Shown here: piece after piece, positions 1 to 64,000 of the stretch
Numbering within the stretch: position 1 is the stretch's first letter
Layout of the letters: each line of letters starts with the position of its first letter
DNA from: Bacilli bacterium
GTDB lineage: Bacteria; Bacillota_I; Bacilli_A; RFN20; CAG-826
Direction: 5' to 3'
DNA length: 64,000 bases
Assembly (NCBI GenBank): GCA_017454295.1
Contig: JAFTDF010000020.1
Coordinates: 62,001 to 126,000 of the forward strand
Program-made: the position numbers and the translations under genes
Notes under the pieces: model-generated
What the model was told of the DNA's origin: nothing
The model's input: only the letters and a program-made list of their open reading frames with translations
Database searches by the model: none

Positions 1-703
1 CGCATCCAGCGACATCGCTGAATTTGACTTTGTTGTTATTGACCTTGCGGGCCGGGGATTTGTTGAAGCTAAAGATTCCGTTGTTGGAATTGTTCATCGA
101 CCGGCTCATCGAAGCGAAGATGAAGAAGCCGATGATCACCACGATGCCGGTGGAGATGATGGTCGGTCCCCAGTTGTCCCACCAAGAGCGGGCAAAGGCA
201 TCGCGGACGCCCATCGCGGGGATGACGCGCTCGTTGCCGGCAAAGTAGACTTTGGCGTCCTGGATCGCGCCTTCAAAAATAGAACGGTAGGAAGGATGGA
301 TGATGGTCTTGCCGTTATATAAATAAGAGAAGTCGGTTCCCCACGCTTCTTCGTCGATTAAAACAACGAATTTGCCGGAACCGGTGATTTTGCCATCGGC
401 GTTGGTGACGGCATAGGTACCATTAACGGTAACGGCTTTGTAACTTTGACTGACTTCAGCGGTAACGACCTTCTTCGCCAGATCACGGTATTCTTGGACA
501 CGCACGACCTTGCCGCTTCCGGCACCGTCGTCTTGGACTTTATAGCCAAACGCCGTATCCAAATTCGACACATACCAAGTCTCGGTACGGTTGGTCATCT
601 GAGAAAGAATCAGCCATAAAAACATACCGATGGTGATGGCCATCAGCAAATAGGGTAGCAAACGCCCGAACGGGCTTCTTCTTGGGGCTTGTCCATCATT
701 CAT
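1..703 (-). CDS. ftsH: FtsH, ATP-dependent zinc metalloprotease (N-terminal part, cut by window edge)
   Basis: This is the first 234 codons of the membrane-bound AAA+ protease that degrades misfolded membrane proteins and some regulators. Translation from the ATG at 703-701 gives a membrane segment at about residues 15-34, an extracytoplasmic domain of about 140 residues, a second membrane segment near residues 180-200, and then the start of the AAA module with KVKFSDVAGC just before the window ends. That order is diagnostic of FtsH. A good ribosome-binding site (AAGGAG) lies 8-9 nt before the ATG. It is the last visible gene of a leftward operon after tilS. In B. subtilis hprT lies between tilS and ftsH; it is absent here. 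Only the ATPase and protease domains are missing, because they lie outside the window. Confidence 0.93.
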   Translation of the reverse strand, partial: MNDGQAPRRSPFGRLLPYLLMAITIGMFLWLILSQMTNRTETWYVSNLDTAFGYKVQDDGAGSGKVVRVQEYRDLAKKVVTAEVSQSYKAVTVNGTYAVTNADGKITGSGKFVVLIDEEAWGTDFSYLYNGKTIIHPSYRSIFEGAIQDAKVYFAGNERVIPAMGVRDAFARSWWDNWGPTIISTGIVVIIGFFIFASMSRSMNNSNNGIFSFNKSPARKVNNNKVKFSDVAGC

Positions 704-738
704 AGTTGGAGTCTCCTTGTCGTAAACAAATAACTAGC

Positions 739-756
739 TGCCTTTTTTCAAAGGCA
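739..756. other. Hairpin between tilS and ftsH
   Basis: A perfect 7-bp inverted repeat, TGCCTTT and AAAGGCA, separated by 4 nt, lies in the 87-nt gap between tilS and ftsH. There is no clean T-tract after it on the minus strand, so it may be a weak attenuator or an RNA-stability element rather than a full terminator. A second small palindrome (TTCCATGTGGAA, 767-778) lies right behind the tilS stop codon. Confidence 0.4.
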
Positions 757-790
757 CATAACTTTATTCCATGTGGAATTTAAGTCAATG

Positions 791-2029
791 TTAACGCTCG
801 TCGTCTTTGAGCTTCATCCGAAGGACCGAAGTGTGTTCTTCCGAGAAGTTCTGGCGGTAGCGCGGCACGTAGATGATACGGCCGTTTTTGTTGAGGAAGA
901 TCGGCCAAACATAACGGAGGCGCATCGGCATCTTCCAAATGGAATAGAGGGTGTGGACGGATTCGAGGTAATCGTGGACGACGTAGGTGTCGTAAGGAAG
1001 GGCCGTGCGAATCGTTAGCGGATAGTCGTCTTCGTGGATGCCACGGTCTTCGGCGCCCATTGAGAAGTCGAGGTAGAAGTTGGGCGTATCGAGCACGGTC
1101 GGTTTGCCAAGCAAATAGGTATAAGGCAATTCGTCAAAGCGATGGCCGATTAAGATGATGTCATATTGCTTCATCAAATAGGTGTCACCGGTTAATTGAA
1201 GGGAATCGTTTGGGGTCTGAGACAAGCAGAACGCGCGGATCTTCGCAAGAAGTTCGGGGGTTACGATCACTTCGTCGGTGGCTTGGTTGATAAAGCGAAC
1301 CATCGTATCGGCGAATTCGTCTTTGGATAACGAAATCAAGGCGCGGATATCGAGTTCTTCCCCTTCGGCAATACGCTGCCGGAATTCGTGGGCCATCTTG
1401 ATGTCTTCGTCATTGGCCGCAATCATTTCGGATAGCAGGTTTTCGCGGTCGATTTCCGATAACGCAGCCACTTCCCGATAATAGGAAGATTTCGTGTAAT
1501 TCTTTTCAAACACCGAAGTTTTGCGGGAATAGGGGACGTTATTCTCTTCGCAATAGTCCAGCAAATCCTGAGCCGAGAAGTGCAGCAACGGGCGAACGAT
1601 CATCATGCCGTTTTCCACCGCAGTGGGGCTAATGCCGTATTTGGCCTTTCCGACTTCGTGCTTCTTTTGGTAGAGGTAGGTTTCCAGCAAATCGTCCTGA
1701 CTGTGGGAGAGGAACAAGGCGCTGCCCTTTACTTCGTCATAAATCTTCTTGAAGAAGTCGTAGCGAATGCCCCTGGCCCAAGTAACGAAGTCGACCCCTT
1801 CCGGCGCTTTGGGGGCATCGGCGATTTCGTAACGGAGTCCATTCTTCGCGCAATAGGCTTTTAGTTCTTCGAAATCGGAATCGAATTCGCCGTTGGGGGA
1901 ATAATCCACGGCCACAACGATGGGTTTGACCCCTTGCTTCAAAAGCATGTCGACGAGGGCCATCGATTCCATGCTGTAGTTGCACGCAACTAGGTAGTTG
2001 CCTTTCTTTTTGAATTTGTACTCAATCAT
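791..2029 (-). CDS. tilS: TilS, tRNA(Ile)-lysidine synthase with a degenerate ATP-binding loop
   Basis: TilS attaches lysine to C34 of the CAU-anticodon tRNA-Ile so that it reads AUA. This 412-residue protein has the N-terminal PP-loop ATPase fold, including a HSQDDLLET stretch near residue 110 that matches the family's H-x-DD-x-x-E-T region, and a normal-sized C-terminal part. The PP-loop signature expected at residues 17-22 (SGGxDS) reads NYSMES instead, while the flanking residues (VAC before, MALVDML after) still align. That is unexpected for an active ATP-pyrophosphatase. The gene overlaps rqcP by 8 nt and precedes ftsH, the usual Gram-positive context. The identity of the family is secure; catalytic competence is not. 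AUA codons are rare but present in this window (for example in popT, gmhA and recF). Confidence 0.85.
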   Translation of the reverse strand: MIEYKFKKKGNYLVACNYSMESMALVDMLLKQGVKPIVVAVDYSPNGEFDSDFEELKAYCAKNGLRYEIADAPKAPEGVDFVTWARGIRYDFFKKIYDEVKGSALFLSHSQDDLLETYLYQKKHEVGKAKYGISPTAVENGMMIVRPLLHFSAQDLLDYCEENNVPYSRKTSVFEKNYTKSSYYREVAALSEIDRENLLSEMIAANDEDIKMAHEFRQRIAEGEELDIRALISLSKDEFADTMVRFINQATDEVIVTPELLAKIRAFCLSQTPNDSLQLTGDTYLMKQYDIILIGHRFDELPYTYLLGKPTVLDTPNFYLDFSMGAEDRGIHEDDYPLTIRTALPYDTYVVHDYLESVHTLYSIWKMPMRLRYVWPIFLNKNGRIIYVPRYRQNFSEEHTSVLRMKLKDDER

Positions 2030-2297
2030 CGTCGGAATTCCTTTCTTGATTGCTGTCGGACACGATTTCGTAGAGCTCGGCCGCGTTTTCTTTGTTGGTG
2101 AAGGGACGGATGGCTTTGACTTTGGCGACGATGATGCGTCGGCCTAACATCAATTCCAAGGTGTCGCCTTCTTCTACTTCTGTAGCGGCTTTTGCGACCT
2201 TTCCGTTGATCTTGATATCGCCGTCGTCGCAGAGGCGTTTGGCGATTTCCCGCCGCTTGATGAGGCGGCTCACTTTGAGGTACTTGTCGATTCGCAT
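2022..2297 (-). CDS. rqcP: RqcP (YabO), S4-domain ribosome quality control protein
   Basis: A small S4-type RNA-binding protein of 91 residues when read from the ATG at 2297, giving MRIDKYLKVSRLIKRR at the N terminus; an in-frame TTG six bases upstream is less likely. The S4 core continues with KRLCDDGDIKINGK and the typical beta turn. In B. subtilis the orthologue YabO/RqcP works with RqcH on stalled 50S subunits to add alanine tails to incomplete nascent chains. The gene starts 19 nt after the mfd stop codon and overlaps tilS by 8 nt, matching the mfd-...-yabO-...-tilS order of other Bacilli. The Hsp15 branch of the same fold is an alternative name, but size and context favour RqcP. Confidence 0.85.
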   Translation of the reverse strand: MRIDKYLKVSRLIKRREIAKRLCDDGDIKINGKVAKAATEVEEGDTLELMLGRRIIVAKVKAIRPFTNKENAAELYEIVSDSNQERNSDDD

Positions 2298-2316
2298 ACA
2301 CAATGTTACACAATTC

Positions 2317-5300
2317 CTAAAAGGATTGTGAAGAGCCCCCCTGTCGTTTTTCGTAAACTTTATGGACGATTTTTAGAATCGTCAGGATATCTTTGAGCCA
2401 ACCATCCCGTTTGGTAAACATGATTTTCAATTGCCGTTCGACAAAGGAAACACGAATGTAGCCCATATAATCCTGCAGAGCCTCGAACAAATCATTGCCG
2501 ATGCCGTTGATTTTGGAGAACTTGTTGGTCAAGGCGATATCCACGCGGTTCCCGTTTTCTTCCACCCCATCGAATTCCTCGTTTTCCAAAAGCAAATCAA
2601 TTCGTTTTTTCTCAATGAGCGTACCAACTTCCTCGGGAACGCGGCCGTAAATATCGCGGACTTTTTTCCGGAACGCCTCTAGGCCGGACTCGTCTTTGAC
2701 GTCATCCAGTTCCTGATAGAGATCGAGCTTGTCGGCATCATCGGCATATTCAGAAGGGATGTAAGCGTCGATGTCGAACATCTTCCGGGGAACCGGCGGT
2801 GTGGGTAAGACGGCATTTCGTTTTCCTTCGATGGCTTCGTTGAGCAACTTCAAATAAAGATCGAGGCCGACGGAATCGATAAAGCCGGCTTGCTCGGGCC
2901 CCAAAATATCCCCAGCACCACGAATCATTAAGTCGCGCTGAGCGATTTTATAACCCGATCCAAGTTCGGTGAATTCGGAAATCGCCTTTAGGCGTTTCTG
3001 CGCGTTTTCGTTCATTCCTTTTGCTTGCCGATACATCAAATAAGCGTAAGCAATGCGATTGCCTCGTCCCACGCGCCCTTTGATTTGGTAGAGTTGCGAG
3101 AGCCCAAAATGATCGGCGTCTTCTACGATAATCATGTTGGCATTCGGCACATCGATTCCGTTTTCCACGATAGACGTGCATACTAAAACGTTAATTTCGC
3201 CATCATAGAATTTCGACATGATGTCTTCGACTTCCTCGCGGTCCATTTTTCCGTGGGCCACCCCAATTTGGGCCAGCGGAATCCGCCGCGAAAGCTTGGA
3301 GGCGACGGCATAAATCGATTCGATGTTGTTGTGAAGATAGAACACCTGCCCGCCACGGCCTAATTCGCGTTGGATGAGCTCATCGACGACTTCCAAGGAA
3401 TAGGGAATGACATAGGTTTGGATTGGGACACGGAAGGAAGGCGGCGTATTGATTTCGCTTAAAGCGCGAACGCCGATTAAGGACATTTGCAAGGTGCGGG
3501 GAATCGGGGTTGCGGAAAGGGTGAGAACGTCAACGCTCGATTTCATTTCCTTGATTCGTTCTTTTTGTTCCACGCCGAAACGCTGTTCTTCGTCGACGAT
3601 CAATAACCCCAAATCCTTGAAGGCGATTTCTTTCGACAAAAGGCGGTGGGTACCGATCAATAAATCGATTTCGCCTTTGGCGGTCCGTTTGATGTAGTCA
3701 CGTTGATCCCGAGGTGAAACCATGCGGGAAAGGACACCAATGCGAACGCCAAAGCTGGCAAAGCGCTCCCTTGCGACTTCGTAATGTTGACGGGCAAGAA
3801 GTGTGGTGGGGCAAAGTAAAGCGACTTGCTTGCCGGCGCAGATGGCTTTAAACGCCGCGCGGAACGCCACTTCCGTTTTCCCAAAGCCCACGTCTCCGCA
3901 GAGCAGGCGATCCATGATGTCGGGTTTTTCCATGTCCGCCTTAATTTCTTCCAAAGCCTTGGTTTGATCGCTGGTTAGTTCATACATGAACTCATCTTCG
4001 AAACGGCGCTGCATCTCGTCGTCGGGCGGGAAAGCAAAACCGTTTCCTTTTGCCCGCGTTCCATAAAGGGCGATAAGGCGTTCGGCGAGTTCGTTGACGC
4101 GGTTTTGTATTTGCTTTTTCTTCTTTTCCCAATCCCCACCGTAAAGATGCGAAAGTTTGGGAACCGCGCCTTCACGTCCTGCATATTTTCGGACCAAACG
4201 GAATTGTTCTAGAGGAACATATAAGGCCTGGTTATCGGCGTAAAGGATGTGAAGGAAGTCGCGGTGATTCCCCTCGACCACAATCGTTTCGATACCCGCG
4301 AATTTCCCAATGCCGCTATATTCGTGAACCACGTAGTCGCCGGGTTTTAATTCTTCGTAACTCCGCAAAGCGGAGGCGTTGCGGAACCTGGTTGCGAATC
4401 GCGACGAAACGTTTTTCCGACCGTAGATGTCGTTTTCCGAAAGTAAGGCAAATTGATTCCGCGGAACTTCGAAGCCTTCGTTTAAATAGGAAGATGAGAT
4501 TCCTAATTTTCCTTTGGGGAGGGAAAAACCGACAACGGATTCATACGAAATCTTGTTTTCTTCTAATAAGGAAAGGATCGATTGTCGTTTGTGTTCGTCG
4601 GATAAGCACAAGATCACCTTATCATTCGTCGAAAGATAGCTTTGGATATGGGGGATAATGCCGTTAAAGCCGTTGGTATTGGCGTTGGCTTTGTGCACTA
4701 AAAACGAAACATCGTCTTTTTCGGAGGCATAAGGAACCCCATAACGAAGCAACGGTCCATGCTTAATGGCTTCGTAAATCGGGATGTATTGGGAAAGCCC
4801 GGATAAGCATTTGCCCCGAGCGTGGAGTTCGGACAAATAGTCACTGGCTTCGGTTTCAAGCAGCGATATTGTGGATTCGAACTGTGGTTTATTTCCGATC
4901 ATCACCAGTTCTGGCTTGAAGTAATCCAATATGGATTGGTGCATATCAAAGCCCAAAGCGAAATAACGATAGAGCGAGGGTTTGTAGTCGTAATGGTCGT
5001 ATTTATCGAGTTCGGCAGCCACGCTGGCGGATTCATCTTCAAAGCAAGCGGGCGAAACTAGCGAAGCATCTTCCTGAAGTCGTTTTTGAACCAATTCCTT
5101 CAAAGAATCCAATTCTTCCGCGTTGAGGAAAATATCGGTCGAAGGCAGAATCACGTATTCATCCAGTTCTTCGTTCGATCGTTGCGATGAGATGGAGAAC
5201 GTCCGAATCGAATCGACCTCATCCCCAAAGAACTCGATACGGACCGGCGCGTTCAAACTGACGGAATAGATATCGAGGATGTCCCCGCGCCCCGCAAACT

Positions 5301-5799
5301 GTAAAGGCCCTTCGACGCGCTCCACCCGTTCATAGCCAAGCCGAGCCAATCGCTTTTTTAAAATCGGCAGATCCCAGGAATCGCCTTTCCGGACCGTCAC
5401 CGTTTCTTCCAAGTAACGTTTCGGCAAAGGCAAAGCCCGCAGCAAAGCGCTAGGATGGGTGATTAGAATTCGCGGCTTTTCATCGAGGGCTTGATGCATG
5501 CCAAAAAGGCGCTGAACCAAAAACTCTTTCGACGACACCAGCGTCTCGGCGCGGAGCAATTCGTCTCCAGGGAAGAAGATCAAATCGTCCTCGTCTAAGA
5601 AATTCAACATGAACTCATAAAGACGTTGCGCACTATATAAGTTTGTGGATATGATGGCCCGTTTTTGCGGGTTTTTCTTGAATTCTGCGGCGAAAATGAG
5701 CCCAATTCCAAGACATTCGTCCACGACAAAATTCCCCTTTTTCTCCAAGAGGGGGGAGGTAGGAAAGGCTTGTCGGATTTGGTCTAGGATGTCGGTCAT
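2317..5799 (-). CDS. mfd: Mfd, transcription-repair coupling factor
   Basis: Full-length Mfd (1160 residues), the DNA translocase that removes RNA polymerase stalled at lesions and recruits UvrA. In order it shows the UvrB-like N-terminal modules, the RNA-polymerase-interacting region beginning around residue 480 (the LKPGDYVVHEYSGIGKF stretch is typical), a superfamily 2 helicase core with Walker A GDVGFGKTE near residue 635 and a DEEQ box near residue 735, the translocation motif region, and the C-terminal TRCF domain. The ATG overlaps the pth stop codon by 4 nt, so translation is coupled. Nothing in the catalytic motifs looks damaged. Confidence 0.97.
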   Translation of the reverse strand: MTDILDQIRQAFPTSPLLEKKGNFVVDECLGIGLIFAAEFKKNPQKRAIISTNLYSAQRLYEFMLNFLDEDDLIFFPGDELLRAETLVSSKEFLVQRLFGMHQALDEKPRILITHPSALLRALPLPKRYLEETVTVRKGDSWDLPILKKRLARLGYERVERVEGPLQFAGRGDILDIYSVSLNAPVRIEFFGDEVDSIRTFSISSQRSNEELDEYVILPSTDIFLNAEELDSLKELVQKRLQEDASLVSPACFEDESASVAAELDKYDHYDYKPSLYRYFALGFDMHQSILDYFKPELVMIGNKPQFESTISLLETEASDYLSELHARGKCLSGLSQYIPIYEAIKHGPLLRYGVPYASEKDDVSFLVHKANANTNGFNGIIPHIQSYLSTNDKVILCLSDEHKRQSILSLLEENKISYESVVGFSLPKGKLGISSSYLNEGFEVPRNQFALLSENDIYGRKNVSSRFATRFRNASALRSYEELKPGDYVVHEYSGIGKFAGIETIVVEGNHRDFLHILYADNQALYVPLEQFRLVRKYAGREGAVPKLSHLYGGDWEKKKKQIQNRVNELAERLIALYGTRAKGNGFAFPPDDEMQRRFEDEFMYELTSDQTKALEEIKADMEKPDIMDRLLCGDVGFGKTEVAFRAAFKAICAGKQVALLCPTTLLARQHYEVARERFASFGVRIGVLSRMVSPRDQRDYIKRTAKGEIDLLIGTHRLLSKEIAFKDLGLLIVDEEQRFGVEQKERIKEMKSSVDVLTLSATPIPRTLQMSLIGVRALSEINTPPSFRVPIQTYVIPYSLEVVDELIQRELGRGGQVFYLHNNIESIYAVASKLSRRIPLAQIGVAHGKMDREEVEDIMSKFYDGEINVLVCTSIVENGIDVPNANMIIVEDADHFGLSQLYQIKGRVGRGNRIAYAYLMYRQAKGMNENAQKRLKAISEFTELGSGYKIAQRDLMIRGAGDILGPEQAGFIDSVGLDLYLKLLNEAIEGKRNAVLPTPPVPRKMFDIDAYIPSEYADDADKLDLYQELDDVKDESGLEAFRKKVRDIYGRVPEEVGTLIEKKRIDLLLENEEFDGVEENGNRVDIALTNKFSKINGIGNDLFEALQDYMGYIRVSFVERQLKIMFTKRDGWLKDILTILKIVHKVYEKRQGGSSQSF

Positions 5800-6365
5800 G
5801 CGCTCCTCTCGTTGTAGTGGTTCATGGCGTAAGGGAAGCCATAGAGTAAGGTATCGCGAATCGCACGGGCGGCCTGGAGTATGCCTTCTTGGGTTTTCTC
5901 CAAAGACTCGCCGGTGGGTTTGGTGAGGACGTGGTCGATGCCGGAATGAAGCGGCTCGCCGATGCCGATGCGAATCCGTTTGAAGTTCTCCGTCCCCAAA
6001 TGTTGGATGATATTCTTCATGCCATTATGGGAGCCGGCGGATCCGCCGGGACGAAGGCGAATCTTCCCTTCGGGCAAAGCCATGTCATCGTACACGACGA
6101 TGATTTCGTCGACTTCGATTTTGTAGTAATCGATAAAGGCGCGGACGGACTCCCCGGAAAGGTTCATAAACGTCGTCGGTTTCAGCAAAGCAAAAGGTTC
6201 GGAAAACGATGGGTTCTTCACGATGGCATAGAGGCCCTTAAAACCCACCCGATCGATGTCCACGGAAGCCATGTCCGCGAATCGGTCGAGCGCCATATAA
6301 CCCATGTTGTGGCGGGTTCCTTCGTATTCTTTGCCCGGATTGCCAAGGCCAACGATCAGCTTCAT
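5796..6365 (-). CDS. pth: Peptidyl-tRNA hydrolase
   Basis: A 189-residue Pth that releases peptides from prematurely dropped peptidyl-tRNA. The N terminus MKLIVGLGNPGKEYEGTRHN carries the family's GLGNPG signature and the catalytic histidine at residue 19. The conserved VYDDMALPEGKIRLR and GGSAGHN-like (GGSAGSHNG) segments follow. The ATG overlaps the stop codon of the upstream flavodoxin gene by 4 nt, and its own end overlaps mfd by 4 nt. The pth-mfd pair is widely conserved in Bacillota. Confidence 0.97.
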   Translation of the reverse strand: MKLIVGLGNPGKEYEGTRHNMGYMALDRFADMASVDIDRVGFKGLYAIVKNPSFSEPFALLKPTTFMNLSGESVRAFIDYYKIEVDEIIVVYDDMALPEGKIRLRPGGSAGSHNGMKNIIQHLGTENFKRIRIGIGEPLHSGIDHVLTKPTGESLEKTQEGILQAARAIRDTLLYGFPYAMNHYNERSA

Positions 6366-6910
6366 TTCACTTCCTCAACTTCGACCACCGTCTCCAAACG
6401 ATGGAGCACGGAGATGATCTTATTGACGCCCTCGGTATCGTAATAATGGATGGGGGTATCCTTAATGGCCAGCAAGGCTTGCTGCTCCGCGGAGGCGTTG
6501 GGGTCATTGGCCACCAGACGAAGTGAATTGTTCATTAAAAGCTTTTGAATCGGACCCAACTTTTGATAATCAAAAGAGCCGCGGAGTTGATAGTAACGGA
6601 CGTGGTAAAGATCCAAGATGTTGGAGGAGATCATGTCCGCCCGAGTTTGTTGGGTCACCATCGACATGCCGCAGGAGAAAATCAAAATGTTCTTCTCCTT
6701 CATTTGCGGATAATGAACGAGAAATTTGTCTAAGCCGCGGATCTGATTTCCCATGACCCATCCCCCAAAAACGATGGTGTCGTATTCGGCAATCATCTTG
6801 GGTTTGAATTTGCGGGCAGGCAGCAAATCGGCATGCACGGCATGGGCAATTTCTTCGGCATACTTCAAGGTGTTTCCGGTTTTGGAAACATAGAGGACTA
6901 GTGTTCGCAT
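6362..6910 (-). CDS. Flavodoxin-domain protein (HemG-like flavodoxin)
   Basis: A 182-residue protein starting MRTLVLYVSKTGNTLKYAEEI, the phosphate-binding loop of flavodoxins (S/T-x-T-G-N-T). The next segments (YDTIVFGGWVMGNQI and NILIFSCGMS) fit the second and third beta strands of the Flavodoxin_5/HemG-like group, which bind FMN and act in electron transfer. I start it at 6910 because the flavodoxin strand begins there; an in-frame upstream extension to 6952 would cross the promoter. There is no ribosome-binding site, but a -10 box TATTCT preceded by TGT ends 6 nt before the ATG, so the transcript is probably leaderless. It heads the pth-mfd-rqcP-tilS-ftsH operon. The true redox partner is unknown. 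Confidence 0.75.
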   Translation of the reverse strand: MRTLVLYVSKTGNTLKYAEEIAHAVHADLLPARKFKPKMIAEYDTIVFGGWVMGNQIRGLDKFLVHYPQMKEKNILIFSCGMSMVTQQTRADMISSNILDLYHVRYYQLRGSFDYQKLGPIQKLLMNNSLRLVANDPNASAEQQALLAIKDTPIHYYDTEGVNKIISVLHRLETVVEVEEVK

Positions 6911-6911
6911 A

Positions 6912-6936
6912 GCGAAAGAATAACACAATCTTTCGC
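6912..6936. promoter_or_regulatory. Inverted repeat between the divergent flavodoxin and popT promoters
   Basis: GCGAAAGA and TCTTTCGC form a perfect 8-bp inverted repeat with a 9-nt spacer. It lies between two divergent start codons (6910 leftward, 6968 rightward), covers the leftward -10 box (TATTCT, 6917-6922 on the minus strand) and sits in the -35 area of the rightward promoter. The size and spacing suit a dimeric repressor. The TetR gene in the popT operon (7977) is the obvious candidate, but that link is inference. Confidence 0.5.
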
Positions 6937-6953
6937 CTAGCGCGCGAAACATT

Positions 6954-6959
6954 TATACT
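6954..6959 (+). promoter_or_regulatory. -10 box of popT (leaderless or nearly so)
   Basis: TATACT ends 8 nt before the popT ATG. A start site about 7 nt downstream of the box would fall within two bases of the ATG. The sequence GAGG just before the ATG is too close to act as a ribosome-binding site. Confidence 0.5.
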
Positions 6960-6967
6960 TTCGAGGT

Positions 6968-7975
6968 ATGAAATTGAAAACTTGGCAGAAAGATTTGCTG
7001 AAAGGGTCCGCACTCGGTACGGGCATTTTGCCCGGCGTGAGCGTCGGCACCGTTGGTTTTATCGTCAACGTTTACGATAAACTCATCAATTCTTTGGCCG
7101 GCTTAAAGAGCAAGAAAACGTTCAAGAGTTCGCTCATTGCCCTAATCCCCATCGGGTTCGGCTGTTTGCTATTCACGTTCCTCTTCCTTTTCTTCTGGAA
7201 GCGGGTCGCCTATGAATATTTCCCGTTCGTGACCATCGCCATTTTGGCGGGCTTTGTCCTCGGTGGCCTTCCCGTTATGACAAAAGAGCTTAAAGGAGCC
7301 CCGTTAACGTGGCGCGACTTCCTACGCATTGGCATCGGCTTTGTCTTTGCTTTAGCCATCGGCGTCGTCTCATTCCTTTCCGCGGCCGGGATCGTGGACA
7401 TCGATATGGAGTTCTACGAACAATTCGCCAATCCGTTTTCGAGTCCTTGGGTCTATTTGATCGTCCTCGGGGTCGGCTTGATTTCCGCGGTAGCTTGCTT
7501 AATCCCGGGCATTTCCGGTTCCATGATCATGTTCATTTTCGGATTGTTTAATCCGGTCGTTACCATCTTCATCTCCGGAAAACGGCCCGATGGCACGATT
7601 CTGCCCTACCAGGCCTCTATCTTCGAAGACCAAACCCACATGTGGCCTCGTCTGTTGCTGATTGCCGTCTTGCTCGTAGGGATGCTGGTGGGCTTCGTCG
7701 CCACCTCGGTTGCGATGCGCAAACTCCTCGACACCCATCGCCGTGGCACCTTTGGTTATGTCATCGGCTTTGTGCTTGGCTCGATCATCTCCATGTTCGT
7801 CAATAACGAAATGTATTTCGTCTACATGAACCCCCAGACCAATCAGTGGTGGCAGTTCGTCCTCGGGGCGATCTTGGGCATCGCGACGGCTGTCGGTGCC
7901 TATTTCTTAATCCAAAAAGCCATACGCAGAGAGGCGGCGGAAGCGGAAAAGGCCGTAACTGATACCGCGGAATAA
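6968..7975 (+). CDS. popT: DUF368 membrane protein, PopT-family undecaprenyl-phosphate translocase
   Basis: A 335-residue polytopic membrane protein with the two signatures of DUF368: GTGILPGVSVGTVGF near residue 20 and the internal repeat ACLIPGISGSMIMFIFGLFNP near residue 180. I see about eight hydrophobic segments and a charged C-terminal tail. DUF368 proteins have been shown in other bacteria to recycle the lipid carrier undecaprenyl phosphate across the membrane, so this one probably serves peptidoglycan or surface-polymer synthesis. It is followed 2 nt later by a TetR gene and appears to be transcribed from the promoter at 6954. The functional assignment rests on family knowledge; the gene symbol is provisional. 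Confidence 0.85.
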   Translation: MKLKTWQKDLLKGSALGTGILPGVSVGTVGFIVNVYDKLINSLAGLKSKKTFKSSLIALIPIGFGCLLFTFLFLFFWKRVAYEYFPFVTIAILAGFVLGGLPVMTKELKGAPLTWRDFLRIGIGFVFALAIGVVSFLSAAGIVDIDMEFYEQFANPFSSPWVYLIVLGVGLISAVACLIPGISGSMIMFIFGLFNPVVTIFISGKRPDGTILPYQASIFEDQTHMWPRLLLIAVLLVGMLVGFVATSVAMRKLLDTHRRGTFGYVIGFVLGSIISMFVNNEMYFVYMNPQTNQWWQFVLGAILGIATAVGAYFLIQKAIRREAAEAEKAVTDTAE

Positions 7976-7976
7976 C

Positions 7977-8555
7977 ATGCCCCGGACCCCTTCTCAAAAC
8001 AAAGCCATTAAAGATGCGCGGCGGGAGCAACTATTAACGATTGCCCAACGTTTTTTTGCTGCATCCACCTATAGCGAGGTCTCCATTGACAAACTCACGA
8101 AAGCCGCCGAATGCTCGCACGGCTTGTTCTACCATTATTTTCCCAATAAAGAAGCCGTTTTTAGCGCTTTGGTCAAAGAGAAAATCTTGCCAAGCGATGG
8201 TCTTCCGCCGTTTTCGGAAGCCGCTGCTTTAGGGGGGATCGAAGGCCTTCGCCAACTCTGCTCTTTTTACGGAAATGCGGGCGAAATCCCGGCAAAATCC
8301 TTTCAAATCGTTCGGATTTGCACATTTTATCCCGAAGACAAAACGGTGGAAGAGCGTTTCCCAAAATTCGCGAAATCTTTGGCTTTGACCCCTTTGCTAA
8401 CCCGCTTGGTGAAGGAGGGACAAAAAGAGAGGTTGGTCGTATCTGGCTCGGTCCGGGAAATCGTCTTTGGCATTAAAACGTTGTTCCAAGCCGCGGTCGA
8501 ACGACCCGGTTCCCTCCATGAGGATGTTCTATTTGGCTTTTTGAGAAAGAATTAA
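7977..8555 (+). CDS. TetR/AcrR family transcriptional regulator
   Basis: A 192-residue regulator with an N-terminal TetR HTH: a basic lead (RREQLLTIAQRFFA), then YSEVSIDKLTKAAECSHGLFYHYFPNKEAVF, the typical recognition helix ending in YxYFxxKE. The C-terminal ligand domain is not assignable. It starts one base after the popT stop codon, and an ABC exporter begins 51 nt after its end. TetR proteins next to exporters usually repress them, and the inverted repeat at 6912-6936 is a candidate operator. Confidence 0.85.
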   Translation: MPRTPSQNKAIKDARREQLLTIAQRFFAASTYSEVSIDKLTKAAECSHGLFYHYFPNKEAVFSALVKEKILPSDGLPPFSEAAALGGIEGLRQLCSFYGNAGEIPAKSFQIVRICTFYPEDKTVEERFPKFAKSLALTPLLTRLVKEGQKERLVVSGSVREIVFGIKTLFQAAVERPGSLHEDVLFGFLRKN

Positions 8556-8571
8556 CTCGCGAGCAACGCGC

Positions 8572-8599
8572 TTGCGAAAAGAAAGTCGTCCCCTATACT
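8572..8599 (+). promoter_or_regulatory. Promoter of the ABC exporter genes
   Basis: TTGCGA (8572-8577) and TATACT (8594-8599) are separated by 16 nt. The -10 ends only 7 nt before the ATG at 8607 and there is no ribosome-binding site, so the transcript should begin at or next to the start codon. A CTCGCGAG palindrome lies just upstream at 8556-8563. Confidence 0.65.
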
Positions 8600-8606
8600 T
8601 AACGCC

Positions 8607-10463
8607 ATGCTGAGACTGCTACGTTACATCAAAGACATTTGGTATCTCGTTATCATTGCCGTGCTTTTGATCGGGATGGAATGCTTTTTGGGGCTAAACC
8701 TCCCCAATTTCATGTCCCGCATCGCCATGATTATGCGCAACCCCACCGGTTACTATCAAACTTGGACCGGTCTTTACCCTTTCTTTGGCATTGAGCTAAT
8801 CACACCGACCCAAGATCCGATCACCGATACCTGGATCATCGGTGGAATTATGCTCGGGTATTCGTTGCTGGCGATTACTTGCGCCTTTGGCGCCTCCATC
8901 ACCGTTTCCCATATCGGCGCCCATTTTGGGAAAGCCATCCGCCACGCGATGTTCCAAAAGGTCACCAATTTCTCCATCGACCAATATAGCGATTTTGGAA
9001 CCGCTAGTTTAATCACCAGAACCACCAACGACATCGAACAATGTCAGCAAACCCTGCAAATGTCGTTACGGATGCTGGTGCGTGCCCCCATCACCTTGGC
9101 CATTGCCATCGTCATGATCTTGACCAAAGACCCCCGCGTCGCTTTGGTGTTGGCCGTTTCCATTCCCATCGCTATCGTCGTCATGGTCATCCTCTTTTCG
9201 AAAGGGATTCCCTATTTTGGCAAGATGCAGGCCCTCTTCGACAAAGTCACCAAAGTCCTCCGCGAATCCCTCACCGGGGTGCGTGTCATCCGTGCCTTCG
9301 GTCAGGAAAAGAAAGAGTTGGATCGCTTTAACGACATCTCTTGGCTCACGGAGAAAACCGTCATCCGTTTTGCCCGCATCATGTCGTTTGGCTCTCCGGT
9401 TTTAAACATCACATTCAACCTCACCTATATCGCTATTTACTTCATGGGCTATAAGCTGATGGAAGGCCAACCCATGCAAGCGATGGCGGATTATTCGACG
9501 ATTTTGGCCTCCGCCGAATATGCCATGGAAGTCATGTCGGCGTTTATGATGTTTGCCGGGCTAATCATCATGATTCCCCGTGGCACCGTCTGCGCCAAAC
9601 GTATCCACGCCGTCCTCGATACCACACCCACCATCCCCGAACCCGAGCATCCCGTGAACGTCACTTCCCACGAAGGCACCGTGGAATTCAAAAACGTCAC
9701 GTTTACCTTCCCTGATGGGGAAACCCCGGCCTTGACCAATATCTCTTTTAAAACCACCCCCGGTTCTACCACCGCCATCATCGGTTCCACGGGGTCTGGC
9801 AAATCCTCGGTCATCCGTTTGATTCCCCGCCTCTTCGACGTCACCGAAGGCGAGGTTTTGGTGGACGGAGTCAACGTCAAAGACTTCTCGAAGAAGGATC
9901 TGCGTTCCCGCATCGGATTCGTGCCGCAGCAAGCGTTGCTATTCAAAGGCACGGTGCGTTCCAATATGCTTTTTGGCTCGCCCGAAGCCGACGAAGAACG
10001 CATCAAGACCGCCCTCGATGTCGCCCAGGCCACCCACTTCCTTTCGAAGAAAGAAAACGGCATCGATGCCGAAGTCGAACAAGGCGGCAAGAATTTCTCC
10101 GGTGGGCAAAAGCAACGGCTTTGCATCGCCCGCGCTTTGGTCCGGAAAGCGGAAATCTATATCTTCGACGACTCCTTCTCCGCCCTCGACTTTAAAACGG
10201 ACACCAAACTCCGTGCCGCCTTAAAGGGCTATACCAAAGATGCTTCCGTCATCATCGTCGCCCAACGCGTTTCAACCATTCTCGACGCCGATAACATCGT
10301 CGTCCTCAACGCCGGGGAAATCGTGGGGCAAGGAAAGCATGCTGACTTATTAAAATCTTGTGACGTGTATCGCGAAATCGTCTATTCGCAACTCGATCCA
10401 AGCGAAATCGAAAAGACGATGGCCATGAGTAAGAAGCTTGCCTTGGAAGGGGGTGATGAATAA
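8607..10463 (+). CDS. Heterodimeric ABC exporter, subunit with degenerate ATPase site
   Basis: A 618-residue type IV ABC exporter half: six-helix membrane domain (residues about 1-330) followed by a nucleotide-binding domain with Walker A GSTGSGKSS near residue 395 and signature FSGGQKQR. The Walker B end reads YIFDDSFSALD, with Asp where the catalytic Glu should be (near residue 520). That pattern marks the inactive site of heterodimeric exporters such as LmrCD, BmrCD and TM287/288, and the partner encoded next door has the normal Glu. The end overlaps the next start codon by one base (TAATG). Drug or lipid export is likely; the substrate cannot be read from sequence. A TetR regulator lies just upstream. 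Confidence 0.93.
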   Translation: MLRLLRYIKDIWYLVIIAVLLIGMECFLGLNLPNFMSRIAMIMRNPTGYYQTWTGLYPFFGIELITPTQDPITDTWIIGGIMLGYSLLAITCAFGASITVSHIGAHFGKAIRHAMFQKVTNFSIDQYSDFGTASLITRTTNDIEQCQQTLQMSLRMLVRAPITLAIAIVMILTKDPRVALVLAVSIPIAIVVMVILFSKGIPYFGKMQALFDKVTKVLRESLTGVRVIRAFGQEKKELDRFNDISWLTEKTVIRFARIMSFGSPVLNITFNLTYIAIYFMGYKLMEGQPMQAMADYSTILASAEYAMEVMSAFMMFAGLIIMIPRGTVCAKRIHAVLDTTPTIPEPEHPVNVTSHEGTVEFKNVTFTFPDGETPALTNISFKTTPGSTTAIIGSTGSGKSSVIRLIPRLFDVTEGEVLVDGVNVKDFSKKDLRSRIGFVPQQALLFKGTVRSNMLFGSPEADEERIKTALDVAQATHFLSKKENGIDAEVEQGGKNFSGGQKQRLCIARALVRKAEIYIFDDSFSALDFKTDTKLRAALKGYTKDASVIIVAQRVSTILDADNIVVLNAGEIVGQGKHADLLKSCDVYREIVYSQLDPSEIEKTMAMSKKLALEGGDE

Positions 10464-12292
10464 TGCCGCCGCGCCGGGGAAACACTTACGGACGTCCCAA
10501 GAACTTCAAAGGGACGATGGGGCGCCTCATCCGCGACTTCAAGACCCAGAAATGGACGATTTTGGTCGTGATTTTACTCACCGTAGCCTCCGGGGTGATC
10601 TCCGTCATCAACCCCGTGATTTTGGGTGACACGCTCAACAGTATGGCCGACGTCATCGAAATCAATCCGTCCACTGGGTTAATCAATATCGATTGGCCGG
10701 ACGTCTATCGGGCATTCGGCTTAATGCTTGGCCTTTATACCGCCACCGCCATCTTGTCGTGGCTTGCCACCTTCATCATCGAAAAAGTGGTACACATTTG
10801 GGTTTATGAGCAGCGGGCCCGTGTCAAAGAAAAACTCGACCGCCTACCCTTGAAATACTTTGATGCCAACCAGGCGGGGGAAATTCTTAGCCGCGGCACC
10901 AACGACATCGATAACATCGGTCGGAATTTCGCCACCGTTTCCACTTCCGTCACCAGCTCGATCACCATTTTGATCGGTGGCATCATCGCGATGTTCGTCA
11001 CCAACTGGATCCTAACCTTGGTGGTTTTGGCGATGTTCCCTTTGCTGATGGCCATCGTGCTATTCCTCGCCAAGCGTTCGCGGAAGCAATTCAAGGTCTA
11101 CCGCAAGAAATATGGCAATCTCGAATCCATCATCGAAGAAGACTATTCCGGCTACATGGTCCTCAAATTATTCGGCCACGAAGAAGACGCCGTCGCCAAA
11201 TTCGACGAAATCAACGAGGACATGACCGAAGCCGACCGCAAATCGCAATGGATTTCCGGTTTCATCTTCCCCACGATGCGGTTTATGTATAACCTCGGGT
11301 TCGTTGCCGTTTCCGTTGTGGCCGGCATCACCCAAGGCACCGGCATCGGCGATTTGGTGGCCTTCATCATCTTCTTAAACTTAGTGGGCTCGCCCTTCCA
11401 GCAACTGGGTCAAATGGCCAGCACCATCGAATCGATGGCCGCCGCCGGGGAGCGCACCTATGCCTTGCTCGATGAGCAAGAACAATCCCCCGACGCCAAA
11501 GACGCCATCACCGACGTTTCGAAGGTGCAAGTGAAGATTGATTTCGAGCATGTCGTTTTCTCCTATACCGAAGATAAGCCGTTATTCACCGACATCAACT
11601 TGAACGTTAAACCGGGCGAAATGGTTGCCATCGTCGGTCCGACCGGTGCTGGCAAAACCACAATTGTGAATTTGCTGATGCGTTTCTACGAAATCAATGC
11701 CGGCTCCATCAAACTCGACGATGTCGATATTCGCAACTATTCCCGTTCCGCATTACGGAGCCTCTTTGGGATGGTTTTGCAAGACACGTGGCTCTTCGCC
11801 GGATCGATTCGCGAAAACATCCGTTATGGCCGTAGCGACGCCACCGACGAAGAAGTCATCGAAGCCGCCAAGGCGGCCCGTGCCCATCATTTCATCAAAA
11901 CCCTATCGGGCGGTTATGATTTTGAGCTCAACGAGGACGGGACCAACATTTCCCAAGGCCAGCGTCAGTTGATCACCATCGCCCGTGCCTTATTGTCCCA
12001 ACCCAAGATCATGATCCTCGACGAAGCCACCTCTTCCGTCGATACCCGTACCGAAAAAGCGATTCAGGACGCCATGGAGCAATCCTTAAAAAACCGCACC
12101 TCCTTCGTCATCGCCCACCGTTTGTCCACGATTAAAAATGCCAAGACCATCTTGGTCATGAATAAAGGCAACATCGTCGAGATGGGCTCGCACGAAGAAT
12201 TACTTGCAAAAAATGGCTTCTATGCCGACTTGTATAACGCCCAATTCCTGGGTCAAAACCCCATGGCAAAAGAAGGCGAAATCGTTTCCTGA
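10463..12292 (+). CDS. Heterodimeric ABC exporter, catalytic subunit
   Basis: A 609-residue ABC exporter half that pairs with the preceding gene product. After a basic N-terminal tail come six membrane helices and a nucleotide-binding domain with Walker A GPTGAGKTT near residue 395, signature ISQGQRQL (a Gln variant of LSGGQ that is common in this partner), and Walker B MILDEATSS with the catalytic Glu near residue 520. The combination of Asp in one subunit and the SQGQ signature in the other predicts one consensus and one degenerate ATP site. The stop is TGA, confirming that TGA is not read as Trp here. It converges on the sugar kinase gene 21 nt away, with only a weak CGC-GTTTT-GCG hairpin between them. 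Confidence 0.93.
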   Translation: MPPRRGNTYGRPKNFKGTMGRLIRDFKTQKWTILVVILLTVASGVISVINPVILGDTLNSMADVIEINPSTGLINIDWPDVYRAFGLMLGLYTATAILSWLATFIIEKVVHIWVYEQRARVKEKLDRLPLKYFDANQAGEILSRGTNDIDNIGRNFATVSTSVTSSITILIGGIIAMFVTNWILTLVVLAMFPLLMAIVLFLAKRSRKQFKVYRKKYGNLESIIEEDYSGYMVLKLFGHEEDAVAKFDEINEDMTEADRKSQWISGFIFPTMRFMYNLGFVAVSVVAGITQGTGIGDLVAFIIFLNLVGSPFQQLGQMASTIESMAAAGERTYALLDEQEQSPDAKDAITDVSKVQVKIDFEHVVFSYTEDKPLFTDINLNVKPGEMVAIVGPTGAGKTTIVNLLMRFYEINAGSIKLDDVDIRNYSRSALRSLFGMVLQDTWLFAGSIRENIRYGRSDATDEEVIEAAKAARAHHFIKTLSGGYDFELNEDGTNISQGQRQLITIARALLSQPKIMILDEATSSVDTRTEKAIQDAMEQSLKNRTSFVIAHRLSTIKNAKTILVMNKGNIVEMGSHEELLAKNGFYADLYNAQFLGQNPMAKEGEIVS

Positions 12293-12313
12293 TAAACGCG
12301 TTTTGCGAAGTTT

Positions 12314-13876
12314 TTAACGTTCTGTGAACCGATAAAGATAGCCGTAAATGTCCTTCAAAGACGGATACATTTTCTTATAGGCATTATGGAATAGGTTTTG
12401 GTAGATCTTGTGGTTTTCCATGTTCGGCTCGAAACGGTCTTTGACGCGGACCATGGCCTTGACCGCGGTTTCGGCATCGGGATAGACGCCCAGGGATAAG
12501 AAGGTGCCGATGGCCGCGCCCAAAGAAGAGGTTTCGTTGGTTTGGACGCGTTCGACGGGGACGCCGAAGACATCGGCGAAAAGTTGACAAACTTCGGGGC
12601 TTTGGGATCCGCCGCCGGAAACACGCAAAGCAGAGAAGGGATGGCCAATCTTCTTTTGGAAATAAAGGCCGGATTGATACAGTTCCATCGCGATGCCTTC
12701 GATAAGGGCTTTATAGACGTGGAGCCTGGTCGTGGATTCGGAAAACCCGACGATGGATCCTTTGACCGCGGGATGATCTAGTGGAGATCCCCAATAAGGC
12801 TGTAGCAACAATCCGTCGCTGCCCGCGGGGATGTCGAATAGGTGCTGGTTGAATTCTTGGGGGTCGGTTTCGCTGACGATTAAGTCCTCGACCTCCTTGG
12901 CGCCGAATTCCTTTAAGAACCAGTTGATCATCCAGAATCCGCGATAGATTTGGACGTCCATGTTATAAACGTCTTTTTGGATGGAGGGATAAGCCGGCAA
13001 AAAAGGCACGGGGTTTATGAATTTCTTCGTGGTGGTTTCGATGGTGCAGGCCGTGCCAAGGCTGATGGCGGCAATCGAATCGTCATAGACCCCAGAGCCT
13101 AAGGTCTCACAGGATTTGTCGCTTCCCCCGGCAAATAAGGGTAGACCCACGGGAAGTCCGGTTTGCTTGGCGCCTTCTTCGGAAATCCTACCGAGTTCGC
13201 CCTGGGTGTCGACCAGTTCGCAAAGTTGGTCGCGACGGAGGGAGAAGATTTGGCCCTGCAAATGCTTGGGCGGATTGGCATACCACTCTTTCTTTTTATA
13301 GTTCAAAGGATAGTGGCCCGTGAAATCGGAGGGGGAATCCTTTAATTGCCCCGTAAGGCGATAGACGAAATAGGTGGAAATCGAAACGTATTTGTCGATT
13401 TTGGCGAAGTTCTCGGGCTCGTTCTCTTTGATCCAGTTGGCCATGGTGCGGCGCCGATTCATCTTGATGGTATCGGCTTTTCCGACCATCCAGAATAGGA
13501 AACGGGAAAGCGGGGGCAAAGGCTCCTCGCATTTGGCCATGCGCGAATCCAGCCAAAGGATCATCGGGCGGATGACGTTGCGGTCTTTGTCGAGCAACAC
13601 CGCGGAATCGCGGAAGCAATCGAGCTCGATGCCTTGGACGTCTTTGATCAATTCGGGGTGTTCTTTGGCAAGCGACTTCGTGCATTCACAAAGGCAATCC
13701 CAGTAATAGGCGGGATCCATTTCGGCATAGCCGATCTTGGGGCTGTAATAAGCAGGTTCGTAAACTTTCTTGGCTAGGGCCAAACAGTTTCCTTCTTTGT
13801 CGTAAATGCAGGCACGGACCGATTGGGTACCGAAATCGAACGTCAGGGCGAGGGGAGATGAAGCGGTTGTTTGCAT
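12314..13876 (-). CDS. FGGY-family carbohydrate kinase (xylulokinase-like)
   Basis: A 520-residue sugar kinase starting MQTTASSPLALTFDFGTQSVRACIYDKEG, with the ATP-phosphate loop DFGTQS, a D-C-F-R-D-S-A segment matching the substrate region, and the C-terminal ATPase motif RVSGGGSQSPEVCQLFADV. FGGY kinases phosphorylate pentuloses, glycerol or related polyols; the substrate here cannot be fixed, although xylulose or a related ketose is plausible. I start it at 13876 because the in-frame upstream extension contains its own -10 box (TATAAT, 13891-13886 on the minus strand), which ends 9 nt before this ATG. There is no ribosome-binding site, so the mRNA is nearly leaderless. No transporter or isomerase lies next to it. 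Confidence 0.88.
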   Translation of the reverse strand: MQTTASSPLALTFDFGTQSVRACIYDKEGNCLALAKKVYEPAYYSPKIGYAEMDPAYYWDCLCECTKSLAKEHPELIKDVQGIELDCFRDSAVLLDKDRNVIRPMILWLDSRMAKCEEPLPPLSRFLFWMVGKADTIKMNRRRTMANWIKENEPENFAKIDKYVSISTYFVYRLTGQLKDSPSDFTGHYPLNYKKKEWYANPPKHLQGQIFSLRRDQLCELVDTQGELGRISEEGAKQTGLPVGLPLFAGGSDKSCETLGSGVYDDSIAAISLGTACTIETTTKKFINPVPFLPAYPSIQKDVYNMDVQIYRGFWMINWFLKEFGAKEVEDLIVSETDPQEFNQHLFDIPAGSDGLLLQPYWGSPLDHPAVKGSIVGFSESTTRLHVYKALIEGIAMELYQSGLYFQKKIGHPFSALRVSGGGSQSPEVCQLFADVFGVPVERVQTNETSSLGAAIGTFLSLGVYPDAETAVKAMVRVKDRFEPNMENHKIYQNLFHNAYKKMYPSLKDIYGYLYRFTER

Positions 13877-13885
13877 GATAGAGAC

Positions 13886-13891
13886 ATTATA
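13886..13891 (-). promoter_or_regulatory. -10 box of the FGGY kinase gene
   Basis: A perfect TATAAT ends 9 nt before the ATG at 13876. A start site 7 nt downstream leaves a leader of about 3 nt. No convincing -35 hexamer is seen at 16-18 nt. Confidence 0.55.
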
Positions 13892-13959
13892 CATCCGGCC
13901 AGCCGTTAACGGCCTCAAAATATATGAGGGGGCGAGCGAGGCTCGATGGGGCGCCCGAG

Positions 13960-15138
13960 TCAGTCCAAGGAGACAATTTTCCCGGCGGCCAGAACCAGGT
14001 CGTGCGGCCCCGTCACCTGATACATGAAGGCAGAATCCAAAACAAATTCTTTCTCAGGCATTGATTGCGGGATGACCTGGGATTTGGTAAACGCATAGCC
14101 GGTCACCGCGGTCTCGGTAAACATAATGGAGGCATCTTGTTTCAGACTTCCGGACTCGAACGTCCCTTTAGAAATGGCGTAGGTTCCTTTTTGAAACAGT
14201 CCCTGTTGCTTTGCAACGGCCTTTAGGTCTAGGGTGTTGGAGCATTCGATTTTGGGCATACAGAAGGCCACGCCCCCTCGATAGGCGTCTTTGTGTGAAA
14301 AACATTCGCCGAAATCAAAGTCCGAAAACAGCGCGGACGTCGCGGGTTGCTTTGGTTTGATGAAGCGAAGACGGCAATCCTTGTTTTGCAAAGGATATGA
14401 GAAGGCCTCCCACGACTCGGTGGCGCAATAATAATCGGTTTCGGCGCTCGCATCCATAAACGGGTAGGCACCTTCGCCATTAAATGGCCTATCGGCGCTC
14501 TTTTTGAGACCTATCGCATAGGGAAGGTTGAAAAAGAAGCTTCCGATCATCGTTGCCGGTCCGTCGCATTCCGGCGCCTCGGAGACGTGGCCGTTTGTAA
14601 CTTCTTTTGCCCATTGGGAAAGGAATTGCTTTTGGTCCTCTGTTTTACCGAGATAGCTGCACCCAAGTTCGTTGGCCATTCTTTCTGCCAGCCGAGGTGG
14701 GATTTCTGTTCCGTTTTCATCCACCAAGATGCTGGAAGGGATTACCGTCGTCTCATTGGACTCGGGGGAGGTCTTAACCGTGACTGCGTTGTAGAGCTCG
14801 GCAACCACGTTCAGAGTGGCTTGGTTTCCCTTTGTTCCAAGAATCGACCACTCTTCTTCTGGAACCGATTCCTCATCGAAAAGCAAATAGGTCAAGGCAG
14901 AAGTAAGATAGTAGGACAACGGGAAAAATACATAATTTTCGGCTCCTACCGCCTCTTCCGCTTTTTGGTTTGCTTCTTTAAGAAGCGCGTTTATGTAATC
15001 ATAAGTAGGCTCGGTTAATGGGACTGGATCCGCCGCCTTTGGCGCATTGGCAATGAGCAAAGGCCAAGTCGTCCCGTTCGGATGGGACTGGCAAGAAACC
15101 AAGGCCACAAGAGCGAAAGCAAACAGCAGGCGCTTCAT
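13960..15138 (-). CDS. Serpin-like lipoprotein
   Basis: A 392-residue secreted lipoprotein. The signal peptide MKRLLFAFALVALVSC has a lipobox (LVSC, Cys16). An in-frame ATG four codons upstream (15150) is an alternative start. The mature part follows the serpin fold: NYVFFPLSYYLTSALTYLL matches the N-terminal 'N-x-x-x-S-P-x-S' helix, SQWAKEVTNGHVSE matches 'W-x-x-x-x-T-x-G-x-I', TMIGSFFFNLPYA matches the s3A 'N-A-x-x-F-K' strand, VAFCMPKIE and LDLKAVAKQQGLF match 'LPKF' and 'DL...LG', and FMYQVTGPHDLVLAAGKIVSLD matches the C-terminal 'FLF-I-D-x-x-T-x-x-x-L-F-x-G-R-V'. The reactive-loop hinge (ETAVTGYAF) lacks the run of small residues found in inhibitory serpins, so protease inhibition is uncertain. 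It is divergent from an ECF sigma gene. The assignment is from pattern comparison by eye. Confidence 0.7.
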   Translation of the reverse strand: MKRLLFAFALVALVSCQSHPNGTTWPLLIANAPKAADPVPLTEPTYDYINALLKEANQKAEEAVGAENYVFFPLSYYLTSALTYLLFDEESVPEEEWSILGTKGNQATLNVVAELYNAVTVKTSPESNETTVIPSSILVDENGTEIPPRLAERMANELGCSYLGKTEDQKQFLSQWAKEVTNGHVSEAPECDGPATMIGSFFFNLPYAIGLKKSADRPFNGEGAYPFMDASAETDYYCATESWEAFSYPLQNKDCRLRFIKPKQPATSALFSDFDFGECFSHKDAYRGGVAFCMPKIECSNTLDLKAVAKQQGLFQKGTYAISKGTFESGSLKQDASIMFTETAVTGYAFTKSQVIPQSMPEKEFVLDSAFMYQVTGPHDLVLAAGKIVSLD

Positions 15139-15150
15139 GCGTTTACCCAT

Positions 15151-15356
15151 TTTGTTGTTTCACTATTTCCAGCAACCGCTTGTGCTGACGCAAACAGAAT
15201 CGTCATAAACAGATTTAACACAGCTTTCCTCCCGGCCCGGCTTTGTCTTTGCCAAACAAGAGCAACTAAACCCCAAAAATGTGTCGCTTCTTTTTTCGAC
15301 ACATATTCGCGCTGGTTGGCTCTATTATAAATAGAAGGCCGGCAACGGATTTGAAA
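15151..15356. other. Divergent intergenic region between serpin-like gene and ECF sigma gene
   Basis: About 206 nt without a gene. On the plus strand TATTATAAAT (15323-15332) is a plausible -10 region for the sigma operon, leaving a leader of roughly 20 nt without a clear ribosome-binding site. No convincing promoter could be assigned for the leftward serpin-like gene. If the ECF factor controls its own locus, its promoter elements should be in this stretch, but I cannot define them from one example. Confidence 0.4.
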
Positions 15357-15830
15357 ATGGACAAAAGCGCCGCGGAACAGCTCTATCGCACGTATGGCCG
15401 ACTGGTCAAATACGTTGCCTTTTCTGTGCTTGAAAACGACGAAAAGAGCGAAGACGTCATGATGGAGTCGTTTGCCCGTTTATTCGAGGCGTTGGAAAAG
15501 AGGCCGATTCCGAACCCAAAAGCCTATCTGTGTCGCATTGCCGTTCGGCTAGCATTAAAAGAGAAGAAGAGCTTGCCAGAAGAATTAAACGAAGACCTCG
15601 TTTGTTCTGATTCTGGTGCCTTGGCAAACCTTGAAGAGGATTTGTGCAAAGCCATGAATGGCTTAAGCGTTTTGGAGCGCAAAACCGTGACCTTAAGAGC
15701 GGTTTGCGAGATGTCTTATTTTGAAATTTCTAGAATCTTGGGCGGAACAGCTCTCTCGGTCCAATCGAGATACCGCCGGGCAATTCGAAAACTAAGAGCC
15801 GAATTGGGAGAGGGTTATGCGGAAAAGTAA
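15357..15830 (+). CDS. ECF-type RNA polymerase sigma factor
   Basis: A 157-residue protein with region 2 at the N terminus (AEQLYRTYGRLVKYVAFSVLENDEKSEDVMMESFARLFE, the core-binding and -10 helices) and region 4 at the C terminus (LSVLERKTVTLRAVCEMSYFEISRILGGTALSVQSRYRRAIRKL, an HTH). No region 1 or 3 is present, as expected for the extracytoplasmic-function class. I chose the ATG at 15357 because region 2 starts there. The gene overlaps the next one by 14 nt, the usual arrangement with a cognate anti-sigma factor. It is divergent from the serpin-like lipoprotein, suggesting that this envelope protein could be part of the regulon. Confidence 0.85.
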   Translation: MDKSAAEQLYRTYGRLVKYVAFSVLENDEKSEDVMMESFARLFEALEKRPIPNPKAYLCRIAVRLALKEKKSLPEELNEDLVCSDSGALANLEEDLCKAMNGLSVLERKTVTLRAVCEMSYFEISRILGGTALSVQSRYRRAIRKLRAELGEGYAEK

Positions 15831-16419
15831 GTTTGAAGTGCGTTTGGCTAAGGAACTAGAAAAAGGGTTGCCCCAAACAAAAAAGTCGATTGAAGAAATT
15901 GCCTCTTTTCGAGCTAAAAAGCCCCCATATCAAAAGAAAAATTGGCCGGTTCCCGCCGTGGCTTGTGGTTTGCTCTTGGCGCTGGCGATTGTGATAATCT
16001 TTGCGATTCGCCCAACCTTAACCGGCCCTTCGGTTATCGATTCGTCAGAAGGTCTCTCTAATTCGGGGGCGGCATCGCAACAAGAGGAAGATTATGTGTT
16101 GCTCGGCAATCCCCTGCCTTTCCAAGAGGGGCGTTTTGAGGTTGAAGTTGTCGGGTCTGCCCCAGAAGAGATGCAAAGCGGCACCAATGAAGCGGTAATT
16201 GCAAAAGAATCCGGGTTAGATTTTTCAATCAACCTTTCGGATTATTCCGCTTTCCCGGGGTTCCTTAACCTTTCGGGCCCCGTTACAAACGGCCTTGCTG
16301 TTGTAGGCGGCACAGACGGTCTAATCGACGCCACGGTCGTCGTAAGCGGGAGGGTCTATTCGGTTTCGTTTTATCGAATCGAAATATCACCAAGCGTTTT
16401 ATTTGCCCATTTCCATTGA
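15817..16419 (+). CDS. Membrane protein, probable anti-sigma factor
   Basis: A 200-residue protein with a basic cytoplasmic segment (residues 1-45), one membrane helix (about 47-65, VPAVACGLLLALAIVIIFAI) and an extracytoplasmic part of about 135 residues containing a Ser/Gly/Glu-rich linker and a beta-rich end. It overlaps the ECF sigma gene by 14 nt and starts behind an AGAGGG ribosome-binding site. Position, topology and overlap argue for an anti-sigma factor that holds the sigma factor and senses a signal outside the cell. I see no zinc-binding H-x3-C-x2-C motif and no named sensor domain, so this is context-based. Codon choice in this gene and its neighbours looks less C-biased than in the housekeeping genes. 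Confidence 0.6.
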   Translation: MRKSKFEVRLAKELEKGLPQTKKSIEEIASFRAKKPPYQKKNWPVPAVACGLLLALAIVIIFAIRPTLTGPSVIDSSEGLSNSGAASQQEEDYVLLGNPLPFQEGRFEVEVVGSAPEEMQSGTNEAVIAKESGLDFSINLSDYSAFPGFLNLSGPVTNGLAVVGGTDGLIDATVVVSGRVYSVSFYRIEISPSVLFAHFH

Positions 16420-16480
16420 AAACAGCGGGTATTTAACGCTCGCGTGGGTAAAAGTTATTTCCCTTTGGGAATGTCTATCT

Positions 16481-16496
16481 TAAAATATCAAACAGG
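16481..16496 (+). promoter_or_regulatory. Promoter -10 and ribosome-binding site of the heptose operon
   Basis: TAAAAT (16481-16486) predicts a start near 16493. AGG at 16494-16496 lies 8 nt before the hddA ATG at 16505. The TTCCC-TTT-GGGAA palindrome at 16459-16471 lies in the -35 area and could bind a regulator. Unlike many units in the window, this one has a short leader with a ribosome-binding site. Confidence 0.45.
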
Positions 16497-16504
16497 TAAC
16501 AATC

Positions 16505-17485
16505 ATGATTATCACTAGAGCTCCATTCCGGGTTTCCTTCTGCGGCGGCGGAAGCGACATCCCCTCGTTCTACGAGAAATACGGTGGTTGCGTCCTTTCG
16601 ACCACCATCCGCAAATACGTGTATTTGACGATCAACAAAGCGTTTAACCGCGACACGATCACCCTCAAATACTCGCAAACCGAAGTGGTGGACGATCCCA
16701 GTAAGATCCAACACCGCATTTTCCGGCAGACCCTCCGTGACTTTGGCACCACCGGGATCGAAATCACCTCGATGGCCGACATTCCCGCTGGCACCGGGCT
16801 TGGTTCCAGTTCTTCTTTCACGGTCGCCCTTTTGAAGCTCCTTTATGCCTATAACGAAAAATCCGTTTCGGCTTATAAAGTCGCCAAGGAAGCCTGCGAC
16901 ATCGAAATCAACCAACTCGGCAACCCCATTGGCAAACAGGATCAATTCGCCGCGGCTTTTGGCGGTCTTCGTTATTACGAATTCCAACCCGATGGCTTCG
17001 TCAAAGTCGAGCCTATCATCATGCGCCACGAGTCCTATCGCCATTTGGAAAGCTCCATCATGATGTTCTATACGGGTCTCGTCCACGACGCGAATAAGAT
17101 TCTTGGGGAAGAGACCAAAAACCTCGCCTCCGCCAACGAAAAGATCAACGGCACGCTCCAGCTTTGTGAGCTCACCCGCCAACTGAAAAACCACCTCGAA
17201 GAAAACGACGTCGATGCTTTGGGTGACATCCTCAACGCTTCGTGGAACATCAAACGCGAACTCGCTTCCGGCATCACCAACAAAGCCATCGATTATTACT
17301 ATGAGCAAGGTATCAAAGCCGGCGCCACCGGTGGCAAACTCTTAGGGGCCGGAGGCGGTGGATTCCTCCTCTTCTATGTCCCCGATAGCAGCAAGAAGCC
17401 GCTTGTCCGCGCCGCTTTGAAAGACCTCATCGAAATGCCGGTCGAACTCGATCAATCCGGCGTCTCCGTCATCTACACCGAATAA
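16505..17485 (+). CDS. hddA: HddA, D-glycero-D-manno-heptose 7-phosphate kinase (GHMP kinase)
   Basis: A 326-residue GHMP kinase. The three family motifs are clear: PFRVSFCGGGSD near residue 7, the ATP loop PAGTGLGSSSSF near residue 96, and GGKLLGAGGGGFLLFYV near residue 277. The QLGNPIGKQDQFAAAFGG segment is typical of the HddA/FKP-like group that acts on D-glycero-alpha-D-manno-heptose 7-phosphate (C1 phosphorylation). It is the first gene of an operon, 2 nt before the nucleotidyltransferase-phosphatase fusion and followed by gmhA, so pathway context supports the substrate. Confidence 0.88.
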   Translation: MIITRAPFRVSFCGGGSDIPSFYEKYGGCVLSTTIRKYVYLTINKAFNRDTITLKYSQTEVVDDPSKIQHRIFRQTLRDFGTTGIEITSMADIPAGTGLGSSSSFTVALLKLLYAYNEKSVSAYKVAKEACDIEINQLGNPIGKQDQFAAAFGGLRYYEFQPDGFVKVEPIIMRHESYRHLESSIMMFYTGLVHDANKILGEETKNLASANEKINGTLQLCELTRQLKNHLEENDVDALGDILNASWNIKRELASGITNKAIDYYYEQGIKAGATGGKLLGAGGGGFLLFYVPDSSKKPLVRAALKDLIEMPVELDQSGVSVIYTE

Positions 17486-17487
17486 CC

Positions 17488-18798
17488 ATGCTCGCTTTGA
17501 TCCAAGCCGGCGGAGCCGGAACCCGTTTAAAACAAATCACGGGCGATTTGCCCAAGCCGATGGTCCCCATCTGCGGCAAGCCCATTCTCGAACACCAAGT
17601 CCTTTCTTTGAAGAAAGGTGGCGTCGATCGCATCGTCATGGTCGTCTCCGCCTCTTCCACCGCCGTCCAGGAGTATTTTGGCAACGGCGAGAAGTGGGGC
17701 GTTGCGATTTCCTATATCGTCGAATCCCGTCCTTTGGGTACCGCCGGGGCCCTTTGCTATTTGGCCCGCGATTTCCACGAAGATTTCTTCTTAGTCATGG
17801 GCGATTTGATGCTCGACGTCTCGTGGGAACGCTTCTACGCCTTCCACAAGAAGAAGAAAGCCATCGTCACGACCTTCGCCCACCCCAATTCCCATCCCTT
17901 CGATTCCGATTTGCTCGAGCTCGACGAAAACGACAAAGTCATCCGTTTGCTTTCTAAGAAAGAGCCGCGCGATTTCTTCTACCATAACGTCACCAACGCT
18001 GGGCTCTATGTCGTGTCGAAGCTGTTGCTAGAAACCTTTGAAGGTATGGATGAGCCCATCAAGATGGACTTCGAAAAAGAGCTCTTAGCCCCCTCGGTGG
18101 CCTCGGGCTTGGTCTATGCCTACCGCTCCAGCGAATATGTCAAAGACTGTGGCACCCCCGATCGTTACGAAGCCGTCACCAAAGACTGCAACGAAGGCGT
18201 CATTTCCGCGAAAAATCTGCAAAATCCCCAAAAATGTATCTTTTTGGACCGCGACGGCACGATCAACCAATTCGGCGACTTCGTCCGTAATGCCGATCGC
18301 ATGGAACTTGTGCCCACCGCCGGCAAAGCCATCGCCCGCATCAACAATTCGCCCTATCTTGCCATCTGCGTGACCAACCAACCCGTCATCGCCCGTGGGG
18401 AAACCAGTTTAAGCGAACTCGCTAATATCCACGCCAAGATGGAAACGCTCCTTGGCCAAGAAGGCGCCTATCTCAACGACCTCTATTTCTGCCCCCACCA
18501 TCCCGACAAAGGATTCCCGGGAGAACGCCCCGAATACAAAATCGCCTGCAAATGCCGTAAGCCCGGCATCGAAATGCTTCAAAAGGCGAAAGAGAAATAT
18601 AACATCGATTTCTCCAAATCCTGGATGGTCGGCGATACCTGCCAAGACGTGCAAACCGGCATCAATGCCGGCTGCCGTACCGTGCTCTTGCTCGGTGGCG
18701 ATCCCCATCCCTATGCAAAATACGGGGATGCCAAACCCGATTACGTTTGCCAAACCCTCGACGAAGCCGTCGAATATATCATGTCCCAGGAGGAATAA
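17488..18798 (+). CDS. Fusion of HddC-type nucleotidyltransferase and GmhB-type heptose bisphosphate phosphatase
   Basis: A 436-residue two-domain enzyme. Residues 1 to about 235 are a sugar-1-phosphate nucleotidyltransferase (LIQAGGAGTRL loop, then LPKPMVPICGKPILEHQ). Residues from about 249 on are a HAD-IIIA phosphatase: FLDRDGTINQ is the catalytic DxDGT motif near residue 254, followed by CVTNQP, a zinc knuckle CPHHPDKG...CKCRKP specific to GmhB, and WMVGDTCQDVQ. Together they would remove the C7 phosphate from heptose 1,7-bisphosphate and then join the heptose 1-phosphate to a nucleotide, most likely GDP by analogy to Aneurinibacillus and Campylobacter HddC. ADP or another nucleotide cannot be excluded. 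The gene lies between hddA and gmhA. Confidence 0.87.
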   Translation: MLALIQAGGAGTRLKQITGDLPKPMVPICGKPILEHQVLSLKKGGVDRIVMVVSASSTAVQEYFGNGEKWGVAISYIVESRPLGTAGALCYLARDFHEDFFLVMGDLMLDVSWERFYAFHKKKKAIVTTFAHPNSHPFDSDLLELDENDKVIRLLSKKEPRDFFYHNVTNAGLYVVSKLLLETFEGMDEPIKMDFEKELLAPSVASGLVYAYRSSEYVKDCGTPDRYEAVTKDCNEGVISAKNLQNPQKCIFLDRDGTINQFGDFVRNADRMELVPTAGKAIARINNSPYLAICVTNQPVIARGETSLSELANIHAKMETLLGQEGAYLNDLYFCPHHPDKGFPGERPEYKIACKCRKPGIEMLQKAKEKYNIDFSKSWMVGDTCQDVQTGINAGCRTVLLLGGDPHPYAKYGDAKPDYVCQTLDEAVEYIMSQEE

Positions 18799-18800
18799 CC

Positions 18801-19406
18801 ATGGACTTCATCCAAGAAATCAACGAATACTACGAACGGGAAAAGAAAGTCATCGATGCCCTCAACCGCGAAGAACTCAACGCGGCGATGAATTGTCTCC
18901 TCGATGCCTATGAACGGGGCGCCTATATCTACGTCTTCGGCAATGGCGGCTCTTCCGCGACCGCTTCCCACATAGTGTGCGATTTCAACAAAGGCACCTG
19001 CTACGAAATCGACAAGAAGTTCAAATTCGTTTGTCTCAATGACAACCTTCCGATCCTGATGGCCATTGGCAACGATGACGACTTCTCCAACGTCTTCGTC
19101 TATCAACTCAAAGACCGTTTGACCAAAGACGATGTGGTACTGGCCATCTCTGGCTCGGGCAACTCCAAGAACGTCGTCAAAGCGGTTGATTACGCCAAGG
19201 AAGTCGGTGCGAAAGTCATTGCCATGACCGGCTATTCCGGCGGTAAGATCGCCAAAGTCGCCGATTATCAGATGCACGTCCCCGTCGACGATATGCAAAT
19301 CACCGAAGACCTCCACATGGGTTTCGACCATATGATGATGCAAATCCTCTGGAAATACCTCCAAGCCAAAAACGGCCGGGAAGCCATCTACAAAATCAAC
19401 CAGTAA
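18801..19406 (+). CDS. gmhA: GmhA, sedoheptulose 7-phosphate isomerase
   Basis: A 201-residue SIS-domain isomerase that converts sedoheptulose 7-phosphate to D-glycero-D-manno-heptose 7-phosphate, the entry step of bacterial heptose synthesis. The start at 18801 is set by a strong GGAGG 7-8 nt upstream; a longer in-frame reading would run into the previous gene. Typical features are YVFGNGGSSATASHIVCDF, the phosphate-binding LAISGSGNSKNVVKAVDYA, and the C-terminal EDLHMGFDHMMMQIL helix, which resembles the GmhA active-site HxxxxH region. It completes a pathway with the two preceding genes. No glycosyltransferase that uses the product follows directly. Confidence 0.92.
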   Translation: MDFIQEINEYYEREKKVIDALNREELNAAMNCLLDAYERGAYIYVFGNGGSSATASHIVCDFNKGTCYEIDKKFKFVCLNDNLPILMAIGNDDDFSNVFVYQLKDRLTKDDVVLAISGSGNSKNVVKAVDYAKEVGAKVIAMTGYSGGKIAKVADYQMHVPVDDMQITEDLHMGFDHMMMQILWKYLQAKNGREAIYKINQ

Positions 19407-19503
19407 CCGAAACCGCCTTTCGTCCATTTCAAACAACTGTTTAAAGAAAAACGACAGCTTTTTGCCATTTGGGCACTCTTATGTAATGGAGAAAGGGGCA
19501 ATT

Positions 19504-20025
19504 ATGAAAAAAGACGCTTGCTTTGTTTGGTCCATTGGGCTTCTCGCCTTGTTTTCTTGCGGATACGTTCCTCGGCCGCCTGAGGAAGAAATCCGCTTTT
19601 TGGCTGGCGACTATCTTCTTGTCAATAAAGGCGCTTTATATTGTTACGACCCAGAATATAGGTTGACCATCACAAAGGATTTTGCGTATCGGTTAACCTA
19701 CAAAACCAAAGAAGGGGAGGCGAAAACCAAAGAAGGCGGCTTCATCCTGGAACAAACCGACAGAATCCCTTTTTATGGAATAATCGACGATGACTATGCA
19801 GATCCCAACGTGCTTAGTTTGTATAAGTTTCAAAAGGACGAATTTATAGAGGACGCCAGCATCGACGGTTTCCGCGTTGGTGGTTGCTTCTATCACTATA
19901 AGAGCACCGAAGACAGCCCTGAACACCTTCAAATTTACTTGTATGGTTACGGTTGGTCCGCTGTAGACGAAAACGGAAACCTCACCGCGAATGTTCCTCC
20001 GTTTTTGTGGGCTCCTTCGACTTAA
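19504..20025 (+). CDS. Small lipoprotein of unknown function
   Basis: A 173-residue predicted lipoprotein. The signal peptide starts MKKDACFVWSIGLLALFSC, with a lipobox ending at Cys19. The start at 19504 has a GGAGAAAGGGG ribosome-binding site about 6 nt upstream. The mature part is rich in Tyr, Asp and Glu with alternating beta-type segments (FLAGDYLLVNKGALYCYDPEYRLTITKDFAYRLTY) and no domain that I recognise. It lies alone between gmhA and ppdK, with a CGCCTT-ACA-AAGGCG hairpin (20063-20077) after it that lacks a T-tract. Codon use is more mixed than in its neighbours. Confidence 0.65.
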   Translation: MKKDACFVWSIGLLALFSCGYVPRPPEEEIRFLAGDYLLVNKGALYCYDPEYRLTITKDFAYRLTYKTKEGEAKTKEGGFILEQTDRIPFYGIIDDDYADPNVLSLYKFQKDEFIEDASIDGFRVGGCFYHYKSTEDSPEHLQIYLYGYGWSAVDENGNLTANVPPFLWAPST

Positions 20026-20129
20026 TATCGCCCGCTCAAAAACCATCTCTTTAGACGAATTTCGCCTTACAAAGGCGTCAAGACACCATTCCCAAGATTT
20101 TCTTATTCTAAGAAACGCCTGTCCTGTGC

Positions 20130-20158
20130 TATATTTAATTCGTTGGGCCAAAAGGCCC
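20130..20158 (+). promoter_or_regulatory. ppdK promoter (extended -10) and 5' stabilising hairpin
   Basis: TGC-TATATT is an extended -10 (hexamer 20130-20135). The leader of about 42 nt begins with a GGGCC-AAAA-GGCCC hairpin at 20145-20158, right at the predicted 5' end, and ends with AGGAGG before the ATG. A hairpin at the very 5' end plus a strong ribosome-binding site suits a highly expressed, stable mRNA. Confidence 0.55.
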
Positions 20159-20183
20159 TTAGAAATGCTATTAGGAGGAAACA

Positions 20184-22847
20184 ATGGCAGAAAAGAAATA
20201 CGTCTATTCCTTCAAGGAAGCCCATCAAGAAAAGCTGGGCAAGGAAATCCTTGGCGGAAAAGGCTTCGGTCTTGCCGAGATGACCGCCGCCGGGATCAAC
20301 ATCCCCGCCGGTTTCACGGTTACCACCGAAGTTTGCAATCTCTATCGTGATTGCGGCAACAAGATCCCCGAGGAGATCTGGAACGACATCGTCGCCCACA
20401 TCCACGGTATCGAAGAAGCCAACAAGAAATCCTTCGGCGGCGAAAAAGACGGCGTTATGCCGCTTCTTGTCTCCGTCCGTTCCGGCGCCCGCGTCTCCAT
20501 GCCTGGCATGATGGACACCATCCTCAACCTCGGCTTGAACAACGTCGTCGTCGAGAAGCTTGCGAAATTCGCCGGCAACGACCGTTTCGCTTGGGATTCC
20601 TATCGTCGCTTCATCTTGATGTTCACCAACATCGCCAAAGGCCATCCCAGAACCGAGATGGACGCGATGCTTGACAAACTCAAAGAAGAGCGTGGCTACA
20701 AGCTCGACACCGAAGTCACCGTCGACGAACTCAAAGTCCTCGTCGGTCAGTACAAGGAATACTACAAAAAGGTCTTCGGCGAAGAATTCCCGACCGATCC
20801 TTATGAACAGCTCCGTGAAGCGGTTGCCGCCGTCTTCCGCAGCTGGGACACCCCGCGTGCCAACTACTATCGTCTCCAAAACGGCATCCCCTATACCTGG
20901 GGCACCGCCGTCAACGTCCAGTCCATGGCCTTCGGCAACATGGGCGAAGATTCCGGTACTGGTGTTGCCTTCTCCCGCGATCCTACGACCGGTGAAAAGA
21001 AGGTCTATGCCGAATTCCTTCCCAACGCCCAGGGCGAAGACGTCGTCGCTGGCGTTCGCACCCCGCTCCACATCGACGAATTGAAGCGTCGTATGCCGGA
21101 AGTCTACGAAGAATTCATGGCCACCATCAAACGCATGGAGACCTACTTCCACGATATGCAGGATATGGAGTACACCATCGAAAAGGGTACCCTCTACTTC
21201 CTCCAGACCCGTAACGGTAAGCGTACCGCCCGGGCCGCCCTCAAGATCGCCTGCGACCTCGTCGACGAAGGCTTGATCGATGAAAAGGAAGCCGTGCTCC
21301 GCGTCGAACCGAAGCAACTCAACGACCTCCTCCACCCCACCTTCGATAAGAAGGACCTCGATGCCCACACCCCGATCATCCGCGGTCTTCCCGCTTCCCC
21401 GGGTGCCGGCACCGGTGCCATCGTCTTCACCCCGGAACTCTGCAAAGAATGGCATGATGCCGGTAAGAAGTGCGTCCTCGTCCGTGCCGAAACCTCCCCT
21501 GAGGACATCATCGGTATGGCCAACTCCGAAGCCATCCTCACCGCCCGTGGCGGTATGACCTCCCACGCCGCCGTCGTTGCCCGTTCCATGGGTAAGTGCT
21601 GCGTCGTCGGTGCTTCCGAAATCGTCGTCAACGAAGAAGAAAAGATCGTCAAAGTCGGTGACAAGGTCTACCACGAAGGCGAAGTCTTCTCCGTCGATGG
21701 TTCCACCGGTCTCGTCTATGAAGGCGCGATCAAGATGGTCCCTGCCGACCTCGGTGGCGACTTCGGTCGTATGATGGGCTGGGCCGACAAATATCGTCGC
21801 CTCAAAGTCCGCGCCAACTGCAACACCCCCGAAGACGCGAAGAACGCCCAGCGCTTCTCCGCCGAAGGTATTGGTCTGTGCCGTACCGAACGTATGTTCT
21901 TCGCCGATGACCGCATCCTCAATATGCGTGCCATGATCCTCTCCGATACCACCGAGCAGCGCGAAGCCGCCCTCGAACGGATCCGTCCCTTCATGGTCGG
22001 CGACTTCTACGAGATGTACATGGCCAACCCCGACTCTCTCGTCAACATCCGTCTCCTCGATCCGCCTCTGCACGAATTCCTCCCGGAAATCACCGACGAG
22101 AAGAACATCGAAGACATCGCCCAAAAGCTCAACGTCTCCGAACAAAAGGTCAAAGATCGTATCAACCAGCTCCATCAGGCCAACCCGATGATGGGCTTCC
22201 GTGGCATCCGCCTCTGCGTCGCCTATCCGGAAATCTACGCCATGCTCTCCCGCGCCATCATCCAGGCTGCCTTCAAGGCCGGTGATGAACTCGGCAAACA
22301 GATTGAGCCGGAAATCATGATCCCCTTAGCCGGTGAACTCAAAGAATACATGTGGGCCAAGAACACCGTCGTCGCCGCCGTCGAAGACGAGTTCAAGAAA
22401 CAAGGCCGTTCCCTCAAGTACCATGTCGGTACCATGATCGAAGTCCCCAGAGGCGCCCTCCGTGCCGGGGACCTCGCCAAGGAAGCCGAATTCTTCTCCT
22501 TCGGTACCAACGACCTCACCCAGCTCACCATGGGCTTCTCCCGTGATGACGTCCCGCAGTTCTTCCCCGTCTATCAAGAACGCAAGATCTACGAATTCGA
22601 TCCCTTCCAGACCATCGACGTCGATGGCGTTGGCGAACTCGTGAAGATCGCCGTCGAACGTGGCCGTGCCGCCCGCCCGGACCTCCTCATCGGTGTCTGT
22701 GGCGAAACCGGTGGCGATGCCGCTTCGATCATGTTCTATGACAAAGTCGGCCTCGACTACGTCTCCTGCTCTCCGTTCCGTGTCCCGCTTGCCCGCCTTG
22801 CCGCTGCCCAAGCCGCGATCATCCACGAACGCGAAGCCAAGAAGTAA
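20184..22847 (+). CDS. ppdK: Pyruvate, phosphate dikinase
   Basis: A full-length 887-residue PPDK, which interconverts PEP, AMP and diphosphate with pyruvate, ATP and phosphate; in anaerobes it often runs glycolytically with diphosphate. The N-terminal ATP-grasp part starts KEILGGKGFGLAEMTAAGINIPAGF. The phosphohistidine domain has GGMTSHAAVVARSMG with the catalytic His at residue 461. The C-terminal PEP domain has AEFFSFGTNDLTQLTMGFSRDD and the GVCGETGGD loop with the catalytic Cys. Extreme C-ending codon bias, a strong ribosome-binding site and its own promoter and terminator suggest high expression. A 690-codon open frame on the opposite strand is a by-product of that codon bias. Confidence 0.98.
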   Translation: MAEKKYVYSFKEAHQEKLGKEILGGKGFGLAEMTAAGINIPAGFTVTTEVCNLYRDCGNKIPEEIWNDIVAHIHGIEEANKKSFGGEKDGVMPLLVSVRSGARVSMPGMMDTILNLGLNNVVVEKLAKFAGNDRFAWDSYRRFILMFTNIAKGHPRTEMDAMLDKLKEERGYKLDTEVTVDELKVLVGQYKEYYKKVFGEEFPTDPYEQLREAVAAVFRSWDTPRANYYRLQNGIPYTWGTAVNVQSMAFGNMGEDSGTGVAFSRDPTTGEKKVYAEFLPNAQGEDVVAGVRTPLHIDELKRRMPEVYEEFMATIKRMETYFHDMQDMEYTIEKGTLYFLQTRNGKRTARAALKIACDLVDEGLIDEKEAVLRVEPKQLNDLLHPTFDKKDLDAHTPIIRGLPASPGAGTGAIVFTPELCKEWHDAGKKCVLVRAETSPEDIIGMANSEAILTARGGMTSHAAVVARSMGKCCVVGASEIVVNEEEKIVKVGDKVYHEGEVFSVDGSTGLVYEGAIKMVPADLGGDFGRMMGWADKYRRLKVRANCNTPEDAKNAQRFSAEGIGLCRTERMFFADDRILNMRAMILSDTTEQREAALERIRPFMVGDFYEMYMANPDSLVNIRLLDPPLHEFLPEITDEKNIEDIAQKLNVSEQKVKDRINQLHQANPMMGFRGIRLCVAYPEIYAMLSRAIIQAAFKAGDELGKQIEPEIMIPLAGELKEYMWAKNTVVAAVEDEFKKQGRSLKYHVGTMIEVPRGALRAGDLAKEAEFFSFGTNDLTQLTMGFSRDDVPQFFPVYQERKIYEFDPFQTIDVDGVGELVKIAVERGRAARPDLLIGVCGETGGDAASIMFYDKVGLDYVSCSPFRVPLARLAAAQAAIIHEREAKK

Positions 22848-22863
22848 TTCCTTTGCTTCCAAG

Positions 22864-22889
22864 ACCGCTCGGATTTCCGGGCGGTTTTT
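22864..22889 (+). terminator. Intrinsic terminator of ppdK
   Basis: ACCGCTCGG-ATTT-CCGGGCGGT forms a 9-bp stem (one G-T pair) with a 4-nt loop, directly followed by TTTTTC. It begins 17 nt after the ppdK stop codon. The promoter of the next gene lies immediately behind it. Confidence 0.85.
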
Positions 22890-22891
22890 CT

Positions 22892-22919
22892 TTGCCTTGT
22901 GGCAAGAGGAACTTACAAT
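22892..22919 (+). promoter_or_regulatory. Promoter of the HTH membrane protein gene
   Basis: TTGCCT (22892-22897) and TACAAT (22914-22919) are 16 nt apart. The -10 ends 6 nt before the ATG at 22926, so transcription should start on the A of the ATG. Confidence 0.6.
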
Positions 22920-22925
22920 GAGGCG

Positions 22926-24146
22926 ATGGAAAAGATGCCGTTTTCCGAATATGTCCGCCTACGCAGGGAACAACTTGGTTATTCCCAAGCGTTTTTTGCG
23001 AAGCGAATCCATCTAGATTTATCTAGGGTTCAACGCATCGAAAACGGCGAGGAAGGGTTTCCGCTTTATCGGATTCCTCGTTTGACCAAAGTGTTAAAGT
23101 GCTCGTTAGAAGACCTCTTTACCAGGAATCTGGAGAACCCCCATCGGAAATCGAGAATCTTCAAACGGCTTCGCAAATTGCCAAAGCAATTAAATACGCT
23201 TCGTGAAAAGGCCGGGGTATCGTTAGAAAAACTCGGGCAATATTTCAATTTCAAACCCAAGGAACTTCAATCTTTCGAAGCCGGGGAAATCGAACCGACG
23301 TTTGAAATGACGGAAGCATATTCGGAGATTCCCGGGGCCTCCTTAGAACAATTATTCCAACTTAAATTCTTTGGCCAAGGCGGATTGCTTCGTGCCGCAT
23401 TTTCAAAGCCATTCATCGTTGGGGTAACCGTCGTGGCGGCCGCGACCGCGGTGGCGGTGCCCGTGGTCATCGTAATCACCAACCCCGCGGAAGAAGCGCC
23501 AAGCACCAGTTCGATCATCGTTTCTTCGGCGTCAAGCACACCTTCCAGCGCGTCCGTTTCGGTTTCTTCGGAAGCGTCTTCCCTTCGTTCCGTTTCATCC
23601 AGCTTGCCTGTGGCACCGTCCCTAACCCTTTCCGTTACGACCTCACCGAAAACGATTTCCTATACATTACAAGTAGAGGGGGATTCCGATTTGGTGAAAT
23701 CCATTGAGGTGTTCCTCTATCAAACAAGCGATTTAGAAACGCCCGTGGAATCGCGGACCGTTTTGGATGGATCGTTTACCGACTTGCCCATTACAAACAC
23801 CTATCAGCTTCAAGCCGTCTATACCTACGATATTGGAGAGGGTGCGGTTACGAAAAAGACCGCTTGGATCGAAGCGCGCCCGATTCCCGCGGATGTGATT
23901 CCGGCTATTACGGTAAACCAAACCGGTCCCGGCGCATTTTCCTATCGCATTGCGCATTCTTCCTCAACGACGATTCTCAAACGGCAAATCGATGCGCCGA
24001 CGGGTTTGATGAGCCTTTCCGAAGACGAAGGAAATCAATCCGGCTTCGCCAGCGGAGCTTATAACTTAGAGGTGGAGTTTTCTTATGCTTACGGCAGCGA
24101 GGTGCTACAAGAAACTATCGCTTTTGCATTTGCGTTAGCGGATTAA
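22926..24146 (+). CDS. Membrane-anchored protein with two HTH domains and an extracellular domain
   Basis: A 406-residue protein. Residues about 6-65 are an XRE-type HTH (LRREQLGYSQAFFAKRIHLDLSRVQRIENGEEG). Residues about 83-145 look like a second, more degenerate HTH (LREKAGVSLEKLGQYFNFKPKELQSFEAGE). A membrane helix follows (about 163-184), then a Ser-rich linker of about 45 residues, then a beta-rich extracytoplasmic region of about 170 residues with three similar segments of probable immunoglobulin-like type. The layout HTH-TM-ectodomain resembles RodZ-like proteins and some transmembrane one-component sensors, but the tandem HTH fits neither well. The start at 22926 was chosen because a promoter ends 6 nt before it. 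It converges with glmU, stop codons 3 nt apart. Confidence 0.7.
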   Translation: MEKMPFSEYVRLRREQLGYSQAFFAKRIHLDLSRVQRIENGEEGFPLYRIPRLTKVLKCSLEDLFTRNLENPHRKSRIFKRLRKLPKQLNTLREKAGVSLEKLGQYFNFKPKELQSFEAGEIEPTFEMTEAYSEIPGASLEQLFQLKFFGQGGLLRAAFSKPFIVGVTVVAAATAVAVPVVIVITNPAEEAPSTSSIIVSSASSTPSSASVSVSSEASSLRSVSSSLPVAPSLTLSVTTSPKTISYTLQVEGDSDLVKSIEVFLYQTSDLETPVESRTVLDGSFTDLPITNTYQLQAVYTYDIGEGAVTKKTAWIEARPIPADVIPAITVNQTGPGAFSYRIAHSSSTTILKRQIDAPTGLMSLSEDEGNQSGFASGAYNLEVEFSYAYGSEVLQETIAFAFALAD

Positions 24147-24149
24147 CGG

Positions 24150-24887
24150 TTATTTCTTATAGTGTTCTTTGTTGGTCTGTCTAGACCTGGCGATTCCTAA
24201 TCCTTTTTCAGGCACGTCTTGGGTAAGCGTGCTCCCGGCCGCCACAAGGGCATCGTCTCCGATTTCAATGGGGGCGATGAGCACGGAATTCGAACCGATG
24301 AACGCCCCTTTGCCAATATGGGTGGGGTGTTTCTTCTTTCCATCGTAATTGGCGGTGATGGTGCCCGCCCCGATGTTGACCCCTTCTTCGATAGTGGCGT
24401 CGCCTAAATAAGAAAGGTGGGCGGCTTTGGAGGTGGAGGCGAAATCGACATGTTTGAATTCAACGAAATTCCCGACCCGGGCATGATCGCCGATGACGGA
24501 ATTACCACGGCTACGGAAATAGGGGCCGATTTCATTTTCATTGCCGATTTTGGTGTCTTCTAAATGCGAGAAACGGATTTGGTTGCCGCTGCCGATTTGG
24601 ACATTCTCCAAATAGGAGGAAGGACCGATGTGGTTATGCTCTCCGATTTGGCTATTGCCATAGATATAGGTGTTGGCTTCGATAATCGTTCCTTTGCCGA
24701 TTTTGACGCTAGGTCCGATATAGGTGGAAGCGGGGTCCATCAAATACACGCCTTCTTGAAGCAGACGAGCGTTGATTTCGGCTTGCTTTTGTTTGGCAAA
24801 AGCAGCGACTTCTTCCGCGGAAGCGCTAGAGAGCCCATAACGTTCAAGCCTCTCTCCAAGAATCAAAGGTGCAAACTTATTTGACAT
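24150..24887 (-). CDS. glmU: Stand-alone GlmU-type acetyltransferase domain (left-handed beta helix)
   Basis: A 245-residue protein equal to the C-terminal half of GlmU. It begins in the linker region (GVYLMDPASTYIGPSVKIG near residue 47) and carries the full hexapeptide-repeat helix with YFRSRGNSVIG, VGNFVEFKHV, SKAAHLSYLGDATI and the NYDGKKK segment; the active-site His lies in HLSYLGD. It would transfer acetyl from acetyl-CoA to glucosamine 1-phosphate. The usual N-terminal uridylyltransferase half is absent, and no remnant lies upstream because ispE overlaps the start by 11 nt. UDP-GlcNAc synthesis therefore needs a separate uridylyltransferase. There is no ribosome-binding site, so translation is probably coupled to ispE. 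Confidence 0.88.
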   Translation of the reverse strand: MSNKFAPLILGERLERYGLSSASAEEVAAFAKQKQAEINARLLQEGVYLMDPASTYIGPSVKIGKGTIIEANTYIYGNSQIGEHNHIGPSSYLENVQIGSGNQIRFSHLEDTKIGNENEIGPYFRSRGNSVIGDHARVGNFVEFKHVDFASTSKAAHLSYLGDATIEEGVNIGAGTITANYDGKKKHPTHIGKGAFIGSNSVLIAPIEIGDDALVAAGSTLTQDVPEKGLGIARSRQTNKEHYKK

Positions 24888-25746
24888 GTTCGGAGGAGGA
24901 AATGGTTTTGGTTAAGATGACCTGATAACCGCGTTTTTCGAATTTGTCGGCGGAGGCGTTTAATTTCTTCATGTCGTTCGATAACGCGAACATGGTTGAG
25001 CCCGATCCCGACATCCCAAAGATGGTATAGCCGTCTTTGTTGAGTTCGGCGGCGATGTCCCCCACTGCGGGACACAAGGATTTCGCGGCATAGAAGAGGT
25101 CGTTGCCCCGATATTTGCCAATGAGCGTATCCTCTTCGTTCTTTAATCCCATTTCGACTTGGTCGTTATCGATTTTGGCCCGGCTTTCGAAGGAATCGCA
25201 GATGTCATAGACATCCTTGGTGGAAAGGCCCTGTTCGGGTTTGATCAAAAGGCAATGATAGGCTTTGGGATGGGAGATATAACGGATTTGCTCGCCGATG
25301 CCGGTGACGCGGGCGGCCCGATTCCTTAAGAAGAAGGGAACGTCCGACCCCACTTTGAGGGCGATTTCATCGAGTTCTTCGTCGTTTAAGTCGAGTTTGA
25401 GCTTTTTATTGAGGGCAAGCAATAAAGCGGCCGCGTTGCTTGAGCCGCCACCTAACCCGGCGGCAAAGGGGATTTCCTTATGGATATGGATGAGGAAATG
25501 CTGTTTGAATCCGCATTTGGCGCGCAGCAAATCGAGGGCTTTTTTGCAGATGTTGGAACGAAGCCCCATCAAACGAACGTCGTCGCAGACGATATAGGTC
25601 TCCTTGTATAAGGGGGAGAAATCGATTTCCAAAACATCGTGGAGTTCTAGCGGGACGTTGATCATATCCAAAAGATGATATCCGTCTTCGCGGCGGCCGA
25701 GGTTTTTCAAGGAGAGGTTGATTTTGGCGTAGGATTTTACAAGCAT
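24877..25746 (-). CDS. ispE: IspE, 4-diphosphocytidyl-2-C-methyl-D-erythritol kinase
   Basis: A 289-residue GHMP kinase of the MEP isoprenoid pathway. It shows SYAKINLSLKNLGRREDGYH at the N terminus (the K-x-N-L-x-L signature), the ATP loop PFAAGLGGGSSNAAALLLAL near residue 95, and GMSGSGSTMFAL near residue 248. It phosphorylates CDP-methylerythritol, so the organism probably makes isoprenoids, including undecaprenyl carriers, by the MEP route. The gene sits 10 nt behind ksgA and overlaps the glmU domain, as in many Bacillota where ksgA, ispE and glmU cluster. Confidence 0.95.
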   Translation of the reverse strand: MLVKSYAKINLSLKNLGRREDGYHLLDMINVPLELHDVLEIDFSPLYKETYIVCDDVRLMGLRSNICKKALDLLRAKCGFKQHFLIHIHKEIPFAAGLGGGSSNAAALLLALNKKLKLDLNDEELDEIALKVGSDVPFFLRNRAARVTGIGEQIRYISHPKAYHCLLIKPEQGLSTKDVYDICDSFESRAKIDNDQVEMGLKNEEDTLIGKYRGNDLFYAAKSLCPAVGDIAAELNKDGYTIFGMSGSGSTMFALSNDMKKLNASADKFEKRGYQVILTKTISSSEHVK

Positions 25747-25756
25747 AGGGAGCTCC

Positions 25757-26557
25757 TTAGAGCAATTGGGCGAGTTGACGATATTGGTCCGGGCTTAGTT
25801 CTTCGGGACGGACGGTAAGGGGTAAGTTCAAGGAAGCGATGGCGTTACGGCAGGCTTCTTCGTTCGGGAGGAGGTTTTTTAGGTTGTTATATAAGGTTTT
25901 CCTCCGCTGCAAAAAGCAGGTTGTGGCTAGATGATACACCTTTTCCGCCTCTTTTAGAGAAATGTCTTCTTTCCGTGAGAAAACATAGACCGCGCTTTCG
26001 ACGTGGGGTGGGGGAACGAAGGCGTTTCTACCAACCACCCGAATTCGGGTTACGGAGAAGGTTAAGGCAATCAAAATCGCCAAGGGGGAATAGTCTTTGG
26101 TCTTGGGTAAAGCGGTGATGCGTTCACCCGCTTCTTTTTGGACCATGAACACCATTTTGGAGGCGTGATCACCTTTTAAAATCGCATGTTCGACGAGCGA
26201 AGAGGTGATGTAGTAAGGGAGGTTCCCAATGATTTTGTCATAGGGAGCGTAATCCCATTTGGCGGCGTTACCGTATTTGATCTCCACGTTGGAGCAACTT
26301 GCAAAGTCTTGGCCGGTTTTCAAAATCATGGCTTCATCGATATCGATGGCTTCGATTTGGCCCTCGCTTTGGGCTAGGAAATAGGTCAGACTACCAGGCC
26401 CGCAGCCGATTTCGACGACCCGTTCCCCAGGCTGGATCTCCAAGGCATCGACGATCGCGGAAGCCACCTTTGGATCAATTAAAAAGTTTTGACCCACCTC
26501 TTTTTTCGCCATAAGGCGATAGGAGGCGACTCCTTCGAAAAAGCTGCGTTCATCCAT
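25757..26557 (-). CDS. rsmA: RsmA/KsgA, 16S rRNA (adenine1518/1519-N6) dimethyltransferase
   Basis: A 266-residue SAM-dependent rRNA dimethyltransferase. The N terminus has KKEVGQNFLIDPKVASAIV, then the SAM loop VVEIGCGPGSLTYFLA, and the catalytic GNLPYYITSSLV motif. It modifies two adjacent adenines in helix 45 during late 30S assembly; loss confers kasugamycin resistance in other bacteria. It overlaps rnmV by 8 nt, a pairing conserved across Bacillota. Confidence 0.96.
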   Translation of the reverse strand: MDERSFFEGVASYRLMAKKEVGQNFLIDPKVASAIVDALEIQPGERVVEIGCGPGSLTYFLAQSEGQIEAIDIDEAMILKTGQDFASCSNVEIKYGNAAKWDYAPYDKIIGNLPYYITSSLVEHAILKGDHASKMVFMVQKEAGERITALPKTKDYSPLAILIALTFSVTRIRVVGRNAFVPPPHVESAVYVFSRKEDISLKEAEKVYHLATTCFLQRRKTLYNNLKNLLPNEEACRNAIASLNLPLTVRPEELSPDQYRQLAQLL

Positions 26558-27092
26558 AAATGGCCTCCTGGAGTTGTTCTTTGGTAATGCCTAAGGCATT
26601 GAGACGGCGGAGCAAGGTTTTTCCATTGCACATCCCAAGATGATAACGGTGGCAAATCCGGTCGCGTAAAGCGGCGGAATCTTCTTGGCCAATCAGCCCC
26701 AATTCAAATAAGTCGGCATAGACGAAATGATTTGGCGTGGCTTCTTTGGAAGCTGGCACCAAATGCGATAAGGCCTCTAGGACATCCGCGGGGGAACTTT
26801 CGGCGATGCCCACCTTATGTCGTTTGATGCATTTTTCCTTCGGAACGAAGGCGTGCAACAACCCGGGAATCTCTTGATCTAAAACATCGCGAATCCGTTT
26901 CCCGGGAGAATCCGGATCGGTGAGGACGACGATGTCGCGGGTTTTCTTCGCTTCTTTTAAATAATCTATTGTTTCACGTGGAACATCTGACCCATTCGTG
27001 ATCACGATCTCCGCATTCAAAAAAGAGGTCAATAATGCCTTGTCGGATGCCCCTTCGACGACGATTATGGCAGGATAGTCTTGTTTGGTCAT
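26550..27092 (-). CDS. rnmV: Ribonuclease M5 (5S rRNA maturation)
   Basis: A 180-residue TOPRIM nuclease that trims 5S rRNA precursors bound to L18. The TOPRIM core is intact: IIVVEGASDKALL carries the catalytic Glu, and VVLTDPDSPGKRIRDVL carries the D-x-D pair. A C-terminal region typical of RnmV follows. It overlaps tatD by 4 nt and rsmA by 8 nt, and the tatD-rnmV-rsmA order matches B. subtilis yabD-(yabE)-yabF-ksgA. Confidence 0.94.
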   Translation of the reverse strand: MTKQDYPAIIVVEGASDKALLTSFLNAEIVITNGSDVPRETIDYLKEAKKTRDIVVLTDPDSPGKRIRDVLDQEIPGLLHAFVPKEKCIKRHKVGIAESSPADVLEALSHLVPASKEATPNHFVYADLFELGLIGQEDSAALRDRICHRYHLGMCNGKTLLRRLNALGITKEQLQEAIYG

Positions 27093-27865
27093 AATTTCAC
27101 GTGGAACAGGTTTTCAAAGTTCTGGTTTAGAACTTGTTCTAAGGATTCCTTCTCCATCCCTCGAAGCGAGGCGACTTGATCAAAGATATAAGGGATATAA
27201 CTCGGCTCGTTGGTTTGGCCTCGTTTGGGCACCGGGGCGAGGTAGGGGGAGTCGGTCTCCACCAAAAGACGATTTAGGGACGCTTCTTGCACGCAGGCCT
27301 TGGGATTGACCGAATTTTTATAGGTGATGGGGCCGTCAAACCCAAAATATAAATCGAGTTTGGCGAATTCGCGCAGCATCTCCACCGAGCCGGAATAGCA
27401 ATGGAGCACGGCACCGGCAGTGGGACGATTTGCTTTGAGGATTTGATACATATCCTCGGTCGCTTCGCGCGCGTGTATAGATAAAGGTAAGCCCAGTTTG
27501 TTGGCGAGGGCGATTTGCTCAATGAAAAAGGGGCGTTGCCGCTGCTTGGTCGCTTCATCGTTTTCCCAATAGTAATCGAGCCCGACTTCCCCGATGGCGA
27601 CGACTTTGGGGTGGTGGGCAAGGGTTTCGATTTCGGCGAGGTCTTCTAATCTTGCCCCCTCGAGGTTTTGGGGATGAAAGCCAACCGCGGCATAGACGAT
27701 ATCAAAGTGCTCCGCAAGCGCGATGGCTTGTTTAGAAGAAGGAAGGTCATAGCCGAGACATAAAATGGCTTTTAACCCGGCTTCTTTGGCGCGAAAAACC
27801 ACTTCCTCTTCTTGGCCGAGGAAGCGTTCGTCGTTCAAATGGCAATGGGAATCGAAATAGATCAT
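27089..27865 (-). CDS. tatD: TatD-family metal-dependent hydrolase (DNase/exonuclease)
   Basis: A 258-residue amidohydrolase-fold nuclease starting MIYFDSHCHLND with the H-x-H metal pair, then IGEVGLDYYW (Glu ligand), PLSIHAREA, GAVLHCYSG and LLVETDSPYLAP. These are the standard TatD signatures. TatD proteins act as 3'-5' exonucleases with roles in DNA repair and, for some members, peptide-bond chemistry on D-residues. It follows mnmE by 2 nt and overlaps rnmV by 4 nt. Confidence 0.94.
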   Translation of the reverse strand: MIYFDSHCHLNDERFLGQEEEVVFRAKEAGLKAILCLGYDLPSSKQAIALAEHFDIVYAAVGFHPQNLEGARLEDLAEIETLAHHPKVVAIGEVGLDYYWENDEATKQRQRPFFIEQIALANKLGLPLSIHAREATEDMYQILKANRPTAGAVLHCYSGSVEMLREFAKLDLYFGFDGPITYKNSVNPKACVQEASLNRLLVETDSPYLAPVPKRGQTNEPSYIPYIFDQVASLRGMEKESLEQVLNQNFENLFHVKL

Positions 27866-27867
27866 GG

Positions 27868-29187
27868 TTATTTCCCCACGCAGAAACGGGAAAAGATTTC
27901 ATCACTTAAGTCTTGGCTGGCCTCTTCTCCCAATAGTTCTCGGCAGAAGCGATAGGCCCGTTGCAAGGAGAGGGAGAGTAAGTCAAATCCGGCACCGGCA
28001 CCCGCCTCTTCTTGGGCTTTGGCAAGCTCGCCATCGATCTTCCGAAGCAGAGCGAGTTCTCTAACGTTGGATAAGGATGGGGTGTGGTAACTATCCTCGT
28101 GGATGGCAAGGGCTTGGTAGATGGCTTCTTTGACGGCCTCGACTTCGTGATGGAGGGCGGAAATATAAAGTTCCCCTTCTTTTTGGCTCGGGACCAAGTC
28201 GGCTTTATTGAAGATCTTCACGACCTTCTTCCCCGCTAAACGCGCTTCTAAGTCGGGATCTTCTTCGGGTTTGGAGGCATCCAGGACATGGAGGATCAAA
28301 TCGGCTTGTTCCACCGAAGCATAGCTACGGTCCACGCCGATGCGCTCGATTTGGTCTTCCGTTTGGTGGATCCCGGCGGTATCTAGTAGCAACACGGGAA
28401 TCCCTTTGACCGAGATCTGTCCTTCCACGATATCCCGAGTGGTGCCGGGAATCGGGGAAACGATGGCTTTTTCTTCTTCCAACAAAGCATTCAGTAAGGA
28501 GGATTTGCCAACATTGGGTTCCCCAACGATGGCCACTTTGATGCCATTACGGATGATTTTGCCTTCTTCCCCTTGGGCAATCAGTCCTTGGAGTCGTTCC
28601 CGGATGGCTTGGGATTTGGTAAGGAAGGCGGGAATGGTGAATGCTTCCTCTTCATCATATTCGGGATAATCGATACCCACTTCTAATAACGCCAGTAAAT
28701 CGGCAAGCTCTTGTTTTAAAGGCAAAACGACTTTGCTGGTTTTCCCTTCTAAGGAAAGTAAGGCCACGTTTTTGGCTTCGGCGGTGGTGGCTTTGATCAT
28801 GTCATTGACCGCTTCGGCCTCTATCAAATCCATCTTGCCATTTAAAAACGCGCGCGAAGAGAATTCACCGTTGACCGCATAACGGACCCCTTTGGAAAGG
28901 AAGGCGGCGACGATTTCGTCCACGATGACCATGGAGCCGTGGCAAGTGATTTCCACGACATCTTCTCCCGTCATGGAACGAGGGTTAGGGTAAAGGTAAA
29001 CGCAAACCTGATCGATTTCCTTCCCCTCGAAACGCAAGGTTCCGAATTCGATGCGCCGCTGTTCAACATTTCCAATCGGCTTGGAAAATAGGGATTCCAG
29101 AATCGCGAAAACCCCATCTCCGGAAAGGCGAAGCAAAGCCAAGGCGGAGACAAAGGGTGGAGTCGCAAGGGCGATGATCGGTTCCAT
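27868..29187 (-). CDS. mnmE: MnmE, tRNA uridine-34 5-carboxymethylaminomethyl GTPase
   Basis: A 439-residue GTPase that, with MnmG, installs cmnm5 at U34 of several tRNAs. The N-terminal formyl-THF domain begins MEPIIALATPPFVSALALLRLSG. The G domain has GEPNVGKSSLLNALL near residue 220, DTAG and NKAD. The C terminus ends FCVGK, the conserved C-x-G-K motif. I place the start at 29187: the longer in-frame reading to 29322 covers the promoter, whose TATAAT ends 7 nt before this ATG. There is no ribosome-binding site, so the mRNA is probably leaderless. mnmG, usually next to it, is not in the window; tatD follows instead. Confidence 0.95.
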   Translation of the reverse strand: MEPIIALATPPFVSALALLRLSGDGVFAILESLFSKPIGNVEQRRIEFGTLRFEGKEIDQVCVYLYPNPRSMTGEDVVEITCHGSMVIVDEIVAAFLSKGVRYAVNGEFSSRAFLNGKMDLIEAEAVNDMIKATTAEAKNVALLSLEGKTSKVVLPLKQELADLLALLEVGIDYPEYDEEEAFTIPAFLTKSQAIRERLQGLIAQGEEGKIIRNGIKVAIVGEPNVGKSSLLNALLEEEKAIVSPIPGTTRDIVEGQISVKGIPVLLLDTAGIHQTEDQIERIGVDRSYASVEQADLILHVLDASKPEEDPDLEARLAGKKVVKIFNKADLVPSQKEGELYISALHHEVEAVKEAIYQALAIHEDSYHTPSLSNVRELALLRKIDGELAKAQEEAGAGAGFDLLSLSLQRAYRFCRELLGEEASQDLSDEIFSRFCVGK

Positions 29188-29194
29188 GGCACCC

Positions 29195-29200
29195 ATTATA
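29195..29200 (-). promoter_or_regulatory. -10 box of mnmE
   Basis: A perfect TATAAT ends 7 nt before the mnmE ATG. A start 7 nt past the box would leave a 5' leader of zero or one base. The box lies beyond the end of khpB, in the 60-nt gap between the two genes. Confidence 0.6.
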
Positions 29201-29246
29201 AATGGGTTGAGGGAAAAGAAAAACGGAACCGAAGTCCCGTTCTCGT

Positions 29247-29849
29247 TTATTCGCCGATATAGAGGATGGAGACGGCACGGTTGCTGCCTTCTCCGGAAGA
29301 TTCGGTCTTGATCCCTTCCCAACCGGTGAGGGTGTTGTGGACGATACGGCGTTCATCCGGGGACATGGGGTCGAGTTGGACGTCGATCTTGGTGCGGAGG
29401 ACTTGGTTGGCGGCCCGTTTGGCAATGCGAGCAATCCGTTCGTATTTGTCTTCCTTATAGCCACCGACATCGAGGAGGATGCGGTAGCGGCGGCGGAATT
29501 TGTTGCTGACGGCAAGTTTGGTAAGTTCGTTGAGGGCTTGCAAGGTTTTGCCGTTTTTGCCGATGATCACCGGGTTGCGTTCGGAATCGATGGTGATTTT
29601 GAAGATGTCATCTTCGCGGACGCATTCGGTGGTGATTTCGATGCCGAGGGCACCCAAGGAAGATTTGAGGTATTCCTGGGCATAGGCGGCAGCGTCTTCT
29701 TCTTCGTAGACGGCGATGGTCGCACTTTTCTTGAAGAGGCTCTTCTTCTCTTCTTTGACCTCGAAGGTGAGGTGCTTTTCGTCGATGCCGAGGGCTTCGG
29801 CGGCGAGGGCAACGGCTTCTTCAACCGTTTTGGCGGTAAATTCTTTCAT
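29247..29849 (-). CDS. khpB: KhpB (Jag/EloR), RNA-binding protein
   Basis: A 200-residue protein with the three-part layout of Jag: an N-terminal Jag_N domain (MKEFTAKTVEEAVALAAEALGI), a KH domain around residues 105-165 (NPVIIGKNGKTLQALNELTKLAVS contains the GxxG loop, here GKNG), and a C-terminal R3H domain (DERRIVHNTLTGW, with R-x3-H). In streptococci and lactobacilli it binds RNA with KhpA and controls cell elongation. It starts 2 nt after yidC ends, and the rpmH-rnpA-yidC-jag-mnmE order is the standard one. Confidence 0.94.
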   Translation of the reverse strand: MKEFTAKTVEEAVALAAEALGIDEKHLTFEVKEEKKSLFKKSATIAVYEEEDAAAYAQEYLKSSLGALGIEITTECVREDDIFKITIDSERNPVIIGKNGKTLQALNELTKLAVSNKFRRRYRILLDVGGYKEDKYERIARIAKRAANQVLRTKIDVQLDPMSPDERRIVHNTLTGWEGIKTESSGEGSNRAVSILYIGE

Positions 29850-29851
29850 GG

Positions 29852-31636
29852 TTATTTTCTCGCTTTCTTACGGGAGAGGATGAGCTGCGTGATCAGGGTC
29901 TGGACGCAGGAGATGAGACCACCGATCAACCAGTAGACACCCATGGCGGCCGGAAGCATGAAGCCCATGACGATCGTGAAGATCATCATCCCGTAGGCCA
30001 CCCATTTCATGGTGCGGTTTTGTTGATCCTGGGCGGGGTTGGCCGAGGTTTTGGCCACTTTCTTCGCCGCGCGCTTGGCCAAAATACGAGGCAAGAGCAT
30101 CGAGAAGACTTGAGTGGTGGCCATCAAGATGAAGAGGAAGAGGGCGGTCCACCAGCCATGGAGGTTGGAGGGAAGCCCATCCACATTAAACAAAATGGAT
30201 TGGATGGTATCCGATAGCGACATGTTGAGGACTTCGCCAGTCGCTAAGGTGGAAGCACCTTGCAAACCCGACCACACGCAGATGAAGACGGGGAATTGCA
30301 CAATCAGGATCAAAAGCTGGCGCATCGGATGGATGTTATGCCGCCGATAAAGAGCCATTTGTTCCTGGGAGAGGCGTTGCCGCTCGGTGGGATTGGTGTT
30401 GGAGTTGGGGTATTTGGCTTGGATTTTCGCCAGTTCGGGCTGGATGGCCTGCATCTTCTGGTTATCCGTCTGGGATTTGAAGGAGATAAGGATCAATAAG
30501 CCACGAACGATGAGCGTAACGAAGATCAAAGCCCAAATCTGACCGCGGCCACTGAGTCCGGGATCCATGCCATAGGCGAAGGTATCAAGCAACCAGGAAA
30601 CGGGATAGACGAGCAACCCTTCGAGGAAGCCTTTGCTCCAGGCATAGCCCCAATCCTTCTTTTCCATCGAAACGCGCCAGTCGGAGGCGGTGCCGTAATG
30701 GCCAAAGTAGCCGTCACGGGTCGCGATGCAAGAACGGATATTATTCACCTTGGAATTGACCTGGTTGACATAGACGCGTTGGAAATCATCCCCGGCGACT
30801 TGGTATTGCCCAAGCTGGGAGAATCCGGATTCCACCGCCATCTTCATGATTTTGTTGCGGGTGGCGTCGAAGTTGGCCCACATCTTGGCTTTGCCGTTTT
30901 CGTCGGTGCCGGCAAATTTAAGACGGCCAAATCCACGGAGAATGGATTGTTCCGGCCCGATTTCCTTCACGAGGTCGTTTTGGATGTCGCTGGGCGCGGG
31001 GTCGACTTTGTCATAGGGGTTGACGGCCCAAGAGGTGAGGTTGGCTTCGGATCCGACTTGGATGGAAGCGATTTTATCCGCGGGGATGTTCGCAAAGTCG
31101 GTGACTTGGAACGCGGCAGCGGTGGCGTCTTTCAAAACGATGTCGTCCACCATCCCGAAATAATAGACGGAGGGAAGACGGAATTTGCTGTCGGTGGCAC
31201 TTTTGATAATCGTCGACATCAAGCCCGCGGCTTTGTTGGACGTAAATTTTGCGAAAACGGTGGCGTCATATTGGTATTCGCCTTCGGTTTTGGCATTGTT
31301 TAAGCATTCATAGGGAATGTATTTGTAGACGGTGTCATTGCCTTCAAAGGCTTTCCCGGCGATTCGGGGCAAACCCAAAGCGGCGGCTTCATCCGACCAA
31401 GCCATTTCCTGGGCGATGACCGCTTTGGTCATCCCGTGGTCGGGGTCGGTGGTGCCGTTAAGTAGGTTTTCGAATTCGGTTTGGCCAAGATAGACGGTGA
31501 CGCCCTGTTCATAGGGGTAGGCAATCGACGCGAGGTCGGCTTCGGAGCAGAAATTCGCGGTACAGGAGGAAAGCAAAATAACGCCGATTCCAATACCGGC
31601 AAATCCCATCGCCTTTTTCAGAGATTTACTTTTCAA
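29852..31636 (-). CDS. yidC: YidC/OxaA membrane protein insertase with a large extracytoplasmic lipoprotein domain
   Basis: A 594-residue YidC that inserts membrane proteins with or without SecYEG. The start is TTG at 31636 with AAGGA upstream. Residues 1-25 are a lipoprotein signal ending SSC (Cys25). Residues 26 to about 335 form a domain outside the cell that I do not recognise. The conserved core begins near residue 337 with LEGLLVYPVSWLLDTFAYG, continues with IFVTLIVRGLLILISFKSQ (the conserved hydrophilic-groove Arg), a cytoplasmic hairpin (QAIQPELAKIQAKYPNSN), and ends with VYWLIGGLISCVQTLI. Typical Gram-positive YidC proteins are about 250-310 residues. It overlaps rnpA by 11 nt. Confidence 0.93.
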   Translation of the reverse strand: MKSKSLKKAMGFAGIGIGVILLSSCTANFCSEADLASIAYPYEQGVTVYLGQTEFENLLNGTTDPDHGMTKAVIAQEMAWSDEAAALGLPRIAGKAFEGNDTVYKYIPYECLNNAKTEGEYQYDATVFAKFTSNKAAGLMSTIIKSATDSKFRLPSVYYFGMVDDIVLKDATAAAFQVTDFANIPADKIASIQVGSEANLTSWAVNPYDKVDPAPSDIQNDLVKEIGPEQSILRGFGRLKFAGTDENGKAKMWANFDATRNKIMKMAVESGFSQLGQYQVAGDDFQRVYVNQVNSKVNNIRSCIATRDGYFGHYGTASDWRVSMEKKDWGYAWSKGFLEGLLVYPVSWLLDTFAYGMDPGLSGRGQIWALIFVTLIVRGLLILISFKSQTDNQKMQAIQPELAKIQAKYPNSNTNPTERQRLSQEQMALYRRHNIHPMRQLLILIVQFPVFICVWSGLQGASTLATGEVLNMSLSDTIQSILFNVDGLPSNLHGWWTALFLFILMATTQVFSMLLPRILAKRAAKKVAKTSANPAQDQQNRTMKWVAYGMMIFTIVMGFMLPAAMGVYWLIGGLISCVQTLITQLILSRKKARK

Positions 31637-31964
31637 TGTCTTGGTTCCTTATTTGATCGAGCGCGGCGAGCAACTCAATCTCGTTCTTCGCATATTCTTC
31701 CGCCAAGGTTTCCGGGCGGATGACGATGATGAGATCGAGGGGAAGCGAATCGTCGCGTTTTGCCACCATGGCGCGGACTTGGCGCTTCAGGCGGACGCGG
31801 GTGACAGCGCCTCCGTTGCGTTTCCCCACGGCGATCCCAATACGGGTAAAGCCAACTTGGTTGGGAAGGTAGTGCAAACGGAAGTGCTCGGTTCTTAGAT
31901 GGGCGCCGGTTTGGATGAGGCGATCGAATTCGCGGTGCGATTTGATGGTGTGGAGCTTATCCAT
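31626..31964 (-). CDS. rnpA: RnpA, protein component of ribonuclease P
   Basis: A 112-residue basic protein that helps the RNase P RNA bind pre-tRNA. It starts MDKLHTIKSHREFDRLIQTG, typical of RnpA, and carries FTRIGIAVGKRNGGAVTRVRLKRQVR, which aligns with the signature 'K-x-x-G-x-A-V-x-R-N-R-x-K-R'. The Asn of the RNR motif is Val here (RVR). The start lies 14 nt behind the rpmH stop and the end overlaps yidC by 11 nt. The substitution is worth noting, but size and context leave the identity certain. Confidence 0.94.
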   Translation of the reverse strand: MDKLHTIKSHREFDRLIQTGAHLRTEHFRLHYLPNQVGFTRIGIAVGKRNGGAVTRVRLKRQVRAMVAKRDDSLPLDLIIVIRPETLAEEYAKNEIELLAALDQIRNQDIEK

Positions 31965-31978
31965 GGCGCACCGAAAGA

Positions 31979-32116
31979 TTAGTCAGCGATGCGGGCGCGG
32001 CCTTTGGCACGGCGGGCAGCAAGCACCTTACGTCCAGAAGCGGTGGCCATACGGGCACGGAATCCGCAGCGGTTGGAATGTTGTTTTTTCGAGGGTTGAT
32101 AGGTCTTCTTGGCCAT
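31979..32116 (-). CDS. rpmH: Ribosomal protein L34
   Basis: A 45-residue L34 that reads [19 protein letters not shown] at the start and ends GRARIAD. The R-x-x-G-F-R-x-R-M-x-T-x-x-G-R-x-V-L-x-x-R-R-x-K-G-R core is complete. An AGGAG ribosome-binding site precedes the ATG. It opens the rpmH-rnpA-yidC-khpB block transcribed away from oriC. Confidence 0.96.
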
Positions 32117-32149
32117 AACGAGGTTCTCCTTTGCTTTTTAGCAAGCGAT

Positions 32150-32178
32150 ATTATAGAGAGCCTTTCCCGCGCTTACAA
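32150..32178 (-). promoter_or_regulatory. rpmH promoter
   Basis: On the minus strand TTGTAA (32178-32173) and TATAAT (32155-32150) are separated by 17 nt. The predicted leader is about 27 nt and ends in a good ribosome-binding site. This is one of the best consensus promoters in the window, as expected for a ribosomal protein operon. Confidence 0.7.
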
Positions 32179-32573
32179 CCACGAACGCGCGTAAAGTTTT
32201 TTGGGGTTTTCCTCCAAAATGTGCGTTTCGTTCGTTTTCTCCGTTTGCGTTTTGGCCCAAAAAAGGCAATTCACAAGGGCGGTTGCCAAATTTCCCACAA
32301 TTCGTGGAAGTTTCCAAAAAGTTACGGACAATCGGGATTTTTCTTTTTCAAATCCAATGTGAGGAACCATTTGTTTTGATTGGTTTTCCACAATTTCAAA
32401 TTTCAGGGTCATTTCTCCACAAGTTTTCCACAATGTGAAAATGTGGATAAGCGGAAAAATACCCTGTTTTTGGCATTTCTGGGCTTTTTGAATGTGGAGA
32501 AATAAAAATCGCCGTATTTTCTAGTAGAAAACCTCGATAGCATCGTTATAATTTTGGGACTGAGGAACCCACC
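32160..32573. other. oriC: oriC, upstream part (rpmH-dnaA intergenic region)
   Basis: The long intergenic gap between rpmH and dnaA holds clustered DnaA-box-like 9-mers. Perfect: TTATCCACA on the minus strand at 32442-32450. Near matches: TTTTCCACA at 32384-32392 and 32424-32432, TTCTCCACA at 32413-32421 and on the minus strand at 32493-32501, TTTCCCACA at 32291-32299. A more A/T-rich stretch (about 32495-32535) between the last box and the dnaA promoter could be the unwinding element. The box cluster, the rpmH/dnaA context and the switch in gene direction all support an origin. Confidence 0.85.
32547..32552 (+). promoter_or_regulatory. -10 box of dnaA
   Basis: TATAAT ends 21 nt before the dnaA ATG. 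The leader contains GAGGA 7 nt before the ATG. No good -35 hexamer is seen. The promoter lies next to the DnaA-box cluster, consistent with autoregulation by DnaA. Confidence 0.55.
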
Positions 32574-33938
32574 ATGCCCGAAACCGTCACCGAACTATTT
32601 AAAATCTGGGAGCGCGTGCTCTCCCGAATCGAGGAACGGATCAACGACTCCACCGTCTTTGCCGCCTTCTTCGCCAATACCCACATCGAATCGGTGCAGG
32701 GCAAAACCGTGGTGGTTTCGGCCGTCGGCGAACTCGCCGTCGAATTGCTCAATAAGAAATACAAAGACCTCGTGACCCGGATTTTGGCCGATGTCACCGG
32801 CACGGATTTCGAAGTCAAATTCGTTGAAAGCAGCAGTGGCGAAGCCAAAAACAAGCAAAGTGCGGAACCCGCCAAGCCGAGCTTCTTTAGCGGCAACGCC
32901 TTGATGCCGAGCCTCTCGTTTGAGAATTTCGTCGTTGGCAACTCCAACCGCCAAGCCTTCCAAGCCGCGCTCATGGTGTCGCGCAATCCGGGGCAATTCT
33001 ATAACCCGTTATTGCTCTATAGCGATTCCGGTTTGGGGAAAACCCACTTGCTCCAAGCCATCGGCAATGCCATCCATCAAGAACGCCCCGCCTTAAAAGT
33101 GCTTTGCATCTCCGCGGCCGATTTCGTCGATGAATACGTGAAATTCGCCACCGGTTATAAAGAAGACCAATCCATGGTCCGCTGGTTCAAAACCGAAGTC
33201 GACGTCTTCTTAATCGACGATATCCAATTCCTCATGGGCAAAAAGAAAACGGCTGAGATGTTCTTCATCATCTTCGCCGACCTCGCCGCCAGGAATAAGC
33301 AAATCGTCATCACTTCCGATCAGCATCCCAATCGCTTGGAAGGACTGGATGACCGTTTACGGTCACGTTTCTCTCAAGGGTTGGTGTTATCCCTGGAACG
33401 CCCGGATTTGGCCACCAGCGAGGAGATCCTCCGCCGCAAAATCGTCTCGGGCGGTATGAATATCGAGGATTTCGACCCCGAAGTCATCTCCTTCATCGCC
33501 GGGCGCTTCTCCCAAAACGTCCGCGAGCTTGAAGGGGCGCTCAACCGGCTGCTCTTCTACGTCGCCGGGTTCCGGCCTTGCTCCCACATCGACATGGAAG
33601 TGGCCACCGAAGCGATCCGTGGCCTTATCCAAGATAGCGGGAAAGACGGCAAGCTCACGGAAAAACGCATTATCGAGGTGGTGGCCGACTACTACAACCT
33701 GACGCCGAGCCAGATCACCGGGAAAATCCGGACCTCCCAAATCGCCCTAGCCCGCCACATCGCCATGTATTTGGACAAAGCCTTGCTCGATACCCCGTAT
33801 GTCAAAATCGGTTTGGCCTTCGGCGGCAAGGACCACGCCACGGTGATGAAAGGTGTAGAAAAAGTGGAAAACTCCCTGCGTTCCGACCCCGATATGCAGA
33901 AGGCGATTTCCGAACTCAAAACCAAGCTTGGAAAATAA
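32574..33938 (+). CDS. dnaA: DnaA, chromosomal replication initiator
   Basis: A 454-residue DnaA. Domain I is at the N terminus. The AAA+ domain III has the Walker A SDSGLGKTHLLQAIGN near residues 150-157 and Walker B VFLIDDIQFL. Domain IV ends with LARHIAMYLDKALLDTPYVKIGLAFGGKDHATV. In most bacteria the box-reading helix is GGRDHTTV; here it is GGKDHATV (Lys419, Ala422). The gene carries a ribosome-binding site and its own promoter inside oriC. It binds boxes, melts the origin and loads the helicase. Confidence 0.97.
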   Translation: MPETVTELFKIWERVLSRIEERINDSTVFAAFFANTHIESVQGKTVVVSAVGELAVELLNKKYKDLVTRILADVTGTDFEVKFVESSSGEAKNKQSAEPAKPSFFSGNALMPSLSFENFVVGNSNRQAFQAALMVSRNPGQFYNPLLLYSDSGLGKTHLLQAIGNAIHQERPALKVLCISAADFVDEYVKFATGYKEDQSMVRWFKTEVDVFLIDDIQFLMGKKKTAEMFFIIFADLAARNKQIVITSDQHPNRLEGLDDRLRSRFSQGLVLSLERPDLATSEEILRRKIVSGGMNIEDFDPEVISFIAGRFSQNVRELEGALNRLLFYVAGFRPCSHIDMEVATEAIRGLIQDSGKDGKLTEKRIIEVVADYYNLTPSQITGKIRTSQIALARHIAMYLDKALLDTPYVKIGLAFGGKDHATVMKGVEKVENSLRSDPDMQKAISELKTKLGK

Positions 33939-34080
33939 CCCCCTTATTATAAATAAGGATAGAGTGGCGGTGCCGCCTGTGCTAAAATAGCATCCGAGCC
34001 TCGAAATCACGAGTTATGCACATTACGCACACCCCTTATGAATATGAATAAATAAACCTGAGAGAAAAGGAGTAATAAAT
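33939..34080 (+). promoter_or_regulatory. dnaA-dnaN intergenic region: DnaA boxes, hairpin and dnaN promoter
   Basis: This 142-nt gap holds a CCTTATT-ATA-AATAAGG hairpin (33942-33958) right after dnaA, an extended -10 TGC-TAAAAT (hexamer 33983-33988) for dnaN, and two adjacent DnaA-type 9-mers on the plus strand: TTATGCACA (34014-34022, matching the consensus TTATNCACA) and TTACGCACA (34023-34031). A/T-rich sequence and an AAAGGAG ribosome-binding site follow. Boxes on both sides of dnaA indicate a bipartite origin. Confidence 0.65.
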
Positions 34081-35202
34081 ATGCGATTCACCATCGACAA
34101 AGAAAACTTCCTCAAAGCCATTTCCGCCGCTGACCATGCCATCGCCGCCAAAAACGCGATCCCCCTCATGGCCAACTTGAAAATTGAACTCGACGAACGC
34201 GGTTTGGAAATCACCGGTTCCAACGCGGATATGACCATCCGTTCCACCGTGCCTTATCGTAACGGCGAAAAGGAAATCATCCGCAACGCCGGGTTAGGCG
34301 CCACCTTAATCAACGCCCACCTTCTCACCGAAGTCGTCCGCCGTATGGAGGGTAGCGAAGTCTCCCTTGAAGTGATCGACGAATCCATCGCTAAACTCGA
34401 CGATGGCCGTTCCTCTTTTAAGCTCAACTGCGTCCGCGCCGACGAATATCCCGATATCGATTTGGAATTGAACGGCACCCTCCTCGAACTCCCTTGCGCC
34501 GATTTCGTGGGACTGGTCGAACAAAGTGCCTTCGCCGCTTCCACCAAGGAGCAGCGTCCCGTTTTGACCGCTTTGAACCTCGAAGCCGGCAATCAGCAAC
34601 TCGTCGCCACGGCCACCGACTCCGCCCGTTTGGCCCGGAAATCCATCGCCATCGAATCCGAGGCGAAGTTCCGCTGCAATGTTCCCGCTCGCATCATTGG
34701 CGACGTGGTACGCCTATTCGAAGAAGGCCAACTCCTGACCCTCTCCGTCAGCGACGCCAAGATCCTCTTCGCCTTTGGCAATACCGTGGTTTCCTCTCGT
34801 CTGGTCTCCGGCGACTACCCCGTCACCAGCGCCATCATCCCGCATACCTTCAATTTCTACCTCGAAGCCAATTCGCAGGAATTGCTCAATGCCATGAGCC
34901 GCGTTTCGCTTCTTTCTTCCGAACGCGAATCCGTGGTGAAACTCTCGATGCGTGAAGACGAAGTGGAAATCTCCGCCAAGTCCGAAGCCTCGGGCTCCGC
35001 TTCCGAGCATCTGCGCATCTTCTCCTACACCGGTGAGCGTCTTAACGTCTCCTTCAACTGCCTCTTCGTCATGGATGCGATCAAAGCCTTGAAAGCCGAA
35101 GACGTCACCCTTTGCTTCCAAGCCGAAATGAAACCCTTCGTCGTCAAGAACCCCAAAGACGAATCGGTCATCGAACTCATCACCCCGATGAGAACCTACT
35201 AA
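34081..35202 (+). CDS. dnaN: DnaN, DNA polymerase III beta sliding clamp
   Basis: A 373-residue clamp of usual length. It starts MRFTIDKENFLKAISAADHAIAAKNAIP, typical of Gram-positive DnaN, and shows three repeats of the clamp fold, with NLKIELDERGLEITGSNADM in the first and SRLVSGDYPVT in the third. It ends VIELITPMRTY, where the conserved C-terminal P-M-R forms part of the peptide-binding pocket. It has its own promoter and a strong ribosome-binding site, and a terminator follows. Confidence 0.97.
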   Translation: MRFTIDKENFLKAISAADHAIAAKNAIPLMANLKIELDERGLEITGSNADMTIRSTVPYRNGEKEIIRNAGLGATLINAHLLTEVVRRMEGSEVSLEVIDESIAKLDDGRSSFKLNCVRADEYPDIDLELNGTLLELPCADFVGLVEQSAFAASTKEQRPVLTALNLEAGNQQLVATATDSARLARKSIAIESEAKFRCNVPARIIGDVVRLFEEGQLLTLSVSDAKILFAFGNTVVSSRLVSGDYPVTSAIIPHTFNFYLEANSQELLNAMSRVSLLSSERESVVKLSMREDEVEISAKSEASGSASEHLRIFSYTGERLNVSFNCLFVMDAIKALKAEDVTLCFQAEMKPFVVKNPKDESVIELITPMRTY

Positions 35203-35214
35203 CGATTCCCCCTC

Positions 35215-35241
35215 GCCCGTCCTCGTGACGGGCTTTCTTTT
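35215..35241 (+). terminator. Intrinsic terminator of dnaN
   Basis: CCCGTC-CTCGT-GACGGG (35216-35232) with flanking G-C pairing is followed by TTTCTTTT. It begins 13 nt after the dnaN stop codon. Confidence 0.8.
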
Positions 35242-35440
35242 GCCCTACAAGCGACAATAGCCCTCACCCCTAGGCGAGGATGCACCCAAGGCCTCCAACG
35301 CTCTTTAAAGGGCGGTTTTTGGCCTTGGCGACCCCAAGGAAGACAAAAAGTTGCATTTTTTCTTAGAAAAAGCACAAAAAACGCTTTTTCCATTTACTAC
35401 TAAGTAGTAAACTTATTATGCGGAAAAATCCGTTTTATTT
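35242..35440. other. Structured noncoding region between dnaN and yaaA
   Basis: This stretch has no credible gene but a series of hairpins: CCTCACC-CCTA-GGCGAGG (35262-35279, one mismatch); an outer stem CCAAGGCC/GGCCTTGG (35286-35293 with 35321-35328) enclosing an inner self-complementary segment around CTCTTTAAAGGG; and GAAAAAGC/GCTTTTTC (35366-35390). A perfect palindrome and the yaaA promoter follow. It could encode a small RNA or serve as origin-adjacent structure. I do not match it to a known RNA family. Confidence 0.45.
35393..35419 (+). promoter_or_regulatory. Perfect palindrome and -10 box upstream of yaaA-recF-gyrBA
   Basis: TTTACTACT-A-AGTAGTAAA (35393-35411) is a perfect 9-bp inverted repeat around a single base. 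It covers the -35 position of a promoter with -10 TATTAT (35414-35419). A short CGG-AAAAAT-CCG hairpin lies in the leader before the yaaA ATG, which lacks a ribosome-binding site. The repeat has the geometry of an operator for a dimeric regulator of the yaaA-recF-gyrB-gyrA unit. Confidence 0.55.
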
Positions 35441-35652
35441 ATGGACCAAACCAAGATCGTCATCCATACCGAGTACATCACCCTCGGGCAGTTCCTCAAG
35501 TTTGCTTCCATCATCGATAACGGCGGGGCGGCGAAAGCCTTCCTGGCGGAGAATCGGGTGCTGGTCAACGGCGAGGAAGATAACCGACGCGGCCGCAAAC
35601 TGCGTAACGGCGACACCGTGGTCGTTCTTGGGAAGTCCTATGGGATCGTCGG

Positions 35653-35656
<4 letters not shown>
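35441..35656 (+). CDS. yaaA: YaaA/RlbA, S4-domain protein
   Basis: A 71-residue S4-like RNA-binding protein, found between dnaN and recF in most Bacillota. It contains TEYITLGQFLKFASIIDNGG, the family signature, and ends with the VLVNGEEDNRRGRKLRNGD turn. In B. subtilis it influences ribosome assembly. The end overlaps the recF start by 4 nt (ATGA). No Shine-Dalgarno sequence precedes the ATG. Confidence 0.9.
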
Positions 35657-38761
<3,105 letters not shown>

Positions 38762-38776
38762 TGCAGGAGGCCCAAC

Positions 38777-41425
38777 ATGGAAAACGAAGAAAACAAAATC
38801 CTTGACCAACAAGCCGAGGAAGAACAAGAAAACGAACAACCCGAAGACGCCGCTTCCGACGAAGTCGTCTCCGGTATCGTTGCCGGCCTCATCGACCGCG
38901 ATGTCACTTCCGAAGTGCGCACGGCCTTCTTAAATTACTCGATGTCGGTCATCGTCAGCCGTGCCATCCCCGATGTCCGTGACGGTTTCAAGCCCGTTCA
39001 ACGCCGTATCATCTACGGGATGAACGAGTCCGGCATGCAGCCGAACAAACCCTATAAGAAATGCGCCCGTATCGTCGGCGACGTCATGGGTAAATATCAT
39101 CCCCACGGCGACTCCGCCCTCTATCTTGCCTTGGTCCGTTTGGCACAACCCTTCTCCTTGCGTTATCCCTTGGTGGATGGCCACGGGAACTTCGGTTCGA
39201 TCGATGGCGACGAAGCCGCCGCTATGCGTTACACCGAAGCCAGAATGAATAAGCTTTCGCTCGAAATGGTCCGCGACATCGATTGCGATACCGTCGACTT
39301 CATTCCCAACTACGATGGCACCGAAGTGGAACCGGAAGTCTTGCCTTCCCGCTTCCCCAACCTCATCGTCAACGGCTCCCAAGGTATCGCCGTCGGTATG
39401 GCCACCAACATGGCGCCCCATAACCTCACCGAAACCATCAATGCCATTGTGGCCATCGCCAAAAACCCCGACCTCACCCCGGTCGACATCATGCAGAACT
39501 ATATGTATGGTCCCGACTTCCCCTCCGGCGGCATCATTTTGGGTCGCCAAGGAATTCTCGACGCCTACACCAAAGGCACCGGTACCATCACCATCCGGTC
39601 CAAGTACTACATCGAGGAAATGGACAATGGCAAAGGTCGCATCATCGTCACCGAGATCCCCTACCAGGTCAACAAGTCCGCGATGATCGAGAACATCGCC
39701 CAACTCGTTCGCGACAAAGTCATCGACGGCATCACCGACGTCCGCGATGAATCTAACCGCGAAGGGATCCGCATCGTCATCGAAATCCGTAAGGACTGCA
39801 TCCCTGAGGTCGTGGCCAACAATTTGCTCAAGCACACCCAACTCCAAACCACCTTCGGTATCATCAATCTCTGCCTCCAAGACGGGGCTCCGAAAATCTT
39901 GCCGATTGTCGATTTGCTCAAAGGCTACATTGAACACCAAGTCACCGTTTTAACCCGCAGAACCCGCTTCCTTTTGCAAAAAGACACCGATCGTCTCCAT
40001 ATCGTCGATGGTTTGATTCTCGCCCACGATAACATCGATGAGGTGATCCATATCATCCGCGATTCCAAAAACGACGAAGAATCCAAAGCCCGTTTGAATG
40101 ACCGCTTCGGCCTCTCCGAGCCGCAATGCGACGCCATCTTGGCGATGACCTTACGCCGCTTGCAAGGCATGGAACAAGATAAGCTCCTTGCCGAAAAGGC
40201 GTCCCTTGAAGCCAACATCGTCGAATACAACCGCTTGCTCTCCGCTCGCGAGAACATCGTCGACCTCATGATCGAAGAACTCAATGTCATCAAAGACAAG
40301 TTTGGCGATGAACGTAAAACCGAAATCTCCGACGCGGCGGCCGATATCGAAAACGAAGACCTCATCCCGCAGAAGGATATCCTCGTTGCCCTTACCCGCA
40401 ACGGCTACATCAAGCGCGTCGATGACGACACCTTCTCCGCCCAGCATCGTGGCGGTCGCGGCATCACCGGCATGAAGATGACCGCGGGCGACACCGTCAA
40501 GTTGCTCAAGCACACCAAAACCCACACCGATATCCTCTTCTTCACCACCTTGGGGAAAGTCTATCGTCTCCGTGGCTACCAAATCCCCGATTCCGGGCGA
40601 ATTGGCAAAGGCGTGCCTGCCCAAAACTTCCTCAATTTGGATAAAGAAGAAAAGGTTGTGGCCATCGTTCCTTGCGATGATTACCCCGAAGACAACTACC
40701 TCTTCTTCGTCTCTGAGCAAGGCATCGTCAAGCGCACGTCCTTAAAGGAATTCGCCTCCATCCACTCCAACGGTAAGATCGCCGTCGGCCTCCGTGAAGG
40801 CGATGACCTCTTCGACGTCAAGCGCACCGATGGCAACTCCATCATTGCTTTGGCGGCCAGCAACGGCAAGCTCTGCTCCTTCTATGAATCCGAAGTCCGT
40901 GCGATGGGCCGTACCGCGGCTGGCGTCTCCGGTATGGATTTGAAGGATGGCTCCGTCATCGTCGGCGCCACCGGCTCCTTCGAAGGCGACAAGATCCTCG
41001 TTCTCTCCACCCGTGGTTATGGGAAGATCTCCTATTCCATGGATACCGATATCCCGCAGGAAGACGGTACCACCCGTCACTATGACGGCTATCGTCTCAC
41101 CCATCGTGGCGGGAAGGGTGTCATCACGATGAACCTCACCCCGAAGAACGGCAAACTCTGCGCCGTCCGTGGCGTCAATGGCGACGAAGACCTCCTCGTC
41201 GTGACCCAAAGCGGCATCGTCATCCGCACCCCGCTTTCCGAGGTGAAGATTGCCGGACGCAACACCCAAGGCGTGAAGATCATCAATATTGATGATAAGT
41301 CCCGCGTCGCTTCCGTCGCCATCATCCCCCATAGCGACGTCGAAGAAGGCGAGGACGAAGAATTCGCCGAAGAGGAAACCTCTTTCGAGGGCGAAACCCC
41401 GGTCACGCCGGACGAACTCGAATAA
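38777..41425 (+). CDS. gyrA: DNA gyrase subunit A
   Basis: An 882-residue GyrA. It has an unusual acidic N-terminal extension of about 40 residues, then [27 protein letters not shown], the active-site region [10 protein letters not shown] with the catalytic Tyr, and six C-terminal beta-pinwheel blades including the GyrA box region ([12 protein letters not shown]). It ends with an acidic tail. In the quinolone-resistance region the sequence is [13 protein letters not shown]: Ser83 (E. coli numbering) is kept, but the acidic residue at 87 is Leu (residue 117 here, codon 39125-39127). It lies 15 nt behind gyrB with its own AGGAGG. Confidence 0.97.
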
Positions 41426-41447
41426 CCTAGGAGTAAGCACGTAGACC

Positions 41448-42464
41448 ATGCGGGTCTTCATCCATTATTCCCCCAAACATTATCGCGACACCTTTGAAGG
41501 CAGCCGTATGCGCAAAAACATCAAAGGTGCCTGCGAGCTCGTGGGCATCGAGTGGCTCGACTTTCCGTCGTTGCCATGCGACGTTGCCCACTTTATTTCT
41601 CCTTCTGACTATCCCTTGCTTCTTCAGAAAAAGGAGAAGGGCGTGCCTTGCTTAGTCTCCGCTTGCTATAGCGAAAACGATCCCAAGGCCTCCTTCTTGG
41701 AAGAAGGGCTTCACGGAAGGTTATTCCTCACTAACAAAGCGCGCCGCATCTTGAAGGCGGCCGATATGGTGACCGTTCCCTCCGAACCGCTGAAGAAACT
41801 ACTCGAAGATAGTGGCATCACCACGCCGATCGAAGTCATCGAGCCGATGGTGAATCTCACCCGCTTTGCCGATAACGCCGAGGAAAAGGAAATCTTCCTG
41901 CGTTATTTCCGGGTCCACCCCAACACGAAAACCGTGATTTCCACCGGGTCCTATCACGATAAGGCGACGATTCAGCTGATTAAGCAAATCGCGGCCCTTT
42001 GCCAGGAACTCGAATTCTATTTCTTCGGTTCTTCCTCCATTATCGACCCCTTCGCTTTGATGAAAAGCGCCCGCAGCGCCAAACGCACCAACAACCTTCA
42101 TTTCTGCTCTTTGGTGCAGGATGACATCTATCGTTCGGCGTTGATGAGCTCGCTTGCTTACATCAGCTCCGGCTCGACCAAACCCGATGCGATCGCCTTG
42201 CTGGAAGCATTTGCCTCCAAAACCCAAGTGGTGGGCCTTGTTGGGGCGAAAAAGAATCCCCTTATGCTCGACCAGCAAACTTGCTACCTATTCAAAGGGG
42301 CGGAAGATTTATCCGCTTATTTGAATTCCTTATCAAAAGGAAAGGCAAAACAAACTATAATGGCGGCATTCGATGTCGCTAAGAGCCATTCCCTCCTGAA
42401 TTTCGGCAGGGAACTCTCCTCCATCTACCATCGTTTAACCAATCAAAAAGGAGACATCCAATGA
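41448..42464 (+). CDS. GT4-like glycosyltransferase
   Basis: A 338-residue protein with GT-B glycosyltransferase character. The N-terminal half has a nucleotide-fold pattern (MRVFIHYSPKHYRDTFEGSRM and VAHFISPSD). The C-terminal half has the pattern VISTGSYHDKATIQLIKQIA, FYFFGSSS, a LHFCSLVQDDIYRSALMSSLAYISSGSTKPDAIALLEAFASKTQVV segment equivalent to the E-x7-E donor-binding region of GT4 enzymes, and a helical tail. The substrate is unknown. Its position between gyrA and serS is not one I know from related genomes. The nearest ribosome-binding site (AGGAG) is about 14 nt from the ATG. The TGA stop overlaps the serS start. Confidence 0.72.
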   Translation: MRVFIHYSPKHYRDTFEGSRMRKNIKGACELVGIEWLDFPSLPCDVAHFISPSDYPLLLQKKEKGVPCLVSACYSENDPKASFLEEGLHGRLFLTNKARRILKAADMVTVPSEPLKKLLEDSGITTPIEVIEPMVNLTRFADNAEEKEIFLRYFRVHPNTKTVISTGSYHDKATIQLIKQIAALCQELEFYFFGSSSIIDPFALMKSARSAKRTNNLHFCSLVQDDIYRSALMSSLAYISSGSTKPDAIALLEAFASKTQVVGLVGAKKNPLMLDQQTCYLFKGAEDLSAYLNSLSKGKAKQTIMAAFDVAKSHSLLNFGRELSSIYHRLTNQKGDIQ

Positions 42465-43738
42465 ACGATATTAAATTGATCCTCGAACGTCCCGAATACG
42501 TCAAGGAAGCCCTCAAAAAGAAATTGTGGGATTTCGATCCCGCTCCGTTGCAGGAACTTTCCGCCCGCCGCGTTGCTTTGATCCAAGAAGTCGAGGCCAA
42601 CAAAGCCGAGCAGAACAAACTCAGCGCCTCCGTTCCCCAAGTGAAGAAAGAAGGCGGCGACGTCGCTTCGATTTTCGCCAAAGTCAAAGTCTTGGCCGCG
42701 GAGAACAAGGAAAAAGCCGACGAACTCGCCTCGGTGGAAGCCCAAATCAAAAAGATCATGGAAGAACTTCCCAATATCCCCGATGACGATTTGTTAGGCG
42801 GCGGAAAAGAAAACAACACTCCCGTGTCGCATTTTGGGGAACCCCATGATTTCGGCTTCCCTATTAAGGACCACGTCCAACTCGCCGAGTCCCTTGGCTT
42901 AATCGACTATAAGCGCGCCGCCAAAATCTCTGGCGCCGGCACCTGGGTCTATACCAATCTTGGCGCCCGTTTGGAATGGGCGCTTCTCAATTACTTCATG
43001 GAACGCCACCTCGCCGATGGCTATGAGATGATCCTCCCGCCCCACATTCTCAATTACGAATCCGGTTTCACCGCCGGACAATTCCCCAAATTCGAAGAGG
43101 ATGTCTTCTGGCTTGAAGGGGTGGAGCCGCGCAAATTCATCTTGCCGACCGCCGAAACCGCTTTGGTCAACCTCCATCGCGACGAAGTCTTGGAACTCAA
43201 GGATTTGCCGCGGAAATACTTCGCCTATACCCCTTGCTACCGCAAAGAGGCCGGCAGCTACCGCACCGAAGAACGCGGCATGATCCGTGGGTATCAATTC
43301 AACAAAGTCGAAATGGTCCAATATACCACCGAAGAAGGCAGCGATGCCGCCTTTGAGGAAATGGTGGGAAAAGCCAAAGCCCTTTTGGAAGGCCTTGGCT
43401 TAATCTATCAGTTGGATAAATTGGCCGCTGGGGACTGCTCCCATTCGATGGCCCGGACTTACGATATCGAAGTCTGGATTCCTTCCATGGGGATCTTCAA
43501 GGAAGTCTCCTCCGTCTCCAATGCCCGTGCCTACCAGGCGCGTCGGGGCAAAATCCGTTATCGTGGAGAAGATGGCAAACTCCATTTCTGCCACACCCTC
43601 AACGGCTCTGGCCTTGCCACGTCCCGCGTATTCCCGGCATTGCTCGAACAGAATCAGCAAGCCGATGGCTCCGTCATCATCCCCGAAGTTTTGCGGAAAT
43701 GGATGGGCGGGATCTCCGTGTTGAAGCCGAAGAAATAG
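42461..43738 (+). CDS. serS: Seryl-tRNA synthetase
   Basis: A 425-residue class II synthetase. The N-terminal coiled coil (about residues 30-105) binds the long arm of tRNA-Ser. Motif 2 is present in FAYTPCYRKEAGSYRTEERGMIRGYQF and motif 3 in TLNGSGLATSRVFPALLEQNQ. The length is normal. AAAGGAG lies just before the ATG, which overlaps the stop codon of the glycosyltransferase. Its stop codon is 3 nt from that of the converging small gene, leaving no space for a terminator. Confidence 0.97.
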   Translation: MNDIKLILERPEYVKEALKKKLWDFDPAPLQELSARRVALIQEVEANKAEQNKLSASVPQVKKEGGDVASIFAKVKVLAAENKEKADELASVEAQIKKIMEELPNIPDDDLLGGGKENNTPVSHFGEPHDFGFPIKDHVQLAESLGLIDYKRAAKISGAGTWVYTNLGARLEWALLNYFMERHLADGYEMILPPHILNYESGFTAGQFPKFEEDVFWLEGVEPRKFILPTAETALVNLHRDEVLELKDLPRKYFAYTPCYRKEAGSYRTEERGMIRGYQFNKVEMVQYTTEEGSDAAFEEMVGKAKALLEGLGLIYQLDKLAAGDCSHSMARTYDIEVWIPSMGIFKEVSSVSNARAYQARRGKIRYRGEDGKLHFCHTLNGSGLATSRVFPALLEQNQQADGSVIIPEVLRKWMGGISVLKPKK

Positions 43739-43741
43739 GGT

Positions 43742-43966
43742 TTATAGATAAATCTTCACACTGGCGTCGTGATCGGTTGCTTCCAATAACAGGAAGCGGC
43801 GGTAACGGCGCTTTGTTTCTTTTAGGGCACGATAAATATCGCGCAGATTGATGTCGGGGGCGTATTCGTCGACTTTTCTTTGCACCCACCGCCATTTGAG
43901 CCAATGCAAAGGCACCCAGAAGACGAGCCGGAGGCGGTGGCGACCCGGCTTGATGATCATTTTCAT
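43742..43966 (-). CDS. Small basic protein paired with the HTH regulator
   Basis: A 74-residue protein with an N-terminal basic/hydrophobic stretch (MKMIIKPGRHRLRLVFWVPL), a helical middle (INLRDIYRALKETKRRYRRFLLL), and a C-terminal strand TDHDASVKIYL. The end resembles SQDGSHAKIYVEK at the end of the neighbouring HTH protein, which suggests a shared small beta element of the kind seen in YvlB/SHOCT-type regulators. It overlaps the upstream HTH gene by 4 nt. The function is not known; a partner or effector of the regulator is the natural guess. Confidence 0.6.
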   Translation of the reverse strand: MKMIIKPGRHRLRLVFWVPLHWLKWRWVQRKVDEYAPDINLRDIYRALKETKRRYRRFLLLEATDHDASVKIYL

Positions 43967-44460
43967 TTTTGGATCTTCTCGACGTAGATTTTGGCGTGGG
44001 ACCCATCTTGCGATACGGCATCGACCAAAGGTCCGACCGCACCGGCATCGATCATATTGAGGATGGATTCAAAATCCGTTTGGGTGAGCGTGAAGCCACC
44101 GATGGAGATTTCCGACTTACCGCGGAACATGATGGTGGCAACGGCTAAGGGGATGTTGATTTTCGCATTGGATCCATCTCCGCTGACGGCGTCGATGCGA
44201 AGGAAATAATCGTTGTAGTTGCCTTTGGGTGGCTCGACGACTTCCACCTTTTCTTTATCCACGCGCCCAAACAACGCGTCGATGGTGGTATCGAAGATTT
44301 CGGCGATATCCCCAAGGAGGGAGACGTCGGGCATGGATTCGCCGTTTTCCCATTTCGAGATCGCCTGGGCGGAGATATTAAGCTTGGCGGCGACCTCGGC
44401 TTGGGTGAGGCCTTTTTCTTTTCTTAAGGCGGAGAAGTTTTCAGAGAATTTTTTGGACAT
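43963..44460 (-). CDS. XRE-family regulator with a C-terminal SHOCT-like domain
   Basis: A 165-residue protein. Residues 1-67 are a canonical XRE HTH (SALRKEKGLTQAEVAAKLNISAQAISKWENGESMPDVSLLGDIAEIFDTTIDALFG). The rest contains VSGDGSNAKINIPLAVATIM and, near the end, VSQDGSHAKIYVEK, a repeated 'DGSxAKI' beta hairpin seen in YvlB/SHOCT-like proteins. GGAGG lies 8 nt before the ATG at 44460. It is followed, with a 4-nt overlap, by the small basic protein. Such pairs often govern envelope-stress genes, but the target here cannot be read from sequence. Confidence 0.75.
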   Translation of the reverse strand: MSKKFSENFSALRKEKGLTQAEVAAKLNISAQAISKWENGESMPDVSLLGDIAEIFDTTIDALFGRVDKEKVEVVEPPKGNYNDYFLRIDAVSGDGSNAKINIPLAVATIMFRGKSEISIGGFTLTQTDFESILNMIDAGAVGPLVDAVSQDGSHAKIYVEKIQK

Positions 44461-44677
44461 GGTGTGGTCCTCCTTCGCTTCCATTATCGAAACGAGGCAA
44501 GCGAATTGGTATCGAGGCGAAGTTGGATTTTGCAACGCTTGGTTTAAAATTCACTCAACCATCAGTTGATTATCGTCTAAAAACCACTTTTTGGAAACGT
44601 GGGATAAAAATGTTATTTTTCGGTCTAAGTTTTTTCTTTTTTCTACCCGAGTAAAATAAGCGATGGAGGATTTTCCC

Positions 44678-46282
44678 ATGAGTAATGCCGCACCTGTTAA
44701 AAAAGGACACCCCGTATTGGTCACTTTGTTGGTTTTGTTTTTCGTTTTGATCGTTTTGCCGATTGGCTTGGTTTACGGGCTCTTCTATGATCCCACGACC
44801 CACACCCCCGTCAGCGGGGAAGCCGATGCCACCCAAGTGGTTTCGGACGCTTTCTTCGATTCGTTTAAAAACGCCAAACAGGAAAAGGCTTTGAAATTAC
44901 AAGTGAGCCAAGACAACCTCAACCAGATGTTCGCCAAGGTATATCAAAAACTGCCCACCCAAGCGAAAGACTATGTCTCCGGCGTGTTCGTCGAAGTCAA
45001 TAACGACAAATACGATTTCTTCGTGGAAGCCCATGCGCCTTTATTCAATACCCGCGCCATCATTAAAACGACATTTAGCGATACCGTGAACGAAACTTCT
45101 CCCTTAGAAGGTTTCTATCAATTCAAGTTCGACGATATCCGATTGGGCCGTCTTGGCGGCTTGACCGGTCTTCTCAATAACGTGGCCAAACAACCGATGA
45201 CCGATGTGATGGCCCAACTTCAAAGCGGGCTCGCCAGTAGCGGCCTCCATATGACCGTCAGCTGGGCGGATCAATGCATTACCTATAAGAAAGCCGATCT
45301 GCTCAAAGACGCTTCCGCGATGCTTGGTAATCAAGAGCTCGTTTCCGCCGCTTTAACACAGTTTATCGATAGTAATGCCGTCACCTTCAATCCTAACGGC
45401 GGCCAAAACCTCTCTTTTATTACCGACCTCACTCGTTATCACACCAAAGAAGGCTTCGTCGACGAGGCCAATGATTTGAATTTGAACCTCGATGACTACG
45501 CCGCCAAACTTCGGGCCCTTATCGATGCGGGCGTCGTCGATCCCAAATCCGCAGACATCAACGACATCTATCATTATTTGGTCCGCGGCTATCAAGATGT
45601 CGGTGCCAGCGTGCGCAACAAAGTCGTTTCTTTAGACTTCTCTGCCGCGGGCATTTCCGATGTCTCTATGTATCAAGGCGCGGCCTTAAGCCCTGAGGTT
45701 TCCTTACAGGAAAAGGTGAAGAATCGGATTACCCTTCCCGGTATCGCCAGCAAGAAGATTGCTCAGATCAGCGAAGCTGAAATCAACGAAATGTTAGGCA
45801 GCTCTTCCTTTGTTGGAACCGGCGTGGTCTTAGCTAGGAAGAATGGCCAAAACAGCGAAGTCGTGCAGCTTACTTTCGATAACTTCAACGCCAACATCCT
45901 CGATGGAAAAATGTATTTCACGGTGGGCATGAACATCAACGGCTATGAAATCCGCGCCATCCTTACCACCACGATGGCTTCCTTTGAGAATTACCGTATG
46001 ACACTTCGTTTGGATGGGCTCTATCTTGGTCAAACCAAACTCAGCGCCGACTTCGAAAAAATGATCAAGGAACGTTTGGCCTCCGCCTTCCAAGCGGGAA
46101 GCTGCGCCTCCTATGATTCGTTCAACCAAGCGATCGTTCTCGATTTCTCTCAAGCGGTGCAAAGCTCCGGCTATCGCGATGCCATCGAACTTGCTGGCAC
46201 GCCAAAGGCCGCGTTGATCGGTTCTGCCATCGATGATTCCAGCGCCTGCTTGGATTTGACCATTCAAACAAGTTTGCTATAA
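44678..46282 (+). CDS. Single-pass membrane protein with a duplicated extracytoplasmic domain
   Basis: A 534-residue protein with a short cytoplasmic tail, one membrane helix (about residues 12-34) and a long region outside the cell. Two parts of the ectodomain seem to repeat: LQVSQDNLNQMFAKVYQ...DKYDFFVEAHAPLFNTRAIIKTTFS near residue 60 and AQISEAEINEMLGSS...GKMYFTVGMNINGYEIRAILTTTMA near residue 370. Each starts with a helix introduced by 'S-x-x-x-x-N-x-M' and continues into beta strands, like the DUF2140/YpmS style of lipid-binding fold, but the match is weak. The start at 44678 is preferred because GGAGG lies 8 nt before it; an ATG at 44663 is possible. The stop codon overlaps the -10 box of the SRP RNA gene. 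Confidence 0.65.
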   Translation: MSNAAPVKKGHPVLVTLLVLFFVLIVLPIGLVYGLFYDPTTHTPVSGEADATQVVSDAFFDSFKNAKQEKALKLQVSQDNLNQMFAKVYQKLPTQAKDYVSGVFVEVNNDKYDFFVEAHAPLFNTRAIIKTTFSDTVNETSPLEGFYQFKFDDIRLGRLGGLTGLLNNVAKQPMTDVMAQLQSGLASSGLHMTVSWADQCITYKKADLLKDASAMLGNQELVSAALTQFIDSNAVTFNPNGGQNLSFITDLTRYHTKEGFVDEANDLNLNLDDYAAKLRALIDAGVVDPKSADINDIYHYLVRGYQDVGASVRNKVVSLDFSAAGISDVSMYQGAALSPEVSLQEKVKNRITLPGIASKKIAQISEAEINEMLGSSSFVGTGVVLARKNGQNSEVVQLTFDNFNANILDGKMYFTVGMNINGYEIRAILTTTMASFENYRMTLRLDGLYLGQTKLSADFEKMIKERLASAFQAGSCASYDSFNQAIVLDFSQAVQSSGYRDAIELAGTPKAALIGSAIDDSSACLDLTIQTSLL

Positions 46283-46283
46283 T
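46256..46283 (+). promoter_or_regulatory. Promoter of the SRP RNA gene
   Basis: TTGACC (46256-46261), a 16-nt spacer and TATAAT (46278-46283), with an extended TGC before the -10, form the strongest promoter in the window. It lies entirely within the end of the preceding coding region, whose TAA stop (46280-46282) is part of the -10 hexamer. Confidence 0.85.
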
Positions 46284-46289
46284 CACTAA

Positions 46290-46372
46290 GCCATCGCGAA
46301 GGGAAAGCGACGAACCAGGTCAGGCGGGGAACCGAGCAGCCTTAAATCACGGCCCCTTGCGCGGTGGTTTTG
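46290..46372 (+). ncRNA. ffs: SRP RNA, small (4.5S-type) form
   Basis: A small signal recognition particle RNA of about 83 nt. The Ffh-binding tip is diagnostic: GTCAGG (46319-46324), a CGG-GGAA-CCG tetraloop stem (46325-46334), then AGCAGCC (46335-46341), the same symmetric and asymmetric loops as in the E. coli RNA. The 5' part CCATCGCG...AAGGG pairs with the 3' part CCCTTGCGCGGTGG to close the rod. A T-rich tract follows. The predicted start is 7 nt after the -10 box. It lacks the Alu domain found in Bacillus SRP RNA. Exact ends are estimates. Confidence 0.88.
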
Positions 46373-46375
46373 TTT

Positions 46376-46381
46376 TACAAT
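46376..46381 (+). promoter_or_regulatory. -10 box of tadA
   Basis: TACAAT ends 6 nt before the tadA ATG and sits just behind the T-rich end of the SRP RNA. The transcript would start at the ATG. No good -35 hexamer is visible, so read-through from the SRP promoter may contribute. Confidence 0.45.
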
Positions 46382-46387
46382 GTAACT

Positions 46388-46834
46388 ATGACCGAAACGG
46401 ATTACATGCAACTTGCCATCGAGGAAGCCAAAAAGGCCGCGGAAGCGGGGGAAGTCCCCGTGGGTGCCGTGGTGGTTTATCGGGACAAAATTATCGGAAA
46501 AGGGCGCAATACCCGCGAAAACGATCTCGATATTTCGGGTCATGCCGAAATCAAAGCACTGCAAATGGCGGCGAAAGCATTGGGCCGCTGGTCCCTCGAA
46601 GGATGTCGCTTATATGTGACTTTAGAGCCTTGCTTAATGTGTGCCGGGGCCATTTTGCAAAGTCGCGTTTCCTCTCTCTGCTTTGGGGCCAAAGACGCAA
46701 AAGAAGGCGCCATCGTCTCCAAGCACCATGTCTATGATGGGGAAAAGGGCGCTCCCTTGCTTTCTTTTGGGGTGGCCGAAGAGGCTTGTGCGGAATTGCT
46801 CACCACCTTCTTTTCCAAGCAAAGAAACCGCTAA
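46388..46834 (+). CDS. tadA: TadA, tRNA adenosine-34 deaminase
   Basis: A 148-residue zinc deaminase that makes inosine-34 in tRNA-Arg(ACG). It shows PVGAVVVYRDKIIGKGRNTRENDLDISGHAEIKAL with the catalytic H-A-E, and VTLEPCLMCAGAI with the P-C-x-x-C zinc ligands. The start at 46388 gives MTETDYMQLAIEEAKKAAEAGEVPVG, the normal N terminus; upstream in-frame codons run into the SRP RNA. There is no ribosome-binding site. The SRP RNA-tadA neighbourhood is common in Bacillota. Confidence 0.95.
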   Translation: MTETDYMQLAIEEAKKAAEAGEVPVGAVVVYRDKIIGKGRNTRENDLDISGHAEIKALQMAAKALGRWSLEGCRLYVTLEPCLMCAGAILQSRVSSLCFGAKDAKEGAIVSKHHVYDGEKGAPLLSFGVAEEACAELLTTFFSKQRNR

Positions 46835-46936
46835 GTTTCCGCGAAATTCTACTTTGTATAAAAATTCCTGATTATATCCCTCGCGGTCGCGCTTTTTCGG
46901 TTGTATGATATTAGACGCCTCAGGGAGGGCTTTTCT

Positions 46937-49822
46937 ATGGAAAAGAATCAAGAGAAGAAAGCGATGCTGGAATTGCGGCACATTAAAAAAGATTACTATG
47001 TCGACAAAAAACCTTTCACCGCGATCAAAGACCTTTCCGTTTCCTTCCCTTCCCGCGGCTTTGTCGCCGTCTTGGGCCATTCCGGTTCAGGCAAGACGAC
47101 GTTGTTAAACATCATCGGTGGGTTAGACCACTATACCGATGGCGATTTGCTTATCGACGGCAAATCCACCAAATCCTTCAAAGACAAAGATTGGGATAGC
47201 TACCGCAACAAGCGGGTTGGCTTTGTTTTCCAAAGCTACAACCTGATTCCCCACATGACGGTGCTCCAAAACGTTGAACTTTCGCTTCAATTAGGTGGCG
47301 TTTCCAGCAAAGAACGCGCCAAAAAAGCCGAAGAAGTCCTCGTGAAAGTGGGACTAGGCGAATATTTGAAGAAGAAACCCAACCAACTTTCTGGCGGCCA
47401 AATGCAGCGCGTTGCGATCGCCCGTGCTTTGGTGAACGACCCCGACATCATCTTGGCCGATGAACCTACGGGCGCTTTAGACTCCGCCACCTCGGTGCAG
47501 GTCATGGACTTAATCAAGGAAGTCGGCAAGGATTGCTGTGTCATCATGGTCACCCACAACGAGGAACTGGCCAAAGAATACGCAGACCGCATCATCAGCA
47601 TGAAAGACGGGGAGATCATCCACGACTCCGCACCTCTTGAGCCAGATATTAGTGGCGTGGAAGAAAAAGAAGTGGGCAAGAAGACCTCGATGTCGTTTGT
47701 GACCGCCCTTCGTTCTTCCTTCCAAAACGTGTTGACCAAGAAAGGCCGTACGATTTTAACGGCCGTCGCCTCTTCCTTCGGGATCATTGGTGTTGCTTTG
47801 GTTCTGGCCACGAATAACGGCTTCTCCAACTACATTGCCAACGTCGAATCTTCAATCGCTTCTTCGATTCCCATTTCCATTACGCCCGTGTCCACCCGGA
47901 TTTCCGCGTCCACCGAGGACGATGTGAAGATGTATCCCACCGACCCTACTTTGACCGTCTATAATCCCTCCACCTCCATGACCACGGTGGTCTATAACGA
48001 TTTCTCCCAAGAATATTTCGACTATATCGATCGCATTACCAATGATCCGACATGCCCCGTCTATGGCAAGGCCATGAGCGTGCTTTATAACCGCAACGAT
48101 CTGAACTTCCATTTCATGACGGAAGATGGCAATAGCGGCAAGATCCGCACCATCAACCAATATCAATCCGCCGGGATGCTTGGCAGCGCGATTTCTTCGG
48201 TGACCGCTTTGCCTACCACCATCATGCACGAACTCATCGGGGACAAAACCGGTTTGGCTTCGATGTATGACACCATCTATGGCAAATTCCCGGAAAACGA
48301 AAACGAACTCGCCATCATCCTCACCGCCTCCAACCGCATCGATTTCTCAACGATGAAGAACTTGGGTTTCTATCGCAGCGACTCCAATTTTGAGTCCGAA
48401 CGCTTGGACAAGCACCTGACCTTTAATTTTGACGATATCCTCTATAACGGAGAGGGCGATACCACCTACCGCACGTTCCGCTGCTTTACCAATTCCGATT
48501 ACTACAAATTACCGCAAAACCCCGCAGATCTCGATGCGATGGTGAAAGAATACGAGGTTGACTCTTACACCGATTTATCCGTTTCCTATTCGAAAGACAG
48601 CTCCGGGAAAGCCGTGGCAACGGTCAATGGCACCCCCGGCAAGCGGACCGTCAAATATATCGATGGCCCTGGCAACATCAACGATATCTATAACGACACG
48701 ACCCGCCACCCCATCGATTGCAAAATCGTCGGCGTCCTCCGTCCCACCGAAACCTCCCCGCTTTCTTTGATGCCCCCTTCCTTGGCCTATACTCCGAAGC
48801 TTGGAAAGAAGATGGCCGCGGATTATGCCGACGGCACCTCAACCCACAAGCTCGGTATGCTCCAACGCGACAACTGGGTTATCCCCGTGGATAGCGATTT
48901 GGAAAAAGATGGCAAAGCGATCATCCAAAAGTTCGTGGATACCTTGCTTGCTTCCTTCGACGGCAAAGAAGGAACGGATATCGATAACGCCACCTTGGCC
49001 AACTTGTCTTCGATGATTACGAATCAGTTGCCGAAAGCCTTCCGCTCCTATGTTGTGACGAACAAAGATTATGTCTATACCTCCATCGGTGCTTATCTAG
49101 GCGCCTGCCGGAACCTAGGCGCGACTTTCCCCAAAATCGATTTGGAGAATTTCATGGCCGATTTAATGAGTGGCACGATTACCATCGATGCCGCTTTCCA
49201 ACCTGGGGAAAATAGTATCATGAACCTTGTCGCGGCCGCCAATTCCTATGGGCTCGTGACCTCGATTTTGATCTTCCCCTCTTCGTTGACCACCAAAGAC
49301 GCGGTCAAGGAATATCTCAACGACTGGAATAAAACCCATCCAGACAACGAGATCAATTACAGCGACATCATGTCGGACCTCACGGAAAGTTTAGGCACGA
49401 TGATTAACGTCATATCCGCCGTTTTGATCGTTTTCGCTTCCATCTCCCTCGTCGTCTCTTCGGTCATGACCGCGATTATCACGTATGTGAGCGTCATCGA
49501 GCGCACGAAGGAAATCGGCGTGCTTCGCGCTTGTGGCGGAAGAAAGAAGGACGTGGGTCGTTTATTTGAAGCCGAATGCGTCATCGTCGGCTTTACCGCC
49601 GGCGTGATCGGCGTGGCCTTTACCTTGGTTGCCTGCATCCCCATCAACCTCATCTTGGATCATCTATTCCCAGGCAACGGTTTAAACAGCATTGCCTCGC
49701 TCCATCCGGCCGCCGCCATCATTTTGGTGGTTCTTTCCATCGGCCTCTCCTTCGTCAGCGGTTTGATCCCATCTCGCATCGCCGCGAAGAAAGACCCCGT
49801 TACCTGCTTGAGAACGGAATAA
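46937..49822 (+). CDS. MacB-like ABC transporter, ATPase and FtsX-type permease in one protein
   Basis: A 961-residue fusion. Residues about 10-235 are the ATPase: Walker [25 protein letters not shown], signature [16 protein letters not shown] and Walker [14 protein letters not shown] membrane helix near residue 280 follows ([21 protein letters not shown]), then an ectodomain of about 520 residues, then three helices ending in the FtsX/MacB core ([33 protein letters not shown]). Proteins of this class act as mechanotransmitters that expel peptides, lipoproteins or antibiotics; the substrate is unknown. The start at 46937 has GGGAGG 9 nt upstream. The P-type ATPase gene follows after 3 nt. Confidence 0.93.
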
Positions 49823-49825
49823 ACC

Positions 49826-52363
49826 ATGGATCCGGAAAAGCGCACGTCATTGGATATCGCCATCGCGGAAGCGGAGGTTTTCGACGTGGTCGCTAGCGCC
49901 GGATTGAACCCCGATCAAATCAAAGCCCGCCAAGCCAAGGGCCTCGTGAACAAAGTTCCGCGGCACGTTTCCAAAACCTATCTGCGGATCATCATCGACA
50001 ACGTCTTCAATTTCCTCAACGTCATCCTTTTCTTGGTGGCGGGGGCGATGGCTTGGGCGAATCTTAGCCCTTCCCATTACTTCTTCTTGCTGATTCTTGC
50101 CGCCAATATTCTTATCGGTTTGATTCAGGACATCCATGCCCGCAAACTCACGGATAAGTTGAAAATTATCGTCGATCCCAAAGCAACCGTGATTCGTAAT
50201 GGCGAAGAACAGCAAATCCCCGTCAACGAAATCGTCTTATCCGACGTCATCATTTTGAAACAAGGCGACCAAGTTCCCGCGGATGCGGTGGTGCTCGAAG
50301 GCGAATGCAAAATCGACGAATCGCTTCTTACCGGCGAAGCCGAGCATGTGAAGAAACATGCTCTGGATAACCTCTATTCAGGAAGTTATGTCGTCTCGGG
50401 ATCTTGCCGCGCTTCGGTTTCTTCCGTCGGCCTTTCCAATTACGCGGAGAAAATCCAAAAGAAAGCATCCCGCTTCCATCGTAGCCCCTCTGAAATCCAA
50501 CGAGTGACTTGGCAGGTGATGCTTTTCTGCGGCATTTTGGCCTTGGTGTTTGCCCTCATCAATTTCTTGACCTACCTCATCGAAGGCCTTGCCTCTGGAA
50601 TCCCGCTTTCTTCGCTATTTGATGGGAGCCGGGAACAAACCTCGCTCTTTGTCGAATCCGTCACCGGTTCGGTCGTGGCCATGTTGCCCGCCGGCATGTT
50701 CTTGCTCACTTCCTTGACCCTTGCCGTGGGGGTGATCCAACTTGCCAAGCGACGGATCCTCGTCCAAGAACTTTATTGCATCGAAGCCTTGGCTCGCGTC
50801 GATACCGTTTGCTTTGATAAAACCGGCACCTTAACCGACGGCACGATGTCAGTTGAAGACATCGCCTTATTCAACGGCCACCCCCAATACGAACTCGAAT
50901 ACGCCGTGGCCACGATTCTTCATTTCACCCAAGACGCCAACATGACCGCCTTGGCTTTGAAGAAACGCTTTGGCGATAACAGCAGCGAGATCGCCGCTGC
51001 GACCATGCCCTTCGATTCGGAAAAGAAATATTCGGCCGTCAGCTTGGCTTCGGGCATCACTTATGCCATCGGCGCCTATGATTTTTTGCCGGTGAATCAC
51101 GACCGGTTTGTGGAAGAGAAAATCCAAGAATTCGCGGGAAAAGGGTATCGTTGTTTGGCGCTTGCTTGCAGCGAAAAAGCCGCAAAAACGAGCGATTTGC
51201 CTCAAAAAATGACCGTTTGCGGGCTTCTTGCGATTTCCGATCACCTCAAAGAAGACGCCAAAGATAACATCGCTTGGTTCCAAGAAAACGATGTGCGGGT
51301 TTATATCATTTCCGGGGACGATCCCCTCACCGTTTCACGCATTGCCGAGCGGGCGGGCGTCGCCGGATGTGATCGCTATGTTTCGCTTGCTGGCAAAACC
51401 GAAGAAGAGCTTCCCGCCTTGCTCGATCAATATCGGGTCTTTGGCCGCGTCTTGCCTGAGCAGAAAGCCTTGCTCGTGGCCGAGTTACAAAAACGGGGTC
51501 ACAAAGTCGCGATGACCGGTGACGGGGTCAATGATATCCTCGCTTTGAAGACGGCCGATTGCTCCATTGCCATGGCAAGCGGGGCCGACGCCGCCAAAAA
51601 CGTGGCGCATTTGGTCGCCCTCGACAGTGATTTCTCCAAGCTACCCGATGTCGTTGCCGAAGGGCGGCGCGTCATCAACAATTTGCATCGCACCTGCTCG
51701 CTGTTTTTGAGTAAGACCGCTTTCGCCTTGATCCTTTCCTTCATCTTCATGGTGGTTTCTTGGGCCGCGAAGATTCCCGGCACCAACACCCCGTTTAACT
51801 ATCCCTATTCGACCTCAAACTTATTGGTTTGGGAACTCTTTGCCATTGGCTTACCCGCGTTCTTCTTGGCTTTGCAGCCTTCCAAAGAACGCTTGAAAGG
51901 ATCTTTCCTGACCACTTTGCTAGTGCGCGCCGCGCCCGCCGGGGTGGCCCAGGTCGTCGCGGCTCTATTGCCGATTGCGCTTTCTACGATTTGGCCCAGT
52001 TTGATTTCCGATATCCCCAACGATTCATTCGTCGCCTTCCAAATCGGAAAGGCGTTATCGGTGATGACGTTCTCGTTCGTCTCATTAATGATTTTGCTTC
52101 GTGTTTGTCTGCCCTTTGATAAGTTCCGCGCAACCGTCTTCGGCGGCGCCTTTGCTTTGGGGGTTGCCACGGTGCTCGCCGACTTCTTCTTGCGGGGAAG
52201 GATCCTTGGCATCACCTGGGATCATTATGCGGAAAATTTCTATTTGGTGATTATCGGCTCGGCCGCCTTGTCCACATTGGTGTATTTCCTCTTGGACAAA
52301 GCCGCCCAAACCGTCCTAACGAAAATCCAGCACAAGGAGGAAACCCATGAGAATCGCCCCTAA
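49826..52363 (+). CDS. Cation-transporting P-type ATPase (CtpE-like)
   Basis: An 845-residue P-type ATPase. The phosphorylation motif CFDKTGTLTDGTMS has its Asp at residue 331. The actuator domain carries LLTGEAEHV (TGEA instead of the usual TGES). The hinge is MTGDGVNDILALKTADCSIAMASG. Membrane helix 4 reads VVAMLPAGMFLLTSL, the P-A-G variant seen in mycobacterial CtpE, which moves Ca2+. No N-terminal heavy-metal domain is present. Calcium or another divalent cation is likely, not proven. It is in an apparent operon between the MacB-like gene and psuG, with which it overlaps by 17 nt. Confidence 0.9.
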   Translation: MDPEKRTSLDIAIAEAEVFDVVASAGLNPDQIKARQAKGLVNKVPRHVSKTYLRIIIDNVFNFLNVILFLVAGAMAWANLSPSHYFFLLILAANILIGLIQDIHARKLTDKLKIIVDPKATVIRNGEEQQIPVNEIVLSDVIILKQGDQVPADAVVLEGECKIDESLLTGEAEHVKKHALDNLYSGSYVVSGSCRASVSSVGLSNYAEKIQKKASRFHRSPSEIQRVTWQVMLFCGILALVFALINFLTYLIEGLASGIPLSSLFDGSREQTSLFVESVTGSVVAMLPAGMFLLTSLTLAVGVIQLAKRRILVQELYCIEALARVDTVCFDKTGTLTDGTMSVEDIALFNGHPQYELEYAVATILHFTQDANMTALALKKRFGDNSSEIAAATMPFDSEKKYSAVSLASGITYAIGAYDFLPVNHDRFVEEKIQEFAGKGYRCLALACSEKAAKTSDLPQKMTVCGLLAISDHLKEDAKDNIAWFQENDVRVYIISGDDPLTVSRIAERAGVAGCDRYVSLAGKTEEELPALLDQYRVFGRVLPEQKALLVAELQKRGHKVAMTGDGVNDILALKTADCSIAMASGADAAKNVAHLVALDSDFSKLPDVVAEGRRVINNLHRTCSLFLSKTAFALILSFIFMVVSWAAKIPGTNTPFNYPYSTSNLLVWELFAIGLPAFFLALQPSKERLKGSFLTTLLVRAAPAGVAQVVAALLPIALSTIWPSLISDIPNDSFVAFQIGKALSVMTFSFVSLMILLRVCLPFDKFRATVFGGAFALGVATVLADFFLRGRILGITWDHYAENFYLVIIGSAALSTLVYFLLDKAAQTVLTKIQHKEETHENRP

Positions 52364-53252
52364 TGTCGCAAAAGCCTTGCAAGAAGGCAGACCCGTCGTC
52401 GCGTTGGAATCGACGATCATTTCCCACGGCATGCCCTATCCCAAAAACGTCGAGACCGCCCGTCAAGTGGAGGCCACGGTGCGTCAAAACGGCGCTACGC
52501 CCGCGACGATTGGCATTATTGAAGGGGAAGTGGTCATTGGTATGAATGACGACGAACTCGAAGAATTCGGCAAACGGAAAGGCATCGCCAAAGTCAGCAA
52601 ACGGGATCTCCCGATCGTCCTGGCCAAAAAGGCATGGGGTGCGACCACCGTTTCCGCCACCATGATCTGCGCCGAAAAGGCGGGAATCTCGGTTTTCGTT
52701 ACCGGCGGGATCGGTGGGGTTCATCGCGGCGCCGAAACCACCTTCGACATTTCTCGCGACCTGAAAGAACTCGGTTGCTGCGATGTGGCGGTGGTGTGCT
52801 CCGGGGCTAAAGCGATTCTCGACATCCCCAAGACCTTGGAATATCTAGAAACCGAAGGCGTGACCGTTTTGTCGAATCAGGCAAAGACGTTCGCCAACTT
52901 CTATAGCGTCTCTTCCAGCGACCCTGTGGACTATGATTTCTCCACCCCGGAAGAAGCGGCATCCATCATTCGGGCGAAGAAAGAATTCGGTCTTTCCGGT
53001 GGGATTTTGATCTCCAACCCGGTGCCCGCGGAATTTGCTCTTCCCCATGACTATATCGATTCCATCGTCGACCAAGCCGTGAAAGAAGCGGAGGAGCAAG
53101 GAATCAAAGGAAAAGATTCCACCCCCTTCCTGTTAAAACGGATCGTCGAATTAACCGGCGGTTCTTCTTTAGAGACCAATATCCGTTTGGTCATCAATAA
53201 CGCCGTGCTGGGGGCGAAGATCGCCAAAGCCCTCGCGGAGAAACAAGTATGA
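52347..53252 (+). CDS. psuG: PsuG, pseudouridine-5'-phosphate glycosidase
   Basis: A 301-residue enzyme that splits pseudouridine 5'-phosphate into uracil and ribose 5-phosphate. The family blocks are all present: VALESTIISHGMPYPKN near residue 15, ATIGIIEGEVVIGM, a KVSKRDLPIVLAKKAWGATTVSATM segment, FVTGGIGGVHRGAETTFDISRDL and GGILISNPVPAEFALP. The start has AGGAGG 7-8 nt upstream, inside the end of the P-type ATPase gene. The usual partner kinase PsuK is not in the window. A TetR gene overlaps its end by 4 nt and could regulate it. Confidence 0.95.
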   Translation: MRIAPNVAKALQEGRPVVALESTIISHGMPYPKNVETARQVEATVRQNGATPATIGIIEGEVVIGMNDDELEEFGKRKGIAKVSKRDLPIVLAKKAWGATTVSATMICAEKAGISVFVTGGIGGVHRGAETTFDISRDLKELGCCDVAVVCSGAKAILDIPKTLEYLETEGVTVLSNQAKTFANFYSVSSSDPVDYDFSTPEEAASIIRAKKEFGLSGGILISNPVPAEFALPHDYIDSIVDQAVKEAEEQGIKGKDSTPFLLKRIVELTGGSSLETNIRLVINNAVLGAKIAKALAEKQV

Positions 53253-53854
53253 TCACCGAAGCCAAACTAAAATATGCTTTGAAGGACATGATGAAGACGC
53301 TCCCTTTGGGAGAAATCAACGTCACCGAGCTTTGCAAACGCTGCGGATGCCATCGCCAAACCTTCTATTACCACTACCAAGACATCTATGATCTGGTCGC
53401 GGCCATTTTCCTGAACGAAGATCTTTCGAAAATGGAAGCCGCCACCGACGTCAAAGGGGTTTTAAAGGGGTTCTTGGCCTATGCCCAGAGCAACCTACCC
53501 TTCCTCATCGCCACCTATAATTCGGCGGCCCGCGACCTCACCGAGGATTTCATCTTTGGCAAAATCAACGCCAAGATGTTCTCCCTTTGGTCGGAACGCG
53601 GAACCGAGCCAAAGTTAGGAAAGGAAGCCATCCGCCGCGCTTCCCGCCGCTTGGCAAGGCTTGTGTCGGACGAATTCGGGAATTGCTTCCGCACCCAGAA
53701 CCTAACCCCGGAAGGCTTTGGGAAAAAGATGCGAAGCACCATCAAACTCATCGAAGAATGCATGGTCCCGGCCATCCTGACGATGAGCAAAAAAGAAGAA
53801 CGGGATGCCGGCGGGAAAACATTTACGAGCAAGAAGAAAGAATCTGGACTATAA
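53249..53854 (+). CDS. TetR-family regulator
   Basis: A 201-residue protein. The N-terminal HTH (LKDMMKTLPLGEINVTELCKRCGCHRQTFYYHYQDIYDLVAAIF) is a TetR type close to DhaS/YcdC-like proteins, with the recognition helix ending FYYHYxDIYDL. The C-terminal domain is a helical bundle resembling TetR_C domains of DhaS. It overlaps psuG by 4 nt. The C terminus is basic and Lys-rich. The TAA stop (53852-53854) is part of a -10 box for the next transcription unit. Confidence 0.8.
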   Translation: MITEAKLKYALKDMMKTLPLGEINVTELCKRCGCHRQTFYYHYQDIYDLVAAIFLNEDLSKMEAATDVKGVLKGFLAYAQSNLPFLIATYNSAARDLTEDFIFGKINAKMFSLWSERGTEPKLGKEAIRRASRRLARLVSDEFGNCFRTQNLTPEGFGKKMRSTIKLIEECMVPAILTMSKKEERDAGGKTFTSKKKESGL

Positions 53855-53976
53855 TTGCTGCATTGCCGGAGACCCCGGCCATCTGCAGCCCTCGACGAAA
53901 CGCAAAGGCAACGGAACACGTGTGATTGGCTGTTGCCGCCGATCGCGAGACCCATTGGTCCAACCAGGAGGGCATT
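53850..53976 (+). promoter_or_regulatory. Promoter and structured 5' leader of the S2P-like gene
   Basis: TATAAT at 53850-53855 overlaps the TetR stop codon and predicts a leader of about 115 nt, the longest in the window. The leader contains GCCGG-AGACC-CCGGC (53865-53879), a longer stem GGCAAC/GTTGCC (53907-53912 with 53932-53937) around an ACACGTGT palindrome, and TTGGTCCAA just before the AGGAGG ribosome-binding site. An outer GCTGCA/TGCAGC pairing (53857-53862 with 53884-53889) would form only in longer transcripts. It does not match a riboswitch class that I know. Confidence 0.5.
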
Positions 53977-55191
53977 ATGAAGAAAAACGATTTTGCCACA
54001 ATCATCGCCTACGTTTTGATGTTAGGCGTTGCCATTTTAATGGGGCTTTTGGTCATCAAGCCCGTCCTTGACGAATTTGGGAACGCCATCAATGGCTCCA
54101 TTCACTACATCGTCTTGGTGATTTTGTCTTTGATGGCCGGCGTGGTTTTAAACGCCCTGCTGCTAGAATTTGGCCATCTCCTTGGTGCCCGCGTCGGCAA
54201 ATACGAGGTTTTGTCCTGCGTCATCCTGGGCTTTGGCATGAAAAAGACCAAAGAAAAGAAGAAACTCGGGTTCCATACCTTCGAAGGTTTGGTTGGCGAA
54301 ACCACCGTCCGTCCCCTCGACCCGAAGAATTCTTCCTTGGGCGCCTATGTCTTCTTCCCCGTGTTGGGGCTCATCATCGAAGTGACCGTTTTGATGATTA
54401 TCCGCAACGTTGCGAGCAAGCAAGGTGGCGATTTGGCTTGGCTTCAGGTACTTAGCCTCACGATGCTCTCCGTTGGCATCATGGTCTTCATCTACGACCT
54501 CTTCCCCGCCCATATCGATTCAGAAAACGACGGTTTCTTGTTGACCCTCATCGGGAATCCCGCCAACCGTTACGCCTACAACAACATCTTGCTCCAACGT
54601 TATGCCGCGAACTTCGGTGTGGAAGCGCCCGAACCCGTGGTCTATGAAGAAATCACCGAGTTCACCGCGGCCTTAAACATCATCACCGTGACCCGCTTAT
54701 TGGTGGACGGAAAGAGCAAAGAGGCGGAAGCGATCTTAGAGCATCACCTCAATCCAGAAGCCAGAATCCCATCCGCCGTGAAAGCGGAAGCCATGGCATA
54801 TAAACTGGCGATCCTTTTGGAACGCAAGGACAAGACGGCCGGTAAGAAATATTACGACGAACTTAGCGATGCCCAACGGCGTTACATCGCGGATATGATG
54901 ACCATGCCTGCCCTCCGCTGCTACGTCTTGATCGCCGCCTATATCGAGAACAACGAAGACGAATGCAATTACGCTATCGATAAAGTGAGCCGCGTCTTAA
55001 AGACCTGCTTACCCGAAGTCCTCGAAGCAGAAAAGACGCTCATCGACAGCGAAGTGAAGGAAATCCGCGAACAGCACATTTCCTGGGAAGTCTATCCCTT
55101 GCCTTGGGAAGAACAAGATTTCTACCCAGAAGAAGAAAATTCTGAGGAAGAAGAATCCTCCGAGGAAGAGGAAAAAGAAACCAAGGAATAA
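53977..55191 (+). CDS. Membrane protein related to site-2 proteases, with a defective HExxH motif
   Basis: A 404-residue membrane protein. Hydrophobic segments lie at about 8-28, 43-63, 120-142 and 155-176. LLLEFGHLLGARVGKYEV (residues 61-78) aligns with the H-E-x-G-H-L metal motif of M50/S2P proteases, but the first His is Leu63. IYDLFPAHIDSENDG (172-186) resembles the second 'N-x-x-P...N-D-G' motif. Residues 200-360 are a soluble helical repeat-like domain, and the C terminus is strongly acidic (Glu/Ser runs, about residues 380-404). With the zinc ligand lost it is probably not a protease. It has its own promoter and structured leader. Confidence 0.65.
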   Translation: MKKNDFATIIAYVLMLGVAILMGLLVIKPVLDEFGNAINGSIHYIVLVILSLMAGVVLNALLLEFGHLLGARVGKYEVLSCVILGFGMKKTKEKKKLGFHTFEGLVGETTVRPLDPKNSSLGAYVFFPVLGLIIEVTVLMIIRNVASKQGGDLAWLQVLSLTMLSVGIMVFIYDLFPAHIDSENDGFLLTLIGNPANRYAYNNILLQRYAANFGVEAPEPVVYEEITEFTAALNIITVTRLLVDGKSKEAEAILEHHLNPEARIPSAVKAEAMAYKLAILLERKDKTAGKKYYDELSDAQRRYIADMMTMPALRCYVLIAAYIENNEDECNYAIDKVSRVLKTCLPEVLEAEKTLIDSEVKEIREQHISWEVYPLPWEEQDFYPEEENSEEEESSEEEEKETKE

Positions 55192-55222
55192 GGGTAAAAA
55201 GCCTGCAACTGAAAAAATAAAA

Positions 55223-55248
55223 ATCCCGGCAATTTCGCCGGGATTTCT
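55223..55248. terminator. Bidirectional intrinsic terminator
   Basis: ATCCCGGC-AATTTC-GCCGGGAT (55223-55244) is an 8-bp stem with A-rich sequence on the left and T-rich sequence on the right, so it can end transcription in both directions: rightward after the S2P-like gene and leftward after tldE. Confidence 0.85.
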
Positions 55249-55276
55249 TGCAAAAGCGAAAGATTTGCTGCGATTT

Positions 55277-56596
55277 TTATTTTCCGCCGATGTTCATGGA
55301 CTTGATGTAACAATCGGCAATTTGGGTGCCGCCGCTGGTGAGCGTGAGGTTGTCCGCGAATCCTTTTAGATCGCCAAACATCTTCAGCAAATTCCCGCTG
55401 AGCGTAATCAAGGTTAAGGGCTCGGCGAGTTTGCCATCGACGATATGGAAGCCCTCGGCTTGGCAAGAGAAGTCACCCGAACGGGCATTCATGCCGGTGC
55501 CTAACCCAGCGATATCGGTGATGTAGACCCCGTCTTTGATGGGGGCGATCAAAGTGGCGAAATCTGCTTTGCCCGGTTTGACATAGATGTTGCTATAACC
55601 GGTGCCGATGCGGGAACCTTCCCACATGCCGTTGCCCGTGCTTTCCACGCCATCCTTGGCCGCGGTTTCGCGGTTATAGAAGTAGGTTTGGAGGACCCCG
55701 TTCTTCACCACGGTTTTGTTATAAGAGGCCACGCCTTCGTCATCGAAATAAGAGAAGAAGATGTTCTTGGTTAACGGCCGTTCCTCGATCGTTAATTTGC
55801 TGGAGGCGACCTTTTGGCCAAGTTTGCCTTCTAATAAGGAAGAATGGCGTTGCACCTCATCGGCAACTGCCGAGGAGAGGAAGGCGTCGACGAAAGCGGC
55901 GGCGATGTCATAACGAAGGACGGTGGGGTACTTTTTGGACTTAATGCTTTCCCCGCCGAACTTGGCGACGGCACCATCCACGGCTTTTTTCGCCAAAGCT
56001 TTGAAATCGACGGCGGAATAATCCGCGCCAAAGGCGACTTCGTAGTTGGTTTTCGCTTCTTTGCCGTCGTTGGCGACCGCGTAGACCCCAAAGAGGAAGA
56101 AATTCCGTTTTTGTTTTAGCTTCAGGCCATGGGAGTTATAGAACTCGAACGAAGCTTCCCGTTCCGAATAACCCGCTTCGACTTCCACAACGCGGGAATC
56201 TTGGGCATAGACTTCGTTTTCGAATTCGCGCAAATCGGCGAGCTTCTTTTCCAAAGGAATCGCGGCGAGCTCAGGGCAGTAGACGTTTTTCTTGTGGTAT
56301 TTTTCGCTGCCTTGGAATAAGGGTTGGGCATCCGGTTTCTCGCTGTGGCTGGCGGCTTTGATGATTTGATTGATCAGATGATCGAAGGTGGAAGCGTCGA
56401 GCCGCTCGGTGCGGGCGGAACCGAATTTTCCGTTATAGATGCCACAGGCGACCACGGATTGGCCATCGGTGATCGTGTAATTTTCGATATCGTGATGGAA
56501 TAAATCGATGGAAACGGCCCGACTTTTGGTCACCTGGATTTGGGATTCCGCGATGCCGCGCTGCTTCGCTAATTCAAAGAATTTGGCGTAGTTCAT
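55277..56596 (-). CDS. tldE: TldE/PmbA, TldD/E protease subunit
   Basis: A 439-residue TldE (PmbA) subunit. In E. coli the TldD/TldE pair matures microcin B17 and degrades CcdA; TldE itself lacks the catalytic motif but builds the chamber. Recognisable parts are the N-terminal helix that begins MNYAKFFELAKQRGI, the central NIFFSYFDDEGVASYNKTVVKNGVLQTYFYNRETA, and the C-terminal GMNARSGDFSCQAEGFHIVDGKLAEPL. The start overlaps the tldD stop by 4 nt. A shared terminator follows. Confidence 0.95.
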   Translation of the reverse strand: MNYAKFFELAKQRGIAESQIQVTKSRAVSIDLFHHDIENYTITDGQSVVACGIYNGKFGSARTERLDASTFDHLINQIIKAASHSEKPDAQPLFQGSEKYHKKNVYCPELAAIPLEKKLADLREFENEVYAQDSRVVEVEAGYSEREASFEFYNSHGLKLKQKRNFFLFGVYAVANDGKEAKTNYEVAFGADYSAVDFKALAKKAVDGAVAKFGGESIKSKKYPTVLRYDIAAAFVDAFLSSAVADEVQRHSSLLEGKLGQKVASSKLTIEERPLTKNIFFSYFDDEGVASYNKTVVKNGVLQTYFYNRETAAKDGVESTGNGMWEGSRIGTGYSNIYVKPGKADFATLIAPIKDGVYITDIAGLGTGMNARSGDFSCQAEGFHIVDGKLAEPLTLITLSGNLLKMFGDLKGFADNLTLTSGGTQIADCYIKSMNIGGK

Positions 56597-57999
56597 TTCA
56601 ATTCACCTCCCCGTCCACCGACGGTGATCTTGCTTAAGCGGATGGTGGGCTGGCCGACGTTGACGGCGATGGAGCCCGAAGCGGCGCCGCAGTTGCCCTG
56701 GCCAAGCGCCAGGTCGTTGCCGACGCGGTCGATGTTAAGCAAAACTTCCTGACCGGTGCCGATTAAGGTGCAGCCTTTGACCATTTCCGCGAGTTTGCCG
56801 TCGCGGATGATATAGGCTTCCGAGGCCGAGAAGTTGAATTGCCCGGTCGTGGGCTCAACCGAACCGCCGCCGAAATTGGCGACATAGATCCCGAGTTTGG
56901 TGTCTTTGATGATGTCTTCGGGATTGTCTTTGCCTGCGGCGATATAGGTATTCGACATGCGGGAGGTGGGAGCATATTTATACGATTCCCGACGGGCGGT
57001 GCCGTTGGGGGCCATATTTAAGCGACGTCCGCTGAGACGGTCGACCATATAACCGACGCAGATGCCGTCGCGGATCAATTCGTTCTTTTGTGAAGGCACG
57101 CCCTCGCTATCGATGTCGTTGGATCCCCAAGCGTTGGGGATCGTGCCATCGTCCCAGGCGGAGACTAGCGGAGAAGCAATCTGCTCCCCGATTTTGCCGG
57201 AGAAGACCGAGAGGCCTTTGGAAGTGGCGGAAGCTTCGAGGGGATGACCGCAGGCTTCGTGGAAGAGGACGCCGCCCCAGCCATTATGGATGACCACCGT
57301 GTATTGGCCGGAAGGACATTCTTTGGCGGTGAGTAAGGCGATTGCCTTTTCACCCACCTCTTTGGCCCGCTGTTTGTAGTCGAGGGTTTTGAAATATTCC
57401 CATCCGGTGGAAGCGCCGGGACCCTCGAAAGCGGATTCGATGGAATTGTTTTCGCCGGCAGCGATGGCGACCATGACCAAACGGCCCCGTTCTTCCTCGG
57501 CGTCAAACCGGGTTGCAACGGGTCCTTCGGCGTTGAAGATGCGGATGGTCTTGTGGGCAAAGGCAAGCGAATCTTGGATACGCACCAAACGGGTGTCGAC
57601 GGCCTTGGTGACTTCATAGCATTCCCGAACATAGGCGATGCGCTCTTCTAAGGGCACGTCGAGCAAATGTGTTTCCACATGGTTGATCTTTTTGTATTTC
57701 CCCTTTTTCATGGAGGTTACCTCAATGAGGCGTTCTCCCGAAAAGGAGGCGGAGAGCTCTCCCGCTAAGGTCAAAAGGCTCTTTTTGGACAAATCCGAGG
57801 TGTAGCCGTAGACGCAGCGATAACCTTGTAAAATCCGGATCCCGGCGCCAAAGGCCTGGCGGGACCCGACGGCCTCCACTTTGCCATTATCTAAAAGGAC
57901 GGATTCGGAATCTGTTTGCTCCAAATAGATTTCGGCATAGTCCCCGCCAGTGGCTAAAGCGCGGTTGAGGACTTCGATTGCCAAGGAATTGGATATCAT
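56593..57999 (-). CDS. tldD: TldD, TldD/E metalloprotease catalytic subunit
   Basis: A 468-residue catalytic subunit of the TldD/E protease. The metal-binding H-E-x-x-x-H motif is present as VLFHEACGHPLEASATSKG near residue 248. The C-terminal blocks YMVDRLSGRRL, PTSRMSNTYIAAG and GQFNFSASEAYIIRDGKL, ending in the LIGTGQEVLLNIDRVGNDL region, match the family. AAAGGAG lies 7 nt before the ATG. It forms a two-gene operon with tldE. No peptide-toxin or bacteriocin gene is visible nearby. Confidence 0.96.
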   Translation of the reverse strand: MISNSLAIEVLNRALATGGDYAEIYLEQTDSESVLLDNGKVEAVGSRQAFGAGIRILQGYRCVYGYTSDLSKKSLLTLAGELSASFSGERLIEVTSMKKGKYKKINHVETHLLDVPLEERIAYVRECYEVTKAVDTRLVRIQDSLAFAHKTIRIFNAEGPVATRFDAEEERGRLVMVAIAAGENNSIESAFEGPGASTGWEYFKTLDYKQRAKEVGEKAIALLTAKECPSGQYTVVIHNGWGGVLFHEACGHPLEASATSKGLSVFSGKIGEQIASPLVSAWDDGTIPNAWGSNDIDSEGVPSQKNELIRDGICVGYMVDRLSGRRLNMAPNGTARRESYKYAPTSRMSNTYIAAGKDNPEDIIKDTKLGIYVANFGGGSVEPTTGQFNFSASEAYIIRDGKLAEMVKGCTLIGTGQEVLLNIDRVGNDLALGQGNCGAASGSIAVNVGQPTIRLSKITVGGRGGELK

Positions 58000-58073
58000 A
58001 GGTGACTCCTTTCAAATTGCACGAGAAATAGATTACCTAATTTATAGAAAAAGAAAACGAAAAGGATATATCC

Positions 58074-58101
58074 TTGCACCTTTTTAATACCCCTGTAATA
58101 T
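58074..58101 (+). promoter_or_regulatory. Promoter of the metallo-beta-lactamase-fold gene
   Basis: TTGCAC (58074-58079) and TAATAT (58096-58101) are 16 nt apart. The -10 ends 6 nt before the ATG at 58108 and no ribosome-binding site is present. Confidence 0.55.
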
Positions 58102-58107
58102 CTATCT

Positions 58108-58701
58108 ATGGCGAAACTGTATTATCAAGGACACGCATCCCTCCGATTTGAGACCAACGAAGGTCGCTATATTTTCGTTGACCCCTTTGCCGGGGATGGT
58201 TATGACAAACGGGCGGATGTGGTTTTGATTACCCATGAGCACTACGATCATAACGCGATTCATTTGCTCGAACTAAATCCACGCACCGTCGTGATTCGGG
58301 CGAAGGATGCTTTGCAAAACGGCGTGTATTTTGATTTTGAATATTACGGCGTGAAGATTCAGGCCGTGCCGGCGGGAGGCAATCCCAATCATAACGAAAA
58401 CGAATGCGTCGGCTATTTGTTGCGCTTCGACGGCCTCACCATTTATGTGGCGGGCGATACTTCTTATGTGCCGGCGATGGAACGCCTCGCCGAGGAAGCA
58501 ATCGATTATGCCTTCTTGCCGATTGACGGCGTTTATAACATGGGGCCGGAAGAAGCAACCCGCTGCGCCCAAATCATTCGTCCCAAACATCTGGTTCCCT
58601 ATCATTCCAAACCCGGCATGCTTTTCGATATGAAACAGGTGATGCGGGTCACTTACGAAAACGCCATCTTGGTCCGTCCCGGCCAAGCCATTGAACTCTG
58701 A
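58108..58701 (+). CDS. Metallo-beta-lactamase-fold hydrolase (UPF0173/UlaG-like)
   Basis: A 197-residue metal-dependent hydrolase. It starts MAKLYYQGHASLRFETNEGRY, has the metal motif LITHEHYDHNAI near residue 42 (H-x-H-x-D-H), and the downstream IYVAGDTSYVP and LVPYHSKPG segments that supply further ligands. The size and the initial 'GHAS' motif place it in the UlaG/YtkL group, which includes lactonases and nucleases. The substrate is unknown. It is followed 11 nt later by an ABC transporter ATPase. Confidence 0.85.
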   Translation: MAKLYYQGHASLRFETNEGRYIFVDPFAGDGYDKRADVVLITHEHYDHNAIHLLELNPRTVVIRAKDALQNGVYFDFEYYGVKIQAVPAGGNPNHNENECVGYLLRFDGLTIYVAGDTSYVPAMERLAEEAIDYAFLPIDGVYNMGPEEATRCAQIIRPKHLVPYHSKPGMLFDMKQVMRVTYENAILVRPGQAIEL

Positions 58702-58712
58702 GGGAATCGTCG

Positions 58713-59606
58713 ATGATCGAGATCTCGGGATTAAGCAAATATTTTGGAAACCACCGAGCCGTGAACGCCTTTTCGGCGAATTTAGCTACGGGTGTCATCG
58801 GTCTTGTGGGCGAAAACGGCGCGGGAAAATCCACGCTTTTCCGTTTGATTTCCGGTGTATATCACCCCGATGCGGGGACGGTCTTCATCGATGGCTTCCC
58901 TGGGTATAGCAAAGAGGCGAAAGCGCGCGTTTTCTTCCTTTCCGACGATCCTTATACCCCACACGGGATGAGCCCGATGCAGATGCTTGCCTTTTACCAA
59001 GGCCTAGGCAATTTCGATACGGACGAATTTAAGAAAATCCTTAGCACGTTCGGCATGCCTTTCGACCGGCCCGTCTCCTCTTTTTCCAAAGGCATGCGTC
59101 GGCAAACCTTTATCGCGATGGCCCTTTCTTCCGATGCCCCTTATTTGCTTTTGGATGAAGCGTTTGATGGGTTAGACCCCCTTTCCTTGGAAACGATTCG
59201 CGGCGAATTGTTACGCAAAGCCGGCAAAGGCAAAACCATTGTGATTTCCACCCATAACGTGACCGTGCTTCACCGCTTGGCGGATCGCTTCTTGCTTTTG
59301 AGCAATGGACGGCTCACCAAAGACGGAGACGCCCAACATTTGGGGGTGGAATTCATCAAATACCAAGCGGTGTTCCCCAGCAAGATCCAAGATACCGATT
59401 TGGTCTCCATGGGATATCGCATCGTTTCGTTCCGTTATGTGGGCTCGGTTTGCCATTTCGTGGCGTTAGATGAGTATTTCGAGGAAGAACCCATCCGCAA
59501 CAAATTCAAGCCGCTTCTATTAGAAAAGGTACCGATCGACCCCGATGAGCTCATGGCGTTAGAGATGCTCCTTGCCAAATCCGAGGGAGGTGCGGACGAT
59601 GCTTAA
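58713..59606 (+). CDS. ABC transporter ATP-binding protein
   Basis: A 297-residue ATPase subunit. Walker A is GENGAGKST near residue 30, the signature is FSKGMRRQTFIAMAL (SKGM instead of SGGQ, common in export-type ABC-2 ATPases), and Walker B is YLLLDEAFDGLD. A C-terminal extension of about 80 residues follows. It overlaps the permease gene by 8 nt. The class resembles YtrB/CcmA-type transporters; the substrate is unknown. Confidence 0.9.
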   Translation: MIEISGLSKYFGNHRAVNAFSANLATGVIGLVGENGAGKSTLFRLISGVYHPDAGTVFIDGFPGYSKEAKARVFFLSDDPYTPHGMSPMQMLAFYQGLGNFDTDEFKKILSTFGMPFDRPVSSFSKGMRRQTFIAMALSSDAPYLLLDEAFDGLDPLSLETIRGELLRKAGKGKTIVISTHNVTVLHRLADRFLLLSNGRLTKDGDAQHLGVEFIKYQAVFPSKIQDTDLVSMGYRIVSFRYVGSVCHFVALDEYFEEEPIRNKFKPLLLEKVPIDPDELMALEMLLAKSEGGADDA

Positions 59607-60810
59607 GCGTTTGATCCGAGGGCAAATCCTTTCCTGGATCCCCGTCTTTGCCGCCTCGGCCGTGTCCATGACCGTGATTTTCCTCATCGTCATGGTTTCC
59701 AACCAGATCACCGTCTATTGTGAAATCTATCGTTCCGCCTTCTTTATCGTTCCGCCCGTTTCTTCCGGGTTATTAGGAATCGTTCTTCCGGCGATGGGCG
59801 TCTGTTTTGTCATCCCGCCCATTGTTTATAGCTATCGCACCACCCGTCAAGGATCGGACGCCTACCAGCAATCCGCTTATGGTCCCCACACCATCCAACG
59901 GGTCCGTGCGCTTGTGGGTTTGGTCATGCTACTTGCCGCGTTCAGCGTCGCTTATTTGGTGGGTGTGGTGGTGTTTGCCGCCCGCTATGGCGCGACCCCG
60001 GAAGCCGATCCAGTGATCTTGACCGACATCCGTACCGGCGTCGAAGAATTGTATGGTTATTACTACAGAAAAGTCGCAGAACTCATCTATTATTTGCCGG
60101 TTTACTTCTATTTGTTGCTGGCGCTCATCGCCCAATACGGGATCAATTGCCTCGCTTGCTCCTTTGGCAATTCCAAAGCGACCCAGTTCATTTTGATGGC
60201 GGGCTTTGCCGCGGTGGGATCGCTCTTCCTTTCCGCTCCAGCGACGTTTATCAGCCAAGCGATCAAAGACCATTTTTCCTACTGGGGTGATGTGCCTTGG
60301 GCGCTTGATATCGTTACTGCCTGCGACTACATCTCCTATTATGCAATTGGACCTTTTGCTCCGGTCCGGCTATGCGAAGGGGTATTCGATGGGTTGATCG
60401 GCACCTATATCGGCCCCGAGCATCCGTTGCCAGAGGCGGGCGGCCACGCGATTGCCGCGGCCTCTTTCCATGTCGGTGTGGGGCTTCCTTGCTTTGTCTA
60501 TGCCCTGTTCCGCAAAGAACCCAGCGGCGAACTCGCCGGTGTTGACGGCACGTCCAACGCCTTCTTATCCTTGATTCCCCATTTTGCGATTCTCTTCGCC
60601 GGCATCCTACTGACCACCGTTGCCTATTCGCGGGGCACGCGCATTCTTTACACGGGAATTTTGTTGGCCGGCTATTACGCCCTATTGGCGGTGTTCCGTC
60701 ACGATTTCCGATTACGGAAAATCGACTGGGTGGCGCTTGCGCTTATCGCCACCACCTTATTAGCAATCTCATTAGGTTATAACCCCAAGCATTCGCGGAC
60801 GGGGTGGTAA
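59599..60810 (+). CDS. ABC transporter permease
   Basis: A 403-residue integral membrane protein with about nine to ten hydrophobic segments, including VFAASAVSMTVIFLIVMVS near residue 15 and LVGLVMLLAAFSVAYLVGVVVF near residue 105. The start at 59599 was chosen because GGGAGG lies 8 nt before it; it lies within the ATPase gene, so the two are translationally coupled. It is the membrane partner of the preceding ATPase. I cannot assign a substrate. It converges on the MFS gene with one base between the two stop codons. Confidence 0.8.
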   Translation: MLKRLIRGQILSWIPVFAASAVSMTVIFLIVMVSNQITVYCEIYRSAFFIVPPVSSGLLGIVLPAMGVCFVIPPIVYSYRTTRQGSDAYQQSAYGPHTIQRVRALVGLVMLLAAFSVAYLVGVVVFAARYGATPEADPVILTDIRTGVEELYGYYYRKVAELIYYLPVYFYLLLALIAQYGINCLACSFGNSKATQFILMAGFAAVGSLFLSAPATFISQAIKDHFSYWGDVPWALDIVTACDYISYYAIGPFAPVRLCEGVFDGLIGTYIGPEHPLPEAGGHAIAAASFHVGVGLPCFVYALFRKEPSGELAGVDGTSNAFLSLIPHFAILFAGILLTTVAYSRGTRILYTGILLAGYYALLAVFRHDFRLRKIDWVALALIATTLLAISLGYNPKHSRTGW

Positions 60811-60811
60811 T

Positions 60812-61987
60812 TCATTCGACGACGAATTCTTCTTCGCCCGGCTGCGTTTTTCGGTGTGGCAAGAACGCAAAGACGATGAGGCCAACCCCTTCCATCGCGG
60901 TGATGATGCCGAAGAAAGCGGGGAATCCGATGTTGAGGTAAATCGCGGAGCTTCCAAGGTTTAATAACGTGACGACGACATTAATCAGCCCCGTGTTCAC
61001 GGTGAGAATCTTTCCCAATTTGTCTTTACCCGTGAATTCGGCAAAAAGGCTGACTTGATAGGCAAAGACGAACGATTTGCCCCAACCCGATAGCAGCAGG
61101 TTAGAATAAGCCAAAGCATAAGGATCGGTCACCAAAACACATAAAGCGGTGCTAAGCAGCAATAGCCCTCCCCCAATGAAGAGGGGAATCTTTTTGTTTT
61201 TGAAGAAGCGGTGGAACAAAGGCATCAAAAGCAAGGAGACGAATTCCCCGGCAATGCCGATGGCGCGGATAAAGGAGTAGTCGCTGTCGGGCAGACCGAG
61301 ACTTTTCAGTTGTACGGGCAACAGGAAAGCGGATGCATTAAACGCACCGGTTAGCAACACGATGGAGATCAATAGCAAAATAACGCCACGCTTATCCAAA
61401 GACGCCGGATGGTGATTGGGGTCTTCCTCGGTGGCCTTCTCTTGGATTGGTTTCAACACGAACGAGAGCCCCAATGCGGTGGCAAAGAAAGCGCAGGAGA
61501 AATAATAGACGTCGGAAAAGGGAAGGTGACGAAGTAGGAATCCGCCTAAGAACAAGGAGACGATATAACCGAGGGTGCCGAACTTACGAATCCGGGAATA
61601 GGGGATGTGCTTCCCTTCCAAAGCCAAGGCGGCATGGGATTCGATGAAGGCGAAGGGGGCGCCATTGAAAAAGGAAACGATGATGGTCAAAACCAGCAGC
61701 GAAACAAAGTCGTGGCTAAAGGCATAACAAAGGGCAAGAACGGCCTCCATAAGGACGCATAATCGGAATAACCAAAGCGTTTTTGCACGGTTTTTATTGA
61801 AAAATCCAAGGATACAACAACCCATGAACAAGGAGAACGGAATGACACCGAGAAGCAACGATTGCTGTTGGGCATCGAGCCCGTTTTCGATGAAATAAAG
61901 GGCGTAATAAGAGGTTAGCAAAGCGTCCCCCATGTAGAGGAAGAGGTAAATCGGGCAAAGCGATAAGAGAAGACGTTTCTTGCTCAC
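60812..61987 (-). CDS. MFS transporter
   Basis: A 391-residue major facilitator with about twelve hydrophobic segments. The first half contains PIYLFLYMGDALLTSYYALYF and a conserved loop with SRIRKFGTLGYIVSLFLGG between helices 4 and 5, as in the LacY/nucleoside-proton symporter group. The start codon is GTG at 61987. A -10 box TATGAT (62001-61996 on the minus strand) ends 8 nt before it and there is no ribosome-binding site, so the mRNA should be leaderless with a GTG start. The substrate is unknown. Confidence 0.82.
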   Translation of the reverse strand: MSKKRLLLSLCPIYLFLYMGDALLTSYYALYFIENGLDAQQQSLLLGVIPFSLFMGCCILGFFNKNRAKTLWLFRLCVLMEAVLALCYAFSHDFVSLLVLTIIVSFFNGAPFAFIESHAALALEGKHIPYSRIRKFGTLGYIVSLFLGGFLLRHLPFSDVYYFSCAFFATALGLSFVLKPIQEKATEEDPNHHPASLDKRGVILLLISIVLLTGAFNASAFLLPVQLKSLGLPDSDYSFIRAIGIAGEFVSLLLMPLFHRFFKNKKIPLFIGGGLLLLSTALCVLVTDPYALAYSNLLLSGWGKSFVFAYQVSLFAEFTGKDKLGKILTVNTGLINVVVTLLNLGSSAIYLNIGFPAFFGIITAMEGVGLIVFAFLPHRKTQPGEEEFVVE

Positions 61988-62125
61988 GGGGCAATATCAT
62001 AGGGCCTCTTTTCACAAAGAAAAGAAGAAACCTTTGTTGGCCGAAAGCCGTTTCTTAGAAAAAACCATAGGACAACCAAGAGAAAGGCGCGTAATATTTC
62101 TACGGAAAAACCCAGGAGATTATTT

Positions 62126-63202
62126 ATGAAAAAGACCGCGATTCTCTTCCTGATCCCCCTTGCTGGCGTCCTTGCCGGTTGCGGTGGAAAAGAAGAAACC
62201 AAGTACTTCACCCTTTGGAATGAGTGCGACGCCTTGACCACTTTGAAGGACTATGTCAAAGACGTTACCGACAAGAATTCCAAGAATTTCATTCCCGTGA
62301 AAGACCGGATCGCCACCTTCGACATGGATGGCACCTTTGTCGCCGAGCTTTATCCCAGTTATTTCGAATATAACATGCTGGAATACCGCGTCCTTGACGA
62401 TGAGAACTACAAAGACAAGGCGCCCGCCGATGTCGTTGAGACCGCCCAAGAAATCCGCGACTTCGTCCGCACCGGCAAAAAACTCCCCGACCATTTCGAT
62501 ATGAAGCATGCCCGGGCCGCGGCCAAAGCTTATGCCGGCATGACCATTCCGGAATTCGACGCCTACGTCAAAGCCTATGCCTCCAAACCCGCCAACGGGT
62601 TCTCGGGCATGACCTATGGCCAAGGCTTCTACAAACCGATGCTTGAGGTCTTTAAATATTTGGAAGCCAACGATTTTACCTATTACGTCGTTTCCGGTTC
62701 CGATCGTTTCATCTGCCGCTCCTTGGTGGATTCCATTGGCATCGAGCCGAATCGTGTGATCGGCATGGACGTGACCCTCATGGCCAACAAGCAAGGTGAG
62801 AATGAAGGCCAGAATTACACGATGGGCGTGGATGAATATTTGGTCCGCACCGACGACCTCATCATCAAAAATCTCAAAACCAACAAAGTGAAGCAAATCA
62901 GCCAAGAAATCGGTAAGGTTCCCGTCCTTTCCTTCGGCAATAGCGGTGGTGACTCCGCCATGCACAATTATTGCTTAAGCAATAAGACCTATAAATCTGC
63001 CGCTTTCATGCTGGTGGCCGACGACAATGACCGCGACCATGCCATGAAGTGGGGCGAAGACGAAGCTGCCTTCCAAGCCCGCATCAAAAAGCTTAAGGAC
63101 GATTGGACCGCGGCCAATTACCACGTCATCTCCATGAAGAACGACTTCAAGACGTTCTATGGCGAGAACGTGCAGAAGACCCCCTTTGTCTTCCCCGCCT
63201 AA
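62126..63202 (+). CDS. HAD-superfamily phosphatase lipoprotein
   Basis: A 358-residue lipoprotein: the signal MKKTAILFLIPLAGVLAGC ends in a lipobox (Cys19). The mature part is a HAD phosphatase with motif I FDMDGTF near residue 66, motif II VVSGSD and motif III/IV VLSFGNSGGDSAMHNY. The insertion of about 90 residues after motif I is a helical cap, as in phosphoserine-phosphatase-like enzymes. It presumably removes phosphate from small molecules outside the membrane. AGGAG lies 8 nt before the ATG, with TAATAT as a likely -10 at about 62095. A CGCTT-TGCG-AAGCG hairpin without a T-tract follows the stop. Confidence 0.85.
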   Translation: MKKTAILFLIPLAGVLAGCGGKEETKYFTLWNECDALTTLKDYVKDVTDKNSKNFIPVKDRIATFDMDGTFVAELYPSYFEYNMLEYRVLDDENYKDKAPADVVETAQEIRDFVRTGKKLPDHFDMKHARAAAKAYAGMTIPEFDAYVKAYASKPANGFSGMTYGQGFYKPMLEVFKYLEANDFTYYVVSGSDRFICRSLVDSIGIEPNRVIGMDVTLMANKQGENEGQNYTMGVDEYLVRTDDLIIKNLKTNKVKQISQEIGKVPVLSFGNSGGDSAMHNYCLSNKTYKSAAFMLVADDNDRDHAMKWGEDEAAFQARIKKLKDDWTAANYHVISMKNDFKTFYGENVQKTPFVFPA

Positions 63203-63231
63203 TCGCTTTGCGAAGCGTCGATAAATAAACA

Positions 63232-63312
63232 TTGCCCCCCATTCGGGTTTTGTGTATAGTTATCACGCTCTCTGTGCGGTAGTAAGCCGTACGGCGAAAG
63301 GAGATAAGAAAA
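63232..63312 (+). promoter_or_regulatory. rpmE promoter and leader hairpin
   Basis: TTGCCC (63232-63237), a 17-nt spacer and TATAGT (63255-63260) form a clear promoter. The leader of about 45 nt contains GTGCGG-TAGTAAG-CCGTAC (63274-63292), a 6-bp stem with a 7-nt loop, followed by a GGAG ribosome-binding site 9-10 nt before the ATG. L31 genes in several phyla carry autoregulatory leaders; whether this hairpin is one cannot be said from a single sequence. Confidence 0.6.
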
Positions 63313-63525
63313 ATGAAAGACGGAATCCATCCCAAGTACCAAAAGTGCGTCGTCACCTGCACCACCTGCGGATCCACCTTCGAAACTGGTTCCACCCTCA
63401 AGGAAATCAAGGTCGATACCTGCAGCAATTGCCACCCCTTCTACACTGGCAAGCAGCGCTTCGTCGCTCAGGACGGCCGCATCGATCGCTTCAACAAGAA
63501 GCTCGCCAAGTCCCAAGGGAAGTAA
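63313..63525 (+). CDS. rpmE: Ribosomal protein L31 (zinc-binding form)
   Basis: A 70-residue L31 of the C+ type. [35 protein letters not shown] contains the four cysteines (two C-x-x-C pairs) that bind zinc, and the conserved HPFYTG segment. The zinc-free paralogue used under zinc starvation is not in the window. It has its own promoter and terminator. Confidence 0.97.
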
Positions 63526-63542
63526 TTACAAAACTAGAAACG

Positions 63543-63564
63543 CCCGACTCAGTCGGGTTTTCTT
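63543..63564 (+). terminator. Intrinsic terminator of rpmE
   Basis: CCCGAC-TCA-GTCGGG (63543-63557) is followed by TTTTCTTTT. It begins 17 nt after the rpmE stop codon. Confidence 0.88.
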
Positions 63565-63589
63565 TTGCCTATAGCACGCCTACGGGTGT

Positions 63590-63595
63590 TATAAT
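63590..63595 (+). promoter_or_regulatory. Extended -10 box of the FAD oxidoreductase gene
   Basis: TGT-TATAAT ends 12 nt before the ATG at 63608, leaving a leader of about 5 nt without a ribosome-binding site. TTGCCT at 63565-63570 is 19 nt away, longer than usual. Confidence 0.5.
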
Positions 63596-63607
63596 CTAAC
63601 AATCAGT

Positions 63608-64000
63608 ATGGCTAAGAAAATCTGTTTGATTATCGGAGCGGGGCCGGCCGGACTCTCCGCCGCCTACGAACTCCTGAAACATCCCGAGAGTGGAATCCAC
63701 CCCATCATTTTGGAAGCTTCCCACGAAATTGGTGGCATTTCGAAAACGGTGGAATACAAAGGCAACCGCATCGATATCGGCGGTCATCGTTTCTTTACCA
63801 AGTCCCCTGAAGTCAATGCGCTCTGGAACGAAATCATGCCGCAGCAAGGGGCACCTGCCAAAGACGACATCCTCTTAAATCGGAAAGTCCCTTTGCAAGA
63901 AAACGGACCCGATCCCGAAATAGAAGACCGCGTGATGCTTACCCGTCACCGCATTTCCCGCATCTATTATCTCCGTAGATTTTTCGATTACCCCGTGTCC
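63608..64000 (+). CDS. FAD-dependent oxidoreductase, amine-oxidase/UDP-galactopyranose-mutase-like (N-terminal part, cut by window edge)
   Basis: The first 131 codons of an FAD enzyme that runs off the window without a stop. It begins with the dinucleotide-binding fold [19 protein letters not shown], then [13 protein letters not shown] (the acidic residue that binds the ribose), and [20 protein letters not shown], a motif shared with amine oxidases of the protoporphyrinogen-oxidase type and with UDP-galactopyranose mutase. The segment [19 protein letters not shown] is typical of a bacterial group found near surface-polysaccharide genes. A function in polysaccharide precursor synthesis is plausible but cannot be decided without the rest. 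Confidence 0.75.

Follow-up and report, generated by a model that had tools for sequence, protein, structure and literature searches.

The alpha-heptose pathway of C. jejuni proceeds through an isomerase, a kinase, a phosphatase and a nucleotidyltransferase, in that order (PMC10680097). Acholeplasma oculi encodes all four enzymes, and heptose has been reported in the glycolipids of A. modicum (PMC4221730). In the window (the whole stretch of 64,000 nucleotides that was analysed here, from an uncultured Bacilli bacterium of the gut), we identified three plus-strand open reading frames, separated by gaps of 2 bases (16505-17485, 17488-18798 and 18801-19406), that by homology encode all four alpha-heptose activation activities (GmhA, HddA, GmhB and HddC) together. 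The features are as follows.

16505 to 17485, + strand: HddA-like GHMP kinase (putative heptose 7-phosphate 1-kinase), 326 aa, assigned from family, PDB and motif matches
17488 to 18195, + strand: N-terminal half of the fusion (residues 1-236), PF00483 sugar-1-phosphate nucleotidyltransferase, HddC/GMPP type
18229 to 18795, + strand: C-terminal half of the fusion (residues 248-436), HAD-IIIA phosphatase, GmhB type
18801 to 19406, + strand: GmhA-like SIS isomerase of a variant subfamily, 201 aa from ATG (a 219-aa version begins at an upstream TTG)
12314 to 13918, - strand: FGGY carbohydrate kinase, left neighbour, conserved in the genus (synteny marker, outside the pathway)
20184 to 22847, + strand: pyruvate phosphate dikinase-like gene, named from sequence, conserved right neighbour (synteny marker, outside the pathway)

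The fusion gene (17488-18798, + strand) encodes one protein of 436 residues, with the transferase half N-terminal and the phosphatase half C-terminal. Both halves are matched by family and fold, and the fusion described in an earlier, sequence-only reading of this DNA is real. Residues 1-235 match PF00483 (E=4e-29) and HddC (E=4e-28), although mannose-1-phosphate guanylyltransferase outscores HddC for this half. Its motifs are intact (GGAGTRL at 8, PKPM at 22, GD at 105 and KDCGTP at 219), and thus the GGxGTRL, PKP, GD and (K)DxGTP signature of HddC is present, with a predicted HddC fold. Residues 248-435 match GmhB (PRK08942, E=2e-44). Here too the motifs are intact (FLDRDGT at 252, VTNQ at 295, CPHHP at 335, CKCRKP at 354 and VGDTCQD at 381), giving the DxDGT, TNQ, Cys/His metal loop, CRKP and GDxxxD elements of GmhB, with which the predicted fold agrees. 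The model of the fusion has a mean pLDDT of 92.9. Its transferase half superposes on Yersinia HddC 5xhw (TMt 0.84) and its phosphatase half on E. coli GmhB 3l8e (TMt 0.92, rmsd 1.9).

The best NCBIfam model for the kinase is HddA (E=4e-51) and its best PDB match is 3k85 (E=5e-50), with WcbL and C. jejuni HddA also among the top PDB matches. The kinase retains R9, D18, GTGLGSSSS from 96, QDQ at 145-147 and GAGGGG from 281. The catalytic residues of WcbL are R13 and D163 (PMC4691232); equivalents of both, and the GHMP motif, are present. The isomerase matches GmhA (TIGR00441, E=5e-30). Canonical GmhA has an active site with Glu, Gln and a Ser-Thr-Ser phosphate loop (PMC7705670), and the window protein is changed at all three positions: the metal/catalytic Glu is Asp (H57..D61), the Gln is Glu (E169..H177) and the phosphate loop is SGS rather than STS. 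Both His positions are kept, and for this reason the protein was filed as GmhA-like. As a test of membership for each enzyme we used the curated NCBIfam equivalog cut-offs, below which all four scores fall (HddA 174.5/600, GmhB 151.2/178, HddC 98.4/300 and GmhA 104.7/209.45). The best-scoring families of the kinase, isomerase and phosphatase are nevertheless HddA, GmhA and GmhB, respectively. The window enzymes are thus divergent members of their families.

The operon is probably a functional heptose-activation operon, judging from its homologies. The GmhA-like isomerase would produce heptose 7-phosphate and the HddA-like kinase would convert this to heptose 1,7-bisphosphate. The 7-phosphate would then be stripped off by the C-terminal part of the fusion, and the N-terminal part would couple heptose 1-phosphate to a nucleotide, GMP being the most likely one. 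The best matches are suggestive of GTP as the likely nucleotide of the fusion, its nearest enzymes being GDP-mannose pyrophosphorylases and HddC. The sequence-only reading had proposed these four steps from three genes, and family matches, PDB matches and motifs bear this out. It had also suggested that the fusion could channel the bisphosphate. This we do not adopt, since the bisphosphate is the substrate of the phosphatase and the 1-phosphate that of the transferase; any channelled intermediate would thus be heptose 1-phosphate. A suggested link to host ALPK1 signalling was also set aside, as the known agonists are NDP-beta-D-manno-heptoses (PMC11573728) and the window route would be an alpha route by its enzyme types.

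Transketolase is present in the source genome, which is 90% complete, as are GT2 and GT4 glycosyltransferases. LpxC and GT9 had no match in this genome, in agreement with the proposal of a cell without LPS. No glycosyltransferase adjoins the operon in the window, also as first described. The product probably enters a surface glycan or glycolipid via glycosyltransferases encoded elsewhere in the genome. Given the enzymes and reported glycolipid heptose of Acholeplasma, it is reasonable to place the product in a glycolipid or surface polysaccharide. Directly upstream of the operon (window 15279-16419) lie a gene for an ECF-type sigma factor and, after it, one of unassigned family; this pair was not found at the equivalent site in the relatives examined. 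A serpin-like protein with a lipoprotein-like start is encoded at window 13960-15150 (Pfam Serpin E=8e-4, which does not reach the curated cut-off).

The fusion is widespread, occurring in several phyla, and is not peculiar to the source genome. Full-length fusions were identified in Bacilli MAGs, Bacteroides ilei, and one MAG each of Bacteroidia, Gastranaerophilales and Acetivibrio, as well as on Rhizobium, Methylovirgula and Lawsonia plasmids. When the class was sampled evenly, matches at E <= 1e-40 were obtained in 13 of 296 genomes. The plasmid proteins are annotated as HAD-IIIA family hydrolase, the only label in the records seen, and no published account of an HddC-GmhB fusion was found in the literature searched. 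GHMP kinase and SIS partners usually accompany the fusion across Bacteroidota, Gastranaerophilales, Clostridia, Rhizobium, Methylovirgula and Lawsonia, and several distant copies adjoin glycosyltransferases. The gene order kinase, fusion, isomerase had been called unusual; within the genus it is the usual order.

The variant isomerase is part of this wider pattern. Its Asp and Glu are shared by the isomerase partners in the genus modules, G066, G053, Gastranaerophilales, the Bacteroidia MAG, the Acetivibrio MAG and Methylovirgula. The Rhizobium SIS protein also has Asp and Glu, with a phosphate loop that is different again. In the fusion modules of the window type that were examined the loop is mostly SGS. 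Bacteroides ilei-type fusions are instead paired with canonical GmhA. A further GmhA-like SIS protein, in G022 (L106:9537-10157), lacks the first metal-ligand His (SSPLV instead of xxxHxV). It adjoins apparent sugar kinase, ABC transporter and glycoside hydrolase genes, and from these neighbours is probably catabolic.

Because the isomerase is a variant, its exact sugar product is not assured. The enzyme types match the heptose pathway, and to this extent the heptose assignment of the sequence-only reading stands. The three isomerase substitutions, and a transferase half closest to mannose-1-phosphate guanylyltransferases, would fit an operon that activates another sugar, with the isomerase using a different ketose phosphate (e.g., fructose 6-phosphate) or giving another epimer, and GDP-mannose or another heptose as the end product. 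We consider this unlikely, as the kinase resembles heptose kinases most closely (3k85, WcbL and C. jejuni HddA) and is distant from fucokinase and galactokinase, the phosphatase half is of the GmhB kind, and the Bacteroides ilei fusion that is paired with canonical GmhA is 46% identical.

The source genome (G000) also encodes a second HddA-like protein paired with a canonical GmhA-like protein, on contig C14 (C14:152668-154307; L103:14668-16307). The surrounding nucleotidyltransferase, dehydratase and DegT-type genes resemble those for CDP-dideoxyhexose synthesis, and a GT2 is also present. This is probably a surface-polysaccharide cluster and a candidate site of heptose use. It further encodes a second nucleotidyltransferase-like protein (L104:2885-3655) with the signature GGEGIHLPGSGITTAKGM instead of GGxGTR...PKP, and thus possibly another inactive transferase. 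Neither GmhB nor HddC was found beside the C14 pair, and a search with the fusion as query found no other GmhB-like protein in the source genome. The window fusion may therefore also serve the C14 pair. That it mainly does so, the window kinase and isomerase being redundant, is quite improbable. The unaccompanied C14 pair, a similar pair in G001 and the C. jejuni capsule pathway, which also borrows a GmhB encoded elsewhere (PMC10680097), point in that direction, but the window operon is complete, with its genes 2 bases apart, and most intact genus genomes lack a second HddA.

An indication of how the parts of the heptose-activation operon work together comes from sister species. The genus site lies between the FGGY kinase and the pyruvate phosphate dikinase-like gene. 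Among the 31 genus genomes (MAGs of 61-100% completeness), 11 have no fusion, and another 11 encode a fusion orthologue in which the transferase motifs GGxGTRL, PKP and (K)DxGTP are lost and the phosphatase motifs are all present. The transferase lesions differ between lineages. At least one of the FGGY kinase and the dikinase neighbours 10 of these 11 degenerate copies. The dikinase was recognised at some sites by its antisense shadow ORF, and the G005 copy was placed by partial flanks, namely a dikinase shadow ORF where the contig ends, together with the conserved genes that come next.

Protein and profile searches identified neither HddA nor GmhA in nine of the 11 genomes with degenerate copies, including G004 at 100% completeness. 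The residual weak hits in these nine are to galactokinase-sized proteins or larger SIS proteins. The other two (G019 and G026) encode a second, intact operon elsewhere, split over two contigs in G026. Nine genomes of the genus have an intact transferase at its own locus, and each of them also has HddA and GmhA (the G018 contig ends within GmhA). The HddA-GmhA pair is about 5 kb away from the fusion in G015, and the kinase stands apart in G002 and G003. A membrane GT2 glycosyltransferase is encoded on the opposite strand between kinase and fusion in G003 (L076:11205-12779), and a relative of it occupies the same family position in G002 (L007:4444). A possible GmhA remnant, a gene of 182 aa next to three of the degenerate copies, was rejected as such because it fails to match the GmhA profile and by eye looks like an inorganic pyrophosphatase.

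Constraint on the two halves is uneven. In the first 230 residues, the only positions invariant across the degenerate set are M1, L41, G45, G83, H114 and P197, compared with about 45 in the phosphatase half. All 11 copies match GmhB models and 5 of 11 match PF00483. Since most pairs are saturated in NG86 dS, constraint was compared by dN ratios and identity. The ratio of transferase to phosphatase dN is 1.5-2.7 in degenerate pairs and 1.1-2.0 in intact pairs, ranges that overlap. The degenerate phosphatase half is 54-69% identical between species, with pairwise dN/dS of about 0.09-0.17 where measurable (dS being near saturation). In the G004 model both folds are kept and confidently predicted, and the former catalytic loop (residues 11-21) has pLDDT below 50.

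In the phosphatase-domain tree, no bootstrap tree had a single change to the degenerate state, and the starred branches force at least two changes once three distant rows are removed. A single degenerate clade on this tree is not formally rejected (AU test, p=0.077). The starred branches of the flanking-gene tree, which leaves out the dikinase gene, force four changes. Loss of the transferase half thus probably occurred at least twice, and repeated loss is the better reading.

That the degenerate copies are decaying pseudogenes heading for loss, with no function of their own, would fit the 11 genomes that lack a fusion and the absence of HddA and GmhA from most genomes with such copies, but is very improbable for frames that are open and free of internal stops in 11 genomes and for a phosphatase half with all its catalytic motifs, the identity and low dN/dS given above and a confidently predicted fold.

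The co-loss of HddA and GmhA with the transferase motifs supports a transferase that works together with these two enzymes. A phosphatase site that stays complete in their absence suggests a second substrate or function for the phosphatase half, independent of heptose. In genomes without HddA and GmhA, the transferase half would have lost its catalytic loop and persisted as a folded domain, with the phosphatase intact. More tentatively, and at somewhat less than even odds, the fusion was converted several times independently into a phosphatase that acts on a non-heptose substrate, with the dead transferase as a regulatory or scaffold part and a second function that outlives the heptose pathway. 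The converse case is seen in the Acetivibrio MAG fusion (L011:6001-7179), which has intact transferase motifs and has lost its phosphatase catalytic motifs (FLGWDSLADA instead of FLDRDGT, and the Cys/His loop missing). Overall, the best explanation, to which we assign a probability of about 0.7, is a heptose-activation operon that has been dismantled repeatedly in the genus and whose phosphatase has a second, heptose-independent substrate.

The fusion itself is not unique; the decayed transferase half with a kept phosphatase is the new part. Orthologues at one site, with the transferase either intact or motif-less, constitute a natural experiment linking the transferase to HddA and GmhA. On the more tentative reading above, the second function of the GmhB-type half would be an undiscovered one that survives loss of the heptose pathway. 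The degenerate copies point to a directly testable role for GmhB-type phosphatases beyond heptose synthesis, and suggest how sugar nucleotidyltransferase folds may turn into non-catalytic domains.

Such a domain is already known in GMPPA, a non-catalytic paralogue of GMPPB that regulates GMPPB (PMC11228364). Like the degenerate fusions, as we read them, GMPPA has a nucleotidyltransferase fold without catalysis; unlike them, it has no fused phosphatase and regulates a separate active paralogue. The beta-pathway NDP-heptose synthetases (mono-, di- and tridomain) resemble the fusion in that they too may be multidomain, with an NDP-heptose as end product. However, they combine kinase/nucleotidyltransferase or isomerase/kinase/nucleotidyltransferase domains, make beta-heptoses and include no phosphatase domain (PMC11573728). 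The described alpha-heptose pathway (PMC10680097) has the same four activities, the same kinase and phosphatase types and the same nucleotidyltransferase fold as the window. The window differs in joining phosphatase and nucleotidyltransferase in one protein, in the altered active site of its isomerase and in scores that fall below the cut-offs. HddA, GmhA, HddC and GmhB of Acholeplasma oculi (Aocu_04590-620) are an alpha-heptose set that likewise occurs in a bacterium without LPS (PMC4221730); in the description compared here they are reported under four gene names and loci. The Rhizobium, Methylovirgula and Lawsonia plasmid fusions have the same transferase-phosphatase order and a GHMP kinase nearby in all three cases (a SIS protein in two of three). 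They are 36-43% identical to the window fusion, and the Rhizobium protein differs in its additional C-terminal P-loop-like domain. In the Rhizobium etli plasmid fusion (L109:5974-7923) this kinase-like P-loop domain (GICGRSRSGKST) brings the total to three domains.
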